Source of the DNA: a virus
IMG/VR virus record: IMGVR_UViG_3300050821_007188
Location: 1-62,201 of that record
Direction: 5' to 3' (one strand)
DNA: 62,201 nt
Shown here: positions 1 through 62,201 of the stretch, one piece after another
Layout of the letters: the number at the start of each line of letters is the position of its first letter
Numbering within the stretch: the stretch's first letter is position 1
Position numbers and translations under genes: made by a program
The notes under the pieces: model-generated
What the model was told of the DNA's origin: nothing
The model's database searches: none
Seen by the model: only the letters and a program-made list of their open reading frames with translations

Positions 1-97
1 GTGGCCGAACAGGACTGGGAGGCTGCGAGTATCTGCAAGTCGAAAGCAGCGGAGTTGCGCCGCGGGGCGTGGGTTGCCGGCCAGCGTGCCTCGTTGG
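1..97. repeat. Left copy of 97-bp terminal direct repeat
   Basis: These 97 bases are identical to the last 97 bases of the window (62105-62201). A gene reads in frame across the repeat. The simplest reading is an assembly overlap of a circular or circularly permuted genome of about 62,104 bp. A true short terminal repeat is also possible. Confidence 0.95.
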
Positions 98-288
98 CCG
101 CCGATCGACGGCTTCGTATCACTAATCCATCGCGGGACGATCTTGAGCATCCCGGCTCATGCGCCGACTTGTTTGTTGTCCTCCTGTTCGTCGCAGCCAT
201 TGCTGGGGCCATCGCGGATCGATTGTTGGTCGCCCTCCCATCTCCGCCCGTCGCATCCCCGGAGGCCGACGCTGATGCCCGATCATGA
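1..288 (+). CDS. 3' part of a junction-spanning single-TM protein
   Basis: This is the C-terminal 95 residues of a 127-residue protein whose ATG lies at 62009 behind a Shine-Dalgarno (AGGAGA). The frame is continuous when the two 97-bp terminal copies are merged. Residues near the C-terminus (DLFVVLLFVAAIAGAIADRL) form one membrane segment. The N-terminal part is charged. The function is not recognised. The end overlaps the next gene by 14 bases, so it belongs to the rightward early operon. Confidence 0.75.
   Translation: MAEQDWEAASICKSKAAELRRGAWVAGQRASLAADRRLRITNPSRDDLEHPGSCADLFVVLLFVAAIAGAIADRLLVALPSPPVASPEADADARS
246..277 (+). repeat. Duplicated leader with RBS, copy 1
   Basis: Bases 246-277 recur at 479-510 with two mismatches. 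Both copies contain a GGAGG Shine-Dalgarno and end at the ATG of the following gene, so the translation-start region itself was duplicated. Confidence 0.8.
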
Positions 289-463
289 CATGACCGCCAA
301 GCGATTCGTGGGCCTGCAACTAGAGATCGCCATCAAGCTCTATGCCCGCGCCCGTGGCATTTCGATCGACGACGCCCGCGACAACGTGCGTGACGCCGCG
401 CTCATGCAGGCCGAGAATGACGGGCTGATCGAAGACGAGAGCGAGGATGATGATGCATCCTAA
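275..463 (+). CDS. Small acidic-tailed hypothetical protein
   Basis: This 62-residue protein starts at the ATG that follows a GGAGG ribosome binding site at 261-265. A longer upstream reading is a shadow of the preceding gene. It is helical in character, with a strongly acidic C-terminus (EDESEDDD). No family is recognised. It sits in a chain of overlapping early genes. Confidence 0.7.
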   Translation: MPDHDMTAKRFVGLQLEIAIKLYARARGISIDDARDNVRDAALMQAENDGLIEDESEDDDAS

Positions 464-478
464 CCCCGACGCGCCGTC

Positions 479-510
479 GCCCGTCGCATCCCCGGAGGCC
501 AACGCCGATG
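479..510 (+). repeat. Duplicated leader with RBS, copy 2
   Basis: This is the second copy of the 32-base leader found at 246-277. It supplies GGAGG and the start codon of the 508 gene. Confidence 0.8.
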
Positions 511-885
511 AATGATAACCCGACGCACGCTGCCGAATGGACCGACGATTGCCAAGGCAAAAAGGATTTTGACGGCGATTTCGTTAGCGTCTCGACGCGC
601 TATTGGCCCGGATACTACACCGTGTTTAACACGGCTCGTCCCGACTTGGGCCTGCACGAGATCGGCGACAGGCGTCCGTCGGCCCATTCGGCGATCATCA
701 TCCGTGTCGGCACAGGAAGCGACATCACGCTCACGGATCGCGATTTCGACGGAGCCACCGAAGAAGAGGTCAAGCGGGCCGTCGAAGCGTGGGTTGACGA
801 GCAGTTTGCGAGGGTCGTCAAGGCGATGAAGGCTGAATTCCCGGAGGAGGTTGGGCGGGGCGGGGATGGGGAGGTGAAGCCGTGA
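508..885 (+). CDS. Hypothetical early protein
   Basis: This 125-residue soluble protein has an aromatic N-terminal half (RYWPGYYTVFN) and a charged helical C-terminus. The start is the ATG in the duplicated leader with GGAGG at 493-497. Its stop overlaps the GTG start of the next gene. No domain is recognised. Confidence 0.75.
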   Translation: MNDNPTHAAEWTDDCQGKKDFDGDFVSVSTRYWPGYYTVFNTARPDLGLHEIGDRRPSAHSAIIIRVGTGSDITLTDRDFDGATEEEVKRAVEAWVDEQFARVVKAMKAEFPEEVGRGGDGEVKP

Positions 886-1439
886 GGGGCTTGATCCTCA
901 GCCTCTGCGACTACACCGGAAACTGGAGCCGTCCCTACGCTGATGCCGGCTACGAGGTCGTCGTGATCGATCTACAGCGCGGCCAGGACGTAAGGCTGGT
1001 GCGGCATCAGCCCTGCCCGGTCCAGGGGATTCTCGCCGCGCCGCCCTGCACGGAATTCGCCAGGAGCGGGGCGCGGTGGTGGTCCGAGAAGGGCGAGGAT
1101 CGGCTTGTGGCCGCGATGTCGGTTGTTGATGCATGCCTTCGCGCCGTGGCGATCTATCGCCCCGAATGGTGGGTTCTCGAAAACCCGGTCGGCCGCCTCA
1201 AAGATTATCTCGGGCCGCCCAAGTTCCGCTTCGATCCGTGCGACTTTGGCGACCCATACACGAAGCGGACCTGGCTCTGGGGAAACTTCACGCCGCCCAC
1301 TCCGATACTCTGCCCCTCGGCTGTCAGTGTGGCGCCGACCGAGGGGAGCAAGATGCACCGCATGAGCGGCCGGGACAAGAACGGCCGGAGTGCGACGCCG
1401 CCCGGCTTCGCAAAGGCATTCTTTGAAGCCAATCCTTGA
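882..1439 (+). CDS. Compact C5-cytosine methyltransferase-like protein
   Basis: This 185-residue protein resembles a trimmed DNA cytosine-5 methyltransferase. It has an acidic AdoMet-side strand (VVVIDL), then APPCTEFA with the PPC motif that carries the catalytic Cys (about residue 55). ENPVGRL takes the place of the ENV motif, followed by PYTKRTWLWGNF. It is only about half the length of typical Dcm enzymes and no clear target-recognition domain is visible. It may protect phage DNA from restriction or may be a non-catalytic relative. The GTG start overlaps the preceding stop and has a GGGGAGG ribosome binding site. Confidence 0.7.
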   Translation: MRGLILSLCDYTGNWSRPYADAGYEVVVIDLQRGQDVRLVRHQPCPVQGILAAPPCTEFARSGARWWSEKGEDRLVAAMSVVDACLRAVAIYRPEWWVLENPVGRLKDYLGPPKFRFDPCDFGDPYTKRTWLWGNFTPPTPILCPSAVSVAPTEGSKMHRMSGRDKNGRSATPPGFAKAFFEANP

Positions 1440-1460
1440 CGCTGCGGAGTCCCCCACGCC

Positions 1461-2165
1461 ATGAATCCTGACCCCCGCCCGGCCGAGCCCCTGGACCTAG
1501 ATGCGATTATCGGCGATGCACAGAAAGCGATGATCGGGTCGCACGCTCGGGATGACGAGATCGAGGCGGCGCGGCGATGCCGCGGCCATGTCCTCCGGCT
1601 TGTCGACGAAGTGGAGTCGCTCTTTAACGACAACTGCGCCCAACTCAACGCGATCAACAACAAGGACCGACTCATAGACGAACTGCGCGCCTCGCTGGCC
1701 GAGGCCCGGCGGACGACGGTCGAGGGGGTGGATCTGAAGCAGTTTGAGGGGCATACGCCGGGGCCGTGGGAGGTCGATTATGAGCCAGGATGGATCAGTT
1801 TGGGCGTCCATGCTGGCGACACAAACATCTGCGATATCGCCGATATGGCCTATAGCATCGATGACTACGATCTGCCCAACGCCCGCCTCATGGCCGCCGC
1901 GCCAACCCTTTTGGCCCTGCTCCGCACGCTCCCCGCGGCCGTCGAGCGGCGGGTTCGCGAGGAGATTGCGGGGGAGATTGAGGCAGAAGCCGTTCGCTGG
2001 GATAGCTACGCGAACGAGTGGGCGAACAGGATCAACGCTCGCGGGGACGAGCACCGCTGTCGCGTGGTGGCACGGACGTTCCGCAAGTTTGCCGTGGTCT
2101 ATCTGGCCCGTGCCGGCGATCCCGGGCGCGGGGACGGCGGGGCCGAGGGGAGTGAAGACAGATGA
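1461..2165 (+). CDS. Ea22-like phage protein with HTPGPW motif
   Basis: This 234-residue protein has a helical, probably coiled-coil N-terminal part (residues 1-90). It then has HTPGPWEVDYEPG and later NARLMAAAPTLLALL, the paired signature of a common phage early-protein domain of unknown function seen in Ea22-type proteins. The C-terminus is charged. It overlaps the following ATG by four bases. Confidence 0.7.
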   Translation: MNPDPRPAEPLDLDAIIGDAQKAMIGSHARDDEIEAARRCRGHVLRLVDEVESLFNDNCAQLNAINNKDRLIDELRASLAEARRTTVEGVDLKQFEGHTPGPWEVDYEPGWISLGVHAGDTNICDIADMAYSIDDYDLPNARLMAAAPTLLALLRTLPAAVERRVREEIAGEIEAEAVRWDSYANEWANRINARGDEHRCRVVARTFRKFAVVYLARAGDPGRGDGGAEGSEDR

Positions 2166-2527
2166 AAACCATTACCGAGGACGTCATGAGCAATCGATTC
2201 ATCGAAGGGTGGCCCGAGATTTGGTCCTACCTCGTAGGCCGCGCGTGCGAGCGCGACACCGAGGCGCAAAAACTGGTGACCGAGATCAGTGGCCAGCCGT
2301 GGGAACTGTCGACACCGCGCGGCCAAGTCGAGGCCCGAATTCGAGCCGGCTCGATCGCCCCGATGGATTGGGAGCCGTGGGCGGCCGAGTTGGATCGACT
2401 GGCCGGCGATTCCTATGGGCCGACCGGAGCGATCAAGGGGTGCGGCGCCGAGTGCTGGCGTGAGCACTTCAATGATGGCGATTCGCCAGCCGAGGCGATC
2501 CAGGAAGATATGGACAACTTGGACTAA
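2162..2527 (+). CDS. Hypothetical early protein
   Basis: This 121-residue acidic protein is rich in Trp and Glu. The ATG overlaps the upstream TGA and follows a GAGGGGAG ribosome binding site. A second possible start lies at 2186. No family is recognised. Confidence 0.65.
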   Translation: MKTITEDVMSNRFIEGWPEIWSYLVGRACERDTEAQKLVTEISGQPWELSTPRGQVEARIRAGSIAPMDWEPWAAELDRLAGDSYGPTGAIKGCGAECWREHFNDGDSPAEAIQEDMDNLD

Positions 2528-2593
2528 ATCCGTCCACACCCCGCCCGTCCCGCCGTCGCGGCGCGGGGACGAACACACAGGAGATATAATCGC

Positions 2594-2926
2594 ATGAACG
2601 AGCCGATGACCGCTGATGGAGTGAAATTCGAGGTGGGGATGACGCTGTGGAGCGAGGACGGCGAAGAGTTCCCGGACGTTCTATGGACCGCCGAGAACGA
2701 CCACTCGCGCGGCCGGTACGCATGGAAGACCGACAGTGAAGGCCAAACGACATCGCGTCTGCCGATCGCCGAGGCTTATACCACCTTAGCCTCTGCCCTC
2801 CACGCTTTCCAGTCCCGTCTTTGGGCTGAGCATCGGGCGGCGATCGAGCGGGCGAGTGAGATTTATCCGAGGGCGTGTGAAGCGACGAAGAAGTGGCGGA
2901 AGGTGAGCGAACAAGAGGAGAAGTGA
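2594..2926 (+). CDS. Hypothetical early protein
   Basis: This 110-residue protein begins after an AGGAG site. Its N-terminal half (GVKFEVGMTLWSEDGEEF) looks like a small beta-barrel, and its C-terminal half is a charged helix. The function is unknown. Confidence 0.65.
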   Translation: MNEPMTADGVKFEVGMTLWSEDGEEFPDVLWTAENDHSRGRYAWKTDSEGQTTSRLPIAEAYTTLASALHAFQSRLWAEHRAAIERASEIYPRACEATKKWRKVSEQEEK

Positions 2927-2928
2927 CT

Positions 2929-3369
2929 ATGTTATTGAATAACGGCAACGCGACCAACTGGACTGCCCAGGGGGCGTACAAGACGCCGACTACGGCCGAA
3001 ATCATCGCCGCGGTGAAGCGGCTTGTTACCGGCGTGCCCGAGGGGTGGCCCAACGTCTTTGCCTATCGCGGCACGTTCGATGAGTTCAAGGCCGAACTAG
3101 TGAGGGTCGGCGTCGAGGTTATGACTAACTGGCCGCATGAGGACGGCCCGCCTCGGCCGCTCCTTTGGATCGAAGGTTACGAGATTCGGCAGATCGGCGA
3201 GTTCACCGTCTGCGGTGAGCCGGCGATTCTCGCCCGCATGGACGGCGGGGAACTCCTCATGCTCTCAGCCGCCATTGCGAAGCAAGAGGACAAATTCATG
3301 GGTTATCGCATCGACCCGCCGCCACGCAAGATGGCGTGGCCGCACTCGCTGGCACCTTTCTACGCATAA
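2929..3369 (+). CDS. Hypothetical early protein
   Basis: This 146-residue protein starts at the ATG with a GAGGAG site two bases after the preceding stop. The longer upstream frame is a shadow of the previous gene. It is a mixed alpha/beta sequence with no recognised motif. Confidence 0.65.
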   Translation: MLLNNGNATNWTAQGAYKTPTTAEIIAAVKRLVTGVPEGWPNVFAYRGTFDEFKAELVRVGVEVMTNWPHEDGPPRPLLWIEGYEIRQIGEFTVCGEPAILARMDGGELLMLSAAIAKQEDKFMGYRIDPPPRKMAWPHSLAPFYA

Positions 3370-3443
3370 ACCACCGTATCACCTCCCATTCGTGGGCGGC
3401 GATCCATCGCGGGCATGGGGTTGGAGAGGGGAGGGGAGAACGA

Positions 3444-3674
3444 GTGGCGACGGGTGGCACGTTCATCAATAAATCTGAGCTGGTCCGCGAACTGTGCGTC
3501 GACCGCAAGACGTTGGACCGCAGGATTGCCGACGGATCGTTCCCGCCGCCTCACTCCCGGGTCGGGCCTCGCGTCGCGCTATGGCTTCGCAAGCACTATC
3601 AGTTCTACGTCGACAATCGGCGATGGCCTGCCGAGGCTTACTCCCGCGACTCGGGTTCGGCCATCCAGTCTTGA
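3444..3674 (+). CDS. Helix-turn-helix, probable excisionase
   Basis: This is a 76-residue basic protein from a GTG start preceded by GGGGAG. SELVRELCVDRKTLDRRIADG is a MerR/AlpA-like helix-turn-helix and RVALWLRKHYQFYV follows as the wing and helix region. It overlaps the 3' end of the convergent integrase gene by 37 bases, which fits a recombination directionality factor. It could instead be a small transcription regulator. Confidence 0.65.
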   Translation: MATGGTFINKSELVRELCVDRKTLDRRIADGSFPPPHSRVGPRVALWLRKHYQFYVDNRRWPAEAYSRDSGSAIQS

Positions 3675-4786
3675 TTGTCTGTGTCCGTGAGGTCGAGATA
3701 ACTCATCGTGGTTTCGATGTGGCTATGCCCGAACCATCGCATTACAACGTAGACAGGTATCGCACGCTTGGTCAGTTGGCCGAGAACGGCCCACCGGCCG
3801 AACGTCCGGCGCATGTGGTGATTCGGGGAACTTGGGGCGCGGAGGCCGGCGCGGCGGCAGGCGCGGCGGATGGCTGGGTCGGTCACGCTCACCCGAAGTT
3901 TCCGGCCTCTAGCCGAGTGGAGAACGAACGGGCAGTCTTCATTTCGCACGGAAGAGAGCCGAAACAGGAGGTCGTGAGCCGTCTTGGACATTGGCACCGA
4001 GTAGCCTCGCCCAGCCTTGTCGAGTTCTGGGCGGACGACGATTGTCCCGAATCCGCGCCCATCCTTCGCCGTCCAGCGGATATCGCGCCATTCCAGCCCA
4101 CAGAGAGCGGCGATCCTCAGCCCCGATTGCGTCCCGAGCGTGAGGAGATCCCGGAGCCACGGCTTCGTCTTCACGATCAATGCCGCGTATTGCTCGGGAG
4201 TCCAGTGCGACCGCTCTTTCCGCTTCTTCCGTTCCTTGGACCAGCCCGGCGCGGTCGTCGGCTTCCAGGGAGAGGCCGGCATCTCGCCGAGCTTGACGGC
4301 CCGGGACCACGCCCCCGAGAGAAGTGCCCGCTCTTGATTCACCCGGCCCGGGCTGATGGGCTTCCCGGTTTTCTTGCTGATCTGCGCCGCCCGCCAGTCC
4401 AGGAACTTCTGGCAGACGGACGTAGTAATCTGGTCGAGGCGGACGACCTTATTGACGGCGCACCATGCCGCGAGCGTGCGGACAGCCTGGTTGAGTTGGA
4501 TGATGGACCCGTCCGCGTGCTCGACGGAGAAGGCGATCCGGTAGGTTGCGAGGAAGTCAACGACCGACAGGCTCGGGTCGACCGGGCGATTCGACCGCGC
4601 GGCGCGTTCCCGGTCAGCGAAGATCTTGACAGCCGCCTGCGCCTCGGGCGGGATTTTCTTCGGCTCGGGACTGCCGGGCTTCCACCCCGAAATCTTGTGG
4701 ACCGTCGGCCTCCGCCATCGGTATCCGTCGTGCCACTGGACTCGATATGTGCCACGCTGTTTATCGAAGTGGGGGCCGGATGCCAT
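3638..4786 (-). CDS. int: Tyrosine recombinase (phage integrase)
   Basis: This 382-residue site-specific recombinase integrates and excises the phage. The N-terminal region (to about residue 70) is arm-binding-like and basic. A SAM-like core-binding domain covers about 72-175 and the catalytic domain about 195-370. Visible catalytic residues are Arg224 (SGLRIAALCGLEW), the HHMRRTFG box (about 323-330), His354 (WFGHSHIETT) and nucleophile Tyr363. The length is normal. It is leftward, converging on the excisionase-like gene, with a candidate -35/-10 upstream (TGGACA, 18 bases, TATAGA). Confidence 0.93.
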   Translation of the reverse strand: MASGPHFDKQRGTYRVQWHDGYRWRRPTVHKISGWKPGSPEPKKIPPEAQAAVKIFADRERAARSNRPVDPSLSVVDFLATYRIAFSVEHADGSIIQLNQAVRTLAAWCAVNKVVRLDQITTSVCQKFLDWRAAQISKKTGKPISPGRVNQERALLSGAWSRAVKLGEMPASPWKPTTAPGWSKERKKRKERSHWTPEQYAALIVKTKPWLRDLLTLGTQSGLRIAALCGLEWRDIRWTAKDGRGFGTIVVRPELDKAGRGYSVPMSKTAHDLLFRLSSVRNEDCPFVLHSARGRKLRVSVTDPAIRRACRRAGLRAPSSPNHHMRRTFGRWAVLGQLTKRAIPVYVVMRWFGHSHIETTMSYLDLTDTDNQDWMAEPESRE

Positions 4787-5077
4787 CTCGGAGCCTCGCT
4801 AAATGGACGCGTGGTGGACGCAAGCCCTTTCCGCCAACGGATAAGCGGCGGCTAGCGCCCTAAGTCTATACGCTAAAGGTAGTAAAAATGTCCAGGCGCG
4901 CGCGATTCCACTATGGCAAAAATCCAGACTTTTTGCTAGTATGGAGCATCTAAACCTATGGCCCATAAGGGATAGAAAACCGGATAGGGTACATGGTTTA
5001 GTTGCGGAACAGAGGGAATATGGGTCAAAAAGGGCACAGAATGGACCCGCCCGTAGGCGCAAGGGGAGACTAATGCG
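4787..5077. promoter_or_regulatory. Candidate attP and int control region
   Basis: This is a non-coding, comparatively AT-rich divergent region. It holds a perfect inverted repeat GCAAAAA/TTTTTGC (4916-4922 and 4930-4936, 7-base loop). An inverted pair CTAAACC/GGTTTAG lies at 4950-4956 and 4995-5001. A leftward promoter-like pair lies at 4894-4889 (-35) and 4870-4865 (-10). Two similar strings, AAAAATGTCCAG and AAAAATCCAG, could be integrase arm sites. Assignment as attP rests on position and symmetry only. Confidence 0.4.
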
Positions 5078-5791
5078 ATGGCCGGAACAGTGTACTTCAT
5101 CCGCTCGCTGACGCCGCCCCGGATCAAGATCGGTTTCACCGCCGCTGATCCGGGCCTCCGTTTCCGCCGGCTCCGGGCCATCAATTCCGGTTCAGTCGAG
5201 CCGATCGCGCTAATGTCGGGGCCGAAGTTGCTAGAGACCGAGATCCACACCCGGTTCGCCAGTATCTGGGATCACGGCGAGTGGTTCGAGGCGACGCCGG
5301 AGTTAGAGGCGTTCATTGCGGAGGCGGCCACACCTTGGGCGGGCAAGCCGCTGGCGTTCCGACGGAAGCTCCCGGTGGTCAAGCCGCCGAAGGTCGCTCG
5401 CCCAGAACCCAGGCCCGTCGCATTGCCGCCAGAGCTCGAACCGGCCCCGCGGACGCCTTCGGTACGGGAGATCCGGGACGAGCAGAGACGGCTCCGCAAG
5501 CAGAGGGCTCGCTACGAGGAGAGTGGGGTTGAGCCGAGCGGGGACTTCCTTGTGCTGGCGGCACATTACGGCGTTCCGGTCCGCTCGGAAGACGAGCCAC
5601 CCAAGCCGCTCCCCGCGAACGGGCGCCGGACCATCGTAGAATTTGAGGAGATCGAGCCACGCGGCGTGATTGAAGTCCTGGAGTGCGGGCACCACGGGAA
5701 GAGGCACCGCGGATTCGCCAGTGCCCAGTACTACTCTCCACGGCGCCGGCTCTGCCGCGAGTGTCTAGCCGCAGCCTCGCACGTCGCCTAA
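5078..5791 (+). CDS. T5orf172/GIY-YIG-like protein with C-terminal zinc motif
   Basis: This protein has 237 residues. Residues 1-90 (VYFIRSLTPPRIKIGFT ... LLETEIHTRFA ... GEWFE) match the T5orf172 (MUG113-type) family, a relative of GIY-YIG nucleases found in many phages. A charged linker follows. Near the end come CGHH and CREC, which could bind zinc. The start is preceded by GGGGAG. A shorter relative is encoded at 60609-61067. DNA binding is likely, nuclease activity unproven. Confidence 0.75.
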   Translation: MAGTVYFIRSLTPPRIKIGFTAADPGLRFRRLRAINSGSVEPIALMSGPKLLETEIHTRFASIWDHGEWFEATPELEAFIAEAATPWAGKPLAFRRKLPVVKPPKVARPEPRPVALPPELEPAPRTPSVREIRDEQRRLRKQRARYEESGVEPSGDFLVLAAHYGVPVRSEDEPPKPLPANGRRTIVEFEEIEPRGVIEVLECGHHGKRHRGFASAQYYSPRRRLCRECLAAASHVA

Positions 5792-5831
5792 CCCCCCCCG
5801 CCCCTTCCCCGACCCCAGAGGAGCATGAGCG

Positions 5832-6059
5832 ATGACGACCGTCGAGTTGCACATGGCCTTCCTGTGGACGTGCGACGACTGCGGCCGGGACAACTTCGTC
5901 CGCGGTGTTACGGTCGCGCCAGAAGCGATCGACCCCGACGAGCTTCCGGGCGACGTGGCCGAGTGGCTTGATGCTGGCGGGGACGGCGGCTGGATGTCGG
6001 CCCCGGATCGCGTGACGTGCGAGCACTGCCGGGCCACGTTCGACACGGAACAGCCGTAA
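5832..6059 (+). CDS. Small zinc-ribbon protein
   Basis: This 75-residue acidic protein has CDDC near residue 14 and CEHC near residue 63, a split four-cysteine zinc ribbon. The ATG follows an AGAGGAG site. The binding partner is unknown. Confidence 0.65.
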   Translation: MTTVELHMAFLWTCDDCGRDNFVRGVTVAPEAIDPDELPGDVAEWLDAGGDGGWMSAPDRVTCEHCRATFDTEQP

Positions 6060-6081
6060 TCCTTTCCCCGGAGCCCCGCCC

Positions 6082-6339
6082 ATGACTGAATCTGTCGACC
6101 CTCAGCCTTTTGAATATCCTTGGCGTCGGATCGTCAGCATGAATCGGCCGCGATTCGGCACGAAGGTGGGCGGCGACGGCATCGTCTTGGTTCGCATGAA
6201 GTATGAATGTGGCCATCGCGGCTATGCGTTACCATGGGAAGTCGGCGGCAATTGCCTGCACTGTCCCCGGAGCCCCCACCCATGCCCACCCCCACCATCA
6301 TCACCGCCCCCTGGCCCCCCGAGACCGTGGAGGCCCTGA
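6082..6339 (+). CDS. Small protein with Cys/His motif and proline-rich tail
   Basis: This 85-residue protein has YECGHRG and CLHC, a possible zinc site. Its tail from about residue 68 is read from DNA that also starts the next gene, giving a proline-rich end. The start has the GGAGCCCC-type ribosome binding site common in this genome. The overlap of 58 bases with the next gene is large, so the true end or start of one may differ. Confidence 0.5.
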   Translation: MTESVDPQPFEYPWRRIVSMNRPRFGTKVGGDGIVLVRMKYECGHRGYALPWEVGGNCLHCPRSPHPCPPPPSSPPPGPPRPWRP

Positions 6340-6509
6340 ACCGCTACCAGGCCGATAGGCAGTTTTACCTGTATACTTGTTGCGAGTGCGGCGCCGCGGT
6401 TGTGGCGACCAAGCATGGCTGGCAGTGTCCCCGCGGCGGCGGCATTGTGCAGAAGTGGGCTTATGTGGACTCGCTGGTGCTGGCGGCGGGGAAGGGGGAG
6501 GGGAAATGA
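6282..6509 (+). CDS. Small zinc-binding protein
   Basis: This 75-residue protein has CCECGAA and a later CPRGGG, a likely zinc knuckle. The ATG follows CCGGAGCCCCC. Its TGA overlaps the next ATG (ATGA). Confidence 0.6.
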   Translation: MPTPTIITAPWPPETVEALNRYQADRQFYLYTCCECGAAVVATKHGWQCPRGGGIVQKWAYVDSLVLAAGKGEGK

Positions 6510-6778
6510 GCGAGTTTCGGCGAGAGGTGCCGTTCTCGGAGAAGATTCGCCGTATATCCGAGTGGGGCCGGCATGCCCCACCGGCCGAGCGATTCGATAT
6601 CATGATCCGCGCCGGCCTCATGACTCGCGGAGAGGCTGACGCTGCTCTCGTTCGTCTTGGGCTGCCGCCCGGCCCGGCTCCCAATCGGCCCCTTCCTGGG
6701 ACTTGTCCGACGTGCGGGCATGTGAATTGGAACGTGGCCGCAAAGGCTTTGGCGTGCGGGCGGGGAGGAGAGAGATGA
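6506..6778 (+). CDS. Small protein with CPTCG zinc motif
   Basis: This is a 90-residue helical protein (KIRRISEWGRHAPPAERFD) with CPTCGHVNW near the end and a further Cys. The start overlaps the preceding stop and is preceded by a G-rich ribosome binding site. The function is unknown. Confidence 0.6.
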   Translation: MSEFRREVPFSEKIRRISEWGRHAPPAERFDIMIRAGLMTRGEADAALVRLGLPPGPAPNRPLPGTCPTCGHVNWNVAAKALACGRGGER

Positions 6779-7101
6779 ATGAGGCGAAAAACCATTTCTT
6801 CGGAGAACTCTTCCGGCTTGCTGACGCGGGCCACAAAGAGCGAGCGATTGACCTGATCTTCGAGGAGTTTGGCGACCGGCAATGCCGCGGTGAATTCGGG
6901 GTGTGCGACCAGATGCTTCGGCGGGCGTACGAGGAGGCTGCCCGGCTTCCACCAGCCCTGTTGGTGGCATTCCTGACAATCACGCTGGCGGCCAGGAGGT
7001 CGTTTCCCGCACGGCTGGATTTACTCATGGAAACGAAGCGAATTATCATTGCGGAGTCCGGCGAGTTTGCGGCAAGACAGGTGCTCGCTGGGCTGGAATA
7101 G
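6775..7101 (+). CDS. Helical hypothetical protein
   Basis: This 108-residue, almost wholly alpha-helical protein resembles a small repeat or adaptor fold. A GGGAGGAG site lies just upstream. No family is recognised. Confidence 0.65.
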   Translation: MNEAKNHFFGELFRLADAGHKERAIDLIFEEFGDRQCRGEFGVCDQMLRRAYEEAARLPPALLVAFLTITLAARRSFPARLDLLMETKRIIIAESGEFAARQVLAGLE

Positions 7102-7215
7102 AGATAGTTCCCTCGCCGCGCATCTAGTGGCTACAGCGGATGGATGGGAGTGCTGGTGTGGGTATCGGCAGGACTGGGCGCATGTGGAGGCGGTGGTGAT
7201 AGGGGAGGGGGAGCG

Positions 7216-7422
7216 ATGATCCGTGAGCCAATAGGCATTATCGCCGCATTGGCAGGCGTCGGTCTGGCCTGCTTCTCTGCGGCTGCCCACTCGCTGCCGA
7301 TCATGGTGGCGGCCCTGTCGCTTTTCGTGCTCTCGGCGTGGTGCCAGTTGACATCGTATCGGACCAAGCGTTCGCGCGAGGTCCGTTGCCCGGCGTGCGG
7401 GCGGGGAGGAGAACAGCCGTGA
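7216..7422 (+). CDS. Small two-TM membrane protein
   Basis: This 68-residue protein has two membrane segments (about residues 5-24 and 28-46). A basic cytoplasmic tail ends in CPACGRGG, a possible zinc motif. The ATG with GGGGAGGGGGAG was chosen over an upstream Gly-rich extension. Confidence 0.6.
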   Translation: MIREPIGIIAALAGVGLACFSAAAHSLPIMVAALSLFVLSAWCQLTSYRTKRSREVRCPACGRGGEQP

Positions 7423-7667
7423 AGCCGAAGGCGTATCTTGTGACGACTGAGGACCGATCGTACATCATGAGGGCTCCCAGCGAGTCGACAGCGATTGTGC
7501 GGGCGTCCCTGGTCGCGGCCCGCGACGGCAAGACGCTGGACCGCGAGTCCTCAACCTGTGTTCGCTCGCCGGCATATGACCGATGGGATGCTCTCGGGGA
7601 TCAGGTTGCGGTATTCAGCCACCGGACGAGCCCCGGGCCTTCGTCATCCAGGAAACCCGAACCATGA
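7419..7667 (+). CDS. Hypothetical early protein
   Basis: This 82-residue protein starts at a GTG that overlaps the upstream TGA, with GGGGAGGAG. The N-terminal half (KPKAYLVTTEDRSYIMRA) is beta-rich. The family is unknown. Confidence 0.55.
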   Translation: MKPKAYLVTTEDRSYIMRAPSESTAIVRASLVAARDGKTLDRESSTCVRSPAYDRWDALGDQVAVFSHRTSPGPSSSRKPEP

Positions 7668-7864
7668 CCCCAGGATCTTACGTCCGTTTTAAGATATCGG
7701 GCGGCCCGACCATGCTCGTCTGCGACGAGATTGAAGGCGATCCTCCCGACGAGGTGCGATGCTGGTGGATTAGCGAGGGTGGGGAGCCGCTGTTCGCGAG
7801 GCTGAGGAAGAAGATCCTTGAGTTGGCGACGACAGAGGGCGAACCGTTCAAACTGAAAGCGTGA
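7664..7864 (+). CDS. YodC/DUF2158-like small protein
   Basis: This 66-residue protein has GSYVRFKISGGPTMLVCDEI followed by VRCWWISEGGE. The order 'V.fKSGGP.M.V ... V.C.W' is that of the DUF2158 (YodC-like) small beta-barrel family common in phages and bacteria. Its molecular role is unknown. Confidence 0.65.
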   Translation: MTPGSYVRFKISGGPTMLVCDEIEGDPPDEVRCWWISEGGEPLFARLRKKILELATTEGEPFKLKA

Positions 7865-8292
7865 ATCTCGTGAAAGTAATCTCTCTAGAGGAGAAACGCC
7901 GCTTGTGCAGGCTGTTTAATGCCGCCGCGGCAAACTGGAAGGCGTTCGATTGGGCCGTCAACCTGATTTGCAAGACGCTCGGCGTCGACGGCCGAGCGTC
8001 ATGTGAGCTTGTGGATGCAATTCTTGACGCGGCAACCGGGGGCAAGTCGACTGCTGGCGAATGGATCAAAGAATCTGGTTTTAGGGTCGTCGATCAGCCT
8101 CGCCGCCGTGGTCGTCGCCCCAAGTATTCAGCGGAGACGATCGTCCTGCTCGCCAGTGAGGGTCTGACGCACCGCGAGATTGCAGCCCGAGTGGGCTGTA
8201 CGCACGGAACAGTTGGCCACATCCTTGCGGGGCGGTCTCGGTCTGAGATCACCGGGATTGCTCGCGTTGCCGCCCCCTCCCCACCAGGGTAG
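7861..8292 (+). CDS. HTH DNA-binding protein
   Basis: This protein has 143 residues and a GTG start. The C-terminal region (RRRGRRPKYSAETIVLLA then GLTHREIAARVGCTHGTVGH) is a resolvase/Hin-type helix-turn-helix after an AT-hook-like basic patch. The N-terminal half is helical. It is the last gene of this rightward run, so a regulator that reads the next region is plausible. Confidence 0.7.
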   Translation: MNLVKVISLEEKRRLCRLFNAAAANWKAFDWAVNLICKTLGVDGRASCELVDAILDAATGGKSTAGEWIKESGFRVVDQPRRRGRRPKYSAETIVLLASEGLTHREIAARVGCTHGTVGHILAGRSRSEITGIARVAAPSPPG

Positions 8293-8520
8293 AATAGAAC
8301 TAATCCGCTCATGGCGGAGGTGGACGGCATCAGCCGTTGGGGCCGGCGAGGCTTACCCTTTGCCGGCTTCTTTGTGGCCCAGGTGATGGGGCCGCAGTAA
8401 AGTATCTCACGCCGGGCACCTTCGGGCCGTACCGACCCCCTCTGGTGGGCACGGGTGGCCCGAGGCGTTTCCTGGAATCGGCTGTTTTCCAATTTGTGAA
8501 AACACGGGCTTTTAGGAAAA
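8293..8520. other. Convergent intergenic region with hairpins
   Basis: No gene is seen here. It lies between a rightward and a leftward gene and contains the two hairpins listed next, plus a TAGAAT string right after the stop of the HTH gene that resembles -10 elements used elsewhere in this genome. Confidence 0.5.
8342..8373 (+). terminator. Possible rho-independent terminator
   Basis: GCCGGC at 8342-8347 pairs with GCCGGC at 8362-8367. An inner AGG/CCC-T region adds weak pairing, and a T-rich stretch (TTCTTT) follows. It is placed 50 bases after the stop of the rightward gene. Confidence 0.45.
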
Positions 8521-8526
8521 CTAGCC
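8480..8526 (-). terminator. Imperfect inverted repeat at gene end
   Basis: GGCTGTTTTCC (8480-8490) pairs with GGAAAACTAGCC (8515-8526) with one bulged base. A smaller GTTTTC/GAAAAC lies inside. It covers the stop codon of the leftward gene and could end transcription from either side. Confidence 0.4.
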
Positions 8527-9069
8527 GGCCCGCTTGCCGCCCTTGCCCAACCGTCTGTCGATCACAACCGGAAGCCCCCGTCCGCTCTCGCCCCCCGCGA
8601 ACAGCCGGACTTCCTCGCCCGTGTACGGGTCCATCATCAACTCGACTTCCTCGGCCGGGCCTGGCCGCGGGTCAATGATCCGCTCGGGATAGGGCATCGG
8701 GTATTCCCGCTCGCCCATCTCGGCCTTCCACGGCTTGATCGGCTTGCCGATATCGTCCCAGACGGGCCGGCTGATGGATCGCTCGACGATCTCCACCCGA
8801 ATCACGGCCGCCCCATAGGGCGTCAGTGTGACTTGCGGGATCTCTAGCGGCTCGCCGTTGAGCATGACCTGCGGGTCTTTCTCTGACCCGGCCCGGCCGA
8901 TCGACCAGCCGCAGGCCACCCGATCCCACACTTCGACCAGGCCGAGGGTCAACAGTTCTGCCGCCGTGGCTTCATCGGTGGCCGCGTCGAAGGCTTCGCG
9001 CGGCATCGTGGCAAGTTCGTGATCGGTAATGAGTGCGAGCGCCGCAAGGTGCAAGTCTGTTAGCTGCAT
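8521..9069 (-). CDS. Hypothetical protein
   Basis: This 182-residue leftward protein has a helical N-terminus (QLTDLHLAALALITDHELA). A beta-rich middle and an acidic stretch follow (EEVELMMDPYTGEEVRLF). It stands alone between rightward blocks. No family is recognised and the ribosome binding site is weak. Confidence 0.55.
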   Translation of the reverse strand: MQLTDLHLAALALITDHELATMPREAFDAATDEATAAELLTLGLVEVWDRVACGWSIGRAGSEKDPQVMLNGEPLEIPQVTLTPYGAAVIRVEIVERSISRPVWDDIGKPIKPWKAEMGEREYPMPYPERIIDPRPGPAEEVELMMDPYTGEEVRLFAGGESGRGLPVVIDRRLGKGGKRAG

Positions 9070-9330
9070 TGCCCCGGCCCCCTTTGCCCGGTGCTCTCAT
9101 GATACCGTTCCCGAAATAGGCTGGCGATTTATGTTGCTAAACCCACGGATTCGTGCTTGGCGAATGCGTCGCCGTCCCAAGTCGAATGTGAGACGTGATT
9201 TGTCGTTATAGTAGTGATAGAGGCATCGAACGATGCCGCCCATGAAATAGCCAACAATAATGCAGTAGGGTAGAGGCCCACGCTTTCGCGGGGCCGTGAC
9301 GCGACGCACGCGACGCTCCCGAGGCCGGGC
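9070..9330. other. Gap with no convincing gene
   Basis: This is about 260 bases between divergent genes. A leftward open frame covers part of it but has no ribosome binding site or family likeness. TTATAGT near 9207 could be a rightward -10. Nothing else is clear. Confidence 0.4.
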
Positions 9331-9576
9331 ATGACATCAATTGCAAGCCTGATCGGACCGACCGCCGCGCCTGACGAGCGTCCCGCCCCGCGTCGGCGTG
9401 GACGTCCCTCGCTGCTCAATGATCCCGACCACGTCGCCAAGCGGGCTTATGCTCTGCACGCACGCCGGGCCGGTGATCCCCTAAAGAAGATCGCCCGCGA
9501 CCTGAAGGTGTCCCGCGAGTGCCTTCGGCTGTGGTTTCGCGGCATGATCGGGCCGGGTGCTCGGCGATCGGCCTGA
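9331..9576 (+). CDS. Small HTH protein
   Basis: This 81-residue basic protein has an arginine-rich N-terminal half and then DPLKKIARDLKVSRECLRLW, a homeodomain-like helix-turn-helix. It is a possible regulator of the following membrane and lysis region. Confidence 0.6.
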   Translation: MTSIASLIGPTAAPDERPAPRRRGRPSLLNDPDHVAKRAYALHARRAGDPLKKIARDLKVSRECLRLWFRGMIGPGARRSA

Positions 9577-9579
9577 GCC

Positions 9580-9987
9580 ATGAACGCCACCATCTTCGTC
9601 GTCTCCTGGCTCCTCATGGGCGTCACCTACGCCCTCGGCTGGGTTTTTCCTGACGACTCATGGATGGCCAAACTCAATACGGCCGTGTTCGTCGCAGCCG
9701 CCGCCGGCGCGATCATCGACGACGATGTGATGCAGTTTCTCCGCGGCGCCTTCGCCACTATCAGCCAAGACGGCCTGTGGCTCCAGACCCGGACGCCCGT
9801 CTTCACATTCGTGCTCGCGGGCCTGTTCGGGGCCTGCTGCCTCCACCTGACCGTCGCCCGAATCCCGGGCCAGCCGATCCCGTGGGCGGCGGTGTCGCGA
9901 TGGACAGCGATACTCACTTCGGGCTTTATGGCCGGCTGCATCGTGGTCGTGCTGCTCCGCGGCCTCCAAGCTCCCGGCCAAGACTAG
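9580..9987 (+). CDS. Multi-TM membrane protein
   Basis: This 135-residue protein has about four hydrophobic segments (near 4-22, 31-48, 70-88, 103-122). Size and topology would allow a holin role, and it lies upstream of a secreted-domain protein and a cysteine peptidase. No holin family signature is seen, so the role is inference. Confidence 0.6.
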   Translation: MNATIFVVSWLLMGVTYALGWVFPDDSWMAKLNTAVFVAAAAGAIIDDDVMQFLRGAFATISQDGLWLQTRTPVFTFVLAGLFGACCLHLTVARIPGQPIPWAAVSRWTAILTSGFMAGCIVVVLLRGLQAPGQD

Positions 9988-10094
9988 TCGCCACCCTCCA
10001 CCTCCTCATCCATCCCTACCTGATCCTCGCGGCCTCCCCGTGGTTCGTCCGTTGGGTGGCCGCGGTTCTACGGTCGATCACGCCGCCGGAGTAG
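9900..10094 (+). CDS. Possible small overlapping membrane protein
   Basis: This 64-residue frame overlaps the preceding gene by 88 bases. Its hydrophobic end (HPYLILAASPWFVRWVAAVL) gives one membrane segment. It fills the gap to the next gene exactly, which is the main support. Confidence 0.3.
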   Translation: MDSDTHFGLYGRLHRGRAAPRPPSSRPRLVATLHLLIHPYLILAASPWFVRWVAAVLRSITPPE

Positions 10095-10098
10095 AACA

Positions 10099-10770
10099 GT
10101 GGCCACGCCTGTTACGCCCGCCAGCCCCAAATGGGGACTGCTCTTGATTATCACGGTGCTCGTCGCCGCGGCGGGCGCCGGCGGATGGTACTGGCATGAG
10201 CATCAGCATCCCGCGCCCCCGCCGGGGCCGGTGCCCGCACCGTCCGTGACGATCAGCGGGCCGACCACCGCGAAGGTTGGGCATCACGTCAAGTTGACCA
10301 TCGCGGCCGACCCCGGCGCGGCGATCGACTGGACCGCACCGACGGGCGACGCCTACGACTTCGAGCCCGAAGCAGATTCCCGTACTGTCCACTTCGTTGC
10401 CCGTCAGCCCGGAGACGCGAGCTTCTCTGCGTTGGCGCTGGGCGTGGTGAATGGCAAGCCGGCGATCGCGAAGGGGGCTTATAAGCTCACGGTTGAGCCG
10501 GATGGGGTGGTGCCGGTTCCGCCCGCGCCGACGCCCACCGATCCCCTATCTGTGGCTGCCATCGCCGAACTCAAGTCGCACGTTTCGGCGTGGGCCGCGA
10601 TCAAGGCGCAGCTTGCGGCCGGCACCCTGAAAGCCGCCGACATCCCCGCGGCTCTGGCCAGCCTCAAGACGCCTGCCGCCGCTGCTCTCTCGGCCCTGAT
10701 CGGCCAGGCAACGGACCAAGGCGCGGCGTTCGGGACGGTCGGTGCGGCCCAAGCGGGGATGCTCAAGTGA
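10099..10770 (+). CDS. Membrane-anchored Ig-like protein
   Basis: This 223-residue protein has an N-terminal signal anchor (about 12-30). A Pro-rich linker and a PKD/Ig-like domain follow (VTISGPTTAKVGHHVKLTI, then DWTAPTG). The C-terminal part is an Ala-rich helix. It would face the periplasm or outside. It ends overlapping the peptidase gene by one base (TGATG), so the two are likely made together. Confidence 0.6.
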   Translation: MATPVTPASPKWGLLLIITVLVAAAGAGGWYWHEHQHPAPPPGPVPAPSVTISGPTTAKVGHHVKLTIAADPGAAIDWTAPTGDAYDFEPEADSRTVHFVARQPGDASFSALALGVVNGKPAIAKGAYKLTVEPDGVVPVPPAPTPTDPLSVAAIAELKSHVSAWAAIKAQLAAGTLKAADIPAALASLKTPAAAALSALIGQATDQGAAFGTVGAAQAGMLK

Positions 10771-11663
10771 TGGACTACGAGTCGCTTGGCGGGTGGGTGC
10801 ATGATCCTGCCGAAGTCGGCAAGGTTCTGACCACGATGGACCGGCCGCTGTTCTCTCAGGCCGCGCCGCACCTGAGCGGATCTGGAACGGACAAGACGGT
10901 CCTGCTCTACAAGGCGTTCAAGGATGTGAACGGGGACTACATCCCGTATACCGCCCAGCAGATCGGCGACTGCGTCAGCATGGGGTGGGGCCACGGGACG
11001 GACCTCCTCGAATGCGTCCAGATCGCCATCGGCAAGAAAGCCGAAACGCTCAAGCAGACCGCCACGGAAGCCGTTTACGGCATGGCCCGGGTCGACATCG
11101 GCGGCGGCGGCATGCGGGGCGATGGTGCGGTCGGGGCATGGGCGGCGAAAGCCGTCAGCACGCTCGGAACTGTGGACCGTGACGTCGTCGGCCCTTACTC
11201 CGGCCAGCGGGCCAGGGAATGGGGCCGGTCGGGCGTGCCTGCTGCGATTAAGTCCCAAGCCGGTGCCCACAAGGTCAAGACCGTCTCGCTCGTCTCGACC
11301 TACGAGGAGCTAGAGGACGCGCTGGCCAACGGCTACCCCGTGCCAGTGTGTTCCAACCAAGGCTTTGCGCTCACCCGCGACGCGAACGGCTTCTGTCGGC
11401 CCCGGGGAGTCTGGGGACACTGCATGCTGATCGTCGGCACGCGGACCGATATCCCCGGCGCGTGCGTCTTCCAGAGTTGGGGGATGGACAGCCCGACCGG
11501 CCCGCTCGCCCTCGACCAACCGCCGAACTCGTTTTGGGCCGATCGCCAGACCGTAGCCGACATGCTCGCGATGCAGGACTCGTTTTCGATGTCGAACTTC
11601 GACGGATACCCCGGGCAACCTCTGCCCGATCACTGGACCCTCACGGACGCCATCGCGCTATGA
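10770..11663 (+). CDS. Papain-like cysteine peptidase
   Basis: This protein has 297 residues. It shows the order of a C1-type peptidase: QQIGDCVSMGWGHG (glutamine and probable catalytic Cys near residue 70), a long middle, then WGHCMLIVGT (catalytic His) and FQSWGMDSP in place of the papain NSWG box. There is no signal peptide. It sits among membrane proteins, so a lysis or host-wall role is possible. Processing of phage proteins is the alternative. Confidence 0.65.
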   Translation: MDYESLGGWVHDPAEVGKVLTTMDRPLFSQAAPHLSGSGTDKTVLLYKAFKDVNGDYIPYTAQQIGDCVSMGWGHGTDLLECVQIAIGKKAETLKQTATEAVYGMARVDIGGGGMRGDGAVGAWAAKAVSTLGTVDRDVVGPYSGQRAREWGRSGVPAAIKSQAGAHKVKTVSLVSTYEELEDALANGYPVPVCSNQGFALTRDANGFCRPRGVWGHCMLIVGTRTDIPGACVFQSWGMDSPTGPLALDQPPNSFWADRQTVADMLAMQDSFSMSNFDGYPGQPLPDHWTLTDAIAL

Positions 11664-12091
11664 TCGATCTATTGGCCGCTGCTATTGCCGACTCGCCTCC
11701 CGCCATCGTCCGTGCCGCCGAGCCGCCCTCCGTTCCTACTGTCTGTGCCTGCGGCGACGACTGCGGCTGCAACCACAAGGCCCATAAGCAGGCCGCCGAC
11801 ATCACGAAGCTCATCGCTGAGAACAAGCAGTTGAAGGCGGACCTGGCCTTCGCGATTAGCGCGGTCGCCCCCGTGCCGCCCCCGGCCGTCGAACCGCCTC
11901 CCACTCCCGTCGAGCCCGTCCGCGGATGGCTTCTTGCCGCGAACGGCGTCCAGGTCTGGGGATGGATGGACGGCGGCGTGATCCGCTACTTTCCGGCGGA
12001 GCAGCCGGCACCTGCCGCGCAGCCTGTGCGAGTCTCGGCCCCGTCGTCCTGCTACACGAACGCGAGGGGCCAGCGGGTTTGCCCGCGATGA
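11660..12091 (+). CDS. Cys-rich coiled-coil protein
   Basis: This 143-residue protein has CACGDDCGCNHKAHK (a metal-binding-like cluster). A short coiled coil follows (ADITKLIAENKQLKADLAF), then a proline-rich linker and a C-terminal beta part. It starts on the ATGA overlap with the peptidase gene. The function is unknown. Confidence 0.6.
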   Translation: MIDLLAAAIADSPPAIVRAAEPPSVPTVCACGDDCGCNHKAHKQAADITKLIAENKQLKADLAFAISAVAPVPPPAVEPPPTPVEPVRGWLLAANGVQVWGWMDGGVIRYFPAEQPAPAAQPVRVSAPSSCYTNARGQRVCPR

Positions 12092-12525
12092 GCCCGTTCG
12101 CATGGCTCTACGCTCAGCTTCTCGCCGCGATCAAGTACCTGCGCGGTCTCGGTCAGCCGCCGGCCGCGCCGACCACTCATCCCCTTATCTCAATCCAACG
12201 GGAGTCCTCGACCATGTACCAGCTCACCGATACCGTCACGAAGTCCGCCGATCCTGACGTCGTCAAGACTACGGTCTACGTCGCCCTGAACGGCGCCACG
12301 CCGCCCACCGCGATCGACGCGACGGCCGGCGCCGCGAGCTTCAACGCGGCCGTGACCGACGCCTATTCGACGTTCTATATCTACACGAACAAGGCCGGCA
12401 AGGAATCGGGGCCGAGCCCCGCGTCGGCTGGTCTCGTGTCGAGTCTGATCGCCGCGCCGGCCGCGCCGACCACGGCCCCGGTTGTGGCTGTTACGGGTGA
12501 GACGCCCGACGCGCCGACGAGCTAA
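12088..12525 (+). CDS. Small protein with Ig-like C-terminal part
   Basis: This 145-residue frame starts on an ATGA overlap. The first 40 residues are amphipathic (FAWLYAQLLAAIKYLRGLG). From residue 43 (MYQLTDTVTK, ATG at 12214 with GGGAG upstream) a beta-rich domain begins. The internal ATG may be a second start or the true one. Confidence 0.55.
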   Translation: MSPFAWLYAQLLAAIKYLRGLGQPPAAPTTHPLISIQRESSTMYQLTDTVTKSADPDVVKTTVYVALNGATPPTAIDATAGAASFNAAVTDAYSTFYIYTNKAGKESGPSPASAGLVSSLIAAPAAPTTAPVVAVTGETPDAPTS

Positions 12526-12574
12526 CGAAATCACCTGCCCACCCTTGACCGCAAGGCATCGGTGGGTATCCGGC

Positions 12575-12643
12575 ATCAGGGAGAGACGGTCTCCATCGGG
12601 GCTCATAACTCCGACTCCCCGGGTTCGACTCCCGGCCCTGGTA
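12575..12643 (+). tRNA. tRNA-Met(CAT)-like element with shrunken D-arm
   Basis: It folds by hand as a tRNA. The acceptor is 12575-12581 with 12636-12642 (7 pairs, one G-T). The anticodon stem is CGGGG/CTCCG with loop CTCATAA (anticodon CAT at 12604-12606). The variable loop has 5 bases. The T-stem CCGGG/CCCGG has loop TTCGACT. The D-arm is only GAGA/TCTC with a 3-base loop, and total length is 69. CCA is not encoded. It may be a true but odd tRNA, or a host tRNA 3' fragment marking an old integration site. Confidence 0.55.
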
Positions 12644-13251
12644 TGAAGGAAGCCGCCTTGATCTCCATCACCCTCGCCCTCCTCCTAAGCCCATCGTCCT
12701 ACGCCCACGACTGGCGGTCCCCGGACTATCGGGTGAGGGAAGCGGCGACGGTGAGGCTAGAGCGGCTTGGGCCGTACGCTTACCCCATCTGCACCGCACT
12801 GAGCCGGCATAGGGATGCCGAGGTCCGCAATCGGGCACTCGGGACGTTCGCCCGGCTGTACGAGGTGAAGCGGCCGCTCGCCTCGGCCGAGTTCCCTCGC
12901 TACTCCAGTCTGGTTCGGGCCGTTACGTGGGGCATGCCGACGCGGCTTGCCGGTCGGGTTCAGGCGGCGATGAACGATAGGCTGCGGGATCAGTGGATGG
13001 CCTGGGTTGGCCTCGAACAGTACAAGCGGCAGACGCCCGCGCAGGACACGCTGAGCGATCGGGCCTTTGCCCTGTATTTCATGGACTCTCTGGTCTGGCG
13101 TAAGCGATTCCCGCCGGCCATTGCTCAGTCGATCGTGAACCGTGCGGCGTGGCTCGAACAGCAAGAGTATCTCGTGAGCCGCTGGCGATCGTTCGACTTT
13201 CTGACCGCCGTCAAGAACACCTGCGAATGGATCTGGCCCGGTGAACAGTGA
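12643..13251 (+). CDS. Secreted HEAT-like protein
   Basis: This 202-residue protein has a signal peptide (residues 1-21, ending SSYAH). HEAT-like helices follow (YRVREAATVRLERLGPYAYP, then DAEVRNRALGTFARL), a style common in planctomycete proteins. The ATG overlaps the last base of the tRNA-like element and lacks a ribosome binding site. Longer upstream reading runs through the tRNA-like bases and is rejected. Confidence 0.55.
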   Translation: MKEAALISITLALLLSPSSYAHDWRSPDYRVREAATVRLERLGPYAYPICTALSRHRDAEVRNRALGTFARLYEVKRPLASAEFPRYSSLVRAVTWGMPTRLAGRVQAAMNDRLRDQWMAWVGLEQYKRQTPAQDTLSDRAFALYFMDSLVWRKRFPPAIAQSIVNRAAWLEQQEYLVSRWRSFDFLTAVKNTCEWIWPGEQ

Positions 13252-13472
13252 AGGCGTCCGGGATCAACCGGCGATCGAGCCCATGCGACGATGCTGCCGA
13301 GCCGTTCTGGCCCTGGCTTAGCCGCCTTCTGATCCGCCCTTGGTGCGTTGCGTGGCGGCTTGTCGTGCTGGCCTTCGGCGATGAGCCCGACCCCTTCGAG
13401 CGGGGAGGCGAGGCGTGCGAATCCTCCCCCGCACCCTCACCCGCTGGCCCGCCGAAGACTGGCGGCAGATGA
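13248..13472 (+). CDS. Small amphipathic membrane protein
   Basis: This 74-residue protein starts at a GTG overlapping the prior stop. FWPWLSRLLIRPWCVAW is a Trp/Arg-rich membrane-seeking helix. It is the first of a run of very small membrane proteins, a possible holin or antiholin group. Confidence 0.5.
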   Translation: MKASGINRRSSPCDDAAEPFWPWLSRLLIRPWCVAWRLVVLAFGDEPDPFERGGEACESSPAPSPAGPPKTGGR

Positions 13473-13834
13473 GCGATCAGTACGAGACGGTCGAGATCGA
13501 CACCTACACGCTTGAAGATGCAGCCTATCGGGCTGCAATGGATGATCTAGCACGGCTCATGCCGAACGACGCCGAGTGGGACATCTTGGCGCGGGAGTTT
13601 CCGCCGCCCCAGTCTTGGCATGACGAACAGTGGGAGTTTCCGCCAATGGCCACGTTTCTCGCTACCGTCAAGTCCGACTTCGCCGCCGTCGAGGCCGCTT
13701 TGATCGCCAACTCGCCCTGGGAGATCAAGGTCGGCGTCGCGATCTTCGGCGTGCTCGGGGCCGTGCTCCGCGCGGTGTTCGCGGGTGTGGTTGCGGTGGC
13801 GAAGTCGCTGTATTCCAGTGCGACGGGGAAGTAA
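13415..13834 (+). CDS. Membrane protein with acidic N-terminus
   Basis: This 139-residue frame starts at a GTG with GGGGAGG. The ATG at 13469 (MSDQYETVEIDTYT) is an alternative start. The first part is acidic. The C-terminus has a hydrophobic segment (VGVAIFGVLGAVLRAVFAGV), as in some holins. It overlaps both neighbours. Confidence 0.55.
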   Translation: MRILPRTLTRWPAEDWRQMSDQYETVEIDTYTLEDAAYRAAMDDLARLMPNDAEWDILAREFPPPQSWHDEQWEFPPMATFLATVKSDFAAVEAALIANSPWEIKVGVAIFGVLGAVLRAVFAGVVAVAKSLYSSATGK

Positions 13835-14022
13835 TGAAGGACGCGATCGCGTACGCCGTTTTTATCCTCGTTGGCCCGTTCGTGGCTCTCGGCGTCCTCT
13901 TCTTTTGCGGTGCCATCGTGTTCATGGTGCTCGGGACATGGTGGGAGATCGGCCGGATCGTCGCGGGCCTGATCCGCGGCGAATCGATTCACGACCTCTG
14001 TCCTAGCCGGGAATGGCCATGA
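13834..14022 (+). CDS. Small two-TM protein
   Basis: This 62-residue protein has hydrophobic stretches AIAYAVFILVGPFVALGVLF and GAIVFMVLGTWWEIG. The ATG overlaps the upstream TAA. It is a holin-sized candidate. Confidence 0.55.
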   Translation: MKDAIAYAVFILVGPFVALGVLFFCGAIVFMVLGTWWEIGRIVAGLIRGESIHDLCPSREWP

Positions 14023-14153
14023 ACTCCACCGTGCTGCTTTGGGTGGTGCTGCTGGCCATCCCGGCCGTCTTCGCCTGGACGTGGTTCCTGTATCACGAGC
14101 CGATCGCCGAGTGGATGGGGAAGAAGTTTACCGACCTATTCCCGAGGAAGTAA
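14019..14153 (+). CDS. 44-residue single-TM protein
   Basis: MNSTVLLWVVLLAIPAVFAW begins a short protein with one membrane helix and a basic tail (WMGKKFTDLFPRK). It overlaps both neighbours by a few bases, which supports translation coupling. Confidence 0.5.
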   Translation: MNSTVLLWVVLLAIPAVFAWTWFLYHEPIAEWMGKKFTDLFPRK

Positions 14154-14245
14154 TGGCCCGCACCGCCCTGGGCCTACTCGCCGGCATCTTCGCGACCGGC
14201 CTATTCTTCGTCCTGCTAATCCAAGCCCTCGCGATGGTGTTGTGA
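14153..14245 (+). CDS. 30-residue single-TM peptide
   Basis: This tiny protein is almost all membrane helix (LGLLAGIFATGLFFVLLIQA). Its ATG lies in the TAATG overlap with the previous gene and its TGA overlaps the next ATG. The tight coupling on both sides is the evidence. Confidence 0.45.
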   Translation: MARTALGLLAGIFATGLFFVLLIQALAMVL

Positions 14246-14559
14246 TGGACCAGCCGCCTGACCACCCAATCGCCAAGCCCCTATCGGCAAAACTGCGCGA
14301 CGCCGCGAACAAGGGGCTCGACCTGTTCCGGTCCCAGTTCCCGTCTGGCCGTCCGACGTTCGAGGATTTTGGCAAAAGTGCGGCCACGGGGATCGGCCTC
14401 GGCTTCTTCGGCTTCGCCCTGCACCTGATCGGCTGGGCCTTCATGGGAGTGTCGAACCTCGACGCTGAGCCGATTAGCCGGTTCGCACTGCTGGCGGTCG
14501 GTTGGACGCTGGTGCACTTCGCCTATCTGGTGGCGAGACAGCCGCACGTTCCGCTTTGA
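14245..14559 (+). CDS. Two-TM protein
   Basis: This 104-residue protein has a basic N-terminal helical part. Two membrane segments follow (GIGLGFFGFALHLIGWAFMG and FALLAVGWTLVHFAYLVA). It is coupled to the upstream TGA. Function unknown; a lysis or superinfection role is possible. Confidence 0.55.
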   Translation: MDQPPDHPIAKPLSAKLRDAANKGLDLFRSQFPSGRPTFEDFGKSAATGIGLGFFGFALHLIGWAFMGVSNLDAEPISRFALLAVGWTLVHFAYLVARQPHVPL

Positions 14560-14572
14560 GGGAGCCGATCGG

Positions 14573-14800
14573 ATGCGATGGAACAGTGAGTTTCGCGGCC
14601 CCTACTTCGGCGACACGCGAGTTCGCGAGGGCTTCCTGTTCTTCCCCGTAACGCTCAACGATGAGACGCGATGGCTTGAATGGGCGCGGTGGGAAGAATT
14701 CCTGGACCGCTTCGGCGAAGACTGGACCCCGTGGTGGCATAAGAGCAAGTGGCTGCCCGACGCCAAGCCTGAGCCGATCGACGAACTTCCTGTCTCTTGA
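14573..14800 (+). CDS. Hypothetical protein rich in Trp and acidic residues
   Basis: This 75-residue protein has ETRWLEWARWEEFLDRFGEDW. It starts behind GGGAG. Family unknown. Confidence 0.55.
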   Translation: MRWNSEFRGPYFGDTRVREGFLFFPVTLNDETRWLEWARWEEFLDRFGEDWTPWWHKSKWLPDAKPEPIDELPVS

Positions 14801-14883
14801 CCTTCTCGCCGCCGAGACCCCGCCCGATGCACGGCCACGCTTCCCCGCCGCTGGGGCCGCCGCAAATCACGCCCGACGGGACC

Positions 14884-15600
14884 ATGACATCTTCGTGGAA
14901 TCAAGACAATATTAGTAAGTACGAATATATAACAAAATACGAACAGGATACTGGTTTCATGGTGGTCCGCGAGTACAGCGATCCCTCAACGACGGAAAAG
15001 CGTTATCGCGAGTCCGATTCTCGGCTTCGGCTTGTGCGCGATCTTTTTGATCAGATGATTGACGCTCCGCTCTTCCAGCGTCGCCGCACTTCGCAGGACA
15101 TCTTGGGCATCGCCACCCCCAGCGAGGTACTTGCCGTGGCGATTCCCACTGCCGGGCGTCACATTTACGAGGGCCGATTGCTGGCAGCCGCTTCGTTGCT
15201 CGGGCGATACGGCGAGCGGGCATGGCCTGTGCTCCGGGAACTCGCTCGGTCGATGAGGCCGGAATGTGAATGCTTCGTGCCGGTAATCGCCAGGATGGAG
15301 ACCATTGCTGAGGATGACCGGATTCGAGCACTGACCGATCTGGCGCGCAATCCAGATCCAAGCACGCGAGAGCGCGTCCTGGACGCGATTGACGAATTCG
15401 CACCGGAGAAAACCACTGCCGTCCTTGAGGCACTTGCCGATCCGCAGTGGAAGGGCGATCTTGCCTACGACGGAGCCCGCGAACGCCTCGAATCGGTGCG
15501 AGCCGTTGAGCGGCCGTGCCAGCCGGGCATGAGGGCAAGTACAGCCCGTCAGAGTGCACCGGATGCAAGAAGAAGCCGCGAATCGGCGACCCGGACTTAG
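14884..15600 (+). CDS. HEAT-like protein, 3' end fused to foreign DNA
   Basis: This frame has 238 residues. Residues from about 60 are HEAT-like helices (ATPSEVLAVAIPTAGRHIYEGR, LLAAASLLGRYGERAWPVL). The last 30 residues are low-complexity and read over the 5' end of a transposase-like remnant, so the natural C-terminus is probably lost. The N-terminal codons are unusually AT-rich (around 14910-14945), unlike neighbours, which suggests transfer. Confidence 0.5.
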   Translation: MTSSWNQDNISKYEYITKYEQDTGFMVVREYSDPSTTEKRYRESDSRLRLVRDLFDQMIDAPLFQRRRTSQDILGIATPSEVLAVAIPTAGRHIYEGRLLAAASLLGRYGERAWPVLRELARSMRPECECFVPVIARMETIAEDDRIRALTDLARNPDPSTRERVLDAIDEFAPEKTTAVLEALADPQWKGDLAYDGARERLESVRAVERPCQPGMRASTARQSAPDARRSRESATRT

Positions 15601-15911
15601 AGAAGGTCAGCACGTCCTACGTGGAGCGTCAGAACCTGACGCAACGGATGTCGAACCGCCGGATGACCCGGCTGACGAATGCGTTCTCAAAGAAGGTCGA
15701 GAATCACGAGCACGCGGTCGCGCTCCATTACTTTCATTACAACTTCGTCCGCAAGCACATGACGCTCAAGACGACCCCGGCCGTCGCCGCCGGCATCGCG
15801 GCATCGCCATTGACGATGCTTGACCTCGTTAAGATGATCGAAGCTGAAGAAGCCAAGGCCGGCGGAAGGCTGACGGATTACTTGCCGTCGTCAGCCGGCA
15901 ATTCAAAGTGA
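15516..15911 (+). pseudogene. IS1-type transposase C-terminal remnant
   Basis: This 131-residue frame holds TSYVERQNLTQRMSNRRMTR, then LTNAFSKKVENHEHAVALHY and FHYNFVRKHMTLKTTPAVAA. This is the C-terminal signature of IS1-like DDE transposases. The N-terminal catalytic part is missing, and no terminal inverted repeats were seen. The preceding ORF runs into it in another frame. Confidence 0.75.
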
Positions 15912-16058
15912 ACCACTACCGGCAGCGGAACAACCGGCATCGCCTGCCTCAACACCGGCCGCAAATTCATCGGCATCGAACGCGACCCCGGCTACTTCGC
16001 CATCGCCGAGAAGCGGATCGCCGAAGCCCGGTCTGCTCAACCGCTGTTCGCCTCCTGA
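15912..16058 (+). pseudogene. DNA methyltransferase C-terminal remnant
   Basis: Directly after the transposase stop, the frame reads [20 protein letters not shown] then [17 protein letters not shown] and ends in TGA at 16056-16058. This is the AdoMet-binding motif I and tail of a beta-class N4/N6 DNA methyltransferase, whose motif I lies at the C-terminus. The rest of the enzyme is absent and there is no start codon. Confidence 0.75.
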
Positions 16059-16081
16059 CCCGACGAAGGGCCGCCCACGCC

Positions 16082-16405
16082 ATGCACGACCACCCATTCC
16101 GCCGACACCTGGACGCCTTCCTGACGCTCCTATTCGGCGGCGCCTCTGCCCAGTCCTACCTCGGCCTGTTCTTTCAATGCGTCATGGCCATCGCCGCTGG
16201 TATCTCGGGATACGTGACCCTGAAGCGGTTCTTCTGGGATGCCGTGGACAGGGGGCGACGCGAGTCCGAGAACGCGAAGGATCGGGAGATCGCCAGGCTG
16301 AAGGCGGTGCTTGCCGTGGACGGGCCGAAACTCACGGTTGCCGATCCGATGGAAAATACACAAGTGTTGGATGCGGGTAAGGTGGAGAGGGCGGCGGGGC
16401 TATAA
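16082..16405 (+). CDS. Small membrane protein with charged tail
   Basis: This 107-residue protein has one or two membrane segments (about 13-26 and 28-47). A helical charged tail follows (RRESENAKDREIARLKAVL), a holin- or spanin-like plan. Function unproven. Confidence 0.55.
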   Translation: MHDHPFRRHLDAFLTLLFGGASAQSYLGLFFQCVMAIAAGISGYVTLKRFFWDAVDRGRRESENAKDREIARLKAVLAVDGPKLTVADPMENTQVLDAGKVERAAGL

Positions 16406-16424
16406 CCAAGAGGAGCGGCAGGGG

Positions 16425-16703
16425 ATGAGCGATCACCAATCGACCTTCGACAAACTCGTCTCGGCTATCCGCGACGAGGTACGGGCCGAGAAGTTCGACG
16501 CGGCGGGGCGGATTAAGGTGAGGATGAAGCGGCATTTCGTCTTGGGCTGCACTACCTATGTCGTCCGCTATTCGCCCGAAGGGGCCGAGTCCAACGACGA
16601 CGATATTGTGGAACAAGGCGAGACTCCGGCTGAGGCTTTAGGCCGGTTTATCATGAATCATCCCGAGTTGTTTCCGATCGAAGTGGACTACTCGGGTTCG
16701 TGA
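16425..16703 (+). CDS. Hypothetical protein
   Basis: This 92-residue soluble protein has an AGGAG site. MSDHQSTFDKLVSAIRDEV is helical, and the middle (RHFVLGCTTYVVRY) is beta-like. It lies just upstream of the terminase genes. Confidence 0.6.
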   Translation: MSDHQSTFDKLVSAIRDEVRAEKFDAAGRIKVRMKRHFVLGCTTYVVRYSPEGAESNDDDIVEQGETPAEALGRFIMNHPELFPIEVDYSGS

Positions 16704-16719
16704 GACTTGAGCGTGCGAT

Positions 16720-17127
16720 GTGTCCGAATACGTCACAGATGTCACACCTAGAAAAAAGGGCGATTGGCGATGGAAGTTTCTAGACTACTTGTCTAGGTCT
16801 TCATGCGTCAATGAGGCTTGTCTCGCCGCTGGCGTCAATCGTCGCAGGGTCTACAGGCATCGCGAGCGGTTCCCGAAGTTCCGCAAGGCTTGGGACGAGG
16901 CGCTGGTCATCGCGACCGAAGCCCTTGAGGCCGAGGCGCGGCTACGGGCTTTCGATCGATCTGACCCGGCGTCCGCCACGCTGATGATCTTTCTCTTGAA
17001 AGCCCACAAGCCCGACAAGTATCGGGAGAGCCCGAAGCCTACGCCCAGCCTGGCGAGCGGCGAACTGCCCAAACGCATAGCCATCCTCGGTGCCGATGGA
17101 AGACCCACGCAGAACGATTCCGGTTGA
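16720..17127 (+). CDS. terS: Terminase small subunit-like protein
   Basis: This 135-residue protein starts at a GTG. CVNEACLAAGVNRRRVYRHR is a helix-turn-helix, followed by DPASATLMIFLLKAHKPDKY, the typical end of many small terminase subunits. It would recognise the packaging site on phage DNA. It overlaps the large subunit gene by 38 bases, which supports the call. Confidence 0.8.
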   Translation: MSEYVTDVTPRKKGDWRWKFLDYLSRSSCVNEACLAAGVNRRRVYRHRERFPKFRKAWDEALVIATEALEAEARLRAFDRSDPASATLMIFLLKAHKPDKYRESPKPTPSLASGELPKRIAILGADGRPTQNDSG

Positions 17128-19453
17128 TATCCGCATAGCAGAAGCGCTAGAAGCCGGGACGCTGCCCAAACAGCTCATGTGCGACAGTCCGGCAGGCTGC
17201 ATAGCCGCCGAAACGAGGCTGTTCGACCCAACGACTGGCGAACATGTGCCGATTGGCGAATTGCATAGGTGCGGCATCGCGCCGATGGTGGCGACCCTCT
17301 ATGGGCCTCGGCGAGCGTCGGTGCCCTTTGTCAAGGGCGTGGCGCCGCTCTACCGAGTCACGCTAGAGACCGGCCAGTCATTTCTCGGAACGGCCGACCA
17401 TCTCATTCTGACGCCGGCCGGGTGGACTCATGTTGGCCGTGTGGACATCGGGGACGCGGCGCTCGCATCGCGGCCCATCCCTCTTCTGTCCAGGCCGGGC
17501 GCCGACCTTTCAGAGTCGCCGCAAGATGCTCGGCGTTCGTTGCAAATAGTTCAAGATTGTCGGGGGAGTTGTTCTGGCGGTCATCGTCCTTGTGATGCAC
17601 GACTTCGGCCGGAAGTAGTAGTCGCCCGATCATCCGCTCCATCACAAGACGGTGCTCCCGGATATATCCGTGCCGGTTTGCTTCGGGATGATCTGGCATC
17701 AAGATCAGGACGTACCCAGTCTTGTCGATCATTCGTCCGCCCTTCCATGCCGGGTTATTCTTTCCCGACTGATGGAATGGGGTTCGATCGAATCTGCGAC
17801 GATCAAGAAAACGACGGACGTCCGAGTGACTACAGCCTATGCGTCTCGCCATTTCCGAAAAGGATAGACCTTCGTTCGCCCATGCGCGAATCTTGTCGGC
17901 GTGCTGGTCGCAAATACTCGGCCGACCGCCGACCGACTTCATGCCGGCTGTCTTCAGTGCGTGGCGGACCTGCGCCATTGAACAGCAGGCGTCTGCCGCG
18001 ATTTCTCCCGTCTTCATGCCCGATTGATGGAGTTCCCGAACCCGCGTTTTCTGCTCTGTGGTCAGGTGTCGCACGCCCTTCGATGACATTGTGGTGTCCT
18101 CCTGAATGCAATTCTATCGTGCAGTGGGGACAGATCAAGAGCATCACGTACGAGCGAACTGATTCCTATTATGATTTGACTGTACCTGGGGCTGAGCATT
18201 ATCTTGCCGAGGGAATCTGGCATCACAATACTGGCAAAACCTACGGAATCCTCCGCGCCCTCCACTGCATCGCCGCCGATTATCCCAATCTTCGCATTCT
18301 CATTTGTCGCCAAACCCGCGCGTCCCTCACGGAATCCGTGATGGTGACGTACGAGGCGGAAACGCTGGTCGAGGATGCGGCCCAGTCGATCGCCTATGGT
18401 GCCTCACGCCGCACCCGCCAGAGTTACAACTATCCCAACGGCTCGACGATCGTCCTCGGTGGCCTCGACAAGCCAGACCGCATCCTGTCGACCGCCTGGG
18501 ACATCGTCTACGTCAACGAGTGCGTTGAGGTCCAGGAGGAAGCCTGGGACGCCCTCTGGGGCCGCCTTAACCGCCCCGGCCGCCCCTCGTGGCTCGGCTA
18601 CCTGATTGGCGACACCAACCCCGGCGACCCGGGCCACTACCTGAAGAAACGGGCCGACGCGGGCGAGATCGGGCGCTGGCAGGTCGATCATAAGGCCAAC
18701 CCCGCTCTATGGGATGGACGGGACTGGACGCCGGCGGGCAAACAGTATCTTGACTCGCTCGGCCGGCTCAGGGGCACGCGGCGCAAGCGGTTTCTTGAGG
18801 GGATTTGGGCGGCGGGCGAGGGTCAGTGGTTTGAGTGCTTTGGGGATGGCAATGTCACAACCGAAGCCGAATTCCATCCCAACTATCACGTCCATCTCGC
18901 GGTCGACTCAGGCGTCCATACTGGGGCCGTGTGGTTCCAGGTGCGAGGCGAAGGCGACGCCACCCGAATCACGGTCTTCGGCGATTACTACAGCTACGGT
19001 GTCCCGGCCTACGATGCGGCCCGGGCGATCGTGTCGCGGTCTCACGAGTTATGCCGGGGTCGAGTCGACCGCTCCACAACCGACCCAGCCGGCAAGGCAG
19101 CGAACGCGGTAGGACCGACGGTGCTCGGCGAGTACGCGCGGGCCGGGTTCAAGCCTGAATCGTGGCCGAGCTTTCCGGGCAGCGTTGCCGATGGCCTTGG
19201 CCTCATCAACTCATTCGTGGCGATCGACCCGCCGGCTCTGACCGTTCATCCGCGCTGCACCAAACTTATCGAAGCCTTCGCGAACTACAAGCGGGCGAAG
19301 CGGGCGGGGCAGTTCATTGATAGGCCAGAAGATCCTTGCCATCCACATGAAGACCTCTTGGATGCGTTAAGGGGCGGTCTTCAAGACAAGTTCCCGGAAG
19401 GACGCAGGCCAGCCTTGAACATTCAGCGTGTTCCAAGGCGATCGGTCATTTGA
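17090..19453 (+). CDS. terL: Terminase large subunit interrupted by an intein
   Basis: The 787-codon frame is a 443-residue packaging motor after removal of a 344-residue intein. The N-extein ends CDSPAG and the C-extein begins TGKTYGILRA, which rebuild Walker A (SPAGTGKT). WDIVYVNECVEV is the Walker B region. HLAVDSGVHTGAVWF, DPAGK and HEDLLDALRGGL mark the RNase H-like nuclease. The start is GTG 17090 or ATG 17096. Activity requires splicing, because the P-loop is cut in two. Confidence 0.93.
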   Translation: MPMEDPRRTIPVDIRIAEALEAGTLPKQLMCDSPAGCIAAETRLFDPTTGEHVPIGELHRCGIAPMVATLYGPRRASVPFVKGVAPLYRVTLETGQSFLGTADHLILTPAGWTHVGRVDIGDAALASRPIPLLSRPGADLSESPQDARRSLQIVQDCRGSCSGGHRPCDARLRPEVVVARSSAPSQDGAPGYIRAGLLRDDLASRSGRTQSCRSFVRPSMPGYSFPTDGMGFDRICDDQENDGRPSDYSLCVSPFPKRIDLRSPMRESCRRAGRKYSADRRPTSCRLSSVRGGPAPLNSRRLPRFLPSSCPIDGVPEPAFSALWSGVARPSMTLWCPPECNSIVQWGQIKSITYERTDSYYDLTVPGAEHYLAEGIWHHNTGKTYGILRALHCIAADYPNLRILICRQTRASLTESVMVTYEAETLVEDAAQSIAYGASRRTRQSYNYPNGSTIVLGGLDKPDRILSTAWDIVYVNECVEVQEEAWDALWGRLNRPGRPSWLGYLIGDTNPGDPGHYLKKRADAGEIGRWQVDHKANPALWDGRDWTPAGKQYLDSLGRLRGTRRKRFLEGIWAAGEGQWFECFGDGNVTTEAEFHPNYHVHLAVDSGVHTGAVWFQVRGEGDATRITVFGDYYSYGVPAYDAARAIVSRSHELCRGRVDRSTTDPAGKAANAVGPTVLGEYARAGFKPESWPSFPGSVADGLGLINSFVAIDPPALTVHPRCTKLIEAFANYKRAKRAGQFIDRPEDPCHPHEDLLDALRGGLQDKFPEGRRPALNIQRVPRRSVI
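17403..18089 (-). CDS. HNH homing endonuclease nested antisense in the intein
   Basis: This 228-residue protein is read opposite to terL. Residues about 9-50 and 52-100 are two helix-turn-helix modules (MKTGEIAADACCSMAQV; LSFSEMARRIGCSHSDVRRF). Residues 111-190 are an HNH_3-type nuclease: NNPAWKGGR, YIREHRLVM, VVHHKDDDRQNNSPDNLELF (His165/His166, Asn178) and AEH. AGGAGG lies 8 bases before the ATG (18103-18098), with TAGAAT farther upstream. Its end overlaps intein block B just after the TxxH histidine codon. Confidence 0.92.
   Translation of the reverse strand: MSSKGVRHLTTEQKTRVRELHQSGMKTGEIAADACCSMAQVRHALKTAGMKSVGGRPSICDQHADKIRAWANEGLSFSEMARRIGCSHSDVRRFLDRRRFDRTPFHQSGKNNPAWKGGRMIDKTGYVLILMPDHPEANRHGYIREHRLVMERMIGRLLLPAEVVHHKDDDRQNNSPDNLELFATNAEHLAATLKGRRPAWTEEGWAAMRAPRPRCPHGQHESTRPASE
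18087..18116 (-). promoter_or_regulatory. Promoter plus RBS cassette of the antisense HNH gene
   Basis: On the minus strand TAGAAT (18116-18111) is followed after 7 bases by AGGAGG (18103-18098), then 8 bases and ATG. The total geometry equals that of four cassettes at 53.1-54.2 kb, and the bases are very close to the one before 53851. Confidence 0.65.
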
Positions 19454-19462
19454 GGAGCAGCG

Positions 19463-19753
19463 ATGACGAACGAACAGGAAGACGCCATCGAAGCCGCCGT
19501 TGCGGACTACGAGGCGAAGTTGGCCAGGCACACCGCGTTACACGAGGCGTTACTGGCGGCCGAGCAGATGGCTAACGACGCGGCGTTCAAGCGGCAGGAC
19601 GCGGCCCGCAAAGTGGGCGACCTGATTCGAGAGGCCACTGGAGTCGATCTCGTTACGTCGTCGCCTGTCGTCGTGGTCGGCAGGATCGCTTACGGCTACC
19701 GAGCTGACCACAGCACGCCCGAGGGCAGCCTGTTCCGCCGCGAGATCGCCTAA
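19463..19753 (+). CDS. Helical hypothetical protein
   Basis: This 96-residue protein has an N-terminal coiled-coil-like helix (residues 1-60) and a beta end. GGAG precedes the ATG. Located between terminase and portal, a minor packaging or head role is possible. Family unknown. Confidence 0.65.
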   Translation: MTNEQEDAIEAAVADYEAKLARHTALHEALLAAEQMANDAAFKRQDAARKVGDLIREATGVDLVTSSPVVVVGRIAYGYRADHSTPEGSLFRREIA

Positions 19754-19787
19754 GCAGCCGAACCCCATTTCTCACGAAGGAGCTTTA

Positions 19788-20030
19788 ATGGCCACCGAAG
19801 CCTTGTGCCTCCGCGAACAAGTGGAATCGCTCGCCACCGAGTACGGCGCGAATTCCGTCCGAGCCGCCCTGGAGATGATCGAAGCCAGAGGCAACGGCGG
19901 CCGGGTCGTAACCATCAGCATGGACGCCGATGGTCGGAATGGCGTCATTACGCCCAACTTTGAAATGCCGAAGGATCTAGCCCGGGACGCACTGGCGATC
20001 ATGGGCCGCATGTCCACTTATCCCGTTTAG
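19788..20030 (+). CDS. Hypothetical protein
   Basis: This 80-residue protein follows AAGGAGC. The N-terminal half is helical, and the second half is beta-like (GRVVTISMDADGRNGVITP). Family unknown. Confidence 0.6.
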   Translation: MATEALCLREQVESLATEYGANSVRAALEMIEARGNGGRVVTISMDADGRNGVITPNFEMPKDLARDALAIMGRMSTYPV

Positions 20031-20043
20031 CGAGGGAGCCCCG

Positions 20044-20298
20044 GTGGACCCCGATTTTCTCGCCTGTCTTCAGTCCGAACCGGCCGCAGGCGCCGTGGAA
20101 CGTCTCGTCCTGAGACGGTTCACCAAGGCCCTCGCTTCTGATCGCGAGTTTATCGCCGCGGTCCAGGCCGACGACTACAGCCCCGAGCGTGGCGTGATCT
20201 ACAGCGGGGCACGTGGTTCGGGTGAGCTTCTCGGTGCCGTGATGGACGCTCGGGCGATCGTCGTTGGTCGCTCGGCACACGAACCAATCAGTCTCTAG
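20044..20298 (+). CDS. Hypothetical protein
   Basis: This 84-residue protein starts at GTG behind GGGAGCCCC. It is mostly helical (VERLVLRRFTKALASDREF). No family is recognised. Confidence 0.55.
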   Translation: MDPDFLACLQSEPAAGAVERLVLRRFTKALASDREFIAAVQADDYSPERGVIYSGARGSGELLGAVMDARAIVVGRSAHEPISL

Positions 20299-20309
20299 GA
20301 GTGCATTCG

Positions 20310-20444
20310 ATGGCCATCCCGAAGAAGCCCAGCAAGTCCAAGCCGCCCACGAAGACGGGCAGCCCGCCGAACCGCAAGTTCGCCCCGAAGGCGCCAGGTG
20401 GCGGCAAGACGCCCCCGCCCGACTACCGTCCGAAGAAGGGCTGA
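20310..20444 (+). CDS. Lys/Pro-rich 44-residue peptide
   Basis: MAIPKKPSKSKPPTKTGSPP begins a disordered, very basic peptide with Gly and Pro and no membrane part. TAGGAGT precedes the start. Similar small basic proteins beside portal genes may bind DNA, but that is a guess here. Confidence 0.5.
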   Translation: MAIPKKPSKSKPPTKTGSPPNRKFAPKAPGGGKTPPPDYRPKKG

Positions 20445-20722
20445 GGCAAGAGCGGGACCGCCAGGATCTCGTCGGGTCCGCCAGGGCACGAGACCGCGAA
20501 GTACCGCGTGCCGCCCACGGTGATTTCGGGATGAGTTGTGCTCGTGCCAGGCGATCTGTTGCGGATTGCTCTGGCGAGCGATCGCTTCGCCTTGAACGTG
20601 GCATTGACTCGCTTCGCCCTCGCGGTTTGGGCCGCACCCATCACCTCCGTGGCGTCCCGCTGCCGACAGCAGGCGACCTCGTAGCGGTCTGCCAGCAACT
20701 TGAGATCCGCGTCGTCCATCAC
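20423..20722 (-). CDS. Leftward moron-like protein
   Basis: This 99-residue basic protein has a helical first half (DLKLLADRYEVACCRQRDATEV) and beta end (EITVGGTRYFAVSC). AAGGAG lies before GTG 20722 or ATG 20719, and TAGAAT (20763-20758) is a likely -10. It stands against the direction of the late operon and converges on the Lys/Pro peptide. Function unknown. Confidence 0.65.
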   Translation of the reverse strand: MMDDADLKLLADRYEVACCRQRDATEVMGAAQTARAKRVNATFKAKRSLARAIRNRSPGTSTTHPEITVGGTRYFAVSCPGGPDEILAVPLLPQPFFGR

Positions 20723-20786
20723 TGATTGACTCCTTCGGGCATCGTTCGCCCGCCTCCATTCTACCCAAGTCTGAGCATCCCCTTTG

Positions 20787-22535
20787 ATGCAGTGGCCGAA
20801 GAAGAAACCCCGGCTCTACTTCGGCCCCGCGCCCGAACCGGCGGCGGGTGCCGGCGCACTCGGCGACGCCGATGCTGAGGTCGTGCGCCGTCGATCTCCT
20901 GAGTGGAACGAGCACCAGCTGCGGTGGCGGTGGCTACTCGATTCGCTGGAGGGTGGCGAGCGATATCGGCAGGCTGTCTACGGATACGACATCCGCGGCC
21001 TGCCCGTCCGCAACCTGATCCGGCACAAGCGGGAGTATCCGCTGCCGTCGGATTCGGCCCTGTCCAACGTCTACGCGCTGCCGAATGGCATCGCCAGCGG
21101 GGCGCCGGGGGCCGTGGGGTCTGATCCCGCCGCCCTTGCGACTGACGATGACTACGAGCTTCGCCGCGCCCGGACCCCCGTCCCCACGTTCCTTGGCGAG
21201 ACGATCGAGACGCACGTCTCGCGGATCTTCGCGCGGGAGGTCAACCGGGACGGCCCGCCTGAACTGATCGAGTGGTGGGGCGATGTCGATGGCCGCGGCA
21301 CATGCATCGACGATTGGATTAGCGATGAGGTCGGTCCGCTGCTTCTAGCACTGGGCCAACTCGATATCTACTTTGACCATCCAAAGGCACCGGACGGCGA
21401 GAAGGTCGAGAATCAGGCCGATGTCTTGAGGTTGGGGCTGTCCCGGTGCGTCGCCTCGTACATCCTGCCCGAGAACATGCTCTGGTGGTGTCTGGACGAC
21501 CGGGGCCGCTACCGCGAGTGTCTGGTGCGGGAGTTCCCGGACGGCGGGGACGCTCCGATGCCGGGCGCACCCATCGCCCCGTCCCACACCTCTCGCGTGT
21601 TCTTCCGCCATTGGACGGCTACCGGGTGGACGCTCAGGGATGCGACGGGGCAAGTTCTCGAAACGGGGGCGCATGCGTTCGGTCGCGTGCCGATTGAGCG
21701 GATCTTCGACCGACGCAAGCCCCGCTGCAAGAACGTGGGCATGAGCCGGTACGAGGCCATCGCGGAGATCCAGCGCGAGTTCTACAACCGCGACTCCGAG
21801 CTTGTGCTGTCCGACTCCCTCCAGGCCCACCCGCTCCTCCAAGGCCCCGAAGACTACTGCACGGCCGATGGCGAGATGCCGATCGGTCCCGGCTTCATGC
21901 TCCCCATGAAGAAGACGGGTGCCGGGACGGATCATTCTTACCACGGGTTTGAGTACGTCTGCCCCGACAAGGACGCCGCGGAGTCGATCCGCAAGAATAA
22001 GAGCGACCTTCGCGATGAGGCGGATCGGTCCGGCAAGTTGACGAAGCCGGCGGGCAGCGCTGGCACAACGGGTAAGACCGTCGGCCAGTCGGGCGTTTCC
22101 AAGTGGATCGACAAGGACGACGGCAACGACCTCCTGGGCAAACTGGCCAAGGTACTGGGGCGCTTCGAGAACACCTGTGCGGACCTTGCCCTTCTCGTGC
22201 TGAACGAAGGCCGCGAGTCAGACGTCGAGATTAAGATCGATTATCCGGCTGAGTTCGACCTGTTTAGCCTGGACGAACTGCTGGACGCCACGGCCTCATT
22301 CCAGGGGATCGCGGCGAAGTCCGGCATGGCCCCCGAGGTCGAATCCGCTCTCATGCAGGCGATCATTCGCCGGGTTCTTCCCGGTAAAGAAGACGCCGTG
22401 TATGCCGCATACGACGCGGAAATCCGGGCGTTGATTGATGCCCGCGCGACCGCCGCCGCCCAGACCGCCGAAGAGACCGCGAACGGCGGACCTGCTATGC
22501 AGATGGGCGACACATTCTCAACTGCTGTTGACTGA
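20787..22535 (+). CDS. Portal protein
   Basis: This 582-residue protein is of portal length, with typical features: N-terminal RWLLDSLEGGERYRQAVYGY, TPVPTFLGETIETHVSRIFA, RYEAIAEIQREFYNRDSELV and a C-terminal helical domain (LGKLAKVLGRFENTCADLAL). It resembles DUF4055-type portals. It would form the dodecameric DNA channel at the head vertex. The start is ATG 20787 without a clear ribosome binding site; TTG 20784 is the alternative. Order terminase-portal-scaffold-capsid supports it. Confidence 0.85.
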   Translation: MQWPKKKPRLYFGPAPEPAAGAGALGDADAEVVRRRSPEWNEHQLRWRWLLDSLEGGERYRQAVYGYDIRGLPVRNLIRHKREYPLPSDSALSNVYALPNGIASGAPGAVGSDPAALATDDDYELRRARTPVPTFLGETIETHVSRIFAREVNRDGPPELIEWWGDVDGRGTCIDDWISDEVGPLLLALGQLDIYFDHPKAPDGEKVENQADVLRLGLSRCVASYILPENMLWWCLDDRGRYRECLVREFPDGGDAPMPGAPIAPSHTSRVFFRHWTATGWTLRDATGQVLETGAHAFGRVPIERIFDRRKPRCKNVGMSRYEAIAEIQREFYNRDSELVLSDSLQAHPLLQGPEDYCTADGEMPIGPGFMLPMKKTGAGTDHSYHGFEYVCPDKDAAESIRKNKSDLRDEADRSGKLTKPAGSAGTTGKTVGQSGVSKWIDKDDGNDLLGKLAKVLGRFENTCADLALLVLNEGRESDVEIKIDYPAEFDLFSLDELLDATASFQGIAAKSGMAPEVESALMQAIIRRVLPGKEDAVYAAYDAEIRALIDARATAAAQTAEETANGGPAMQMGDTFSTAVD

Positions 22536-22597
22536 CGGAGCCGCGTGGTTCCGACGACCCCGCGGGTAATCCCGCGTCTATCCAGGATGCCTCACTG

Positions 22598-23353
22598 ATG
22601 ATTCGCCTCAGCCCCGAAGCGGGCGAGGGTGGTGGTTCGCCCACGCCCGCCCCCGCGCCGACCAATGCGACCCAAGCCATGAACCCGATCCCCGCACCCG
22701 CAGCCCCGCAGACCGTGGCCATCCCCGTGGACCAACTCCAGCACTTCCTCGGCCTGGAGCGGAAGCTCGGCGAGATCCGCCAGGCGGAGAACGCCAAGGT
22801 GGAGGCTGCGGAGCGGGAGAAGAACCTGGCCCTCGCAAAGAAGGGCGACGTCGAGAAGGCCCTGGAGCAGTCCGAGACCCGGTGGCAGACCAAGCTCGAC
22901 GAGGCGAACGGCAAGTTCGGCTCGCTGGAGTCCGAGTATTACGGCGAAGTCCTCCAGCGAACGATCGCCGATGGCCTGCCGGCCGAGCGGTTCCACAACG
23001 GGTTCATGTTCGCCACGGCGCGGAGCCTGATCGCGCAGTCCCTGGAGATCGCACGCGACACCGCCGGCAATCTGGTGGTCCGCGAGAAGGGCACGTTCCG
23101 CCCCGCGAAGGATGTGATCGCCGAGCGTCTAGCCTCGGCCGATTTCGCCCCGTTCCTGAAGCCGGCCACGACAGGCGGCGCGGGCGGTGGCGGCAAGACC
23201 CCCGAGCCGGTCAAGCCGGCGGAGACGGAGCAGGGGACTTTCCTGGATCGAGTCCTGGCGGGCGAGAAGATGCGCTCCGCCGCGGTCTCGGCCGGCGGCC
23301 ATGCCGCCGGAATGGGTGTCGGCCTCAGCGGTCGCTACGCCCATCGCAACTGA
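22598..23353 (+). CDS. Scaffolding protein
   Basis: This 251-residue protein has a disordered Pro/Ala N-terminus. A coiled coil follows (about 48-110, with LGEIRQAENAKVEAAEREKN and KALEQSETRWQTKLDEA), then a conserved-looking central helix region and a Gly-rich tail. It lies directly before the capsid gene. This is the plan of phage scaffolds, which shape the prohead and leave. Confidence 0.8.
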   Translation: MIRLSPEAGEGGGSPTPAPAPTNATQAMNPIPAPAAPQTVAIPVDQLQHFLGLERKLGEIRQAENAKVEAAEREKNLALAKKGDVEKALEQSETRWQTKLDEANGKFGSLESEYYGEVLQRTIADGLPAERFHNGFMFATARSLIAQSLEIARDTAGNLVVREKGTFRPAKDVIAERLASADFAPFLKPATTGGAGGGGKTPEPVKPAETEQGTFLDRVLAGEKMRSAAVSAGGHAAGMGVGLSGRYAHRN

Positions 23354-23411
23354 TCCCTGTTCCGTTCCATCACCACTTCGGCTGAATTGCCGATTCGGAG
23401 GCTGAAAAGCC

Positions 23412-24578
23412 ATGTCTGCTGAGCTTCAAGGTATTCTGAATCAGTTCGGCAATTCGGCCGAAATCCGAAACGCCATGACGGCCTACACCGTCAACAGCTA
23501 CATCAACCGCTGCCCGCTCGTCACCCGGCTCCCCCGGATGCCGATCGGCTCGACCACGTTCAACATCGTGAAGCGGAACTTCCGCAAGCGAACCGCGGTC
23601 GTGCAGGCGGGCTTCAACACGTCCGCCACCTCGATCAGCCTAGACGATGCGTCCAGCTTCCAGAACGGCGACGTCCTGTCGACCCCCGAGGGGGAACGGG
23701 TCGAGATCACGGCCGATCCCGTGCTGACCACGACCCCGAACACGATCACCGTGCGGCGGTCGGCGGAAGGTACCACGGCGGCATCTGGGTCGACCAGCGA
23801 CGTCCTTACGCTGATCTCGAACAGCCGTACCGGCGGTGAAATCAATCAGAACGGCGTTGCGTTCAACCCGATCGGCACGCCGCAGTATTGCCAGGTGTGG
23901 CAGTTCCCCGTCCAGATCTCGGGCTCGCTGGCGTCGTCCAGCGCGTTCGTGCTGCCGAACGGGGTGCCCGACATCTCGGCGCTGGTCAAGGCGGAAGCCA
24001 ACCAGAACATGATCGACGACATGGAGAAGTCCAGCTTCTACGGGATCGGTGAGGCGCCGGCTGCCGACATCCTCGGCACCTCCGCCAACGCCCGCCCGAA
24101 GCAGAAGGGCCTCAACACCCTGATCGTCACCAACAACACGTCCACGCCGACCAACGCCGGCGCGTACAAGCCGACCGACCTGATCCGCGACACGCTCCAG
24201 GCGGCGCGGGGCAACGGCGGCGAGCCCGATATCCTGCTCCTGTCGATGGACTGGATGGGCGGCCTGACCACTTGGGGCCAGCCGGCCCAGCGGATCGACG
24301 CCGGCACGAACATCTTCGGCACGCCGATCAACGTGTTCGAGTGCCCGTTCCTCGTCGGCGTCAACCTCGTCTTCTGCTTCCACCTCACCGCCGGCACCGC
24401 CGTGGCTCTGACCTCGGACGAGGTCCGCATGCGGATGAAGCGGCAGGAGTACTTCAATCCCCGCGGCGTCCGTGGTGACGCGGTCGAAGGCGACTGGATG
24501 GCTGAGGGCGCGGTCGAGCTTGAAAATGAGCAACATCACGCCTTCGTCAGCGGCATCACCGCCTTCTCGGCCACCTGA
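23412..24578 (+). CDS. Major capsid protein
   Basis: This 388-residue protein resembles DUF5309/SU10-type major capsid proteins. It shows an N-arm, VVQAGFNTSATSISLDDASS as an inserted beta domain, then DILLLSMDWMGGLTTWGQPA and RMRMKRQEYFNPRGVRGDAV with HAFVSGITAF at the end. CGGAGG precedes the start. It would form the HK97-fold shell. Position after portal and scaffold agrees. Confidence 0.87.
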   Translation: MSAELQGILNQFGNSAEIRNAMTAYTVNSYINRCPLVTRLPRMPIGSTTFNIVKRNFRKRTAVVQAGFNTSATSISLDDASSFQNGDVLSTPEGERVEITADPVLTTTPNTITVRRSAEGTTAASGSTSDVLTLISNSRTGGEINQNGVAFNPIGTPQYCQVWQFPVQISGSLASSSAFVLPNGVPDISALVKAEANQNMIDDMEKSSFYGIGEAPAADILGTSANARPKQKGLNTLIVTNNTSTPTNAGAYKPTDLIRDTLQAARGNGGEPDILLLSMDWMGGLTTWGQPAQRIDAGTNIFGTPINVFECPFLVGVNLVFCFHLTAGTAVALTSDEVRMRMKRQEYFNPRGVRGDAVEGDWMAEGAVELENEQHHAFVSGITAFSAT

Positions 24579-24586
24579 TCGGAGCG

Positions 24587-24949
24587 ATGATGGACCGGAA
24601 GAGTTTCCCAGGATTCCCGGCGTACATCGCCGCGGCGGCGGAGCGGCTTTCGCTCTCAACCGCCGCGGCCGAGATCGCCCGGCGTCAACCCGCTATCCAC
24701 GCCTGCTCCACTCTTGTGGCGCAGGCGATCCATCGGCCCCCGTCCCCGGGCCGCACCGACACGATCAACCATGCCCGCCGTCTCCGCGACGCGCTCCGGC
24801 TTGCCTACGAGGCGGCCACGGCGATCGTCGCGGAGATCGACCCGCCTCCGATGCCCGTGCCTGCTCCGTCCGATGAAACCGAGACGGTTCGCGAGCCGGT
24901 CATCCCCCTCAATCCCAATTCCCACCGCCACGGGCGGAAGGACCGATAA
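24587..24949 (+). CDS. Hypothetical head-region protein
   Basis: This 120-residue protein has a helical core (NHARRLRDALRLAYEAATAI) and a Pro-rich end. Two ATGs (24587, 24590) follow GGAG. It overlaps the next ATG by one base. It may be a head completion or minor capsid protein. Confidence 0.6.
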   Translation: MMDRKSFPGFPAYIAAAAERLSLSTAAAEIARRQPAIHACSTLVAQAIHRPPSPGRTDTINHARRLRDALRLAYEAATAIVAEIDPPPMPVPAPSDETETVREPVIPLNPNSHRHGRKDR

Positions 24950-26058
24950 TGGGCGTCGCCATCAACTATGCTCCGCCGGCGCCCCTGACATCGGGCGCCA
25001 CCTTTTCCCAACTCCAGTCGGGCAGCCTGGCCGGTGTCCTCGACCTTCTGGTCACGGCAAACCCGGCCATCGCTAACCCGACCACGGCCCCGACGGTCTC
25101 GACGACGGGCGGCGGCCAGACGCTCTCCAACCCTACCGTCGCGGCCACCGTCAGCACCTCGTCCGGCGCATCGGCTACGTCGCTCGCGTCCGGCACGTAC
25201 TACGCGACGTACACGTTCATTCACAAGTACGGCGAGACGACAGACGGCACGGCCCACGCTGCACAGAGCACCGTCTTTACCCTCGTCAACGGCACGTCCC
25301 AGCCCCGCGTCACGACCCCGGCGATCCCGGCGGGCGCGACCGGGATCAACGTCTACCTGACGGCTGCGAACGGGGCCGCCGGGACGGAAGTGCTCTATGG
25401 CACGATCACGTCCGGCACGACGCTTGACCTGATCTCGGCGACGTACGCAGGCCCGACCACGACCGTCCCCGCGACGAACACGACCGCGGGGGGGCTGCCG
25501 GCCGGCACCTACTTCGTGTCGTATGCCTGGGACACCGCCGTGGGCCGTACGCTCACGAAGGAAGTCACCAGCTCATTCACCACGTCGTCCGGCAACATCC
25601 CCCGCGTGACGCTGCCCACGTTCCCCCCGGGCGTGACGATGGCCCGGATCTACCTCACGGCGGCATCCGGCGCCACGGGGACGGAGACGTTTTACGGCAT
25701 CTCGACGGCCACGACGTTTGATCTTGCGGTCGCGACGTGGGCGAATGCCCTCAAGGGGTTCCCGGCGACGAACAGCACGGCGCTTTCCGCAATCTCGCCC
25801 TACGTCATGAAGGGGCGTCGGGGCCGGATGCAGGATCTCTACACCGCGTTCGTCCAGGAGCTTCACGCCTATCTGTCCGGCTCGCCGATCGAGCAGAACT
25901 CGGCCCTGGACAAGCTGGAGCAGTACGACGCGGCGTTTACCGCGGTCGCCCAGGCCGTCCACGATACGGTCAAGCTCTGCTTTGCCAACACCGGCACCAT
26001 CACCACGACGGCCTCCACCTACCACAGTTCGCCGACGGTGGTCAGGACGTTCCCGTGA
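24949..26058 (+). CDS. Protein with two tandem Ig/Fn3-like domains
   Basis: This protein has 369 residues. Two repeats share SGTYYATYTF/AGTYFVSYAW and INVYLTAANGAAGTEVLYGT/ARIYLTAASGATGTETFYGI (about residues 78-165 and 180-270), a surface beta-domain pair. A helical C-terminal domain follows (QDLYTAFVQELHAYLSG). It is a probable capsid decoration or vertex protein. Confidence 0.65.
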   Translation: MGVAINYAPPAPLTSGATFSQLQSGSLAGVLDLLVTANPAIANPTTAPTVSTTGGGQTLSNPTVAATVSTSSGASATSLASGTYYATYTFIHKYGETTDGTAHAAQSTVFTLVNGTSQPRVTTPAIPAGATGINVYLTAANGAAGTEVLYGTITSGTTLDLISATYAGPTTTVPATNTTAGGLPAGTYFVSYAWDTAVGRTLTKEVTSSFTTSSGNIPRVTLPTFPPGVTMARIYLTAASGATGTETFYGISTATTFDLAVATWANALKGFPATNSTALSAISPYVMKGRRGRMQDLYTAFVQELHAYLSGSPIEQNSALDKLEQYDAAFTAVAQAVHDTVKLCFANTGTITTTASTYHSSPTVVRTFP

Positions 26059-26240
26059 GCGATCTCGTCGGACAGGACGGCAAGTCTTACCCCCACAGCG
26101 AGCCGATCCCCGGCGTATTCATCCCGGCGGGGCAGGACGTACCGTCGACGCTTCGACGGCTCTTTCCCCTGCCGTTCTACGCGGCACTGTGGGCCAAGCA
26201 CCCAGAGAAGTTCGGCCCTGCCGAGGAGACCATCCGATGA
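26055..26240 (+). CDS. Small structural-region protein
   Basis: This 61-residue protein starts at a GTG overlapping the previous stop. Sequence such as IPGVFIPAGQDVPSTLRRLF is compact and Pro-rich. Function unknown. Confidence 0.5.
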   Translation: MSDLVGQDGKSYPHSEPIPGVFIPAGQDVPSTLRRLFPLPFYAALWAKHPEKFGPAEETIR

Positions 26241-26401
26241 AGAAGAAACACCCCGGATTCTCGGCCGTCGCCTCCAAGATCGCCCGCAAGGAAGGCATCA
26301 GCAAGGCGAAGGCGTCAGCCGAGCTTGCCGCGTCCACGCGCAAGGACAGCAGCAAGGCGAAGAAGGCCAACCCGGACCTGAAGCGGGTTAAGGGGAAGTG
26401 A
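26237..26401 (+). CDS. Lysine-rich 54-residue protein
   Basis: MKKKHPGFSAVASKIARKEG begins a basic helical protein (KEGISKAKASAELAASTRK) of a type often seen in phage head regions. It overlaps the upstream gene by four bases. It may bind DNA. Confidence 0.55.
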   Translation: MKKKHPGFSAVASKIARKEGISKAKASAELAASTRKDSSKAKKANPDLKRVKGK

Positions 26402-26780
26402 GCGGCATTGTGCCCACTGATTGCAGTCCGTTCGTCCGATAGCAAAGGCCGATCACGTCGCCCTTGTCGTCAAGAAACTCTAGCGTCTCCTCAATCCCGG
26501 CGTGCTGGCCCCTCTCTTCGCCGTTGAACCGGATCGACGGCACGTCCGGGATGCCGATCCGGCACAGCCATACGGGATGCTTGCCCGTCCGCGCGGACGT
26601 GTAGTAATTCCCGTCGACCGGATCACGCCAGACCCCGAGAGCCCTGTAGTCCTGCGGATCGTTCCGGTAATTGCGGAACTCCATCCGGCAGTCCAGATCG
26701 GCCACGCCGCACGTCACCTCGTCGGGGGTGACAACGTTGCCGCGGGACTTGGACATCTTCTCGCGTTTCGGCTCAACCAT
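26388..26780 (-). CDS. Moron-like protein starting with a LeuRS KMSKS-loop peptide
   Basis: This protein has 130 residues. Residues 1-22 read MVEPKREKMSKSRGNVVTPD then EV, the near-invariant KMSKS loop of leucyl-type class I tRNA synthetases. The rest (CRMEFRNYRNDPQDYRALGVW ...) matches no synthetase part. AAGGAG precedes the ATG, which is coupled (TAATG) to the upstream leftward gene. It may be a captured gene scrap or a mimic. The function is not known. Confidence 0.7.
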   Translation of the reverse strand: MVEPKREKMSKSRGNVVTPDEVTCGVADLDCRMEFRNYRNDPQDYRALGVWRDPVDGNYYTSARTGKHPVWLCRIGIPDVPSIRFNGEERGQHAGIEETLEFLDDKGDVIGLCYRTNGLQSVGTMPLTSP

Positions 26781-27091
26781 TACATCTCTCTCCTTGCTTC
26801 GGCCGCGTGAAGTTCAGCCAGGAACCGATGATCCTCGGCCCGCTGAGCCAACTGGCGTGCTGCCGCGAAGAGTGCCAATGCGGGCGTTGGGAAAAGCGCG
26901 CATCGCTGGCAGTAGACCTTCTCGCCAGCCGAAAGCGACTCGCACCACACGGCCTGATCGCCTGGATGGCCGTTGACCGTCTCGCCTGTCCAGCGATAGT
27001 CCAAGACGATCGGGGCCGCGGCGTTGGCCGACAGGTCGCAGCGATAAACGGTCTGCCCTGGTGTGAATTCGATCTTGGGATGCCAGATCAT
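26780..27091 (-). CDS. Leftward moron-like protein
   Basis: This protein has 103 residues. GQTVYRCDLSANAAAPIVLD then DQAVWCESLSAGEKVYCQRC contains scattered Cys that could bind metal. The C-terminus is a helix. GGGAGG precedes the ATG. It forms a two-gene leftward unit with the KMSKS-peptide gene. Family unknown. Confidence 0.6.
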   Translation of the reverse strand: MIWHPKIEFTPGQTVYRCDLSANAAAPIVLDYRWTGETVNGHPGDQAVWCESLSAGEKVYCQRCALFPTPALALFAAARQLAQRAEDHRFLAELHAAEARREM

Positions 27092-27121
27092 TCGCCAATC
27101 CTCCCTCGTCCTCGGTAATTC

Positions 27122-27838
27122 ATGCCGTCATATACGCCACTCACTACATTGTACGCGCAAGACGAAGACCTCGCCGTCCGCGCGGGTGGCGACTTCACCG
27201 TCCTCGTGCCGCACGACCAGAAACGGGCTTTTGGCACCGACGGCGTATTCGGTGCGGGCACGTGGGGGCTCACGTCGGCCTCTAACCCCAACTGGACGGC
27301 CCGGAGCGTACAGGCCGGGATGATCGTCCAGGTCGAACAACCCAAGCCTGTGTCCGGCGCGCCCCAGTATTCCCCCCGGGAACTCTTCGCCGTCGATCAG
27401 GTGGACGTGCCGTCCGGCACGCTGGTGCTCCGCCGCAAGGGCGATGCGTCCGGCGTTGGTGCTCCGCCGAGCGTGGCCGGGACGACCGGCGTTCGGTTCA
27501 CGATCGCGACCTTTGCTCCCCAAATCGAAGACGTGACCTACGAGCTAAACCGCCGGTTCGGCGTAGACCCCAAGATCCCAGGCCGAACACCCGGCGAGTT
27601 CTACGACGTCCGCGAGGTCAATCAGGTCTGCACGCTGACCGTTTTGGAGCGGCAGTACATCGCGGCGGCACGGCAGGCTGACAAGAGCGATGACTTATGG
27701 GCGAAGGCAAAGGCGTTCGCAGCCATAAGGGATGAAATACTTGATAGACTTGTAATTCACTGGATGACAGTTTCGGGTTGGGGTGTAACCCCTATTGAGC
27801 CAACGACTACTAGATTCTCAACCAGGCTCAGCCGATGA
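27122..27838 (+). CDS. Probable head-tail connector protein
   Basis: This protein has 238 residues. The C-terminal half (VTYELNRRFGVDPKIPGRTP, LERQYIAAARQADKSDDLWA, AKAFAAIRDEILDRLV) is helical like connector/adaptor proteins. The N-terminal half is beta-rich. Position after capsid and decoration genes fits. The family is not certain. Confidence 0.55.
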   Translation: MPSYTPLTTLYAQDEDLAVRAGGDFTVLVPHDQKRAFGTDGVFGAGTWGLTSASNPNWTARSVQAGMIVQVEQPKPVSGAPQYSPRELFAVDQVDVPSGTLVLRRKGDASGVGAPPSVAGTTGVRFTIATFAPQIEDVTYELNRRFGVDPKIPGRTPGEFYDVREVNQVCTLTVLERQYIAAARQADKSDDLWAKAKAFAAIRDEILDRLVIHWMTVSGWGVTPIEPTTTRFSTRLSR

Positions 27839-28518
27839 GTGTCGCCTATAACGTCTTCGTCAACGACGGAATGGGCGGCCCAGTAAACTACGGGTCGCCA
27901 ATCGCCACCATCTCCCCGTCCTCGATCATCACGGCCTCAACCGACGCCTTCCCCACCGACCGCGCCCCGACCGACTTCGGCCCGCTCATGGCTACACTCG
28001 CCGCAACCACGTGGACCAGTTCGGCCCTCGCGTTCCCCGGCGACTACACCTTCGCCGTCCGCGCCTTCGACACCGTCACCGGCTACGAAGAACTAAACGT
28101 CGACTGCCGCACTCGCCTCATCCTCAACTCATCTGGCCTCGACATCACGGCCCAGCCCAACGCCCCCACGAACGTCTCCGCGATCACCACGGCTAACGGC
28201 GGCGTGAGGGTGGACTGGCATTACAGCCCAATTGGCCAGAACGGGGCACCCACGGGCTTTCTCGTCTACATGACGGCCGGCAGCACCCCCGGCTACGGAG
28301 GCTCGCCAGTGTCTGTTCCCTACGCTGTGGGCCAGCCCAGTTTCACGACCACATTTGCGGGCCTGACCGACGCCACAACTTATACCGTGAGCGTGCGGGC
28401 GACGAACGCGACGGCGACCGAGCCTAACGTCACGGCGTTCGCCACCTTTATTGCGGACGCCACGCCGCCGACGGTGGTTGATGGGCTGACGGCGACGGTG
28501 GGGGCGATTGGGCCGTAA
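27835..28518 (+). CDS. Fn3-domain structural protein with PTD motif
   Basis: This 227-residue protein has a beta-rich N-terminal domain that contains STDAFPTDRAPTDFGP, related to a motif in two later proteins. A fibronectin type III domain then follows (about 105-215: APTNVSAITTANGGVRVDWH, TYTVSVRATN). Probably exposed on the virion. Confidence 0.65.
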   Translation: MSVAYNVFVNDGMGGPVNYGSPIATISPSSIITASTDAFPTDRAPTDFGPLMATLAATTWTSSALAFPGDYTFAVRAFDTVTGYEELNVDCRTRLILNSSGLDITAQPNAPTNVSAITTANGGVRVDWHYSPIGQNGAPTGFLVYMTAGSTPGYGGSPVSVPYAVGQPSFTTTFAGLTDATTYTVSVRATNATATEPNVTAFATFIADATPPTVVDGLTATVGAIGP

Positions 28519-28525
28519 GGCCCCC

Positions 28526-28729
28526 TCAGCCTAGATAGTCCTCGGGCGGCGCCTCCTCGTACGGCCAGAGCTTCTGGAGTGGCCACGTTATCACACCCAG
28601 GATCAAGACAAGCCCGCCGAAACCCAGGGCAAGGTAGAGGATCTGTCCGGCCTCCTTGATTCCGGCCACGTCGAGCACGAAGAGCAGGACAGAGCCGGCG
28701 GCGAGATTGCGGGCGTCCGAGAGTTTCAT
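28526..28729 (-). CDS. Small two-TM protein coupled to the acyltransferase
   Basis: This 67-residue leftward protein has membrane segments at about 10-25 and 30-50 (LYLALGFGGLVLILGVITWP) and an acidic tail. It overlaps the acyltransferase stop by four bases, so the two form one unit. Confidence 0.6.
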   Translation of the reverse strand: MKLSDARNLAAGSVLLFVLDVAGIKEAGQILYLALGFGGLVLILGVITWPLQKLWPYEEAPPEDYLG

Positions 28730-29874
28730 GGCGCGGCCACCCCGCACCGAGGCAGCGGCTCCCCTTGGCCGGCTGCAAAGTGGGCCACGGCCTGTCGAGC
28801 CGGAAACCACCGCCCCCGCATCGCCATCACCGGCCGCTCGACCAGATGATAACTCGCTAGCGCACAGCCGAAGACCGCCAGCACGTTGAGCGGGAAAACC
28901 TGGAGCAACCCGAGCGGCAAGGGGCCGGGTCGGGGCACAAGGAAGAGTTGCTGCCAAAGGTAGAGGCTGTACGAGATCCGCCCGATCCACCGGAGCGGAC
29001 CCCACTCCAGGGAGCGGCCTACCAGAGTCCCGGGGTGCAGGACCGTGCCCACGAGGACCAGCGGCAGAAGTAGGGCAACCCAAAGCCGGGCCATTGGCAT
29101 GCCGGGGCCGTAGAGCACAACGAGCATTACGGCCACGAGCCCCCACCACGCCGCGGGGGACAACCAACGGTCCAGCCGGCCACGCCAGCCGGGGTCGGCG
29201 ACGAGCAGTGCAGCCCAACAGCCGAAGACCAGCCCGTCAAGCCGCGTGTCAGTGCGGAACACGTTGCCGGGGAAGCTTTGTCCGAAGACGCGGGCGGCGA
29301 TCTGCCAGTGGGAATCGATCCCCCGCCAGACGGCGATCCCCATCCCAAGCCCGAACGCCAGTCGCCTCGCTCGGGGCACTGTGGCGGCCAGCACGAGCAG
29401 CGCGGGCCAGATCAGATAGAAATGCTCCTCGACCGCCAGCGACCAGAAGTGCCGGGTGTAGAGGCCGTCCAGGGGCTTCGGCACATAGTTGCGAAGGAAC
29501 ACGAGGCAACTTAGGAACTCGCCTCGCTTGACCGCGAGCATGCCCGCGGCCCCCAAGAGGCCGACCACCGCCAGATAGGCAAAGTAGGGCGGCAGGATGC
29601 GGAAGGTCCGGCGGAGGTAGAAGCCGCGGAGGTCGATCCGCCCCGTCTTCGCCCGCTCCGCCAGTAGTCGGGTGCAGATCAGGTAGCCGCTGATCGCGAA
29701 GAAGACGTCCACTCCCACGCCCCACTTATCGACGACCGCCGTCAGCGCCGCGTTAGGCGCGTATCCCCGCGGCCCGATCAGCTCGAAATGGGCGTGGTAA
29801 GCCATCACGGCCAGGATCGCGACGGCCCGCCAGCCGTCGAGGGTTGGGATGTAGCGGGCGGCGTCGCTGTTCAT
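28726..29874 (-). CDS. Acyltransferase 3 (OafA-like) membrane protein
   Basis: This 382-residue, roughly ten-TM protein has the family signatures TLDGWRAVAILAVMAYHAHF, VGVDVFFAISGYLICTRLL and FYLRRTFRILPPYF. HFWSLAVEEHFYLIWPALLV, SYSLYLWQQ and YHLVERPVM follow. This family O-acylates sugars of envelope glycans. On a prophage it could alter the host surface and block re-infection (lysogenic conversion). It is leftward with a -10-like TAGACT upstream. Confidence 0.9.
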   Translation of the reverse strand: MNSDAARYIPTLDGWRAVAILAVMAYHAHFELIGPRGYAPNAALTAVVDKWGVGVDVFFAISGYLICTRLLAERAKTGRIDLRGFYLRRTFRILPPYFAYLAVVGLLGAAGMLAVKRGEFLSCLVFLRNYVPKPLDGLYTRHFWSLAVEEHFYLIWPALLVLAATVPRARRLAFGLGMGIAVWRGIDSHWQIAARVFGQSFPGNVFRTDTRLDGLVFGCWAALLVADPGWRGRLDRWLSPAAWWGLVAVMLVVLYGPGMPMARLWVALLLPLVLVGTVLHPGTLVGRSLEWGPLRWIGRISYSLYLWQQLFLVPRPGPLPLGLLQVFPLNVLAVFGCALASYHLVERPVMAMRGRWFPARQAVAHFAAGQGEPLPRCGVAAP

Positions 29875-29934
29875 TCAATGCTCTCCGGTTGACGGCATCG
29901 TCGGCCCATCCAGTCTAGCCCAACGAGAACGCCA

Positions 29935-31104
29935 ATGGCCACCCTCGCCACCGAAGTTGATGTCGCGACGTTTCCGCAAACCACCGTTGCCACGGCGCGT
30001 TCATCCGGCGGGACGTCGCTCGTCGTCGCGTCGGTGGGCAGCCTGCCGACCCTGAGCGGCTCGAATTACTACCGGCTCACCATTGCCAACGCCACGACCG
30101 GCGTTCCCTACGCCCACTTGAAGGCGACCCAGGTCAACAGCGGAACGAACACGTTCACGATCGCCGGCGCCCTCGACGGCTACACCGATCCGACGACGAT
30201 CAATATCGGCGACAAGGTCTGGATCGCGGTCACTGCCGGCACGATCAACGATATCCAGACGAACCTCGGCCTATGCGCCACCCTGGCCGGCCCGAATACC
30301 TTCGCGGGTCCGACGACCCTCAATGGTGGCGTTCAGTTCCACCGCACGGTCGTCACGTCGTCGCCTTACACAGCGCTGGCGACCGACTTCTACATCGGCG
30401 TCAACAACGCCGCGACCACCACGATCAATCTGCCGGCCGCGAGCACGGTCCCAGCGGGCCAGGTCTTGGTGATCGCCGACGAGTCGGGCGCCGCGGCGTC
30501 GCACCAGATCACGATCACGCCGAATGGCGCCGACACGATCAACGGATCAAACTCGTCAATAGTAATCAAAAGCAACTATGGATTCTGGGGACTCTATAGC
30601 AACGGGTCGACCGGATTCTTCATCGAGAAGGCGAGCGTTGCGTCGGTGACGGGTGGCGGCGGTACGGTTTCGCTATCGGCAAATGGGGCGCTTACCCCCG
30701 GCATCGTGTCGACCGGCCCCCTCGCCCTCGGCTCCGCCGGCAGCCAAAACATCAACTTCCAGGTCGGCGGATCGACTGTCGCGAATATGCTGTCCACCGG
30801 CACCTTCGCGATGACAGGGCTCAGCACGGCCCTCGTCGCCAAGACCGCGAATTACACGCTGACCGATTCGGATAGCACAGTCCTCTGCGACGCGACCAGC
30901 GGATCGTTCGCGATTACGCTGATCTCGGCTACGGGGCGATCGGGCCGAATCTACACGATCAAGCGCAAGTCATCCGACGTCTCCGGCAACACGCTCACCA
31001 TCACAGGCACGATCGACGGCACCGCGAACCCGACGCTGGCCGCGGGCAAGTACATGACAATCCAGACGGACGGGACGCTGTGGTACGCGATCGCGAATAA
31101 CTGA
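29935..31104 (+). CDS. Tail fibre-like protein
   Basis: This 389-residue Ser/Thr/Gly-rich protein has beta repeats, in the style of phage fibres (GPTTLNGGVQFHRTVVTSSP; INLPAASTVPAGQVLVIADE). The end reads TLTITGTIDGTANPTLAAGK and TDGTLWYAIAN, a common fibre C-terminus. Confidence 0.65.
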   Translation: MATLATEVDVATFPQTTVATARSSGGTSLVVASVGSLPTLSGSNYYRLTIANATTGVPYAHLKATQVNSGTNTFTIAGALDGYTDPTTINIGDKVWIAVTAGTINDIQTNLGLCATLAGPNTFAGPTTLNGGVQFHRTVVTSSPYTALATDFYIGVNNAATTTINLPAASTVPAGQVLVIADESGAAASHQITITPNGADTINGSNSSIVIKSNYGFWGLYSNGSTGFFIEKASVASVTGGGGTVSLSANGALTPGIVSTGPLALGSAGSQNINFQVGGSTVANMLSTGTFAMTGLSTALVAKTANYTLTDSDSTVLCDATSGSFAITLISATGRSGRIYTIKRKSSDVSGNTLTITGTIDGTANPTLAAGKYMTIQTDGTLWYAIANN

Positions 31105-31142
31105 GCCCATCCCGCCTAGACTCATGCCCGGGAGGGCTCGCC

Positions 31143-31394
31143 GTGTTCTTCTTCCACCCGCCAGTCTTGAACGTCCGAGGCCGCCAGGTCTACCTGCACG
31201 CCTTCCGGCTGGGGCGGCTGGCGTTCTGGGCATCAACCAAGTTCGGCCACCCGATCCACGGCCTTTCGCACCCGCCCTACTTCGGTGGCCCGTGCCGCGA
31301 CGGCTCGTGGGTTGCCCGGCGGATCTGGTGGCGATTCGGTGTGGTCATTCATTCGGGGACGCCCGCCGCGCCCATTAACGCCGGGGGCAACTGA
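31143..31394 (+). CDS. Small basic hypothetical protein
   Basis: This 83-residue protein starts at GTG with GGGAGGG. It is aromatic and basic (RQVYLHAFRLGRLAFW). A TAGACT string lies about 30 bases upstream and may be a -10. Function unknown. Confidence 0.5.
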   Translation: MFFFHPPVLNVRGRQVYLHAFRLGRLAFWASTKFGHPIHGLSHPPYFGGPCRDGSWVARRIWWRFGVVIHSGTPAAPINAGGN

Positions 31395-34300
31395 TGCCTA
31401 GCATTGGACAGGGCGAAGCTAATCCGCTGCCTCTGCACGGTAGCTTGTGGCTCGACGCGCGGGCCTTCGGTCTCTCGGTGTCGTCGTCGGATATCGGACC
31501 GGCTGCCCAGGCCACGCTTGATGCCGCCAAGGTCGCGATCTTGGCTGACACGAGCAGTTTCGGATCTGGCATCGCACCCCGGGCCGTGGTCTTCATCCCC
31601 GGCGCCTCGAAGCCGTATACCTGCAAGACCTCGTCATTCGTCGAAGCGAGCGGAATCGAGGTCAAAGGGGAAGGCGAAGGGACACAGATCAACACGCCTT
31701 CGGGCGTCGGCCTGCCGATCTTCTATTGCGGAGTCTACCGCAATGATGCGGGACCGCAGCAACCCGGAACGACCTATCGTCCCGACCTGTGGAACAGCGG
31801 AACTCCCAAGCTCGATAGCACCGTCGTCACGGCCGCCAATCAGAAGTGGGGATTCCGGTCGAGCCCGTTTACGGACCCAGTGACCGGCTTCGTCTCCACC
31901 GGCTTCATCTATTCCCAGGCGTCGTGCTTCTCCCACGGACGCCCGTCGCCCACCGTCACCATCCCGGACAACTGGCGGGAGACGCCGCAGTTCACGGTTG
32001 ATCTGGCGTGCGAGGGCTTCTCGTCGGGCCAGATGCCGGCCAGTAGCTACGTGTGCGGGGTCGGGTTCGACGGGAACAACACGATCGGGTCTCAACAGGG
32101 CGTGTGGGTGCTCCGCACGTCGTCCGCCAACACCTACCAGCTCACCCTGTACACCCAGACGGTGAGGTTCGGCCCCGTCTCCAAAAACGTCTTCACGTTC
32201 TCGACCGGGACCGCAACCGGGGTTCAGCGGATCAGCGTTGGCGTCGATTGCACCAACGCTGTCATCACCGCGTATGGCCCGTTCAATGGCGGAAGTAACG
32301 TCCAGCTCACGGTCACGCACACCTCGGGCACGTTCACGGCCGGCTGTTTCCCCAGCGAGAACCAGTATTTCCCGTTCACCGTGAATGCCCAGGGCAACGG
32401 CCAGTCGGGCGGCGGCAACACCGACTGGGCTCTGTACGGGCTCGCCATCTCGTGTTCGCTCCGTTATGCCAACGTGAGCGGCGCGCAGATCGCCAACCCG
32501 CAGTTCAGCATCATTAACCTGATCGGCGGCACCGGGAAGTTGGTCGTGCCCGGTCCCCCGGCTGGTGGCACGTACAACATCACGTACAAGGGAACGACCG
32601 TCACCGGCGTCCCCTACAACGCGAATTCAGCCACGCTACAGACCGCGCTTCAGAACGCCGGCATCAACGTGACCGTGACGGCCAGCCAGGTCACCAGTAC
32701 GCCGGTGGGCTATCAGTACCAACTCACGAACGCGGCCGGGTTCACACTCGACCCCACCCAGGCCAGTTGCGACGGGACGCTCCTGACCGGCCAGGTTATC
32801 AACGACAGGTACCGCTACTATCCCGCCCCCGGCGCCTATACGGCGACCCTGGACGACTGGGCGCTGGGCTATTTCGGGTTCACCGAGAACCCCACGGCGA
32901 CGCCGGCTCCGAGAAACCTGGCCATCAACACGGGCGGCATCGTCCAGCTCGTCTATCAGTGCCCCTCCGTGATCCTCACGGCCCGGCTTCAGACCCTCAT
33001 CGGTGACAACAAGTTCACCGATCTTGTCCTCGACACGTCCGGCCCTTACGGCGTGCCGCTGGTGCTCGGCGAGTCGTATTCGTGTCACATGGAAGGGTGC
33101 TCGTTCCTCGGTGGCATCTACGCCGTCGCCCACATGCCGATCGGGCAGACCACCGCGACGTGGTATCACCGGCTCTACAACTGCACGCTCCAGGCGAACG
33201 ACGCCGGATACTTCGCCGATTCCGCCCAGGTCACGCTGCGAGACATATTCCTCACCAGCAGTTGCCGGTATGCATTCCGCTTCTGCGGCTGCGTCGTCAA
33301 CGTGAACGGGGTCCGGGTGAACAACTACGGGCATGACCCGTGCGGCTTCACGGCGACGTACACGAATGACTATGGGAACGGCGGCTCGTTCTCCGACGTC
33401 AAGCTGGACCTAGAGGGCGGCTCTGTCGCCAACGCGCTCTTTTATATGGAGCGCGTCTCGGACGACAACAACATCTGCCTGGTCCGCGACATTTACGGAG
33501 GGAGTATCGGACAGGCGCCGATCTTCAAGTTGGTCTCGAACAACGGAGCCAACAGCCCAATCGCCTATCTTGACATCGATACGATCGACTGCGGGAACAC
33601 GGGCGGCATCGTCAACGTCGACGGGGGCAACTGGATCGGGGAAGTCCGCAACTGCGTGACGAATTACGGCCCCTACGTGAGCAACAACCCCTCGGTCGGA
33701 CGGCCTCGGGTCAAGATCCTCGAAATCCGCTCGATGACCTTCCCCCGCTGGCAGAACTGGTTCAGCGGCACGATCAAACAGATACCACCCGGCCCGGTCG
33801 ACGGCCAGTTCCAGGAACTCTACGTCGCGAAGGACGGCACGCACGGCTCTTTGACGCCGCCCACATGGAAGGGCCTGCACGCGATCCAGGTAGACCCCAA
33901 CGCCTCCCTTGCTGCCTACGCAATCGACCACACGGCGATTTCCGCGACGCTCTCAGGCCAGGCGACGTCATGGGGACGGGTGACGGCCAATACCGCCGGC
34001 CGAGGCGGCGCCGCGATGCTGTTCGGCCAACCGAACTCCATCTTCGGCTCCACGTTTCTCGGGTCGAGTAGCCAGCTCGTGATCGGCGCGACCGGCGGCA
34101 CGTTCACCCTCAGTTACGGCGGCCAGACAACGGGCACGATCGCCTTCAATGCCCCGGCCGCGGGCATAGGTTCCGTCCAAACGGCTCTCCAGGCGTTGTC
34201 GTCAATCGCGGGCAACAACATGATCGTGGGCGGCGCGAACGGCGGCCCGTACACAATCAGCCCGATCAATACCCTGGTGACCGCGGCTGGCGCGACGAAC

Positions 34301-35455
34301 GGCCTTACGGTCAACGGGTCCGGGCTGACCGGCGGCCCAACCGTCGTCGTGGTCTCGAGCAACCAGGGCAACACGAAGTCATTCACGTTCCAGGGAGTGA
34401 CCGGCGGCACGTTCACCCTCACGGCCGGCAGCAACACGACCGCGGCCCTTGCCTGGAATGCCAATGGGCCGACGATCCAGGCTGCGATGCTGGCGGCGTC
34501 CATCTCGCCGGCCCCGAATCGCACCGTCGCGAACATGGTCCCATCGGCGATACCGGGTGCGTATTACAGCATCAATGTATCCGGCCTGACGATGAACACG
34601 ACGTCACTGACCGGCGTCCCTTACGCCGCTGTCCAGGTTGACCCCGCCAACCCCTACTCGGTGCCCCAGACTTATTACGCCGCGCTCCAGACGGCGAACG
34701 CCGCCGGATTCGACGGCTCGGGCACCGAGCCAATGTCCGGCACCACCGGCTACAACCGGGTCGCGGTCACCAACAATACGACCAACTTCGGCGCGTCCTC
34801 GGCGGGCTCGAAGACGTCCGGCGCCGCGATCACATGGCCGACGCTGACGGCACCTATTACGGTCAATGCCATCACATTCATGTCGAGCCCGTCCGCGACG
34901 TCGGGGCTGCTGACGCTCCAGCTTGCATCGCCAATCACCTTCACCGCTGGTCAGACACCGACGATCAGCAGCGGCGGCCTGACCATCGTCCACACGCCCT
35001 ACGCGAGCACAAGCAGTTTCGCGGGCGGCATGACGGATCAGGCGTGGGGGAAGGTTCACGACCTGCTGTTCGGTGGGGTTCCATTTACGGTGCCGGCGAC
35101 GTGGTACGTGGCCCTGTCGTCGGCGGCCCCGACCCGAAGCTCCACCCTCACGGGCGAACCCAGCGGCAACGGTTACGCCCGCGTGTCGGTCTCAAACGTC
35201 GTGGCCAATTGGCTGGCATCGGGCTTCAACAACGAAAACCTCGGCCAGTTCGGCGACGCCAAGAACGCCGCCGCGATCGCCTTTGGCTCGCCAACCGGTT
35301 CGTGGAGCGGCCCGCTAATCAAGGCGTCGCTGATGGACGCCTCGTCGAGCGGTCTCTCGTGGTTCGAGGGGTCGCTGCCGAACCCCGTCTCACCCACGAC
35401 GAGCGGCGCGGCGCCGACGTTCCAGGCCGGTGCGTTCGTCGCGGCGGCGTCTTGA
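31394..35455 (+). CDS. Large tail spike or receptor-binding protein
   Basis: This protein has 1353 residues. DARAFGLSVSSSDIGPAAQA is a pectate-lyase-like start, and about 430-830 has a right-handed beta-helix character. A GGTFTL-type domain occurs three times (near residues 390, 900 and 1003). The end holds two copies of a tail domain (TYYAALQTANAAGF..., TWYVALSSAAPTRSS..., near 1093 and 1236). Such proteins bind or cut host glycans. It is the largest gene here. Confidence 0.75.
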   Translation: MPSIGQGEANPLPLHGSLWLDARAFGLSVSSSDIGPAAQATLDAAKVAILADTSSFGSGIAPRAVVFIPGASKPYTCKTSSFVEASGIEVKGEGEGTQINTPSGVGLPIFYCGVYRNDAGPQQPGTTYRPDLWNSGTPKLDSTVVTAANQKWGFRSSPFTDPVTGFVSTGFIYSQASCFSHGRPSPTVTIPDNWRETPQFTVDLACEGFSSGQMPASSYVCGVGFDGNNTIGSQQGVWVLRTSSANTYQLTLYTQTVRFGPVSKNVFTFSTGTATGVQRISVGVDCTNAVITAYGPFNGGSNVQLTVTHTSGTFTAGCFPSENQYFPFTVNAQGNGQSGGGNTDWALYGLAISCSLRYANVSGAQIANPQFSIINLIGGTGKLVVPGPPAGGTYNITYKGTTVTGVPYNANSATLQTALQNAGINVTVTASQVTSTPVGYQYQLTNAAGFTLDPTQASCDGTLLTGQVINDRYRYYPAPGAYTATLDDWALGYFGFTENPTATPAPRNLAINTGGIVQLVYQCPSVILTARLQTLIGDNKFTDLVLDTSGPYGVPLVLGESYSCHMEGCSFLGGIYAVAHMPIGQTTATWYHRLYNCTLQANDAGYFADSAQVTLRDIFLTSSCRYAFRFCGCVVNVNGVRVNNYGHDPCGFTATYTNDYGNGGSFSDVKLDLEGGSVANALFYMERVSDDNNICLVRDIYGGSIGQAPIFKLVSNNGANSPIAYLDIDTIDCGNTGGIVNVDGGNWIGEVRNCVTNYGPYVSNNPSVGRPRVKILEIRSMTFPRWQNWFSGTIKQIPPGPVDGQFQELYVAKDGTHGSLTPPTWKGLHAIQVDPNASLAAYAIDHTAISATLSGQATSWGRVTANTAGRGGAAMLFGQPNSIFGSTFLGSSSQLVIGATGGTFTLSYGGQTTGTIAFNAPAAGIGSVQTALQALSSIAGNNMIVGGANGGPYTISPINTLVTAAGATNGLTVNGSGLTGGPTVVVVSSNQGNTKSFTFQGVTGGTFTLTAGSNTTAALAWNANGPTIQAAMLAASISPAPNRTVANMVPSAIPGAYYSINVSGLTMNTTSLTGVPYAAVQVDPANPYSVPQTYYAALQTANAAGFDGSGTEPMSGTTGYNRVAVTNNTTNFGASSAGSKTSGAAITWPTLTAPITVNAITFMSSPSATSGLLTLQLASPITFTAGQTPTISSGGLTIVHTPYASTSSFAGGMTDQAWGKVHDLLFGGVPFTVPATWYVALSSAAPTRSSTLTGEPSGNGYARVSVSNVVANWLASGFNNENLGQFGDAKNAAAIAFGSPTGSWSGPLIKASLMDASSSGLSWFEGSLPNPVSPTTSGAAPTFQAGAFVAAAS

Positions 35456-35485
35456 CCGTCACTTACGACGACAAGGGGTGACGGC

Positions 35486-35893
35486 ATGCCTGGTTTCGTC
35501 CCATCGACCGACGGGGCACCGACGGACTTCTTCCCGACGGATGGGCCGGTATCGCCGTCATTGGCGCCGCCAGTTTCGCTCGTCGCAAGCTCAGGCAATC
35601 ACGCGGTCGGTCTTACGTGGCCCGCTGCATCCGGCGCAGCCACCTATAACGTCTACCGCGGCACGACCACGGGCGGCGAGTCCGGGACGCCGATCGCCAC
35701 GGGCGTCACGGTCACAGTCTATTCGGACACGGGCCTGACGAACGGCACAGAGTATTTCTACAAGGTCGCGTCCGTCAGCGGCGGCACGACATCGGCAAAG
35801 AGCCCAGAGGCGTCCGCGACGCCCCGCAGCCGCCCCCACTGGTTCCACGGCCTGTCCTATCGCCACCACCGGCGGCACAGGCGGACGCGCTGA
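35486..35893 (+). CDS. Fn3-domain protein with STDGAPTDFFPTDGP motif
   Basis: This protein has 135 residues. The first 22 hold STDGAPTDFFPTDGP. A fibronectin type III domain follows (SLVASSGNHAVGLTWPAASG, YNVYRGTT, EYFYKVASVSGG). The tail is a His/Arg-rich stretch. Likely virion-surface. Confidence 0.65.
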   Translation: MPGFVPSTDGAPTDFFPTDGPVSPSLAPPVSLVASSGNHAVGLTWPAASGAATYNVYRGTTTGGESGTPIATGVTVTVYSDTGLTNGTEYFYKVASVSGGTTSAKSPEASATPRSRPHWFHGLSYRHHRRHRRTR

Positions 35894-35929
35894 TTTGCCG
35901 GCATCGTTCCATCCCAAAGAGGTGACGGC

Positions 35930-36529
35930 GTGTCCATCATAATCCCGCGGGCGACGCTCCCCACGAACCCAACGTCGGCCGGGCTCATCCTGGTCCGCGC
36001 CAGCGATCGACTCGTGTTCGACTTCACCCCGAACGCATACACGTCGGGCACGCCCACGACGCTCACCACCCCGCTCACCAAGAGCACGAACGCGCCGAGC
36101 TTCTATTCGGCCTCGATCACGACGACGGGATGGACGGCCTCAAACCAGTTGACCAATGGGTATCACGACTACCTGTTCTGCGACACGTCCGCCGGCACGC
36201 TGCTTTCACAGGTAATCGTTCTCGCATCCCAGACGGTTTATATCCGCGATCAGACCGATCAGGTCGACCCGTTCTTGCTGCTCGGCAACGGCGCCGTTAC
36301 CGGCACTCCCACGGCCACGAGCATCAGCCTAATTTCCACAAACATGGGCACGACCGCCGGCCTGTACTCGGGGCACCGGCTGTACATTCCGCTCACGGCG
36401 GGCGGCTTCCTGCTCACGAACGCTGGCACGCACACCTACTCTGCTGGCGTCCACACATTCACGTTTGCCGTTGCTAATAACGGAACGCCCACAACCGGAG
36501 TGGACGTCGCAAGCGTCGTGGGCCTCTGA
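35930..36529 (+). CDS. Structural-region beta-rich protein
   Basis: This 199-residue protein starts at GTG with AGAGGTG. It is Thr/Ser-rich beta sequence with no recognised family. It lies in the fibre and tail block. Confidence 0.6.
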   Translation: MSIIIPRATLPTNPTSAGLILVRASDRLVFDFTPNAYTSGTPTTLTTPLTKSTNAPSFYSASITTTGWTASNQLTNGYHDYLFCDTSAGTLLSQVIVLASQTVYIRDQTDQVDPFLLLGNGAVTGTPTATSISLISTNMGTTAGLYSGHRLYIPLTAGGFLLTNAGTHTYSAGVHTFTFAVANNGTPTTGVDVASVVGL

Positions 36530-36561
36530 TCGATCACACCTGAACCGAGGGGCGCACGCCC

Positions 36562-36996
36562 ATGCCAACGACCACTGCCTATGACTCCACGACGAATGAC
36601 CTGGCCCTGGGGAATCTTACGCCCGGCACCGACCAAGTCGGAATCATTCTCGTCAACGGCTACACCCCCAACTTTGTCACCCACGCCAAGCGATCCGACA
36701 TCACTGGCGAGGTTGTCGGCACGGGCTACACGGCGGGCGGCCAGACTCTCTCGGGAATCACACTGACGCTTGATACGAGCAACAACTGGACGCTCTGCAC
36801 GGCGACCAATCCTGTGTGGAGTGGGGCAACGCTCGTGGCGACGGGAGCGGTGTTCTTCAAGGCAAGGGGCGGAGCCGCCAGCGCCGACAATCTGTACGGA
36901 TACATGGATTTCGGCGGATCGGTCACGAGCACCGCTGCTCCCTTCACGGTTACGAGTGTCGCCACTGTCGGATGGTTCAAGATCTCCAAGGCTTGA
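36562..36996 (+). CDS. Tail-region beta protein
   Basis: This 144-residue protein has NGYTPNFVTHAKRSDITGEV then TGYTAGGQTLSGITLTLD, a small domain seen in many phage tail proteins, followed by DNLYGYMDFGGS. Function not fixed. Confidence 0.65.
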   Translation: MPTTTAYDSTTNDLALGNLTPGTDQVGIILVNGYTPNFVTHAKRSDITGEVVGTGYTAGGQTLSGITLTLDTSNNWTLCTATNPVWSGATLVATGAVFFKARGGAASADNLYGYMDFGGSVTSTAAPFTVTSVATVGWFKISKA

Positions 36997-37043
36997 CCGC
37001 GGCCGTGGCTCGTCACGCACCCGCCTAGCCTTCGGGGTCTCCC

Positions 37044-38000
37044 ATGCCCATTCAGTTGGTCGACCCCGGCCTGTGGCTCTTATTCTCCAGCCCATCCACC
37101 GGGGCCGGTAACGCTTTCGGAAGCTGCCCAACGGTCACGCTGGGCGTGCCGGCCGGGACCGCGACGGGTGCGGCTAAGGCAGCCGAGGCCGGACGACTCT
37201 CGACACCGGCCGTATTCGGCCCATCGACCGACGCCGCGCCGACGGACTTCCTGCCAACAGACGGCCCACTCTCGGGCGGCGTGACCACGTCGATTGGGGT
37301 CACCCTCTCGGCGATTGTTGGTACGGCGACCGGCGGCAGTGCATCGCCCGGTAATGCGGTCGGAATCGCGATAACGGTCACGCTCTCGTCGCAGGCCGGC
37401 ACTGCGACCGGAGCGGCGACGGCGGTTGGCATTCCGATCGCGGTCAGGCTATCCGCGATTCCTGGCCATGCGACCGGCGCTGCCGTTGCTGCCGGGACTC
37501 CAGCGGGCGTGATGCTCGCTGCTGTTCCGGGAACGGCCGCGGGCGGCTCGGCCCCCGTCATCCCCGATGACGTCTGGATCGTCTCCCGCGGCAAGTTCCG
37601 CCTCGAAATCCAGGCCAAGGGCGAAGACCCAGCAGACCGACACCGCCTGATCTCCAGCCTATGCGCGGTCGCAAAGAACGCGATCAACGGGCAATCGCTA
37701 GGCAACCTCACGTTCCCGATGCTCACTCTCTTGAGGCGAGAGGGAAAGCCGACGATCGCCCCCCCTTACGCAATCCAGTTCATGGACGGCGAGTGGGAAC
37801 TACTCATCAAGGGGTTCGGCGGCTTCGACCCCGCAACCGAGCACGCCATCTACGAGGACGTTCGGGCACGCCTCGACGCCACGGGCAGCTTCAGTGCCGT
37901 CATCGGCTACGAGGAAGAGGGGCCGGCTTCGTCCGAGTGGGAATCAATGGTGCGCGTCGAGCCTGGCGAAGTGAACGATATCGACGATTCAGATCAATAA
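37044..38000 (+). CDS. Protein with VTLSA-GTATG repeats and tail-terminator-like domain
   Basis: This protein has 318 residues. The first 170 carry about five imperfect 22-25-residue repeats (VTLSAIVGTATGG, VTLSSQAGTATGA, VRLSAIPGHATGA, VMLAAVPGTAAGG) plus STDAAPTDFLPTDGP. The last 140 (IVSRGKFRLEIQAKGEDP ... EHAIYEDVRARLDATGSF) form a compact domain that may be a tail completion protein, given its place before the tail tube gene. Confidence 0.6.
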   Translation: MPIQLVDPGLWLLFSSPSTGAGNAFGSCPTVTLGVPAGTATGAAKAAEAGRLSTPAVFGPSTDAAPTDFLPTDGPLSGGVTTSIGVTLSAIVGTATGGSASPGNAVGIAITVTLSSQAGTATGAATAVGIPIAVRLSAIPGHATGAAVAAGTPAGVMLAAVPGTAAGGSAPVIPDDVWIVSRGKFRLEIQAKGEDPADRHRLISSLCAVAKNAINGQSLGNLTFPMLTLLRREGKPTIAPPYAIQFMDGEWELLIKGFGGFDPATEHAIYEDVRARLDATGSFSAVIGYEEEGPASSEWESMVRVEPGEVNDIDDSDQ

Positions 38001-38022
38001 CCAATCAGAGGGATAATTACCC

Positions 38023-38460
38023 ATGAGCGCAACGCTTCGCAGTCTAAATTGGACGTCCGTCACGTGGACGCCCAGCGGTTCGCCCGTGGTCCTGACCGGC
38101 GTGCAGTCGGTCGCGTTCGATACCGGCGGCTCACTCCTGCCGTTCTCTGGCGACGGCGATCGGGCCGTGACGACGCTCGTCAACGACTTCTTTGACCCGT
38201 CCTGCACCATCACCTTCGCGAACGTCAACGCGGCGTCTTCGCTCGTGATCGGGCAGACCGGCACGCTTACGGCCACGCTCAACGACGCCAAGAACAAGGC
38301 GGCCACCGGCGGCGGCGCCCTGATCTACACGCTGTCGAACGCCATGATTGAGAACGTGCCCCAGTCCGGCTCGCACCGTCAGTACGGCAGCGCCAGCGTG
38401 TCGATCAAGAGCTTTTCGACTGACGGCGCCACCAACCAGCTTTCCATCGCCGCCGCCTAA
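38023..38460 (+). CDS. Probable major tail (tube) protein
   Basis: This 145-residue beta-rich protein has features of tube proteins: an early strand pair, GDGDRAVTTLVNDFFDPSCT and a loop GQTGTLTATLNDAKN. It precedes the tail chaperone and tape measure genes, the usual order. Confidence 0.7.
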   Translation: MSATLRSLNWTSVTWTPSGSPVVLTGVQSVAFDTGGSLLPFSGDGDRAVTTLVNDFFDPSCTITFANVNAASSLVIGQTGTLTATLNDAKNKAATGGGALIYTLSNAMIENVPQSGSHRQYGSASVSIKSFSTDGATNQLSIAAA

Positions 38461-38475
38461 CCCGGAGCCCCACCG

Positions 38476-38760
38476 ATGCCCGACGAACCCAAGTATCACG
38501 CCGCGCTGCTGCCCCCGGGTTACGGCGCGAAGAAGGCCGGGCCGAACGGCCATGCGCTGCTCGCGATCAAAAAGGAGTTCGCGCCGATCTTCGGTAGCAA
38601 GCTCGTCCACGCCCGCCACTACGGCGAACAGACGCTCATCTCTGGCGATCCTGCTGATACCGTGCTCGATCGCAACAAGCAGGAGCGGTATCACTGGACC
38701 GAGCGTGAGGATGGCGTACTGATGGGTACATTGATTGTCCAGACGGAGGACCAGTCGTGA
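38476..38760 (+). CDS. Hypothetical tail-region protein
   Basis: This 94-residue protein starts behind GGAGCCCCACCG. It is charged and mixed alpha/beta. Its TGA overlaps the GTG of the chaperone gene. Confidence 0.55.
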   Translation: MPDEPKYHAALLPPGYGAKKAGPNGHALLAIKKEFAPIFGSKLVHARHYGEQTLISGDPADTVLDRNKQERYHWTEREDGVLMGTLIVQTEDQS

Positions 38761-39140
38761 TCGACGAGAAGGCGCGTAGGCTGCCGGGGTTCAATGAGGA
38801 CGAATCGGTCCCGGTGGCGTTCGGGGATGGGCAGGAGTGGTATTTGCCGAGGCCGACGGTGGACGTGTTCGCCTCGTTCGCGACCACCCCACCCACCGAG
38901 GTCACATCGTCCAGCTTCGGGGCCGACTTCGATGCGATGGTCAAGGCCGTTTCCGCATCGGACGACGGGTTTTTCCCGGCGGTCGCGGCGCTGGCGGCCG
39001 ATCTGCTCAGGCGGAATTACGACCTATCAGACGCCGAGCTTTCGGGCCTACTCCGCTACAAGCGGGGCGACAAAGAGAGTAGCGACTGGATCGGCGAAGT
39101 CCTGGCCGTGGCGAATGGGAACGGCGCCCCAAAAGCTTAG
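38757..39140 (+). CDS. Tail assembly chaperone (short product)
   Basis: This 127-residue protein starts at GTG. It is helical and acidic (ADFDAMVKAVSASDDGFFPA, AALAADLLRRNYDLSDAELS) and lies between tail tube and tape measure, as lambda gpG does. Just before its TAG is the slippery heptamer C-CCA-AAA, which would give a longer frameshift product. Confidence 0.75.
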   Translation: MIDEKARRLPGFNEDESVPVAFGDGQEWYLPRPTVDVFASFATTPPTEVTSSSFGADFDAMVKAVSASDDGFFPAVAALAADLLRRNYDLSDAELSGLLRYKRGDKESSDWIGEVLAVANGNGAPKA

Positions 39141-39325
39141 GCCGGTGGCTCCGGCTGGCCCTTATCAAGCTGCGGATCACCGGCCCACTCGATCGTGCCG
39201 ACGCATGGGATCTCGCGTGGTGGGGCGTTAAGTCGGGCGAAGTTCCTGATCCGCGGAAGTGGTGTGCCGCCCTCGCCGCCGAAGCTGAGAGAAGCGGTGC
39301 TCTTGGACTTGCCCAAGGATTCTGA
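38757..39325 (+). CDS. Tail assembly chaperone, -1 frameshift product (gpGT-like)
   Basis: This is the inferred long product: 126 residues in frame 0 to Lys at 39132-39134, then a -1 slip and 63 more residues. They begin SLGRWLRLALIKLRITGPLD and end at TGA 39323-39325, four bases before the tape measure ATG. The extension contains DAWDLAWWGVKSGEVPDPRK, plausible coding sequence with no start of its own. The stated span ignores the one-base slip. Confidence 0.7.
39128..39134 (+). other. Slippery site for -1 frameshift
   Basis: The heptamer CCCAAAA is phased as C CCA AAA in the chaperone frame (X XXY YYZ). It lies two codons before the zero-frame stop, where both tRNAs can re-pair in -1. Confidence 0.75.
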
Positions 39326-39328
39326 CCG

Positions 39329-41416
39329 ATGGCTGACCCGCTGATTATCCAGATCAAGGGCGATAACGCCCCCTGGCGCCAAGCCATCTCGCAGACCCAA
39401 CAGGGCGCGAAGACGACGGCTGACGTTCAGGTGCGGGAGGCAACACGCGCGGCGAAAGAGATCGCCAAGCAGGCCAAGGCGGCAGCGGATTTTCAGTGGA
39501 AGGAATCGCTCCGGGCAGCCCGGGAGTCGGCCAAGGCGTTCGACCAGATCGGCAAGGAAGCGAACAAGTCGAGGCTGGCGAGCGAGAAGGCTGCGAAGTC
39601 GGCGGCGGACGCTTTCGCCCGGGAATCCCGGCGCACCGAGAAGGATGCACAGAGGCAGTCCGCCACGCAGATCATGGAATTGAAGCGGTGGGAGCGGTCG
39701 AACGTCATTAGTCTGGGGACGGTCCAGGCGGCGGGGATCAAGTATCAGAACCGACTCCAGGAAGATGCTCGCAAGACTGCGAACGAGCAAACCAGGGCAG
39801 CGGCGAAGGCGGCGCGGGCCTACAAAGAAACATTCTCGGTCGGCGGATTCGCAGCCGGCCAATTCAAGGACGTTCTGGGCAGTGTTGCGGGCCAATTGAC
39901 GCTCATCAACATCGGGCAGTCCGCCATCAGCGGCGGGATGGCTGAGTACGAGCGGTACTGGCAGAGGGTCAACGATCGCGTCAGGGAAGGCGTCAACCTG
40001 ATGCACGAGTACGTCGCCGCTTCGCCGGAGCTGGCGGCGCTGAACAACCGCCCGGGGGCGAACGCCGCACAGGCTAAGGCCACCCTCGGACTACGCCGCC
40101 AGACGCTCCAGACCTTGCCCGAAGCGGTCCAGTTTGAACAGGGGATGATGAACCTCGGCCAGACCGAGCGTGGCACGAAGATCGCCGAACCCGAGTGGCA
40201 AAAGCTTCTGGTCGGCGCGGGGAGTCTCCAACCGGCCCTCGGCGTCGACCCGCGGACGCTAGGCGAGTTCGCCGGCATGATGCCGAGCCTGACCGGCAAG
40301 GCACAGACGACCGCCGACGAGGCCATGTCAGGCATCGGCAAGGGATACAACCTGATCCAAGCCGGCGGAAGCGACTTCGGTTCCGGCCTGCGCCAGTTCA
40401 TGGCCCAATCCATCTACACAAAGCAGGGCGTCTACAAGGACTTCGCCGACCAGTTGATGACGCAGTCGATCTTCTCGAAAGAGAAGCCGTTACAGGCCGG
40501 AGAGATGACGGAGCAGTTTATCCGTGCGACCGCGGGGTCGACGGGGAAGCTCCGCGGAGCGAAGGTCGACGGGGAACACGAGAAGATCGCTGAGTATTAC
40601 AAGCGGATCGGCGTCAACAACCAGATGGACCCGAATCAAATCGGGCTCAAGATCGCGGCCGATTTCAAGACCCAGCAAGGTATAGAGGCCCAGGCGGGCC
40701 GCACGTTCAATCCCCTCGACTATCTCGTGCATCGCGGGTTCGGCAATCAAGAGGACCGGACGGCGATCATGACGTTCGCCAATGCCGCGAATAACGGCAT
40801 GCTCGGCCAGTTCGAGGCGATCAAGAACGCTCCATCGAGCGCCGAAGGTCTCAATCAGATGGTCGCCGCCTTCCAGGGGGGCGACGCTAATGCGACCGAG
40901 CGTGGCGCCAATCTCGCCGAAGAACAGAAGACCCTCGGGCGTGGCAATGCGATCGGCCGCGACCTCGCGCGGACGGCATGGGCTCAGTACGCCGCGCGGG
41001 AAAAGATCAATTCCACATTCGAGGAAGTCAGCGGCGAGAAAGGTTTCTGGCAGATCCCCTACGGTGGGTCCGGCATGCTTACACAGGCCGTCGCCGAGAT
41101 GGCGTCTGGCCGGCTCCAGAGGGCCGGGATGTCGCCGGCGAACGCGGGCAACATTGCCGAGCAATTCTGGAACCCTTGGGACCCCGAGGGCAGCCAGAAC
41201 GCCGTTGCACGAATGGCTGCGGCAACGGCTGGGGCCAACGGGAACAGCGCGCAGCCGGTCGGCCCAAACTCTGCCGCGATAGGCGCCGACCGAAATCTTG
41301 ACGTGTTGATCCGCATTCAACAGGGCATCGACGCCCTCGTGAAGCAGGCGGGGCGACCGGGGATTCCCCCACCCGTGGGCGCCCGCGGGCCGGCGCCGCC
41401 TGATATGCGGCCCTAG
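39329..41416 (+). CDS. Tape measure protein
   Basis: This 695-residue protein has a long N-terminal coiled-coil region rich in Ala, Lys and Gln (about 20-155: REATRAAKEIAKQAKAAADF). A hydrophobic stretch follows near 185-200 (DVLGSVAGQLTLINIGQSAI). A helical body and a Pro-rich end follow. It sets tail length and passes through the tail during DNA entry. It follows the frameshifting chaperone directly. Confidence 0.85.
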   Translation: MADPLIIQIKGDNAPWRQAISQTQQGAKTTADVQVREATRAAKEIAKQAKAAADFQWKESLRAARESAKAFDQIGKEANKSRLASEKAAKSAADAFARESRRTEKDAQRQSATQIMELKRWERSNVISLGTVQAAGIKYQNRLQEDARKTANEQTRAAAKAARAYKETFSVGGFAAGQFKDVLGSVAGQLTLINIGQSAISGGMAEYERYWQRVNDRVREGVNLMHEYVAASPELAALNNRPGANAAQAKATLGLRRQTLQTLPEAVQFEQGMMNLGQTERGTKIAEPEWQKLLVGAGSLQPALGVDPRTLGEFAGMMPSLTGKAQTTADEAMSGIGKGYNLIQAGGSDFGSGLRQFMAQSIYTKQGVYKDFADQLMTQSIFSKEKPLQAGEMTEQFIRATAGSTGKLRGAKVDGEHEKIAEYYKRIGVNNQMDPNQIGLKIAADFKTQQGIEAQAGRTFNPLDYLVHRGFGNQEDRTAIMTFANAANNGMLGQFEAIKNAPSSAEGLNQMVAAFQGGDANATERGANLAEEQKTLGRGNAIGRDLARTAWAQYAAREKINSTFEEVSGEKGFWQIPYGGSGMLTQAVAEMASGRLQRAGMSPANAGNIAEQFWNPWDPEGSQNAVARMAAATAGANGNSAQPVGPNSAAIGADRNLDVLIRIQQGIDALVKQAGRPGIPPPVGARGPAPPDMRP

Positions 41417-41835
41417 AGCCCCGCTACGATATCGCTATGGAGTTTCTTGCGGGCCTCGTAGCGGTTAATCCCGGCCGCGAACAGGTCGGTCATCTTCATG
41501 ATGTATCCGTTGGCATCGAAGGTCCGCGCCCCCGCCCGCTGCTTCCGGCAATCGAGGGCCGCCAACAGCTCGAAGCAGACCTCCTCGGCCGAGAAGTCAA
41601 TGTGACGGCCCTTCATGATGCCCGAGGCCGTCGCGCAGAGCCGGAAAGCCTCGTCCTCGGTCCGTCCGATCTGTTGACCCAGGATCTCATACGGGGCACC
41701 CGCGGCCTCCACTTTGGCGGGCTCCGCCGTCTTCTCGCTCCCTCGATCCAGAAAGAACCCGCACGACACCCCCACGACCATCCCAGCCGTGAAACTCAGT
41801 GCGACCGTCCGGCCGTCGATTCGCATTGGTCCCAT
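41413..41835 (-). CDS. Leftward membrane-anchored protein
   Basis: This 140-residue protein has an N-terminal anchor (VALSFTAGMVVGVSCGFFL). A helical outer domain with several Cys follows (RLCATASG, VCFELLAALDCRKQ). GGAG lies before ATG 41835; ATG 41826 is another option. It converges on the tape measure gene with four bases of overlap. Moron-like. Confidence 0.6.
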   Translation of the reverse strand: MGPMRIDGRTVALSFTAGMVVGVSCGFFLDRGSEKTAEPAKVEAAGAPYEILGQQIGRTEDEAFRLCATASGIMKGRHIDFSAEEVCFELLAALDCRKQRAGARTFDANGYIMKMTDLFAAGINRYEARKKLHSDIVAGL

Positions 41836-41892
41836 GACTCCACGCTAACCGGACTTGGCAGCCAGGACAAGATGGGCGAACCGGAGCCACCA

Positions 41893-42099
41893 ATGGACGT
41901 CAGCACCGTCACCCGCTGCCTGATCTACGGAACCGCAATCCTCTGGGCTGTCTATGACCTTGCCGTGCTACTTGCCTTCGGCCCCCGCGCGACGATCAGC
42001 GTGGCTCTCTACGAGGACAGCCGGCGGTTTCCGGTCATCGCCATCGTGATCGGGCTGGTCGTTGGCCACGTGTTCTGGCCGGTATGGGGCGATCAATGA
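41893..42099 (+). CDS. Small two-TM protein
   Basis: This 68-residue protein has membrane segments at about 8-28 and 46-63. The ATG after CCGGAGCC is preferred over ATG 41872. Holin-like in size only. Confidence 0.5.
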   Translation: MDVSTVTRCLIYGTAILWAVYDLAVLLAFGPRATISVALYEDSRRFPVIAIVIGLVVGHVFWPVWGDQ

Positions 42100-42590
42100 G
42101 CGATTCCAACTATGCCGCCTTCGCTGCGTCGCTCGACCGCCTGGCCGACGTGCTCGATTTCGAGCGTGACGGGCTCGGACAGCGAATCCTTGACGAACAG
42201 GCCCAGCGGATCGCGGACCGCATGGCGAGCGGCCAGGGGACGAAGGGGAAGCTCAAGGCGAACCGAGGCGAGTACGGGGAGCGGAAGCGGGCCAAAGGGC
42301 TCGGCGTGGGCGTCGGGCTGAAATCGTCCGACGATCCACTCCTGAGTATCGAGAACATCCGCGGCGATCAGGTCGTGACGCACGACTCGGCGTCCATGAA
42401 GCCGGGCAAGAGCGACCTGGCCTACCGCAAGGCTCAATGGCTGGCCAACGGATCTGACGGAACCGAGGGCGAGCGGTCCGGGGCCGAGAATCAGCCGGAG
42501 CGGCCCTGGTACGGCATGACCAAGGACGATGCCAAAGACATCCGCGACGAGTGCGGCAAGGCCGTGGCGACCCACCTGCGAGGCCACTGA
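42096..42590 (+). CDS. Virion morphogenesis-type tail protein
   Basis: This protein has 164 residues. ANRGEYGERKRAKGLGVGVG, then DDPLLSIENIRGD, and ENQPERPWYGMTKDDAKDIR with RDECGKAVATHLR form a pattern I associate with phage virion morphogenesis (gpG/head-tail joining) relatives. It is coupled to both neighbours. Confidence 0.6.
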   Translation: MSDSNYAAFAASLDRLADVLDFERDGLGQRILDEQAQRIADRMASGQGTKGKLKANRGEYGERKRAKGLGVGVGLKSSDDPLLSIENIRGDQVVTHDSASMKPGKSDLAYRKAQWLANGSDGTEGERSGAENQPERPWYGMTKDDAKDIRDECGKAVATHLRGH

Positions 42591-42964
42591 TGCCAAGTTA
42601 CGGCGGCGCGCCAATTTTCGGTTTCGCCGTCACGATGGCGACCGGCGATTACGAACTCAGGCGCCAGGAAAACGAGTTCCCCGGCATCTCGGGCGTCGAA
42701 TCGCTAACCCTCGGCGCATCCGGTCTCTTCACGGAAGTTGACGGGACGTTGGCCGGCAGCGGCTCGGCCGGACTCGCGGCGGCCGAGGGTACGTTCCGTT
42801 CGTACAAGGACGGCGTGGCCCGCGTGCTGGTCGACAACTACGGCGAGTCGTGGGGCAACGTCGTGCTAGACACCTTTCAGCCACAGGGGCGGGTCAAGCA
42901 AGATCCGGGCGGCAACTTCTTTCGGTCGTACAAGAGTCGCTTCCGCCACCTCACTAGTCAGTAG
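42590..42964 (+). CDS. Tail-region hypothetical protein
   Basis: This 124-residue beta-rich protein has FGFAVTMATGDYELRRQENE and a basic end. Its ATG overlaps the preceding stop. Probably a tail component. Confidence 0.6.
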   Translation: MPSYGGAPIFGFAVTMATGDYELRRQENEFPGISGVESLTLGASGLFTEVDGTLAGSGSAGLAAAEGTFRSYKDGVARVLVDNYGESWGNVVLDTFQPQGRVKQDPGGNFFRSYKSRFRHLTSQ

Positions 42965-43201
42965 TTAGAACCCCGGCACCTCCCCCTTCGCCACCCCGTG
43001 CGCCTTCCGCCCCTGGTTAATAACGCGAATCTGCTCCGGCGTCAGTGGCGACCACGGCCGGATGATGAACCCGTTCGCATCCACGACCGGATCGGCGGGG
43101 GCCGGGGACACGACGGAAGTTTCCTTACCCTTCGGCTCACAGGCGAAGGCGATACAGCCGGTAGCGACAAGGAAAAGCAGGGCGGCTTTCAGGGTACGCA
43201 C
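42965..43201 (-). CDS. Small lipoprotein, leftward
   Basis: This 78-residue protein starts at GTG with CCGGAGC upstream. VRTLKAALLFLVATGCIAFA has a signal peptide and a lipobox-like LVATGC. The mature part is short and Pro-rich. It could be an outer-membrane spanin-type or a moron lipoprotein. TATACC (43251-43246) is a possible -10. A longer N-terminal reading to 43282 is less likely. Confidence 0.55.
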   Translation of the reverse strand: MRTLKAALLFLVATGCIAFACEPKGKETSVVSPAPADPVVDANGFIIRPWSPLTPEQIRVINQGRKAHGVAKGEVPGF

Positions 43202-43319
43202 GGGGCAGCTCCGGGATTGCAGCGCCGGGAATCGGCACGGCTCAACTAGGTATATGGACAAGAACCGGCGCAAGCCGGACAAGTCGATTCCCCAACCGGC
43301 GAGTTGAAGCGGGGCATCA

Positions 43320-43925
43320 ATGTCGACGCTGACGCTCAGCTACACGTTCCCGTCAAGTGCGCAGGGCTGGTCCTGGACCTCGACGACCGGCGGAACATAC
43401 CTCACCGCGGGGTGGACCGGATCGGATGGCAATCCCGCGGGCTGCCTCGCCGTCGTCCAGTCGGGAGCCGCAATCTCCGAATCGGACGGCCGATGGTCGC
43501 TCGGGGGCACCTGGGAAAGTTTCGGCGTCCCGGCGTTCTCGACAATCACCCAGGTACAGATAACCAATATTGACGAAGAGGGAACTTCGCTCGTGGCGGG
43601 TGGGGCGGCTGGTCCCTATGAGTTGTCGGACGGCTCGACGTCCCAGGCGACCATCCTGGCATCGAACGGATTTGACCCAGGCACAACAGCGTGGGCTTCC
43701 CGGTCGGGATCGGCCGTAGCGGTTCCGACGGGGCTGCAACCGTCGTCCTCGACTATCGCGTTCTGGCTGCTGAACTCGCTCGGCGCCCCCGGGAACGGTG
43801 GGGGAACGGTCAGCCTCGACAATCTTTCCATCAAGATCACCTATACCACGGGGGGGCCGCCAGCCTCCCCCCGCGTCATGGTCGCAACGTCGTCTGTCGC
43901 CCAAACGATGCGATGGCTCGACTGA
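43320..43925 (+). CDS. Tail beta-sandwich protein
   Basis: This 201-residue protein is like carbohydrate-binding beta-sandwiches: LSYTFPSSAQGWSWTSTTGG, then SLDNLSIKITYTTGG near the end. It probably adorns the tail. Binding is inferred. Confidence 0.6.
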   Translation: MSTLTLSYTFPSSAQGWSWTSTTGGTYLTAGWTGSDGNPAGCLAVVQSGAAISESDGRWSLGGTWESFGVPAFSTITQVQITNIDEEGTSLVAGGAAGPYELSDGSTSQATILASNGFDPGTTAWASRSGSAVAVPTGLQPSSSTIAFWLLNSLGAPGNGGGTVSLDNLSIKITYTTGGPPASPRVMVATSSVAQTMRWLD

Positions 43926-43928
43926 GCC

Positions 43929-44300
43929 TCAGTCCGCGCGAAGCGCTGGGCCAATCTTTCGCAGTTCTCCTTCTCTCGCCGGAAACCTCCGGGGTCGTCC
44001 TCCGTCCCTTACCGCATCCTCTTCGCAGACATATGAGGGGAAGAGATTCGCGGAGATGACGGTCCCCGTGAGCCCGTGGAACCAATAGCCTGCCGCGTCC
44101 GCTTCGACGCGATCTCCCGGCTTGAATGGTAGGTCAATGGCGCGATGGTTCCACGCCACCCCGTTCTCGGATGTCGTCTTGCCCCGCGGCCCACTGGCAC
44201 CGCACGAGCCGCACGACACGTGCATCACGGTCCCCAAGTCGGGCACCTCGTAGCCAGAGGCCGCTCCGCAGAACGGGCACGGCTTCAACGCTTCACTCAT
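43929..44300 (-). CDS. Lar-like restriction alleviation protein
   Basis: This 123-residue leftward protein begins MSEALKPCPFCGAASGYEVP. VSCGSCGASGPRGKT and AWNHRA follow, the zinc-finger pattern of the Lar family, which in E. coli phages/prophages eases type I restriction. A second domain (about 55-123) is beta-barrel-like. GAGGGGGC precedes ATG 44300; an upstream ATG 44336 is possible. Confidence 0.7.
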   Translation of the reverse strand: MSEALKPCPFCGAASGYEVPDLGTVMHVSCGSCGASGPRGKTTSENGVAWNHRAIDLPFKPGDRVEADAAGYWFHGLTGTVISANLFPSYVCEEDAVRDGGRPRRFPAREGELRKIGPALRAD

Positions 44301-44407
44301 CGTCTTCGCCCCCTCGTTCGTGATGTCTACCGACATCTTAACCCAACCCTGAACCGGCGCGACCGCCGGCCGTTCTTCGTCCGTCCCAACCACCGGAGTT
44401 TCAGCAC

Positions 44408-44866
44408 ATGGCCGGCGTCCTTTTTCACGTCAACAGCGGCGAGGTCAGTCTTTCCGCCTCGACCGCAAAGACCGTCCTCCAGATCAAATCCGCGACAAAC
44501 CAACGGGTGAAGATCAAGCACATCCGCATCCTCGGCAAGCAACCCGCCGGAGGCACGGACACCCCGATCAAGGTCCGATTGACCCGCTCCACGGGCAGCT
44601 TCGGCACGGGGAGCGCCGCGACCCTCGCGAAGAACGACCCGAGCGATTCCGAAACGCTCCAGACGACGGCCAACGCCGCCTTCACGGTCGAGCCAACCAC
44701 CCCGACCGACGGCGGCCTCTGGTGGGAAGTGCCGCCCCAGAGCGGTATCGAGGAGTTCCTGCCGTTCGGCGACGAGATCCGCATCCCGGGCGGGGCCTCG
44801 GTCAACTTCGAGTGCACGTCACCCGGAACGCCCACGCTGATGATCGAAGTGTCCGGCGAAGAGTAA
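44408..44866 (+). CDS. Tail-region beta protein
   Basis: This 152-residue protein has FHVNSGEVSLSASTAKTVLQ, KIKHIRILGKQPAGGTDTPI, then PFGDEIRIPGGASVNFEC, a known kind of small phage beta-sandwich. Function unassigned. Confidence 0.6.
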   Translation: MAGVLFHVNSGEVSLSASTAKTVLQIKSATNQRVKIKHIRILGKQPAGGTDTPIKVRLTRSTGSFGTGSAATLAKNDPSDSETLQTTANAAFTVEPTTPTDGGLWWEVPPQSGIEEFLPFGDEIRIPGGASVNFECTSPGTPTLMIEVSGEE

Positions 44867-44881
44867 CCCAGGAGCCCCGCC

Positions 44882-46249
44882 ATGCTCGCCATGATCCGCC
44901 CGGTCGGCCGGGGCCGGCGCGCGGGCATGACCGCGGGGCCTCCGGCGGCACGACCCGCCCCCTCCGTCAAACTCTACGGCATGCAGGCGCGGCCGCTCCC
45001 CAGCCGGGGTGTGGCCCGCGTCCTGCCGATGCCCGTTATCAAGGTCGTCGCTCGGACATCTACGCCGCTCGTGCGTCCGACGTCGGCCCGTCCCGAGCTA
45101 GTCGAGCCCCGCGGCCGCGCCATAGTCCTGCCGCTCCCGGCCCGGAAGCGTGCTGCACCACACGTCCGCGTGGTGCTCGCGCCGCCGGCGCCGAGGTTCC
45201 GCGGGGCGTCCGGCTTCATCGCGGCTCCGTCGCGGACGATGGTCAAGCGGTCCTCGCCGCCCGTCGTCCGCCCGGCGGTGTCACGTCCAGAAACGATCAT
45301 CCCCCGCGGCCGCGCGTCGGTTCTGCCGACGCCGACGATCCGCAACATTATCCCGCCCGGCCCGACGCCCACGGTGGTTCGCCAGGCGGTTGCGACGCGG
45401 GATCTCCGGCAGCCGCAGGGCCGAGCGGTCATCCTGCCGCTACCCAAGCGGGCCATTGTCGCCCGGACGTCCACGCCGTTCATTCGCCCGCTCTCAATCC
45501 CGCCGCCGCCACCCAATGGCCGCGCCCGCGTCATTCCGTTCACGATTCCGGTCACGCTGCCGTTCAATCCGGCACTCGCCACCGACATCCGCCTCGCGAT
45601 CGACGATGCCGCCGATCTCGTGATTTCCTGGACCTCATTGGCCCCACCCGGAACCGCGTTCCAGGTCTACATCAACGGTGCCCTCGCGTGGAAGGGATTC
45701 GCAACCTTCTGCATCGTCCCAGCCCCGCTCACCCTGGCATACATCGTTGTCGGCGCGGTGCTGCCCGACAGTTACGCCACGGGGTTCGCCGGTAGCCTGC
45801 CATTACCCCCGGGCGGGGGTGAACACGTCACCCTGAACTGGCTGGGTGGGACGTACCTCGACCCCGACATTCAGGGCTTCCACGTCTACGGCAGCGATTC
45901 GCCGGGCGGCTCGGTCGACACAACGAAGGTACTGGCGACGATTCCGGCCTACCCCACGGGGGTCGTGGACGGGTTTGGGGTCGGCGGGTTCGGGCAGGGC
46001 GGGTTTGGACTGGCTGCGTCCAGCTATTCGTGGACCAGTGGGCCACTGAGCAGCGGGACTTGGACCTTCGAGGTAACGAGCGTCGATGCCGCCGGGAACG
46101 AGAACAAGCTAACCGGCTCGACCACGACGGCGACGATCGCGGGGCCGCCGCGGGAGCCGGCACCCTTCAGTGACGGGCTAAGGTTACATCAAACGTATAA
46201 CGCGGCGACGAAGCAAGTCACGCTTTCGTGGAATCTACCGCCGACGTGA
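44882..46249 (+). CDS. Protein with Pro/Arg-rich repeats and Fn3-like domains
   Basis: This protein has 455 residues. The first 220 carry about five degenerate repeats around RGRAIVLPLP (SRGVARVLPMP, PRGRAIVLPLP, PRGRASVLPTP, PQGRAVILPLP, NGRARVIPFT), spaced 40-50 residues with VRP/RPE strings between. The rest has Fn3-like beta domains (VTLNWLGGTY, TWTFEVTSVDAAGNE, QVTLSWNLPP). Likely a tail surface protein. Confidence 0.6.
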   Translation: MLAMIRPVGRGRRAGMTAGPPAARPAPSVKLYGMQARPLPSRGVARVLPMPVIKVVARTSTPLVRPTSARPELVEPRGRAIVLPLPARKRAAPHVRVVLAPPAPRFRGASGFIAAPSRTMVKRSSPPVVRPAVSRPETIIPRGRASVLPTPTIRNIIPPGPTPTVVRQAVATRDLRQPQGRAVILPLPKRAIVARTSTPFIRPLSIPPPPPNGRARVIPFTIPVTLPFNPALATDIRLAIDDAADLVISWTSLAPPGTAFQVYINGALAWKGFATFCIVPAPLTLAYIVVGAVLPDSYATGFAGSLPLPPGGGEHVTLNWLGGTYLDPDIQGFHVYGSDSPGGSVDTTKVLATIPAYPTGVVDGFGVGGFGQGGFGLAASSYSWTSGPLSSGTWTFEVTSVDAAGNENKLTGSTTTATIAGPPREPAPFSDGLRLHQTYNAATKQVTLSWNLPPT

Positions 46250-46517
46250 CCGGCTCATGCAGAACGCACCCGAAATCTTCTCTCGTCATCAGCGCCGTAA
46301 CCGAGGCCATTTCACCTTGCAGGACGGCACGATGGGACGCCTTGAATGCGTCTCGCTCTGCGATGTCTTCGGCGTCCCCGGGATCGGCGGGGTCTAGTTC
46401 ATCCATAAACGAATACTTAATGAGATGCCGACTGTCGAAGACGAGGGCCTTGCAAGAGTGAAACGCTTCGCCTTGTTCGCCCGGTCCGCCCCAGTGCTTA
46501 CACGTCCCGCACGTCAT
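46218..46517 (-). CDS. Small Cys-motif protein, leftward
   Basis: This 99-residue protein begins MTCGTCKHWGGPGEQGEAFH with a further Cys, and ends with EDFGCVLHEP. The pattern is that of small phage zinc-binding proteins with N- and C-terminal Cys. AGGGAG lies 9 bases before ATG 46517. TACAAT (46574-46569) is a likely -10. Confidence 0.65.
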   Translation of the reverse strand: MTCGTCKHWGGPGEQGEAFHSCKALVFDSRHLIKYSFMDELDPADPGDAEDIAERDAFKASHRAVLQGEMASVTALMTREDFGCVLHEPVTSAVDSTKA

Positions 46518-46546
46518 CGCCGCATCTCCCTTAGAGGACCGCGCCC

Positions 46547-46954
46547 GTGGCAACCACCTTCACCCCCAATTGTAACCTATCCAAGCCCGCGGCAGCCGAC
46601 CGCACGTGGGACGTTCCGCTTAACGCCAACACCACCCTTCTCGACCAGATGACCGCCCTCGGCTCGCTCTGTACCACGACAGCCGAGACGCCCTCTGCAT
46701 CGCTCAACGTGGCCGTTTCCGCCGGGACGTTCATCAACCAATCGAATGCCTACGTCCTATTCGCGGGCGGCACGATCGGCGTTACGGCATCGATCACGAA
46801 CTATCTGTGGCTGACAAACACAGGAACGCTAACGACCGGAACGGCGTGGCCGAGCGGCGGGACGAAGGTCGTCAGGCTGGCGGTCGTGGTGGCGGGGGTG
46901 GGGACGATCGCGAGCATTGCGGACGGCCGCGTGTTCCTAGCCTCGGCGGGCTGA
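46547..46954 (+). CDS. Tail-region protein
   Basis: This 135-residue protein starts at GTG. LSKPAAADRTWDVPLNANTT then LLDQMTALG is an opening seen in many phage fibre or tip proteins. The rest is beta-rich. Confidence 0.6.
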   Translation: MATTFTPNCNLSKPAAADRTWDVPLNANTTLLDQMTALGSLCTTTAETPSASLNVAVSAGTFINQSNAYVLFAGGTIGVTASITNYLWLTNTGTLTTGTAWPSGGTKVVRLAVVVAGVGTIASIADGRVFLASAG

Positions 46955-46957
46955 TCT

Positions 46958-49255
46958 ATGGCCTCCGCTACCTTCGACCCCAATGCCGGTATCCCACTCG
47001 GCCGCCCCGGCGCGACCATACTTGCGGTGCGCTTTAACCCCAAGAACGCCCAAGGGGTATTTCAGCCGCTCGTCAACATCGTGCCGATCTCAATCCAGCA
47101 ATCCGAAGGCGCCGACCCCGGCCACGCCAGATTCCGCTATCAGTTCTCCGAACTGAATGACCCGAGTCTCCCCGCCCATGTCGAAGACGTGCTAGGTCTG
47201 GACAAGTCCGGCCCATTCGTAGTCTCACAAGACGATCGCCTGTGCGTCCTCCGAGTCCAGCCCGACGGCCAGACGTTCACCGTCCTGTTCGACGGCTTCG
47301 CGCAGGTGCCGCAAGGCGACCTGTCGCACAACCACGAGTCCGCGACGTTTACGGCCCTCGGCGCCGCGATCCGATGCTGGGACACGCCGATGGGCGGTGC
47401 GGTCATGCGGGATTGCCTCGATCCGACACAGGTCAATGACGTATCCACGGATCAGCCGGCCCGGTTCAATCCCGACGGCAAGCCGAATCGGGTGCCCGAT
47501 GGGGCCTTTGCGGGTGGCGGAACGCCGGGCGTCCAGTACCCCACGTTTCTAGACGTGAATCTTCGCCGCACCCCCGACCTTCGCACACTCTGGGGGATCG
47601 ACGATGCGGCAGCGTACATTCTGTCGGTGGGTAATGACCAAAAGTATGTCAACAACCCGTCGATGACGCTCCTGAAGACATGGCTCAGAAGCTACGTCAC
47701 ACCCGACGAGAATCAGGGGATCGACGACAAGAATCCGCCTCCTGAACCACCCGATACCCCCGAAGGTGATGAGGGCGATGAAGAGGAGTTGGACGACCCT
47801 GATAATCCTGCGGACGTCGATGAAGAGGACGACGACCCCGCGCAGGAGACGCCCGACGCGATCACCTGTCAGGACTTGGACATCACGGGCGATCCGTGGC
47901 CCGTCGCCCTCGCCAAGCTATTGAGTCCCCACAACATCGGCTTTAGCTTCCGACTGGGCCAGCAGTCCGGCGGCACGCCGTTTACATATCTTGACTTCTA
48001 CCGGATGGATGATGCCGGTAGCTCCATGATGGCGACGGCGCGGCTTCAGGCGGTCGGGAGCGATATCAATCCACTGTTCTCGAATACCCAGGGGATGTCG
48101 GTCGAGCGGGACGGGGCCGGGGTGGCGAATCAGATCGTCGTGGATACCCAGTGTCAGCGCCGGGAGTGTGCGGTGATTCTCGCGCCGGGGTTCCCGGTTG
48201 CTGCGGCCGATGCCGCCGATGGGACTGACAAGACTTTCAACATGGGCGACCCGGGATGGAAGGAAGACAACCGGGACAAGTACCGGGTGTACGTCTTCGA
48301 TGAGGCGGGGGATGGCCACTGGGATTTCCCTTCATCCTCCATGAAGACGGACATTTCGAGCCTTGACGCGATCTTCGGCGCACCCGTCAATGACCCGGTA
48401 TCGAACAAGCAAGTCCGTCAGTACGTGAAGCGACGCCGTCCGGCCCTAGACCATATCTATACAACGCGGAACGGCAAGCGACTGACGGCGCAGCTTCACA
48501 TTTCGCTCAAGTACAACCAGCCGATCCCGGGCGTATGGGACGGCTCGGCGACCGACTGGCAGCCTGTCATCGGTGGGTGGGAACTGCTCAAGGACCGGCT
48601 CGGGATCAGGATCACAGAAGCGACAATCACGAGCTTCACCGTGGGCAGCAAGGACGACAAGAACCCCAAGCAGGGCTTCCCAATCCCCGGCGGCGCGTTC
48701 AATCTCGTGAAGAGTCAGAACAATCCCACAACGGACGTCAACAATCCCCGCGTCTACTTCCGGCTGACGTGCGTCCTCGAAGGCGACAAGGGCTCAGGGA
48801 CGGTGGCGGAACGGCGGACCGGCAGCACCACCAACTTCACGATCACCCGCCGCGTCGATGCCCGAGACCGCTTCGTCTGGCACGCGATCGATAAGTCCTC
48901 GCCGTTCTTCGTCGCGGGCGATTACGACGATTTCCGCGTGGACTACTTCGAGGCCCAAGCCTACGCCGAAGCGCTGAGGGCGGCACGAGAGAACACGAGC
49001 TTTAGCGGACATATTCAGATACCACGCATCTCTGTTGCGTACCCGATTGGCACGCAGATTACTGGCATCGCGGGCCGCAACATCAGCTTCCGTACCAACG
49101 GCGGGGCCGCACAAGGGGTAGCACCGCAGTATCCGGTTGTGGTGGGCGTCGCGTATGACTTTGAGGACCGCCAGTCGACCACCCTCACCCTGAGTGCCCG
49201 CCGCGCCGACCCACCCGACGACCGAACCCGCGGCTACGCCCGGAGGCGACATTGA
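46958..49255 (+). CDS. Large tail-tip or hub-like protein
   Basis: This 765-residue protein has an N-terminal domain like hub proteins (AVRFNPKNAQGVFQPLVNIV). A very acidic linker follows at about 255-300 (EGDEGDEEELDDPDNPADVD), then a C-terminal half with YEAQAYAEALRAARENTSFS-like helices and SVAYPIGTQITGIAGRNISF. It probably closes the tail tip below the tape measure. Confidence 0.65.
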   Translation: MASATFDPNAGIPLGRPGATILAVRFNPKNAQGVFQPLVNIVPISIQQSEGADPGHARFRYQFSELNDPSLPAHVEDVLGLDKSGPFVVSQDDRLCVLRVQPDGQTFTVLFDGFAQVPQGDLSHNHESATFTALGAAIRCWDTPMGGAVMRDCLDPTQVNDVSTDQPARFNPDGKPNRVPDGAFAGGGTPGVQYPTFLDVNLRRTPDLRTLWGIDDAAAYILSVGNDQKYVNNPSMTLLKTWLRSYVTPDENQGIDDKNPPPEPPDTPEGDEGDEEELDDPDNPADVDEEDDDPAQETPDAITCQDLDITGDPWPVALAKLLSPHNIGFSFRLGQQSGGTPFTYLDFYRMDDAGSSMMATARLQAVGSDINPLFSNTQGMSVERDGAGVANQIVVDTQCQRRECAVILAPGFPVAAADAADGTDKTFNMGDPGWKEDNRDKYRVYVFDEAGDGHWDFPSSSMKTDISSLDAIFGAPVNDPVSNKQVRQYVKRRRPALDHIYTTRNGKRLTAQLHISLKYNQPIPGVWDGSATDWQPVIGGWELLKDRLGIRITEATITSFTVGSKDDKNPKQGFPIPGGAFNLVKSQNNPTTDVNNPRVYFRLTCVLEGDKGSGTVAERRTGSTTNFTITRRVDARDRFVWHAIDKSSPFFVAGDYDDFRVDYFEAQAYAEALRAARENTSFSGHIQIPRISVAYPIGTQITGIAGRNISFRTNGGAAQGVAPQYPVVVGVAYDFEDRQSTTLTLSARRADPPDDRTRGYARRRH

Positions 49256-49608
49256 ACGGCGCGGGCTCAGGCGACCTCACGGCCTCGTACGAAACGGCCA
49301 CGCTCCGCCGCCGCATGGACGACCAGTTGGAGGCGATGGACCGCCCCCCAAGTTCGGCCGCCGAGTGCTCGGATTCGTGGGTAGGGAAGACCACGACGGT
49401 TACGACCTACCCCACAACAGCCCTCGCGTATTACGCCGTGGTGCCGTGCTATCTCGGGGGGAGTGAGACCGAGGGGACAGCCGTTGCCGTGAATGCCGGG
49501 ACGGCTGCCGTCATGGTCGCGAATCTGGGGTCGGCGATTCCACCAGTGGGAACGGCCGTGATCGTGACGCGGACGGGCAACAGGGCCGTTTTCCGCTGGG
49601 ATGGCTGA
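49252..49608 (+). CDS. Small tail protein, TTG start, paralogue A
   Basis: This 118-residue protein probably starts at TTG 49252, overlapping the previous stop. YYAVVPCYLGGSETEGTAVA and NAGTAAVMVANLGSAIPPVG recur in the next gene, so a domain was duplicated. Confidence 0.55.
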   Translation: MNGAGSGDLTASYETATLRRRMDDQLEAMDRPPSSAAECSDSWVGKTTTVTTYPTTALAYYAVVPCYLGGSETEGTAVAVNAGTAAVMVANLGSAIPPVGTAVIVTRTGNRAVFRWDG

Positions 49609-49611
49609 CCC

Positions 49612-50310
49612 TTGGATAACTCCGCCGAACTGACCATCCTTCGCCGTCGCCAGGCCGACATCGCGGCCCGCGCGAACTCGATCCCGGACAGCCAAGGTGG
49701 CACGCTCTCTGGGCTGTTCCAGGTGTTCAACGCCGGGGCCATGCCGTCAGGGGGGCTCAAGTATTACGCGGCGCACCCAACCTATATCGGCGGAAGCGAG
49801 ACCGAAGGGGCCGCGCCGGTAATCAATGCCGGAAGTGCTCAAGTCAACATCGCGGTACTGGGTAGTACGCCGTCGGTGGGGGACGTGCTGGTTGCGAGGA
49901 GGACGGGGGGAAGGTGGGTAGCGGAAAGGGGTAGCGGGACGAGTCCTCCGCCGCCCCCTCCATTCTGCCCTTGCAGCCGATGGGGGGCGGGAACCGCGCC
50001 GGGCCTCCTGTTCCTGTCCGGCGAAGTGTCCAGCGACGGCTTCACATATTGCCCCTATTCCTTAACCCTCTCTTGCGGCGGAAACTGCGAATGGGTCGGA
50101 GGCAATGCCGCCCCGGCCCCCTGTTTTGCGGGCGTTAGTTTTATCTGGACGATCACCTATATCGGCAGCAGTCAATGGACTGTCGGCGAATCGCGAGGGT
50201 TCGCCATGACCATAGCCGGGCCGGGCACGGCCCCCGTCAATCTCTCGTTCCCCGGCCCGTTCTTTAACGGCCTGTCGTACTTCTATCGTAACATTCTGGT
50301 GACTTCGTGA
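49612..50310 (+). CDS. Tail protein, TTG start, paralogue B
   Basis: This 232-residue protein likely starts at TTG 49612. Residues about 50-100 (YYAAHPTYIGGSETEGAAPV) match paralogue A. A Pro-run linker leads to a Cys- and Trp-rich C-terminal domain (FCPCSRWGAG, TYCPYSLTLSCGGNCEW). Confidence 0.55.
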   Translation: MDNSAELTILRRRQADIAARANSIPDSQGGTLSGLFQVFNAGAMPSGGLKYYAAHPTYIGGSETEGAAPVINAGSAQVNIAVLGSTPSVGDVLVARRTGGRWVAERGSGTSPPPPPPFCPCSRWGAGTAPGLLFLSGEVSSDGFTYCPYSLTLSCGGNCEWVGGNAAPAPCFAGVSFIWTITYIGSSQWTVGESRGFAMTIAGPGTAPVNLSFPGPFFNGLSYFYRNILVTS

Positions 50311-50657
50311 GCCCCTGTTCGCTCTGCCCGGTCGGTCCAGGATGCCCGGCGATCACGCGGCCTTATCCACGGTATTGCGAAGTCATCAAGCCAGGACATC
50401 CTGACTATCACCCGGACTGGCCGGCGATCCTTCGGGGCGAACCGCACCCGGCCTACGCCCGACTCGCTGCCACGCAGCCCAATGACGCGGCAGTTGTCCC
50501 CGTGGACAACAGGGCCATCGCCCGCATCGAAACCTGTCGCTACCGGGCGTCAACCTGTGGCTGCTTGAGCAAGCCAGCGACCTGTCTTGCGATGGGCTAT
50601 CCGGCGACGGTGACGCTCGACTGGTGCCGAACATGCGAAGTCGCGACAAAAGGATAA
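50307..50657 (+). CDS. Cys-rich protein
   Basis: This 116-residue protein starts at GTG. There are at least ten Cys (CSLCPVGPGCP; CRYRASTCGCLSKPATC; CRTCEV), so it is disulfide-bonded or metal-binding. Its GTG is coupled to the upstream stop. Unknown function; the last gene of the tail block. Confidence 0.6.
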   Translation: MSPCSLCPVGPGCPAITRPYPRYCEVIKPGHPDYHPDWPAILRGEPHPAYARLAATQPNDAAVVPVDNRAIARIETCRYRASTCGCLSKPATCLAMGYPATVTLDWCRTCEVATKG

Positions 50658-50658
50658 A

Positions 50659-50889
50659 ATGATGTTGGTTTTGAAGCGGAAAGAGGGCCAGTGGACCGAG
50701 ATCAAGCACGTCGAATCGGGCGACGTGATCCGCATCCGCGTCTACCGAATCCGCGAAGGCTTCCCGAGCCAATGCGATCTAGCCTTCGACGATAACGCCC
50801 ACAACTTCGACGTGGAGCGTCCCGAGCGAAAGAGCGGTCCACGCATCACTGAGATCGACCCCCGCGGCGACGGGCCGAGGGCAGCATGA
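50659..50889 (+). CDS. CsrA-like RNA-binding protein
   Basis: This 76-residue protein reads MLVLKRKEGQWTEIKHVESG then DVIRIRVYRIRE. It follows the CsrA start (MLVL.RK.GE...I....I.V.V..I) with a variant C-terminal half. CsrA dimers bind GGA sites in mRNA leaders. A phage copy could adjust host or phage translation. AAAGGA precedes two adjacent ATGs (50659, 50662). Confidence 0.6.
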   Translation: MMLVLKRKEGQWTEIKHVESGDVIRIRVYRIREGFPSQCDLAFDDNAHNFDVERPERKSGPRITEIDPRGDGPRAA

Positions 50890-50904
50890 GGAATACGACG
50901 GAAC

Positions 50905-51399
50905 ATGGGGTGCGGCTATATGAGACTAGCGCTTATCGGACCGGGCCGCTCAGGGAAGGGCGAGGCAGCCCTTTGGCTCCAGCGAAACACACGCCTCCGC
51001 TACTGGGGGCCGACGTCCAAGGTGATTGCTCCCCACGCTGCGGCGCGACTGGGGGTCTCTGAGGCGGAAGCCTTCCGCCGTCGCCATGAAGACCGGGCAC
51101 TCTGGCGGGCGATAGGTGATGAGTTGCGGGCAAACGATCCAGCCGCCCTTGCTCGGGTGACGCTGACCGAGGGCGACATCTGCGAGGGCGTCCGCTCGCG
51201 GGTCGAGATCGAGGCCGTCGTTCGCGAGAAACTAGTCGACACCATCTGGTGGATCGACCGGAGCGTTGCCCCCGATGAGACACTAGAATTTGGAATCGAG
51301 TATGCTGACGCGATAATTCCTAATCGCGGTCGGATCGAGGATCTATACACCCGCCTTCGTCGCCTCTCTGCCGCACTCGGTATTCTCCGCGCCTCTTAA
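50905..51399 (+). CDS. P-loop nucleotide kinase-like protein
   Basis: This protein has 164 residues. RLALIGPGRSGKGEAALWLQ is a P-loop of adenylate/deoxynucleotide kinase type. RVTLTEGDICEGVRSRVEIE and DTIWWIDRSV fit the following strands. It may phosphorylate dNMPs for phage DNA synthesis. The start is ATG 50905 or ATG 50920. Confidence 0.65.
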   Translation: MGCGYMRLALIGPGRSGKGEAALWLQRNTRLRYWGPTSKVIAPHAAARLGVSEAEAFRRRHEDRALWRAIGDELRANDPAALARVTLTEGDICEGVRSRVEIEAVVREKLVDTIWWIDRSVAPDETLEFGIEYADAIIPNRGRIEDLYTRLRRLSAALGILRAS

Positions 51400-51431
51400 T
51401 CACATTCTCGCACCTACCCCGAGGACGCCCC

Positions 51432-51758
51432 ATGAGCGACGCCCCCGAAGAGAGTGCGCCCCTGCTTGACGAACTGCCCGGAGGCCCAGAGCCGGAAGAC
51501 CTGTCCATCTACCGAAGCGTCGTCACGTTCGCCAATCACTTTTGCCCCGTCTATCTGCCCATGACGCGGGCTGGGGACGAACAGTCGCCGATCGAACTTG
51601 AGGATACGTTCAAGAACGCCCAGGAGAACGCCTGCGTGACGGCGTTCCAACTGATCGCGGCGTTCCACCGGGCAGCGGTGCTCGGGTGGCAGAGGCGGCA
51701 ATTGCTTGACGGCCCACGGGCGGCGGAAGCCCACACCTCTGATGGAGCTATCGACTAA
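51432..51758 (+). CDS. Hypothetical protein
   Basis: This 108-residue acidic protein has a helical C-terminal half (DTFKNAQENACVTAFQLIAA). Its stop overlaps the start of the phosphoesterase gene, so the two may act together. Confidence 0.6.
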   Translation: MSDAPEESAPLLDELPGGPEPEDLSIYRSVVTFANHFCPVYLPMTRAGDEQSPIELEDTFKNAQENACVTAFQLIAAFHRAAVLGWQRRQLLDGPRAAEAHTSDGAID

Positions 51759-53092
51759 TGGCCGCACTCGCCCTCACGCCAGAGCAGCAAACGGCAATCG
51801 ACGAGAAGGCGGCCGCCCAGGTCACACTATGCGGCCGGGTCGTCTCCATGAAGGCGATCAGCGACGCGATCCCCGGCGTGTCCCGCCAGCAGGTTTGGCG
51901 CCACCTGTCCAGGACGATCGGCAAGGGCTCTAGCGGGTCCGTGGTGGCATCGGCGGAGCCGGAGAGGGTGATTGCCCCTCCGTTGGCTCCTGTGCCCGAG
52001 CCGGACCCCGTGGAGCTTGCCAGGGAGCGGATGGAGCGTCAGCGGCGGATCAAGCAGGAGCGGGAAGACCTGCACGCCGTGGCGGGCGAGCGGTCGATTC
52101 GGGCTGAGCTACAGCGGTTGGCCCGCGAGACAGCCGAGCATCTTGCCGCGCCGCCGCCGTGGCAGCCGACGCCGGCCCCGAAGGGAGCATCCCACGAAAC
52201 CATGCTGCTGATGCTGTCCGACTGGCACGCCTACGAGATCGTCAGTCGCGAGCGGACTCAGGGATTCAATGAATACAACGCGGAGATTTTCGCGAGGCGG
52301 TCGAAACGGATCATTGACCGGGCCATCTCGATCAAGCAGCGAATGGAGGCAGGCGGCGGATGGGTCATAGACGACTGCGTCATCTCGGCCAACGGCGACT
52401 TCACAAGCGGATCGATCCATGAGCTTGAGCGGCACACGGACGCGCCGAATATCGTCATGGCAGTTTACGGCTGTGCCCGAACCCTCGCGTTGGGCCTGCG
52501 CGACCTTGCGGCCGTCCATCGCAAGGTGAGCGTGATTTGCACGAGTGGCAATCACGGTCGGCTGCCCGACGCGAGGAAGATGCAGAAGAAAGACCCGACC
52601 CGCAACTGGGACACGATGATCTACCTGTTGGCCGAGTCCATGCTGGAGTCGGTTCCTAACGTCGAGTTCTTCATACCCGATTCCTACGTTGCCACGTTCG
52701 ACATTGGCGAGCACACGTTCATCCAGTACCACGGGCAGGGGATTCGCTCATGGATGGGGATTCCGCATTACGGCATCAGTCGATGGACGCGGAACAACAA
52801 GGCCCTGAACAACGAACGCGACCGGAAAATCTCGTACTACCTCCTGAGCCACTTCCACCAGGAGTCGAGCATCGATTCGGGCAAGACGAAGGTCAACGGC
52901 AGCCTGATCGGTGGCAACGAGTACACGGTTGAAGACCTGAACGCCGCCGACGCACCGAGCCAGAAGATGATGCTTGTCCACCCCGAACACGGCATCCGCT
53001 CAGACTGGTCGCTAGAGGGCGACCCGCCCCGGGGCGAACCGCTCGGCGCGACTTACCCGGTCTATCCGTGGGAGCGGCGGAACGCCTCTTAA
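51758..53092 (+). CDS. Calcineurin-like metallophosphoesterase with HTH
   Basis: This protein has 444 residues. The N-terminal region has a helix-turn-helix-like segment (SMKAISDAIPGVSRQQVWRH) and a charged linker. The catalytic domain from about residue 147 shows MLLMLSDWHAYE (D-x-H), ISANGDFTSG (GD), CTSGNHGRLPD (GNH) and LLSHFHQ (H-x-H), the metal ligands of this family. It probably acts on DNA or nucleotides. Confidence 0.75.
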   Translation: MAALALTPEQQTAIDEKAAAQVTLCGRVVSMKAISDAIPGVSRQQVWRHLSRTIGKGSSGSVVASAEPERVIAPPLAPVPEPDPVELARERMERQRRIKQEREDLHAVAGERSIRAELQRLARETAEHLAAPPPWQPTPAPKGASHETMLLMLSDWHAYEIVSRERTQGFNEYNAEIFARRSKRIIDRAISIKQRMEAGGGWVIDDCVISANGDFTSGSIHELERHTDAPNIVMAVYGCARTLALGLRDLAAVHRKVSVICTSGNHGRLPDARKMQKKDPTRNWDTMIYLLAESMLESVPNVEFFIPDSYVATFDIGEHTFIQYHGQGIRSWMGIPHYGISRWTRNNKALNNERDRKISYYLLSHFHQESSIDSGKTKVNGSLIGGNEYTVEDLNAADAPSQKMMLVHPEHGIRSDWSLEGDPPRGEPLGATYPVYPWERRNAS

Positions 53093-53125
53093 CCCTCGCC
53101 CGCCCGCACCGCCCGGCCATCGCGG

Positions 53126-53155
53126 TATAATTGGGACAGGAGGGCACCGCCCATG
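53126..53155 (+). promoter_or_regulatory. Promoter plus RBS cassette 1
   Basis: TATAAT (53126-53131), 6 bases, AGGAGG (53138-53143), 9 bases, ATG 53153. Transcripts would begin almost on the Shine-Dalgarno. Confidence 0.65.
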
Positions 53156-53341
53156 ACCCGACGTGACTTCATCAAGACGACTGACGCCGCATCTGCCCCG
53201 GCGCCGTGGACGATTGTCTCGGTCGACCACGAGACGATCAGTATCAACGGGACGCTATTGCGCTGCCCGGCCGGGGTTCCTGCTAGGATCTCCGGGAGTG
53301 GGGGACGCTGGAAGATCGCCCGGGGCTCATTTAAGGAATGA
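53153..53341 (+). CDS. Small hypothetical protein
   Basis: This 62-residue protein lies behind cassette 1. WTIVSVDHETISINGTLLRC is beta-like. Family unknown. Confidence 0.6.
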   Translation: MTRRDFIKTTDAASAPAPWTIVSVDHETISINGTLLRCPAGVPARISGSGGRWKIARGSFKE

Positions 53342-53370
53342 AGCGAACGTCCGTCCCGCGGCCAGAGCGG

Positions 53371-53400
53371 CATAATTGGGGCAGGAGGACAATGGCCATG
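53371..53400 (+). promoter_or_regulatory. Promoter plus RBS cassette 2
   Basis: CATAAT (53371-53376), 6 bases, AGGAGG (53383-53388), 9 bases, ATG 53398. Preceded by AACGTCCGTCCCGCGGCC, which recurs near 53797 and 54347. Confidence 0.65.
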
Positions 53401-53796
53401 AGGAGAGGTGTCATGAGCAAATACGCCCTGATAGTTTCCGGCGACCCCCTGACTGGCGAGCATACGAACATTGGCGTTATTGTGTTCGATTCCGACGGGA
53501 AATACTTCTCGCATCGCCGGCCATCGCTGGCTCGCGCTATTGCTCGCGGCGACTGGCAAGCAGACGATCCTGGCGACTGGCTAGACAACTGGATTCGCAA
53601 TATCGAGAGCGAAGCGAAGCTTTCCCTGGTCCACGAGAGCAACGGCCACGCAATGAGTCGCACTCGGATCGGCTCGCTCTGCGGATCGACATTGAGCCCC
53701 GCCAACCTGCTTGACCAGTTATTCGCACGGTTCTTCCCGGCGCCCGAGGGCAAGATCGTCAACTCAATCCCCGGCCTGACCGACATCCGCTCCTAA
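53398..53796 (+). CDS. DUF3037-like protein
   Basis: This 132-residue protein has KYALIVSGDPLTGEHTNIGV then IVFDSDGKYFSHR, like the opening of DUF3037 proteins. The ATG 9 bases after AGGAGG was chosen by analogy with the other cassettes; ATG 53392 is only 3 bases away. Unknown function. Confidence 0.6.
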   Translation: MRRGVMSKYALIVSGDPLTGEHTNIGVIVFDSDGKYFSHRRPSLARAIARGDWQADDPGDWLDNWIRNIESEAKLSLVHESNGHAMSRTRIGSLCGSTLSPANLLDQLFARFFPAPEGKIVNSIPGLTDIRS

Positions 53797-53823
53797 CGTC
53801 CGTCCCGCGCGGCCATTGCGGGA

Positions 53824-53853
53824 TAGAATGAGCACAGGAAGACACCAACCATG
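53824..53853 (+). promoter_or_regulatory. Promoter plus RBS cassette 3
   Basis: TAGAAT (53824-53829), 6 bases, AGGAAG (53836-53841), 9 bases, ATG 53851. Nearly the same as the cassette of the antisense HNH gene in the intein. Confidence 0.65.
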
Positions 53854-54063
53854 ACGACGGCAGCAAAAATTCAGCGGATCGCCATCTGCGGCGGCGGCGA
53901 CAAAATCGACGTCTACGTTGACGGAGTGAAGAAGGCCGTTTCGTACCGCGACGCATCACCGGGCATTTGCCGGATTGGGCCGTGGTCAATTGCCCTCAAG
54001 GATGGCCAGTTCCAGCTTGAGTTCCAGATGCAATCCGATCGCGTCGGGGAAAGCGTGTTTTGA
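53851..54063 (+). CDS. Small hypothetical protein
   Basis: This 70-residue beta-rich protein (DKIDVYVDGVKKAVSYRDAS) lies behind cassette 3. Family unknown. Confidence 0.6.
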   Translation: MTTAAKIQRIAICGGGDKIDVYVDGVKKAVSYRDASPGICRIGPWSIALKDGQFQLEFQMQSDRVGESVF

Positions 54064-54194
54064 TGGACTGCCCCTGGTGCCTCATCTCCAAGGTCTGCCC
54101 GATCCACGGTGCAGGCCATGATATATTGGGACAGGAGGGCACCGCCTATGACGAGCGACCTACAGCAATTGGTCGGGATCATCCAAGAGAATGA
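54063..54194 (+). CDS. Possible 43-residue CPWC protein
   Basis: The ATG overlaps the prior TGA. MDCPWCLISKVCPIHGAGHD could bind zinc. The frame overlaps the start of the next gene, and its latter part runs through cassette 4, so it may be chance. Confidence 0.3.
   Translation: MDCPWCLISKVCPIHGAGHDILGQEGTAYDERPTAIGRDHPRE
54121..54150 (+). promoter_or_regulatory. Promoter plus RBS cassette 4
   Basis: TATATT (54122-54127) or the aligned ATATAT, then GGGAC, AGGAGG (54133-54138), 9 bases, ATG 54148. The 24 bases around AGGAGG are almost identical to cassette 1. Confidence 0.6.
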
Positions 54195-54405
54195 CGGTAT
54201 ACTTGTCGATGTCGAGGCCGCTGGGCGCAGGCTAAGTGATGCCCGCAGCCGAGACGACGCAGATGCGGAATCTTCCGTCCGCAAAGACTTCCGCGGCCTA
54301 CTCGCCCGGCTTCGCGAGAATCGAGCCGTCGCCCTATCGCTCCTAACGTCCGTCCCGCGGCCAGAGACGCCGCACGAGCCCGAGCCTGGAAAGCTCACTC
54401 GTTAA
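54148..54405 (+). CDS. Helical hypothetical protein
   Basis: This 85-residue helical protein (LVGIIQENDGILVDVEAAGR) lies behind cassette 4. The repeat string AACGTCCGTCCCGCGGCCAG runs inside its 3' end. Family unknown. Confidence 0.55.
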   Translation: MTSDLQQLVGIIQENDGILVDVEAAGRRLSDARSRDDADAESSVRKDFRGLLARLRENRAVALSLLTSVPRPETPHEPEPGKLTR

Positions 54406-54537
54406 ATCCACTCCGTCAAACGACCCCGTAAAGTCCTCGTTGGGGGTCGGCCCGCAAGGGTGCGGAAACAGGCTGGCCGGAGCGATCCGGTACGGACGTT
54501 ATCGCAGAGGACCATGTAAACTGATCCAACTCTATCG

Positions 54538-54569
54538 CCCCGCCCGGCTCGTCCGTCGCGGGGTTTTTT
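54538..54569 (+). terminator. Rho-independent terminator
   Basis: CCCCGC (54538-54543) pairs with GCGGGG (54558-54563), followed by six T. It ends the cassette-gene block. Confidence 0.8.
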
Positions 54570-54578
54570 GTTGGGTGG

Positions 54579-54606
54579 TTGACACAAACCATTCGTTCAG
54601 TATACT
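54579..54606 (+). promoter_or_regulatory. Sigma70-like promoter
   Basis: TTGACA (54579-54584), 16 bases, TATACT (54601-54606). It starts just after the terminator and reads rightward. Confidence 0.7.
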
Positions 54607-54861
54607 TGCGTTCACCATGAGGATCAGCAGTTGTGAGTACCAGGAATTTTCGCGATACCATAGACACGGGATTGACACACCCTAGTCAATAAGGGGGACA
54701 TAACAACACGCATGCAACAAGGGTATTGCAAATGCGTCTCGAACGGCCTAAGATCGCCAACTGCCCTTTGGAACAGGGCAACGCAACCCCGCCGCCCATC
54801 CCTGCTTGACCCCACTGTCGAAGGATGAATCGTGCCGGGCGATGACGCCCGTGGAGGACGC

Positions 54862-55170
54862 ATGAATCTGCCGAGTGCGCAGGACCACGCCCGGTCAGTC
54901 CTGCCCCTTCAGCCTTCCCCCTTGACAACCCAAGTGCTCCACCTGCCGCCGGGACGTCCCACGTCCACGGCGATCATGCGGACATGGCAGCCCGGCGACG
55001 TCGAGCGATGCCGCCTGTGCGACGGCCGGTGTGCGGCGACGAACAACGCCTGTCTCGTGGCCGTCAGTGGCATCGTGGCGACGTCGGACGCCCGCATGCT
55101 GTCTGACCGCGATTACAACCGCCAGCCTGAGCCCGAGACACGGAGGATGGCAGCCGTCACGCTCCAGTAG
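54862..55170 (+). CDS. Small protein with CRLCDGRC motif
   Basis: This protein has 102 residues. GGAGG precedes ATG 54862. VERCRLCDGRCAATNNAC could hold a metal. Unknown function. Confidence 0.55.
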   Translation: MNLPSAQDHARSVLPLQPSPLTTQVLHLPPGRPTSTAIMRTWQPGDVERCRLCDGRCAATNNACLVAVSGIVATSDARMLSDRDYNRQPEPETRRMAAVTLQ

Positions 55171-55381
55171 TGCTCACTGATCCAGGCGGTTCCCCGGCGT
55201 TGGGTGCGGGAGCCGCCTGGAAGTAATTCGCGGCCGAATCGGAGTCGATCGACCTCAGATCGACAAAGCGCAGGAACCGTCCCGCCTCCGGCTCAATCAG
55301 GCATACGACGGCGGCATGCCGGCTGTAGACCTGGACGGTCTGCTGCTCCGGGTCTTCGCACCACGCGAAAACCTCATGCAT
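55157..55381 (-). CDS. Hypothetical protein
   Basis: This 74-residue leftward protein reads MHEVFAWCEDPEQQTVQVYS. No clear ribosome binding site precedes the ATG; an upstream TTG near 55419 is possible. It follows the probable regulator gene 55434-55844 on the same strand. Confidence 0.45.
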   Translation of the reverse strand: MHEVFAWCEDPEQQTVQVYSRHAAVVCLIEPEAGRFLRFVDLRSIDSDSAANYFQAAPAPNAGEPPGSVSTTGA

Positions 55382-55433
55382 ATCGATGCCGGCGCGGCCA
55401 AAGCGGACATAGGGTCGCAAACGCCACCTCGCG

Positions 55434-55844
55434 TTATGCGTGCCGGGACTTCCGCGGCCGGGCCTGCGTGGGCACGGGATCGGGCTGCGCGTGGTAGCCG
55501 TTGTTGGCCGGCTCGCCCTTTGGCGCGGATCGGTCGATGCCCTCGCCGCGCAGGGCGGCCTCGAACCGGGGCAGGAACTCATCGACGATCGCATCTCGCT
55601 CATCTTCGCTCAGGCTGGCGAAATGCAGAATGATGACGTTCGTCAACGCCTCGTCCGAAATCTTGTCGGGGCCGCCGCGAAATAGAACGCCACGGTCAAG
55701 CCGCTGGCGTGTCGCCATGTTCTCAAAGATGGACTTCATCTTTGAGATCGTGCGGGCCGGAAACCGCGTATCGTAGGGCTGCGCGCCTGGATCGCTCATG
55801 TTGAGCATTTTGCCAAATCTCTTTCCGAAAACAAGATACGTCAT
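55434..55844 (-). CDS. Possible regulator divergent to RHH gene
   Basis: This 136-residue protein has a helical middle (TISKMKSIFENMATRQRLDR, then DEALTNVIILHFASLSEDER) and a disordered basic end. No DNA-binding family is certain, but it borders two operator-like palindromes and is divergent from a small ribbon-helix-helix-type gene. Confidence 0.55.
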   Translation of the reverse strand: MTYLVFGKRFGKMLNMSDPGAQPYDTRFPARTISKMKSIFENMATRQRLDRGVLFRGGPDKISDEALTNVIILHFASLSEDERDAIVDEFLPRFEAALRGEGIDRSAPKGEPANNGYHAQPDPVPTQARPRKSRHA

Positions 55845-55850
55845 TCCACT

Positions 55851-55912
55851 TGGTCAATTGGCCAAATCTCCAATTTCCCTCTTGACCAATTGGCCAGCCG
55901 TCGTCTATAGTC
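55851..55912. promoter_or_regulatory. Operators and promoter between divergent genes
   Basis: Two related palindromes, TTGGTCAATTGGCCAA and TTGACCAATTGGCCAG, lie about 20 bases apart. The second covers a -35 (TTGACC), followed after 18 bases by TATAGT. A repressor bound there would block rightward transcription. Confidence 0.65.
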
Positions 55913-55942
55913 CGCGTGTATCAAGTCGATCGCGTCCTACGG

Positions 55943-56122
55943 ATGAGCCCGATGCCCTCCACGAAGATTAACCCCTACCGCTCGAAGGTGGATCGCAAGC
56001 CGGTCCATCTTTCCCCTGAGACGCACGCCTTGCTCGTCAAGGCCACGCCACGGTACGGGTACATCGGTCGATTCGCTGACCAGCTCATTCGCGAAGGACT
56101 GCAGAAACGCAGGGCCTCCTAG
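55943..56122 (+). CDS. Small ribbon-helix-helix-type protein
   Basis: This protein has 59 residues. INPYRSKVDRKPVHLSPETH then ALLVKATPRYGYIGRFADQL looks like a beta strand and two helices, as in Arc/CopG repressors. The start is ATG 55943 or 55952. It may bind the palindromes upstream. Confidence 0.6.
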   Translation: MSPMPSTKINPYRSKVDRKPVHLSPETHALLVKATPRYGYIGRFADQLIREGLQKRRAS

Positions 56123-56264
56123 TTATCTAGATGGCCACCTATCGTCCGTGACAGGACATTCGACCTAGAAGCCGCAATCTTCGACGGTGATCTAAAGCAA
56201 CATTCGCAAGCCGGCGGCACCGTGTACGCCGAGCGTTCGTTCCACGCCAAGAGGAGCACACGCC

Positions 56265-56888
56265 ATGACCAAAGACCCCGACATCATCCCGCCCACGCAC
56301 CACGTCTCACTCGGTGGCCTCGCCAAAATGGTTGACACGATGGCCGCTGATATCCTCGCCCTCAAGGTGTGGATCGGCCTGGGCGACGATGCCCCTTCCG
56401 GCCCGCTCACGCCAGAAGCGGGGTTTCCGGCGGTGGGGAGGGAGGCGGAAGAGTCGATTGAGGTGGTGAAGGAGAGGCTGGGCACCCGTGGCGACCGAGT
56501 GGGCGCCCCCACCTCTGCGGACTGGTGGAGCAATATTCACCGAAGCGGACTATGGACGGCGTTCACTTGGAGCTTGGGCAAGTACGACAGGTTTATCGGG
56601 ACTGACGGACTGCCCACCGAAGACGCCGCCATCCGCGCCCTCGACACCGCCGTTGCCGCCGCTGGCCTCTACCCGCCCGCGCCCTCGCCCCCCTCCAACC
56701 TCGGCCCCCCACCCACCATCACCCACGCCGCCTGTTGCAATCGCGTCCGCGCCCTTCTGGAGCGGTGGAAGTGGGGCGAGGCCCACATCGATGACGTGAC
56801 CTATGGGCTCACGTTCGGGCATGCGTTTCTGTGCTCGCGGCCGCAGATGGCGGAGATCGACGCCGCATGGAAGGGGGTGGCCGCATGA
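56265..56888 (+). CDS. Hypothetical early protein
   Basis: This 207-residue protein has an AGAGGAG site. The N-terminus is helical (LGGLAKMVDTMAADILALKV), with a Pro-rich middle and helices at the end. No family is recognised. Confidence 0.6.
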   Translation: MTKDPDIIPPTHHVSLGGLAKMVDTMAADILALKVWIGLGDDAPSGPLTPEAGFPAVGREAEESIEVVKERLGTRGDRVGAPTSADWWSNIHRSGLWTAFTWSLGKYDRFIGTDGLPTEDAAIRALDTAVAAAGLYPPAPSPPSNLGPPPTITHAACCNRVRALLERWKWGEAHIDDVTYGLTFGHAFLCSRPQMAEIDAAWKGVAA

Positions 56889-57031
56889 TCAACGACATCC
56901 TTTGGGCCGCCTCGATCGCCCTACTCGTGTCCGGCACTGTCGGGGTGCTCCTGTCGAGCCGCCACATCAAGCCCTGCCACGTTGACCGGCGGTGGTTTGA
57001 GAGGGAGCGGGCGGGAAGGGGATTGTCGTGA
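56885..57031 (+). CDS. Single-TM 48-residue protein
   Basis: One membrane segment (ILWAASIALLVSGTVGVLLS) and a basic tail. The ATG overlaps the previous stop. Confidence 0.55.
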   Translation: MINDILWAASIALLVSGTVGVLLSSRHIKPCHVDRRWFERERAGRGLS

Positions 57032-57285
57032 GCGATCAACCGATCAAGCCCGGCGACGTCGTGACGCTCAAGCATGAGCCTTACCTACACATGGTCGTCA
57101 GCGACATTTCCGGATGGGGGGCCATGTGCCTCTACTTTGACGGCGAATCCCTTCTCCACAGGGAAGAGATTGCGATCGTCTGCCTCTGCCACGCCAAAGC
57201 GGATAGCGGCCCAAGGGCGATCGACCCCCGCGACGCCGCCCTCCAAGAGCTATCGAATCTCACGCAGGAACTCGGCGACGACTAG
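57028..57285 (+). CDS. Small beta-barrel protein, DUF2158-like
   Basis: This 85-residue protein starts at GTG and overlaps the previous stop. KPGDVVTLKHEPYLHMVVSD then MCLYFDGESLLHREEIAI has the layout of YodC-like proteins. A helical tail follows. Confidence 0.55.
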   Translation: MSDQPIKPGDVVTLKHEPYLHMVVSDISGWGAMCLYFDGESLLHREEIAIVCLCHAKADSGPRAIDPRDAALQELSNLTQELGDD

Positions 57286-57503
57286 CCGCTATTGAACCAA
57301 CCACCCCACCAGCGGCCAGCCGCAGGAGTCGCCGGGGTGTCGGTCGTCATCCCTTGAGGAGCACGGCCAGTATCGGCGGCAGCGATAGACGGAAACGTTA
57401 CTCGCCGGGCTATCGCCCACCGCCCATTGCCATCGTCGGTAGTTACAGCTGCCGGCGGTGGTGGGCGGCGGAGTTCACCCCTTACACGAGAGGCCATCTC
57501 CCC

Positions 57504-57854
57504 ATGCTCTCTGACCTCGACTACCGCGCCGCCCTCGTCGCCTTCGCCCGCGAGCACGCCACCGATACGCGCCTGGCCCGCGAGGCAAACCACACCCGAA
57601 TCGACGCTATCAGGGTCGATTGGCACGACGGTATCAGCGTGCTCATGAATCCCACTTCGCAACGGGCGGTATTTATGAGCCGAGCGATGAAGACTGATGA
57701 TCTTGAACGTGCGGCCTCGGCGAAGGCTGCTGAGGCGGCCGCGGTGGAGTTTGCGCGGGAGTGGCGGGAATACGCGAGGGAGCAGGATTGGGAATACAGC
57801 GTGCCCGAAGTGGAGTTCGGGCCACACGCATCGCGGACCGCCAAAACAAGGTGA
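57504..57854 (+). CDS. Helical hypothetical protein
   Basis: This protein has 116 residues. Helical (SAKAAEAAAVEFAREWREYA). GAGAGG precedes the ATG. The 218 bases upstream (57286-57503) hold no clear gene. Confidence 0.55.
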   Translation: MLSDLDYRAALVAFAREHATDTRLAREANHTRIDAIRVDWHDGISVLMNPTSQRAVFMSRAMKTDDLERAASAKAAEAAAVEFAREWREYAREQDWEYSVPEVEFGPHASRTAKTR

Positions 57855-57858
57855 TTTG

Positions 57859-58071
57859 ATGCGATCAACCGTCAGGCATATCAACGAGGGTACGGACGAC
57901 GGGAAGGCAGCGGCCCAAGTGACTTGGATCGCCGAAGACGCCAGGGAAACGGAACTACTTGCCTGCTTCATCCGCACGTTCCGTCAGGGCGGGAAAGTCA
58001 CGATCGAGCCCAACGGAGAAGCCGGCATGTGGTGGACGTGCACCGGATCGGTCACCAAGCACATACATTGA
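57859..58071 (+). CDS. Hypothetical protein
   Basis: This 70-residue beta-rich protein has AQVTWIAEDARETELLACFI. No good ribosome binding site is seen. Unknown family. Confidence 0.5.
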   Translation: MRSTVRHINEGTDDGKAAAQVTWIAEDARETELLACFIRTFRQGGKVTIEPNGEAGMWWTCTGSVTKHIH

Positions 58072-58093
58072 GCCTTCCGCCGCGCCGTCACTG

Positions 58094-58129
58094 CCCACGC
58101 ACGTTCATGAAAGAGATAGCGTGCGTGGG
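58094..58129 (+). promoter_or_regulatory. 9-bp perfect inverted repeat upstream of small gene
   Basis: CCCACGCAC (58094-58102) pairs with GTGCGTGGG (58121-58129) with 18 bases between. It lies 44 bases before the next start, so it may be a leader hairpin or an operator. Confidence 0.6.
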
Positions 58130-58172
58130 GATCGACCTTGGCGGCGCGGCGGATTTTACACAGGAGGACAAC

Positions 58173-58376
58173 ATGGACGCCTATCACCAGACCACCACCG
58201 GCACCATCACGTTCGTCATGGAAGCCATCGCGGGGTGGAACGTGCTTATCGATGGTGCCCAGCCCTTGCCGATCCTCCGTGAGCAGTGGGGCGGCGAGGC
58301 ACCACGGGTCGGGGATCAGGTGAGGTATCTGCGGCCGTTGCCGGAGTTCGTTGAAGTGGTGAAACGAGGAGATTAA
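58173..58376 (+). CDS. Small hypothetical protein
   Basis: This 67-residue protein has a strong AGGAGG site 6 bases before ATG 58173, which is preferred to ATG 58107. Beta-rich (GTITFVMEAIAGWNVLIDGA). Family unknown. Confidence 0.6.
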   Translation: MDAYHQTTTGTITFVMEAIAGWNVLIDGAQPLPILREQWGGEAPRVGDQVRYLRPLPEFVEVVKRGD

Positions 58377-58399
58377 CCCCAACGCAGGAGCCCCCTTCC

Positions 58400-58810
58400 A
58401 TGCCCCTTCTCCCCCTCGCCGATTCCGACCAGCCACCGACCCCCGCGGGAGCCGGAATCCTCGAATGTCGAAGTCCTCGATATTCCATATCGTCAGACAC
58501 GATCGCAGCAACCGTGGAAGGCTGTCCGGTTCTCGCCACGGAGTTCACCTTCACCTACCTCGACAACCCGGCCGACTACATCGCGCCGCCGCCCGATCTG
58601 GGCGAGGACGTTCGGTGGGCGGCTGACGAGTCCGAGGAGGCACGCCGCCACGACGCGCGGCGGCTCAGGGCGTGGCATGTGGCCTTGCTAGTGAAGGCCG
58701 GGCGGCAGTTCTCGGAGGCTCGCCAGATGGTGAGGCGGGCGATTGGGGCGGGAGTGATTCAGTTGCCGGCACCGCTGGGCAAGCCGGCGAAGCTCGGGAG
58801 GGCGTCGTGA
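58400..58810 (+). CDS. Hypothetical protein
   Basis: This 136-residue protein has a GGAGCCCCC-type site and a helical C-terminus (AWHVALLVKAGRQFSEARQM). It overlaps the next GTG. Confidence 0.55.
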   Translation: MPLLPLADSDQPPTPAGAGILECRSPRYSISSDTIAATVEGCPVLATEFTFTYLDNPADYIAPPPDLGEDVRWAADESEEARRHDARRLRAWHVALLVKAGRQFSEARQMVRRAIGAGVIQLPAPLGKPAKLGRAS

Positions 58811-59841
58811 GCCCTTCCCTCCTGCCGATCGGCCGTCCGCCGAAGGGCGTCGTTCGTCCCGTCCAGCCGTGCATCGAGTGCGGCACGCTGGGCGGCTACG
58901 CGCGATCCTCTGGCCGCCCGGCCCGATTCTCAGGGGCACCCTTCGGCATCGAAGGGACGCTCTGCAACCGTTGCCGCTGCCGCATCACGTTCCACGAAGG
59001 GGCGGCGGAGCCGGAGCCGTCCGAGGCCGAGATTTCCAGGCTGTTCGTACGCAAGCATGTCCTGATGAGGACGTGGTTGGCAACCGAGGGGGAGCGACTG
59101 AATGAACGGGCCGGGCGACAAGGAAATCCGCCGCAAACAACTATGCGTCGATGGGCCGAGGCACTTCGAGACTCGACTTCTGCGCAAACAGCGCCTGGAA
59201 ATCGACTTCGATGGGACCAAAGTTCTTATCACCGTGATCGCGACAAGTCCGGGTTCGACCATGCTTCGTGTTATCGCCCCGCCCGAGGTGCGTCTCACAC
59301 CCGAGAAGATTCTTGCCTACGGGAGTCCGCGATGAGGAACAGCGACAAAGCCGCCCCGCCCAACCCCATGTCTACCGCTGCCCGCGCCGCCGAGTGCGAG
59401 GCCAAGCTGATCGCCGCGGCCGCGACGTTCGCCGGCCGGCGTGACGTGAACTACTCCGAGCTGGCCCGCGCCGCTGACGTCTCGCCTTATGCGGCCAAGA
59501 CCGGGACTGGGCGGCTCCGCGCCCGAGGCGAGTGGCCCTACTCTTGGCCGGTGAAGGGAAGCAAAGGCGGCCGTTTCCCCGGCTCGCGATCCCCCGCGGC
59601 GTCCCACGGCAATTCCGCCTCGCACGGCTACGTCCCGTTCGTCACGGCCAGCCCCGGCGCCGTCCTGCTCCGCATCCACGGCCCCGATCGCCGCTCGGCC
59701 GTCGACCTGGACCTCGCCAAGCGGTTCTGCCGTGACATCCTGGACGCATGGCCCGATACGCGGGCCGCTTGGTCGGCCGTCCTGCACGGGGCCACGCTGC
59801 CGTCCCTGGCGGCGATGCACGATGACGAAGAGGCGGCGTGA
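58807..59841 (+). CDS. Zinc-ribbon protein with no own stop (fused frame)
   Basis: From GTG 58807 the frame codes a CxxC...CNRCRC zinc ribbon (PCIECGTLGGYARSS). It then runs without a stop through about 75 codons that are the shadow of another gene, and into the sequence listed at 59332. It may be one 344-residue protein with a second gene nested inside, or a gene whose stop was lost. Confidence 0.45.
   Translation: MSPSLLPIGRPPKGVVRPVQPCIECGTLGGYARSSGRPARFSGAPFGIEGTLCNRCRCRITFHEGAAEPEPSEAEISRLFVRKHVLMRTWLATEGERLNERAGRQGNPPQTTMRRWAEALRDSTSAQTAPGNRLRWDQSSYHRDRDKSGFDHASCYRPARGASHTREDSCLRESAMRNSDKAAPPNPMSTAARAAECEAKLIAAAATFAGRRDVNYSELARAADVSPYAAKTGTGRLRARGEWPYSWPVKGSKGGRFPGSRSPAASHGNSASHGYVPFVTASPGAVLLRIHGPDRRSAVDLDLAKRFCRDILDAWPDTRAAWSAVLHGATLPSLAAMHDDEEAA
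59102..59335 (+). CDS. CsrA-like protein nested in another frame
   Basis: This protein has 77 residues. LLRKQRLEIDFDGTKVLITV then IATSPGSTMLRVIAPPEVRL and TPEKIL align with the CsrA plan (RK.GE.I.I...I.VTV.....V.LGI.AP..V...E.I). GGGGGAGC precedes the ATG. Its N-terminus has an extra 25 residues. It overlaps the next ATG by four bases. Confidence 0.55.
   Translation: MNGPGDKEIRRKQLCVDGPRHFETRLLRKQRLEIDFDGTKVLITVIATSPGSTMLRVIAPPEVRLTPEKILAYGSPR
59332..59841 (+). CDS. Helix-turn-helix-containing protein
   Basis: This 169-residue protein starts at the ATG coupled to the CsrA-like stop. RDVNYSELARAADVSPYAAK is a winged-helix-like start, followed by a basic Ser/Gly region and a helical end. It is in frame with the 58807 reading, so it may be made alone or as a fusion. 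Confidence 0.55.
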   Translation: MRNSDKAAPPNPMSTAARAAECEAKLIAAAATFAGRRDVNYSELARAADVSPYAAKTGTGRLRARGEWPYSWPVKGSKGGRFPGSRSPAASHGNSASHGYVPFVTASPGAVLLRIHGPDRRSAVDLDLAKRFCRDILDAWPDTRAAWSAVLHGATLPSLAAMHDDEEAA

Positions 59842-59879
59842 TGACTGCCCATCGCCGTGATCGCGGAGCAGGCCAGCCG

Positions 59880-60095
59880 TCAGGCGTTGATCGAGCCCAA
59901 TGCAGCCGCCGCAGCGGCGTCGCTGGGCTCGTCGCCGTCGGCCTTCGTGGCCTTCATGGCGTCATCGATCGCCTCGCGGACCGACGGCCCGCGGAAATTG
60001 CGACCCCCAGCCGCTTCGAGCGTGTAGCCGTGGAGGCTGCACCGAAGCTGATTCATGTTCTTCTCCAACCAATCCAACCGCTCAGTGTCGCTCAT
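59880..60095 (-). CDS. Small phage protein (RLDWLE family)
   Basis: This protein has 71 residues. MSDTERLDWLEKNMNQLRCS then SVREAIDDAMKA follows a common phage early-protein pattern of unknown function. GAGGAGAG precedes the start. Confidence 0.65.
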   Translation of the reverse strand: MSDTERLDWLEKNMNQLRCSLHGYTLEAAGGRNFRGPSVREAIDDAMKATKADGDEPSDAAAAAALGSINA

Positions 60096-60146
60096 TCTCT
60101 CTCCTCTATCGCCGTCGTCCGCCGCGGGGGGGATGGAGGGGGGACG

Positions 60147-60512
60147 TTACGAGAACTCGTAATTACAGAGGTCGTAAGTGTCGCCGCCGCGCCTCACGTC
60201 GAGGTGTCCGGCATAAGGCCCCATCGCGCCGGGGTCGGTGTGGGCAAGCAGCCCGCCATGCCACGACCGCTCTGTGATTGTGGCCAGCATGGCCGCGACC
60301 TCGATTCGCTCGCCGTATTCGTTGAAGATCGCCCCGCCGGCATCCCATCTCGCTTGCCAATCCGCAAGGCTGGCGATTCCGTCGTCGGGATGAATTCTCA
60401 GGCTGAAATTCCAGCCGGCCGACGACTTGCCGATGTGCAGGCCCGGGGTGTCTTGTTTGCAGTGCGGGCATTCCCGCTCGCTGCTCGGGTGGAAGTAGTA
60501 GTTGGTGCCCAT
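60147..60512 (-). CDS. MGTNYY-type phage protein
   Basis: This protein has 121 residues. MGTNYYFHPSSERECPHCKQ then HIGKSSAGWNFSLRI is a widely seen phage protein with a zinc CxxC. The role is unknown. AGGAG lies 9 bases before the ATG, and TATAAC (60535-60530) may be a -10. Confidence 0.65.
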   Translation of the reverse strand: MGTNYYFHPSSERECPHCKQDTPGLHIGKSSAGWNFSLRIHPDDGIASLADWQARWDAGGAIFNEYGERIEVAAMLATITERSWHGGLLAHTDPGAMGPYAGHLDVRRGGDTYDLCNYEFS

Positions 60513-60608
60513 CGTCTCTCGCTCCTCTTGTTATACTCGCGTTCGTCGCCGGCCCGTCCGGCGATCGGCGCGTCTGGCCGGGAGGTCGTAGCCCCGGCCA
60601 GCGCGTCG

Positions 60609-61067
60609 TCAATTCCCCTCTTCCGCATTCAGTTTAGCCAAAGCCTGCTTGTAAAGCCGCTCAAGCGGCCCGCGGACAAGATCCGTCAAAAGATCGGAGA
60701 TGTCTCGGCCCTGGACGCCCGCCACGAGCTTCAGCCGGGCATGTTCGGGCCGGCCAATCTTAACCGTGACGAACGCGCCGTCGTCATCGATTTCCGTCCA
60801 CGGGCGCCCCTCTGTCTCGATCAGCGCAAGAAGCTTATCGCATGGCGTAAACCATTCTGTGTCCCCCTCGCTGAAACTATCCTCGCATCGCCAGTAGCGG
60901 AACTTGCGGTGCAAAGCGGCCTCTTCGTCGTAGCCGCCATCCATGATGGCCAGGACTTCGACGGGACCGAAACGGCCGCGATTGAGAGCGGGAAGTCGAT
61001 CCGCAAGACGGATTGTAGTCCCGATCTTGATCGGGCCACCGCGAGGCGATCGCACGAAGTAAATCAT
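60609..61067 (-). CDS. T5orf172/GIY-YIG-like protein with RHH-like tail
   Basis: This protein has 152 residues. MIYFVRSPRGGPIKIGTTIR, EEAALHRKFRYWR and DTEWFTP match T5orf172. The C-terminal 55 residues (VTVKIGRPEHARLKLVAGVQ, then ISDLLTDLVRGPLERL) resemble a ribbon-helix-helix. Overlaps the upstream RHH gene by four bases. Confidence 0.75.
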   Translation of the reverse strand: MIYFVRSPRGGPIKIGTTIRLADRLPALNRGRFGPVEVLAIMDGGYDEEAALHRKFRYWRCEDSFSEGDTEWFTPCDKLLALIETEGRPWTEIDDDGAFVTVKIGRPEHARLKLVAGVQGRDISDLLTDLVRGPLERLYKQALAKLNAEEGN

Positions 61068-61315
61068 TCGGGCTCCCCCAGACGAGGCGGAAGGGACTCA
61101 TACCCCTGCTCGTCGAAATACTTCTGTAACGCCAGGGCAATGAGGCCCGACGAGTCCCGGAATTCCTTCTTCGCGGCCTGCTCGACCCGCTTTCGATACG
61201 AAGCAGTGCAGCGGAGCGCGATGATTTTGTCCGGGGCTTCCGGGGCCGACTTCTCGGGCTTTCGTGGCATGGTAAGGGTGGAAATCTTGGTCGCCTCCCG
61301 TTTTACGGGCGGCAT
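61064..61315 (-). CDS. Ribbon-helix-helix-type regulator
   Basis: This protein has 83 residues. DKIIALRCTASYRKRVEQAA then KKEFRDSSGLIALALQKYF is beta-helix-helix as in CopG-type regulators. It is divergent from the main early operon, so it may control the promoter at 61404-61432. A later ATG at 61270 is possible. Confidence 0.65.
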   Translation of the reverse strand: MPPVKREATKISTLTMPRKPEKSAPEAPDKIIALRCTASYRKRVEQAAKKEFRDSSGLIALALQKYFDEQGYESLPPRLGEPE

Positions 61316-61367
61316 CTTGTGCCACCCATCCTATCAATCCGGTCCCTTTTCGTCGCCCTACACCAAG

Positions 61368-61395
61368 ATTGTATCACGATGCCGTAAAATTTCAA
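61368..61395 (-). promoter_or_regulatory. Leftward promoter of the RHH/T5orf172 unit
   Basis: On the minus strand TTGAAA (61395-61390), 16 bases, TACAAT (61373-61368) with TG-like extension. Confidence 0.6.
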
Positions 61396-61403
61396 GCGGC
61401 CTC

Positions 61404-61432
61404 TTGACGTTCTGTTTAAACAACGTTATAGT
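61404..61432 (+). promoter_or_regulatory. Rightward early promoter with palindromic spacer
   Basis: TTGACG (61404-61409), 17 bases, TATAGT (61427-61432). The spacer holds the palindrome TGTTTAAACA (61413-61422), flanked by ACGTT on both sides, a likely operator. Confidence 0.7.
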
Positions 61433-61443
61433 TCAGTCGTCGA

Positions 61444-61460
61444 GCCGAGAACGTCTCGGC
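61444..61460 (+). promoter_or_regulatory. Leader hairpin after the early promoter
   Basis: GCCGAGA (61444-61450) pairs with TCTCGGC (61454-61460) over a 3-base loop. It would lie at the 5' end of the early transcript and may protect it or act in control. Confidence 0.55.
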
Positions 61461-61501
61461 CACAACCGCGAATCCTGCTACGACCAGGAGCATCGCAAGT
61501 C

Positions 61502-61966
61502 ATGCCCGCCATCCTCGCCCACCCCGTCACGATCCAGCCATCCGCCGACAAGTCCTCCCGCATCCTCTTCGACTCCGCTCGCATCCCGTCCCGCCCGCTA
61601 TTCGCCGTCCCGCTGCTGCCCGCTCTGGTCCACGAGGACGGGGCGGTCTGCCCGGTCTGCGATTCGGCCTGCTGCACGGACGAGCCGGTCATCGCGGAGT
61701 TCACCGGCTGGGATCAGGTCGATTACCGCACGCTCGGCCCAGTGGCCCGCAAGGAATGGGATGTCTGCTTCGGGGCAGGCGAGTACGTCGCGGCCCGGGG
61801 CAAGCATAGCCAGCCGCCGGCACATTTCGACAGTTTTCAGCGAGCGGCGTTCTTCCGCGGCTTCGCGGCCTACGAAGACATGCACGCGGACGACGAGTGC
61901 TACCTTGAGCCCAACGATTACATGGACGCGCGGATGGTGATGCCGGGCGGCGTGGCGAACGACTGA
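61502..61966 (+). CDS. First gene of the rightward early operon, Cys-motif protein
   Basis: This protein has 154 residues. The middle has GAVCPVCDSACCTDE, a zinc-binding-like cluster, then an acidic helical domain (RAAFFRGFAAYEDMHADDEC). AGGAG lies upstream. No family is recognised. It leads into the junction-spanning gene. Confidence 0.65.
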   Translation: MPAILAHPVTIQPSADKSSRILFDSARIPSRPLFAVPLLPALVHEDGAVCPVCDSACCTDEPVIAEFTGWDQVDYRTLGPVARKEWDVCFGAGEYVAARGKHSQPPAHFDSFQRAAFFRGFAAYEDMHADDECYLEPNDYMDARMVMPGGVAND

Positions 61967-62008
61967 GACGCGCGGGGCATGGAGGCCCACATACACAGGA
62001 GACCGACC

Positions 62009-62201
62009 ATGAAGCCCGGCGAAGACCACATTGGAGTCGAGCCTCTGACCTCGGGCGAGACTGAGGCTAACGCCGCCGGATGGGACGAACAAGCGGCGAG
62101 GTGCGTGGCCGAACAGGACTGGGAGGCTGCGAGTATCTGCAAGTCGAAAGCAGCGGAGTTGCGCCGCGGGGCGTGGGTTGCCGGCCAGCGTGCCTCGTTG
62201 G
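62009..62201 (+). CDS. 5' part of the junction-spanning single-TM protein
   Basis: ATG 62009 follows AGGAGA. The 64 codons seen here join in frame, through the 97-bp repeat, to 1-288, giving 127 residues in all. The part unique to this end is acidic (GVEPLTSGETEANAAGWDEQ). Confidence 0.75.
   Translation, partial: MKPGEDHIGVEPLTSGETEANAAGWDEQAARCVAEQDWEAASICKSKAAELRRGAWVAGQRASL
62105..62201. repeat. Right copy of 97-bp terminal direct repeat
   Basis: Exact copy of bases 1-97; see the left copy. Confidence 0.95.

Follow-up and report, generated by a model that had tools for sequence, protein, structure and literature searches.

An HNH endonuclease gene on the opposite strand of an intein that interrupts a phage large terminase gene

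Introduction

Can an intein carry a homing endonuclease on the opposite strand, as a gene of its own rather than as a domain of the spliced protein? This question is raised by the large terminase subunit gene (terL) of the virus record IMGVR_UViG_3300050821_007188 (IMG/VR), analysed here over the whole record (positions 1–62,201, hereafter the window). The reading favoured by the analysis, with a probability of roughly 0.86, is that the locus represents a likely mobile intein of a widespread antisense-endonuclease class, for which splicing, HNH expression and DNA cleavage are inferred.

The terL locus of the window

The terL precursor is encoded on the plus strand at 17090–19453 (787 aa) as an N-extein, an intein and a C-extein, and its reading frame contains no stop or frameshift along the entire length. 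The gene is directly preceded by that of the terminase small subunit (16720–17127, plus strand; PHROG phrog_4044, E 1e-18) and is followed by a portal gene (20784–22535) and, downstream of the portal, a scaffold gene (22598–23353), an order that corresponds to the tailed-phage layout. The N-extein (17090–17197, plus strand) ends in CDSPAG, immediately ahead of the Walker A lysine motif, and its junction with the intein occupies an equivalent position across 30 aligned family members. The C-extein (18230–19453, plus strand) resumes with TGKT, the end of Walker A, and continues into the TerL ATPase and nuclease domains. It matches the PHROG terminase large subunit family phrog_2 (E 1.3e-25), Pfam Terminase_6N and tblastn relatives, and aligns to TerL profiles across nearly its full length. 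The only intein-free relative found for the window lineage (L001) is distant, with 36% identity.

Elsewhere in the window, a tyrosine integrase is encoded at 3638–4786 (minus strand; Pfam Phage_integrase, E 2.7e-17), and the phage is therefore probably temperate. A T5orf172/MUG113-type (GIY-YIG-like) protein at 5078–5791 (plus strand), supported by weak Pfam matches, is possibly a further selfish endonuclease. A membrane acyltransferase of family 3 (28726–29874, minus strand; Acyl_transf_3, E 2.4e-30) lies amid structural genes and may act in host surface modification.

The splicing domain and its sense insert

The intein spans 17198–18229 on the plus strand (344 codons, C1 to N344) and interrupts the Walker A loop in frame (SPAG/C...HHN/TGKT), with Thr at position +1. 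Block A (17198–17215, CIAAET) supplies Cys1, block B (17387–17401, GTADH) supplies T65 and H68, block F (18167–18214, YYDLTVPGAEHYLAEG) supplies Asp326, and block G (18218–18229, WHHN) supplies the penultimate His and the terminal Asn, all on the plus strand. Residues C1, H68, D326, H342, H343 and N344 are unchanged in all 30 aligned inteins. At the family junctions examined the +1 residue is Thr, Ser or Cys, and some later-recruited members have C-terminal ends of NHN, VHN or AN rather than HHN.

Profile comparison of the window intein yields Pfam PF14890 (Intein_splicing) over residues 49–344, together with the NCBIfam N- and C-terminal models TIGR01443 and TIGR01445. In the AlphaFold (AF2) model, residues ~1–92 and ~306–344 form confident Hint halves with pLDDT mostly >90, whose best PDB matches are mini-inteins (4o1r, NpuDnaB, E 1.8e-7; 3ifj, E ~2e-7), and the sense segment between the two halves has pLDDT <50 for most of its length. 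Pfam detects no endonuclease domain in the sense frame of the window intein or of any of the 30 family inteins, and no families besides splicing and Hint domains in these 30 sense inteins.

Together, the in-frame insertion, C1, the +1 nucleophile, the block B His, the penultimate His, the terminal Asn and the Hint fold meet the sequence and fold criteria for an intein. The feature of a canonical HEN-containing intein, an endonuclease in the same reading frame, is not met; nor is that of a mini-intein, the lack of any endonuclease coding sequence, given the antisense HNH gene described below. Splicing competence is inferred from the intact catalytic residues and the predicted fold, without splicing data.

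Two other candidates were considered and rejected. For a group I intron with an antisense homing endonuclease gene, this region of the window matches no intron family, even with E values allowed up to 1, and protein-splicing blocks are present instead. A hidden HNH of the ShiLan type, described in the final section, is excluded by the antisense position of the HNH and by the complete Hint blocks.

It could also be argued that the element is dead, with splicing lost and terL reduced to a pseudogene that holds a fossil. The absence of functional data and the slightly deviant P-loop of the window (SPAGTGKT), in which Walker A starts with Ser, speak for this explanation. Against it stand the uninterrupted frame, the presence of every splicing residue, the nearly full-length fit of the C-extein to TerL profiles, and the lack of any second TerL found in the 62,201-base record, whose single TerL match is the 17090–19453 frame. 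A dead element is therefore regarded as very unlikely.

The antisense HNH gene

The strand opposite the sense insert encodes an HNH protein of 228 aa (17403–18089, minus strand; ATG at 18089–18087, stop at 17405–17403). Its stop lies one base past block B and its start ahead of block F, and the gene therefore occupies the usual slot of an in-frame endonuclease. Pfam assigns HNH_3 (E 1.4e-10) and HTH_38 (E 1.2e-6), with two helix-turn-helix modules in the N-terminal part and the HNH_3 catalytic region at residues 146–187 (17529–17654, minus strand). The AF2 model has a mean pLDDT of 89. Residues H166, N174, N178, N185 and H188 are invariant in the 32-member family alignment, leaving the catalytic motif intact, and HNH_3 is detected in 27 of the 32 antisense proteins. 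A Foldseek search with the HNH model gives no match at E < 0.001. With VIA-align, I-HmuI (1u3e) is among the top rows (residues 109–196, Z 6.9, 77 residues, rmsd 3.5), a Z value in the range that possibly reflects a common arrangement only. By the features tested, the partner is an HNH_3 protein of the homing-endonuclease type; its cleavage activity is inferred.

The initial annotation had placed blocks A, B, F and G in the terL frame at 17198–18229, splitting SPAG/TGKT, had described the sense insert between B and F as patternless, and had assigned to the reverse strand a 228-residue HNH_3 protein with HTH modules. All three statements hold, the second through Pfam and the low AlphaFold confidence and the third through Pfam. 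The evidence strongly favours its further claim, that the antisense HNH gene lies inside the intein without being part of the spliced protein. The annotation had named two outcomes that would refute it, a recognised in-frame endonuclease in the sense insert, or failed splicing in a dead copy with a functional terL elsewhere; Pfam reveals no such endonuclease and one TerL is found in the record, with splicing remaining inferred.

Dual coding of the two strands

Within the window, the intein frame crosses the HNH gene with 0 stops against ~5.9 expected (P(open) ~0.0007), and the other two frames of the intein strand contain 7 and 5 stops. The same pattern extends across 33 loci, where 0 stops interrupt the intein frame opposite the HNH genes against ~179 expected when the HNH is recoded with synonymous codons at local usage, and the two other frames contain many. 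Free-standing HNH relatives provide a natural control: in 55 of 55, the corresponding frame is interrupted by one or more stops.

The frame register is identical in 57 of 57 loci (for Sabo and PHS3 it was taken from coordinates): position 1 of each antisense codon lies opposite position 1 of a sense codon, and its wobble base opposite sense position 2. A Phe with Ile, Met, Thr, Asn or Lys as the next residue invariably creates a sense stop in this register. Such F[IMTNK] dipeptides are absent from the embedded HNH domains (0 vs 35.8 expected) and occur at the expected level in free-standing ones (32 vs 31.6 expected). No codon pair that creates an intein-frame stop is used in the HNH gene, and both this avoidance and the fixed register arise because the two strands must keep working. 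In addition, conservation of the HNH protein exceeds that of the intein-frame peptide in all 519 member pairs, and the codon position most variable between members is the third of the HNH frame. The functional protein in the overlap is therefore that of the antisense frame, with the sense frame mainly kept open.

A test for selection on the hydropathy of the sense loop shows no net effect (Stouffer Z 1.6). Relative to random synonymous recodings of the HNH gene, the sense loops of 51 family inteins contain about twice as much Asp, Glu and Gln and less Arg, Gly and Pro, a bias that may be attributable to codon usage. As a separate observation, the free-standing relatives L082, L083, L095, L098, L112, L115, L127, L137 and L156 have a stop-free opposite strand in register 0, for which G+C bias or a different antisense nesting is a possible cause.

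Expression signals of the antisense gene

The HNH gene is preceded by a Shine-Dalgarno sequence, AGGAGG (18098–18103, minus strand), 8 nt ahead of the antisense ATG, and by a sigma-70-like promoter, TTGATC-16-TAGAAT (18111–18138, minus strand), with 9 of 12 matches. Both signals are enriched across 51 loci relative to 300 synonymous recodings of the intein frame: Shine-Dalgarno matches of at least 5 occur in 19 of the 51 (4.1 expected, maximum 10 among recodings), and the mean promoter score is 8.16/12 (6.49 expected, maximum 7.02 among recodings). Loci L058 and L074 contain perfect promoter hexamers, and the antisense promoter of PHS3 reads TTGACA-17-GATAAT. Judged from sequence, the HNH gene has promoter and ribosome binding signals of its own on the antisense strand; expression and its timing are inferred.

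These signals bear on a further rival, in which the antisense frame is merely a relic or arises by chance as a mirror frame, the true product being an in-frame domain that has escaped recognition. This explanation draws support from the wholly open sense frame and from the fact that open antisense frames are not rare in G+C-rich DNA. It is contradicted by the Pfam results, which give no non-splicing domain in 30 sense inteins and HNH_3 in most antisense proteins, by the better conservation of the HNH frame in every pair, by the mostly low-confidence sense insert in AlphaFold, and by the antisense position of the promoter and Shine-Dalgarno signals. The mirror-frame explanation is all but excluded.

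A family of antisense-HNH inteins

The HNH protein alone, used as a query against viral contigs, found no close relatives, and splice-junction DNA patterns were used after this query gave nothing. The DNA pattern HHN/TGKT occurs in 70 stretches of viral contigs; among those with a Hint intein of this lineage, all but one hold an antisense HNH relative within the intein. A second pattern, Y[L/F]AEGxWHHN, adds extra viral loci and one MAG contig. The HNH-side pattern GYVREHRLVME, which makes no reference to the intein, gives 70 new loci, comprising 22 with intein N-/C-blocks on the opposite strand, 0 with such blocks on the same strand as the HNH, and 48 free-standing HNH relatives.

Collectively, an antisense HNH inside an intein is present in 57 distinct loci (33 with the window included, a further 22, PHS3 and the Sabo group). 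The initial annotation had proposed a search for antisense HNH genes at this insertion point; the searches described here give 56 further distinct loci: 54 metagenomic ones, the isolated phage PHS3 and the Sabo group. Most loci are metagenomic, and the recruiting profiles were built from members. Across 63 reading frames with both Hint halves of the lineage, an antisense HNH is found in 62, a sense HNH in 0, and neither in 1. This sole HNH-less case (L011) is a 399-nt mini-intein at HHN/TGKT and is possibly an endonuclease-loss form.

Isolated carriers are Pseudoalteromonas phage PHS3 and the Pectobacterium/Dickeya phages Sabo, Ymer, Abuela, Koroua, Amona, Pappous, Taid and Setonix. The host gene is mostly terL; by sequence, L024, L079, L092, L118, L123 and L134 have helicase-like P-loop exteins, and the host gene of L047 resembles a replicative primase-helicase. 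The element is thus spread over many phage P-loop ATPase genes.

Two observations concern individual members. The C-terminal part of the L094 TerL contains a second intein with in-frame LAGLIDADG-like motifs (by eye), placing the antisense-HNH intein and a LAGLIDADG-like in-frame architecture together in one protein. In public records, the PHS3 annotation (KX912252.1, 17336–18511) starts TerL after the intein, and in the Sabo group (PQ008974.1, 37606–39870) TerL is annotated as 'hypothetical protein' and the HNH is not called; these mis-annotations of TerL and HNH are explained by the antisense-HNH intein.

Inferred mobility and history of the element

Phages PHS3 and AL share a terL allele, which contains the element in PHS3 and lacks it in AL. 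Exactly 900 nt are inserted between GGAG and SGKS, the flanks are 96–100% identical over ~540 nt upstream and 98–100% over 250 nt downstream, and the AL terL encodes an intact P-loop. This pair meets the mobile-element feature of exact-site presence and absence in near-identical hosts. Its identity profile reveals no co-conversion pattern of the kind expected of very recent homing from a diverged donor, and the difference could represent precise loss instead of gain. Between Sabo and PHS3, the Hint domains are 52% and the HNH proteins 48% identical, and the C-exteins only 17%, which indicates movement between unrelated terL genes. Mobility is an inference that rests on the two alleles in PHS3 and AL and on the occurrence of the element in unrelated genes, in the absence of biochemical data.

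The allele pair also bears on the proposal that the HNH is a packaging accessory that acts with the terminase, not a homing enzyme, and that its location in terL is regulatory or a matter of storage. In some phages, HNH proteins encoded next to the terminase take part in packaging, and this precedent, together with the predominance of terL among the hosts here, speaks for the proposal. Against it, the near-identical terL of phage AL lacks the element, and the element is also found in the helicase-like genes listed above. A packaging role is considered very unlikely.

The two partners appear to share a history. Hint and HNH distances correlate over 50 loci (Mantel r ~0.63), and the AU test does not reject the best tree found in which all the embedded HNHs form a single clade (p-AU 0.518); this tree scores slightly better than the free one. 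A quick HNH tree places a few free-standing relatives among the embedded ones. The simplest reading, which is compatible with the data and not proven, is a single old Hint-HNH association that subsequently travelled as a unit.

Alternatively, the HNH could be an independent selfish gene that has repeatedly invaded existing mini-inteins, with separate histories and an incidental antisense orientation. The free-standing relatives, which make up 48 of 70 loci in the HNH-side search and in a few cases fall amid embedded ones in the quick tree, are in its favour. It is opposed by the same orientation and register in all 57 loci, by the one-clade tree being no worse, by the Hint-HNH distance correlation, and by the single HNH-less intein seen in the lineage. 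Repeated invasion is judged unlikely, and the single-association reading is preferred.

The initial annotation had inferred that an HNH gene colonised a mini-intein and gave it mobility. The first part is refined, since a recent or one-off event is not required and the data can accommodate a single ancient association; the second is consistent with the PHS3 and AL alleles and with the presence of the element in unrelated genes but remains inferred.

Proposed mechanism

In the proposed model, the sense strand would encode a Hint protein-splicing domain split by ~200 domain-less, stop-free codons that are carried as a loop, and the opposite strand of the same DNA would encode a stand-alone HNH homing endonuclease with two HTH modules and HNH_3, expressed from a sigma-70-type promoter and a ribosome binding site of its own. 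TerL would be translated with the intein, whose self-excision is inferred to restore the Walker A loop, and the HNH protein would be made separately, from an antisense transcript. During co-infection, this enzyme is inferred to cut the P-loop codons of intein-free terL alleles from other phages, and repair of the cut would copy the entire cassette. One caveat is that many of the family's HNH_3 proteins are free-standing and may serve other functions.

A bolder reading joins several elements into one claim, for which the balance of evidence tips moderately in favour. It holds that the element is a distinct and ancient mobile class with a splicing element in sense and a mobility nuclease in antisense, equipped with a built-in sigma-70 promoter, spread horizontally through phage P-loop ATPase genes, and containing a loop of ~200 residues kept mainly for being stop-free. 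Under this reading, host RNA polymerase would make the nuclease early in infection, ahead of the late terL transcript.

Opposite-strand placement would decouple endonuclease expression from the host gene. The antiparallel dual coding leaves a measurable footprint over ~200 codons in >50 distinct loci, and the sense insert constitutes a natural test of how far a protein tolerates ~200 residues set largely by the codons of another gene. The PHS3/AL pair, as a natural substrate pair, makes homing directly testable.

Comparison with known systems

A mobile intein with an antisense-encoded endonuclease is apparently an undescribed class. The initial annotation knew of no described example, and none was found in the full-text literature searched, which did not cover the preprint 10.1101/2025.01.02.630785. 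This preprint, cited in PMC11855218, deals with 'non-canonical architecture' in actinobacteriophage inteins and may already describe such an arrangement; novelty is therefore not certain.

The HNH protein shares with I-HmuI (PDB 1u3e) an HNH core with helical DNA-binding modules, and the catalytic part aligns. I-HmuI is encoded by a group I intron, whereas the gene described here is located in an intein and its product carries two HTH modules in the N-terminal part.

The ShiLan domain, a hidden out-of-frame HNH in a phage DNA methylase (PMC11855218), likewise nests an HNH in another phage gene in a different frame, with the host frame staying open. It lies on the same strand in the third frame, whereas the HNH described here lies on the opposite strand and is flanked by a complete Hint domain. 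The ShiLan insert stays in the methylase because no splicing domains are detected.

Group I introns with antisense homing endonuclease genes are known from Didymium (I-DsqI, Dir.S956-2; PMC9548176). They share the placement of the endonuclease gene on the strand opposite the splicing element and its separate transcription, the latter being inferred here. They differ in RNA-level splicing, in their location in eukaryotic nuclear rDNA and in their His-Cys enzyme. As splicing occurs at the RNA level, the Didymium introns have no reading frame to keep open; here the splicing is at the protein level, and dual coding is therefore forced over ~200 codons.

Split-intein 'fractured gene' loci hold a free endonuclease gene between the halves. 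The separation of the endonuclease gene from the intein protein is common to both arrangements. In the fractured loci, however, the host gene and intein are divided into two genes and rely on trans-splicing, whereas here one continuous precursor frame runs across the antisense gene.

Canonical mobile inteins offer the remaining comparison. Mycobacteriophage TerL P-loop inteins with in-frame endonucleases splice and cut (PMC5050341), and they share with the present element the Hint domain, the P-loop ATPase site, endonuclease DNA between blocks B and F, and presence or absence between close phages. In these inteins the endonuclease is an in-frame domain of the excised protein, whereas here it is a separate opposite-strand gene with its own promoter and ribosome binding signals, and the sense insert is domain-less. 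Mobile inteins are usually described as splicing and endonuclease domains within one polypeptide; in the present element, the two are placed on opposite strands.
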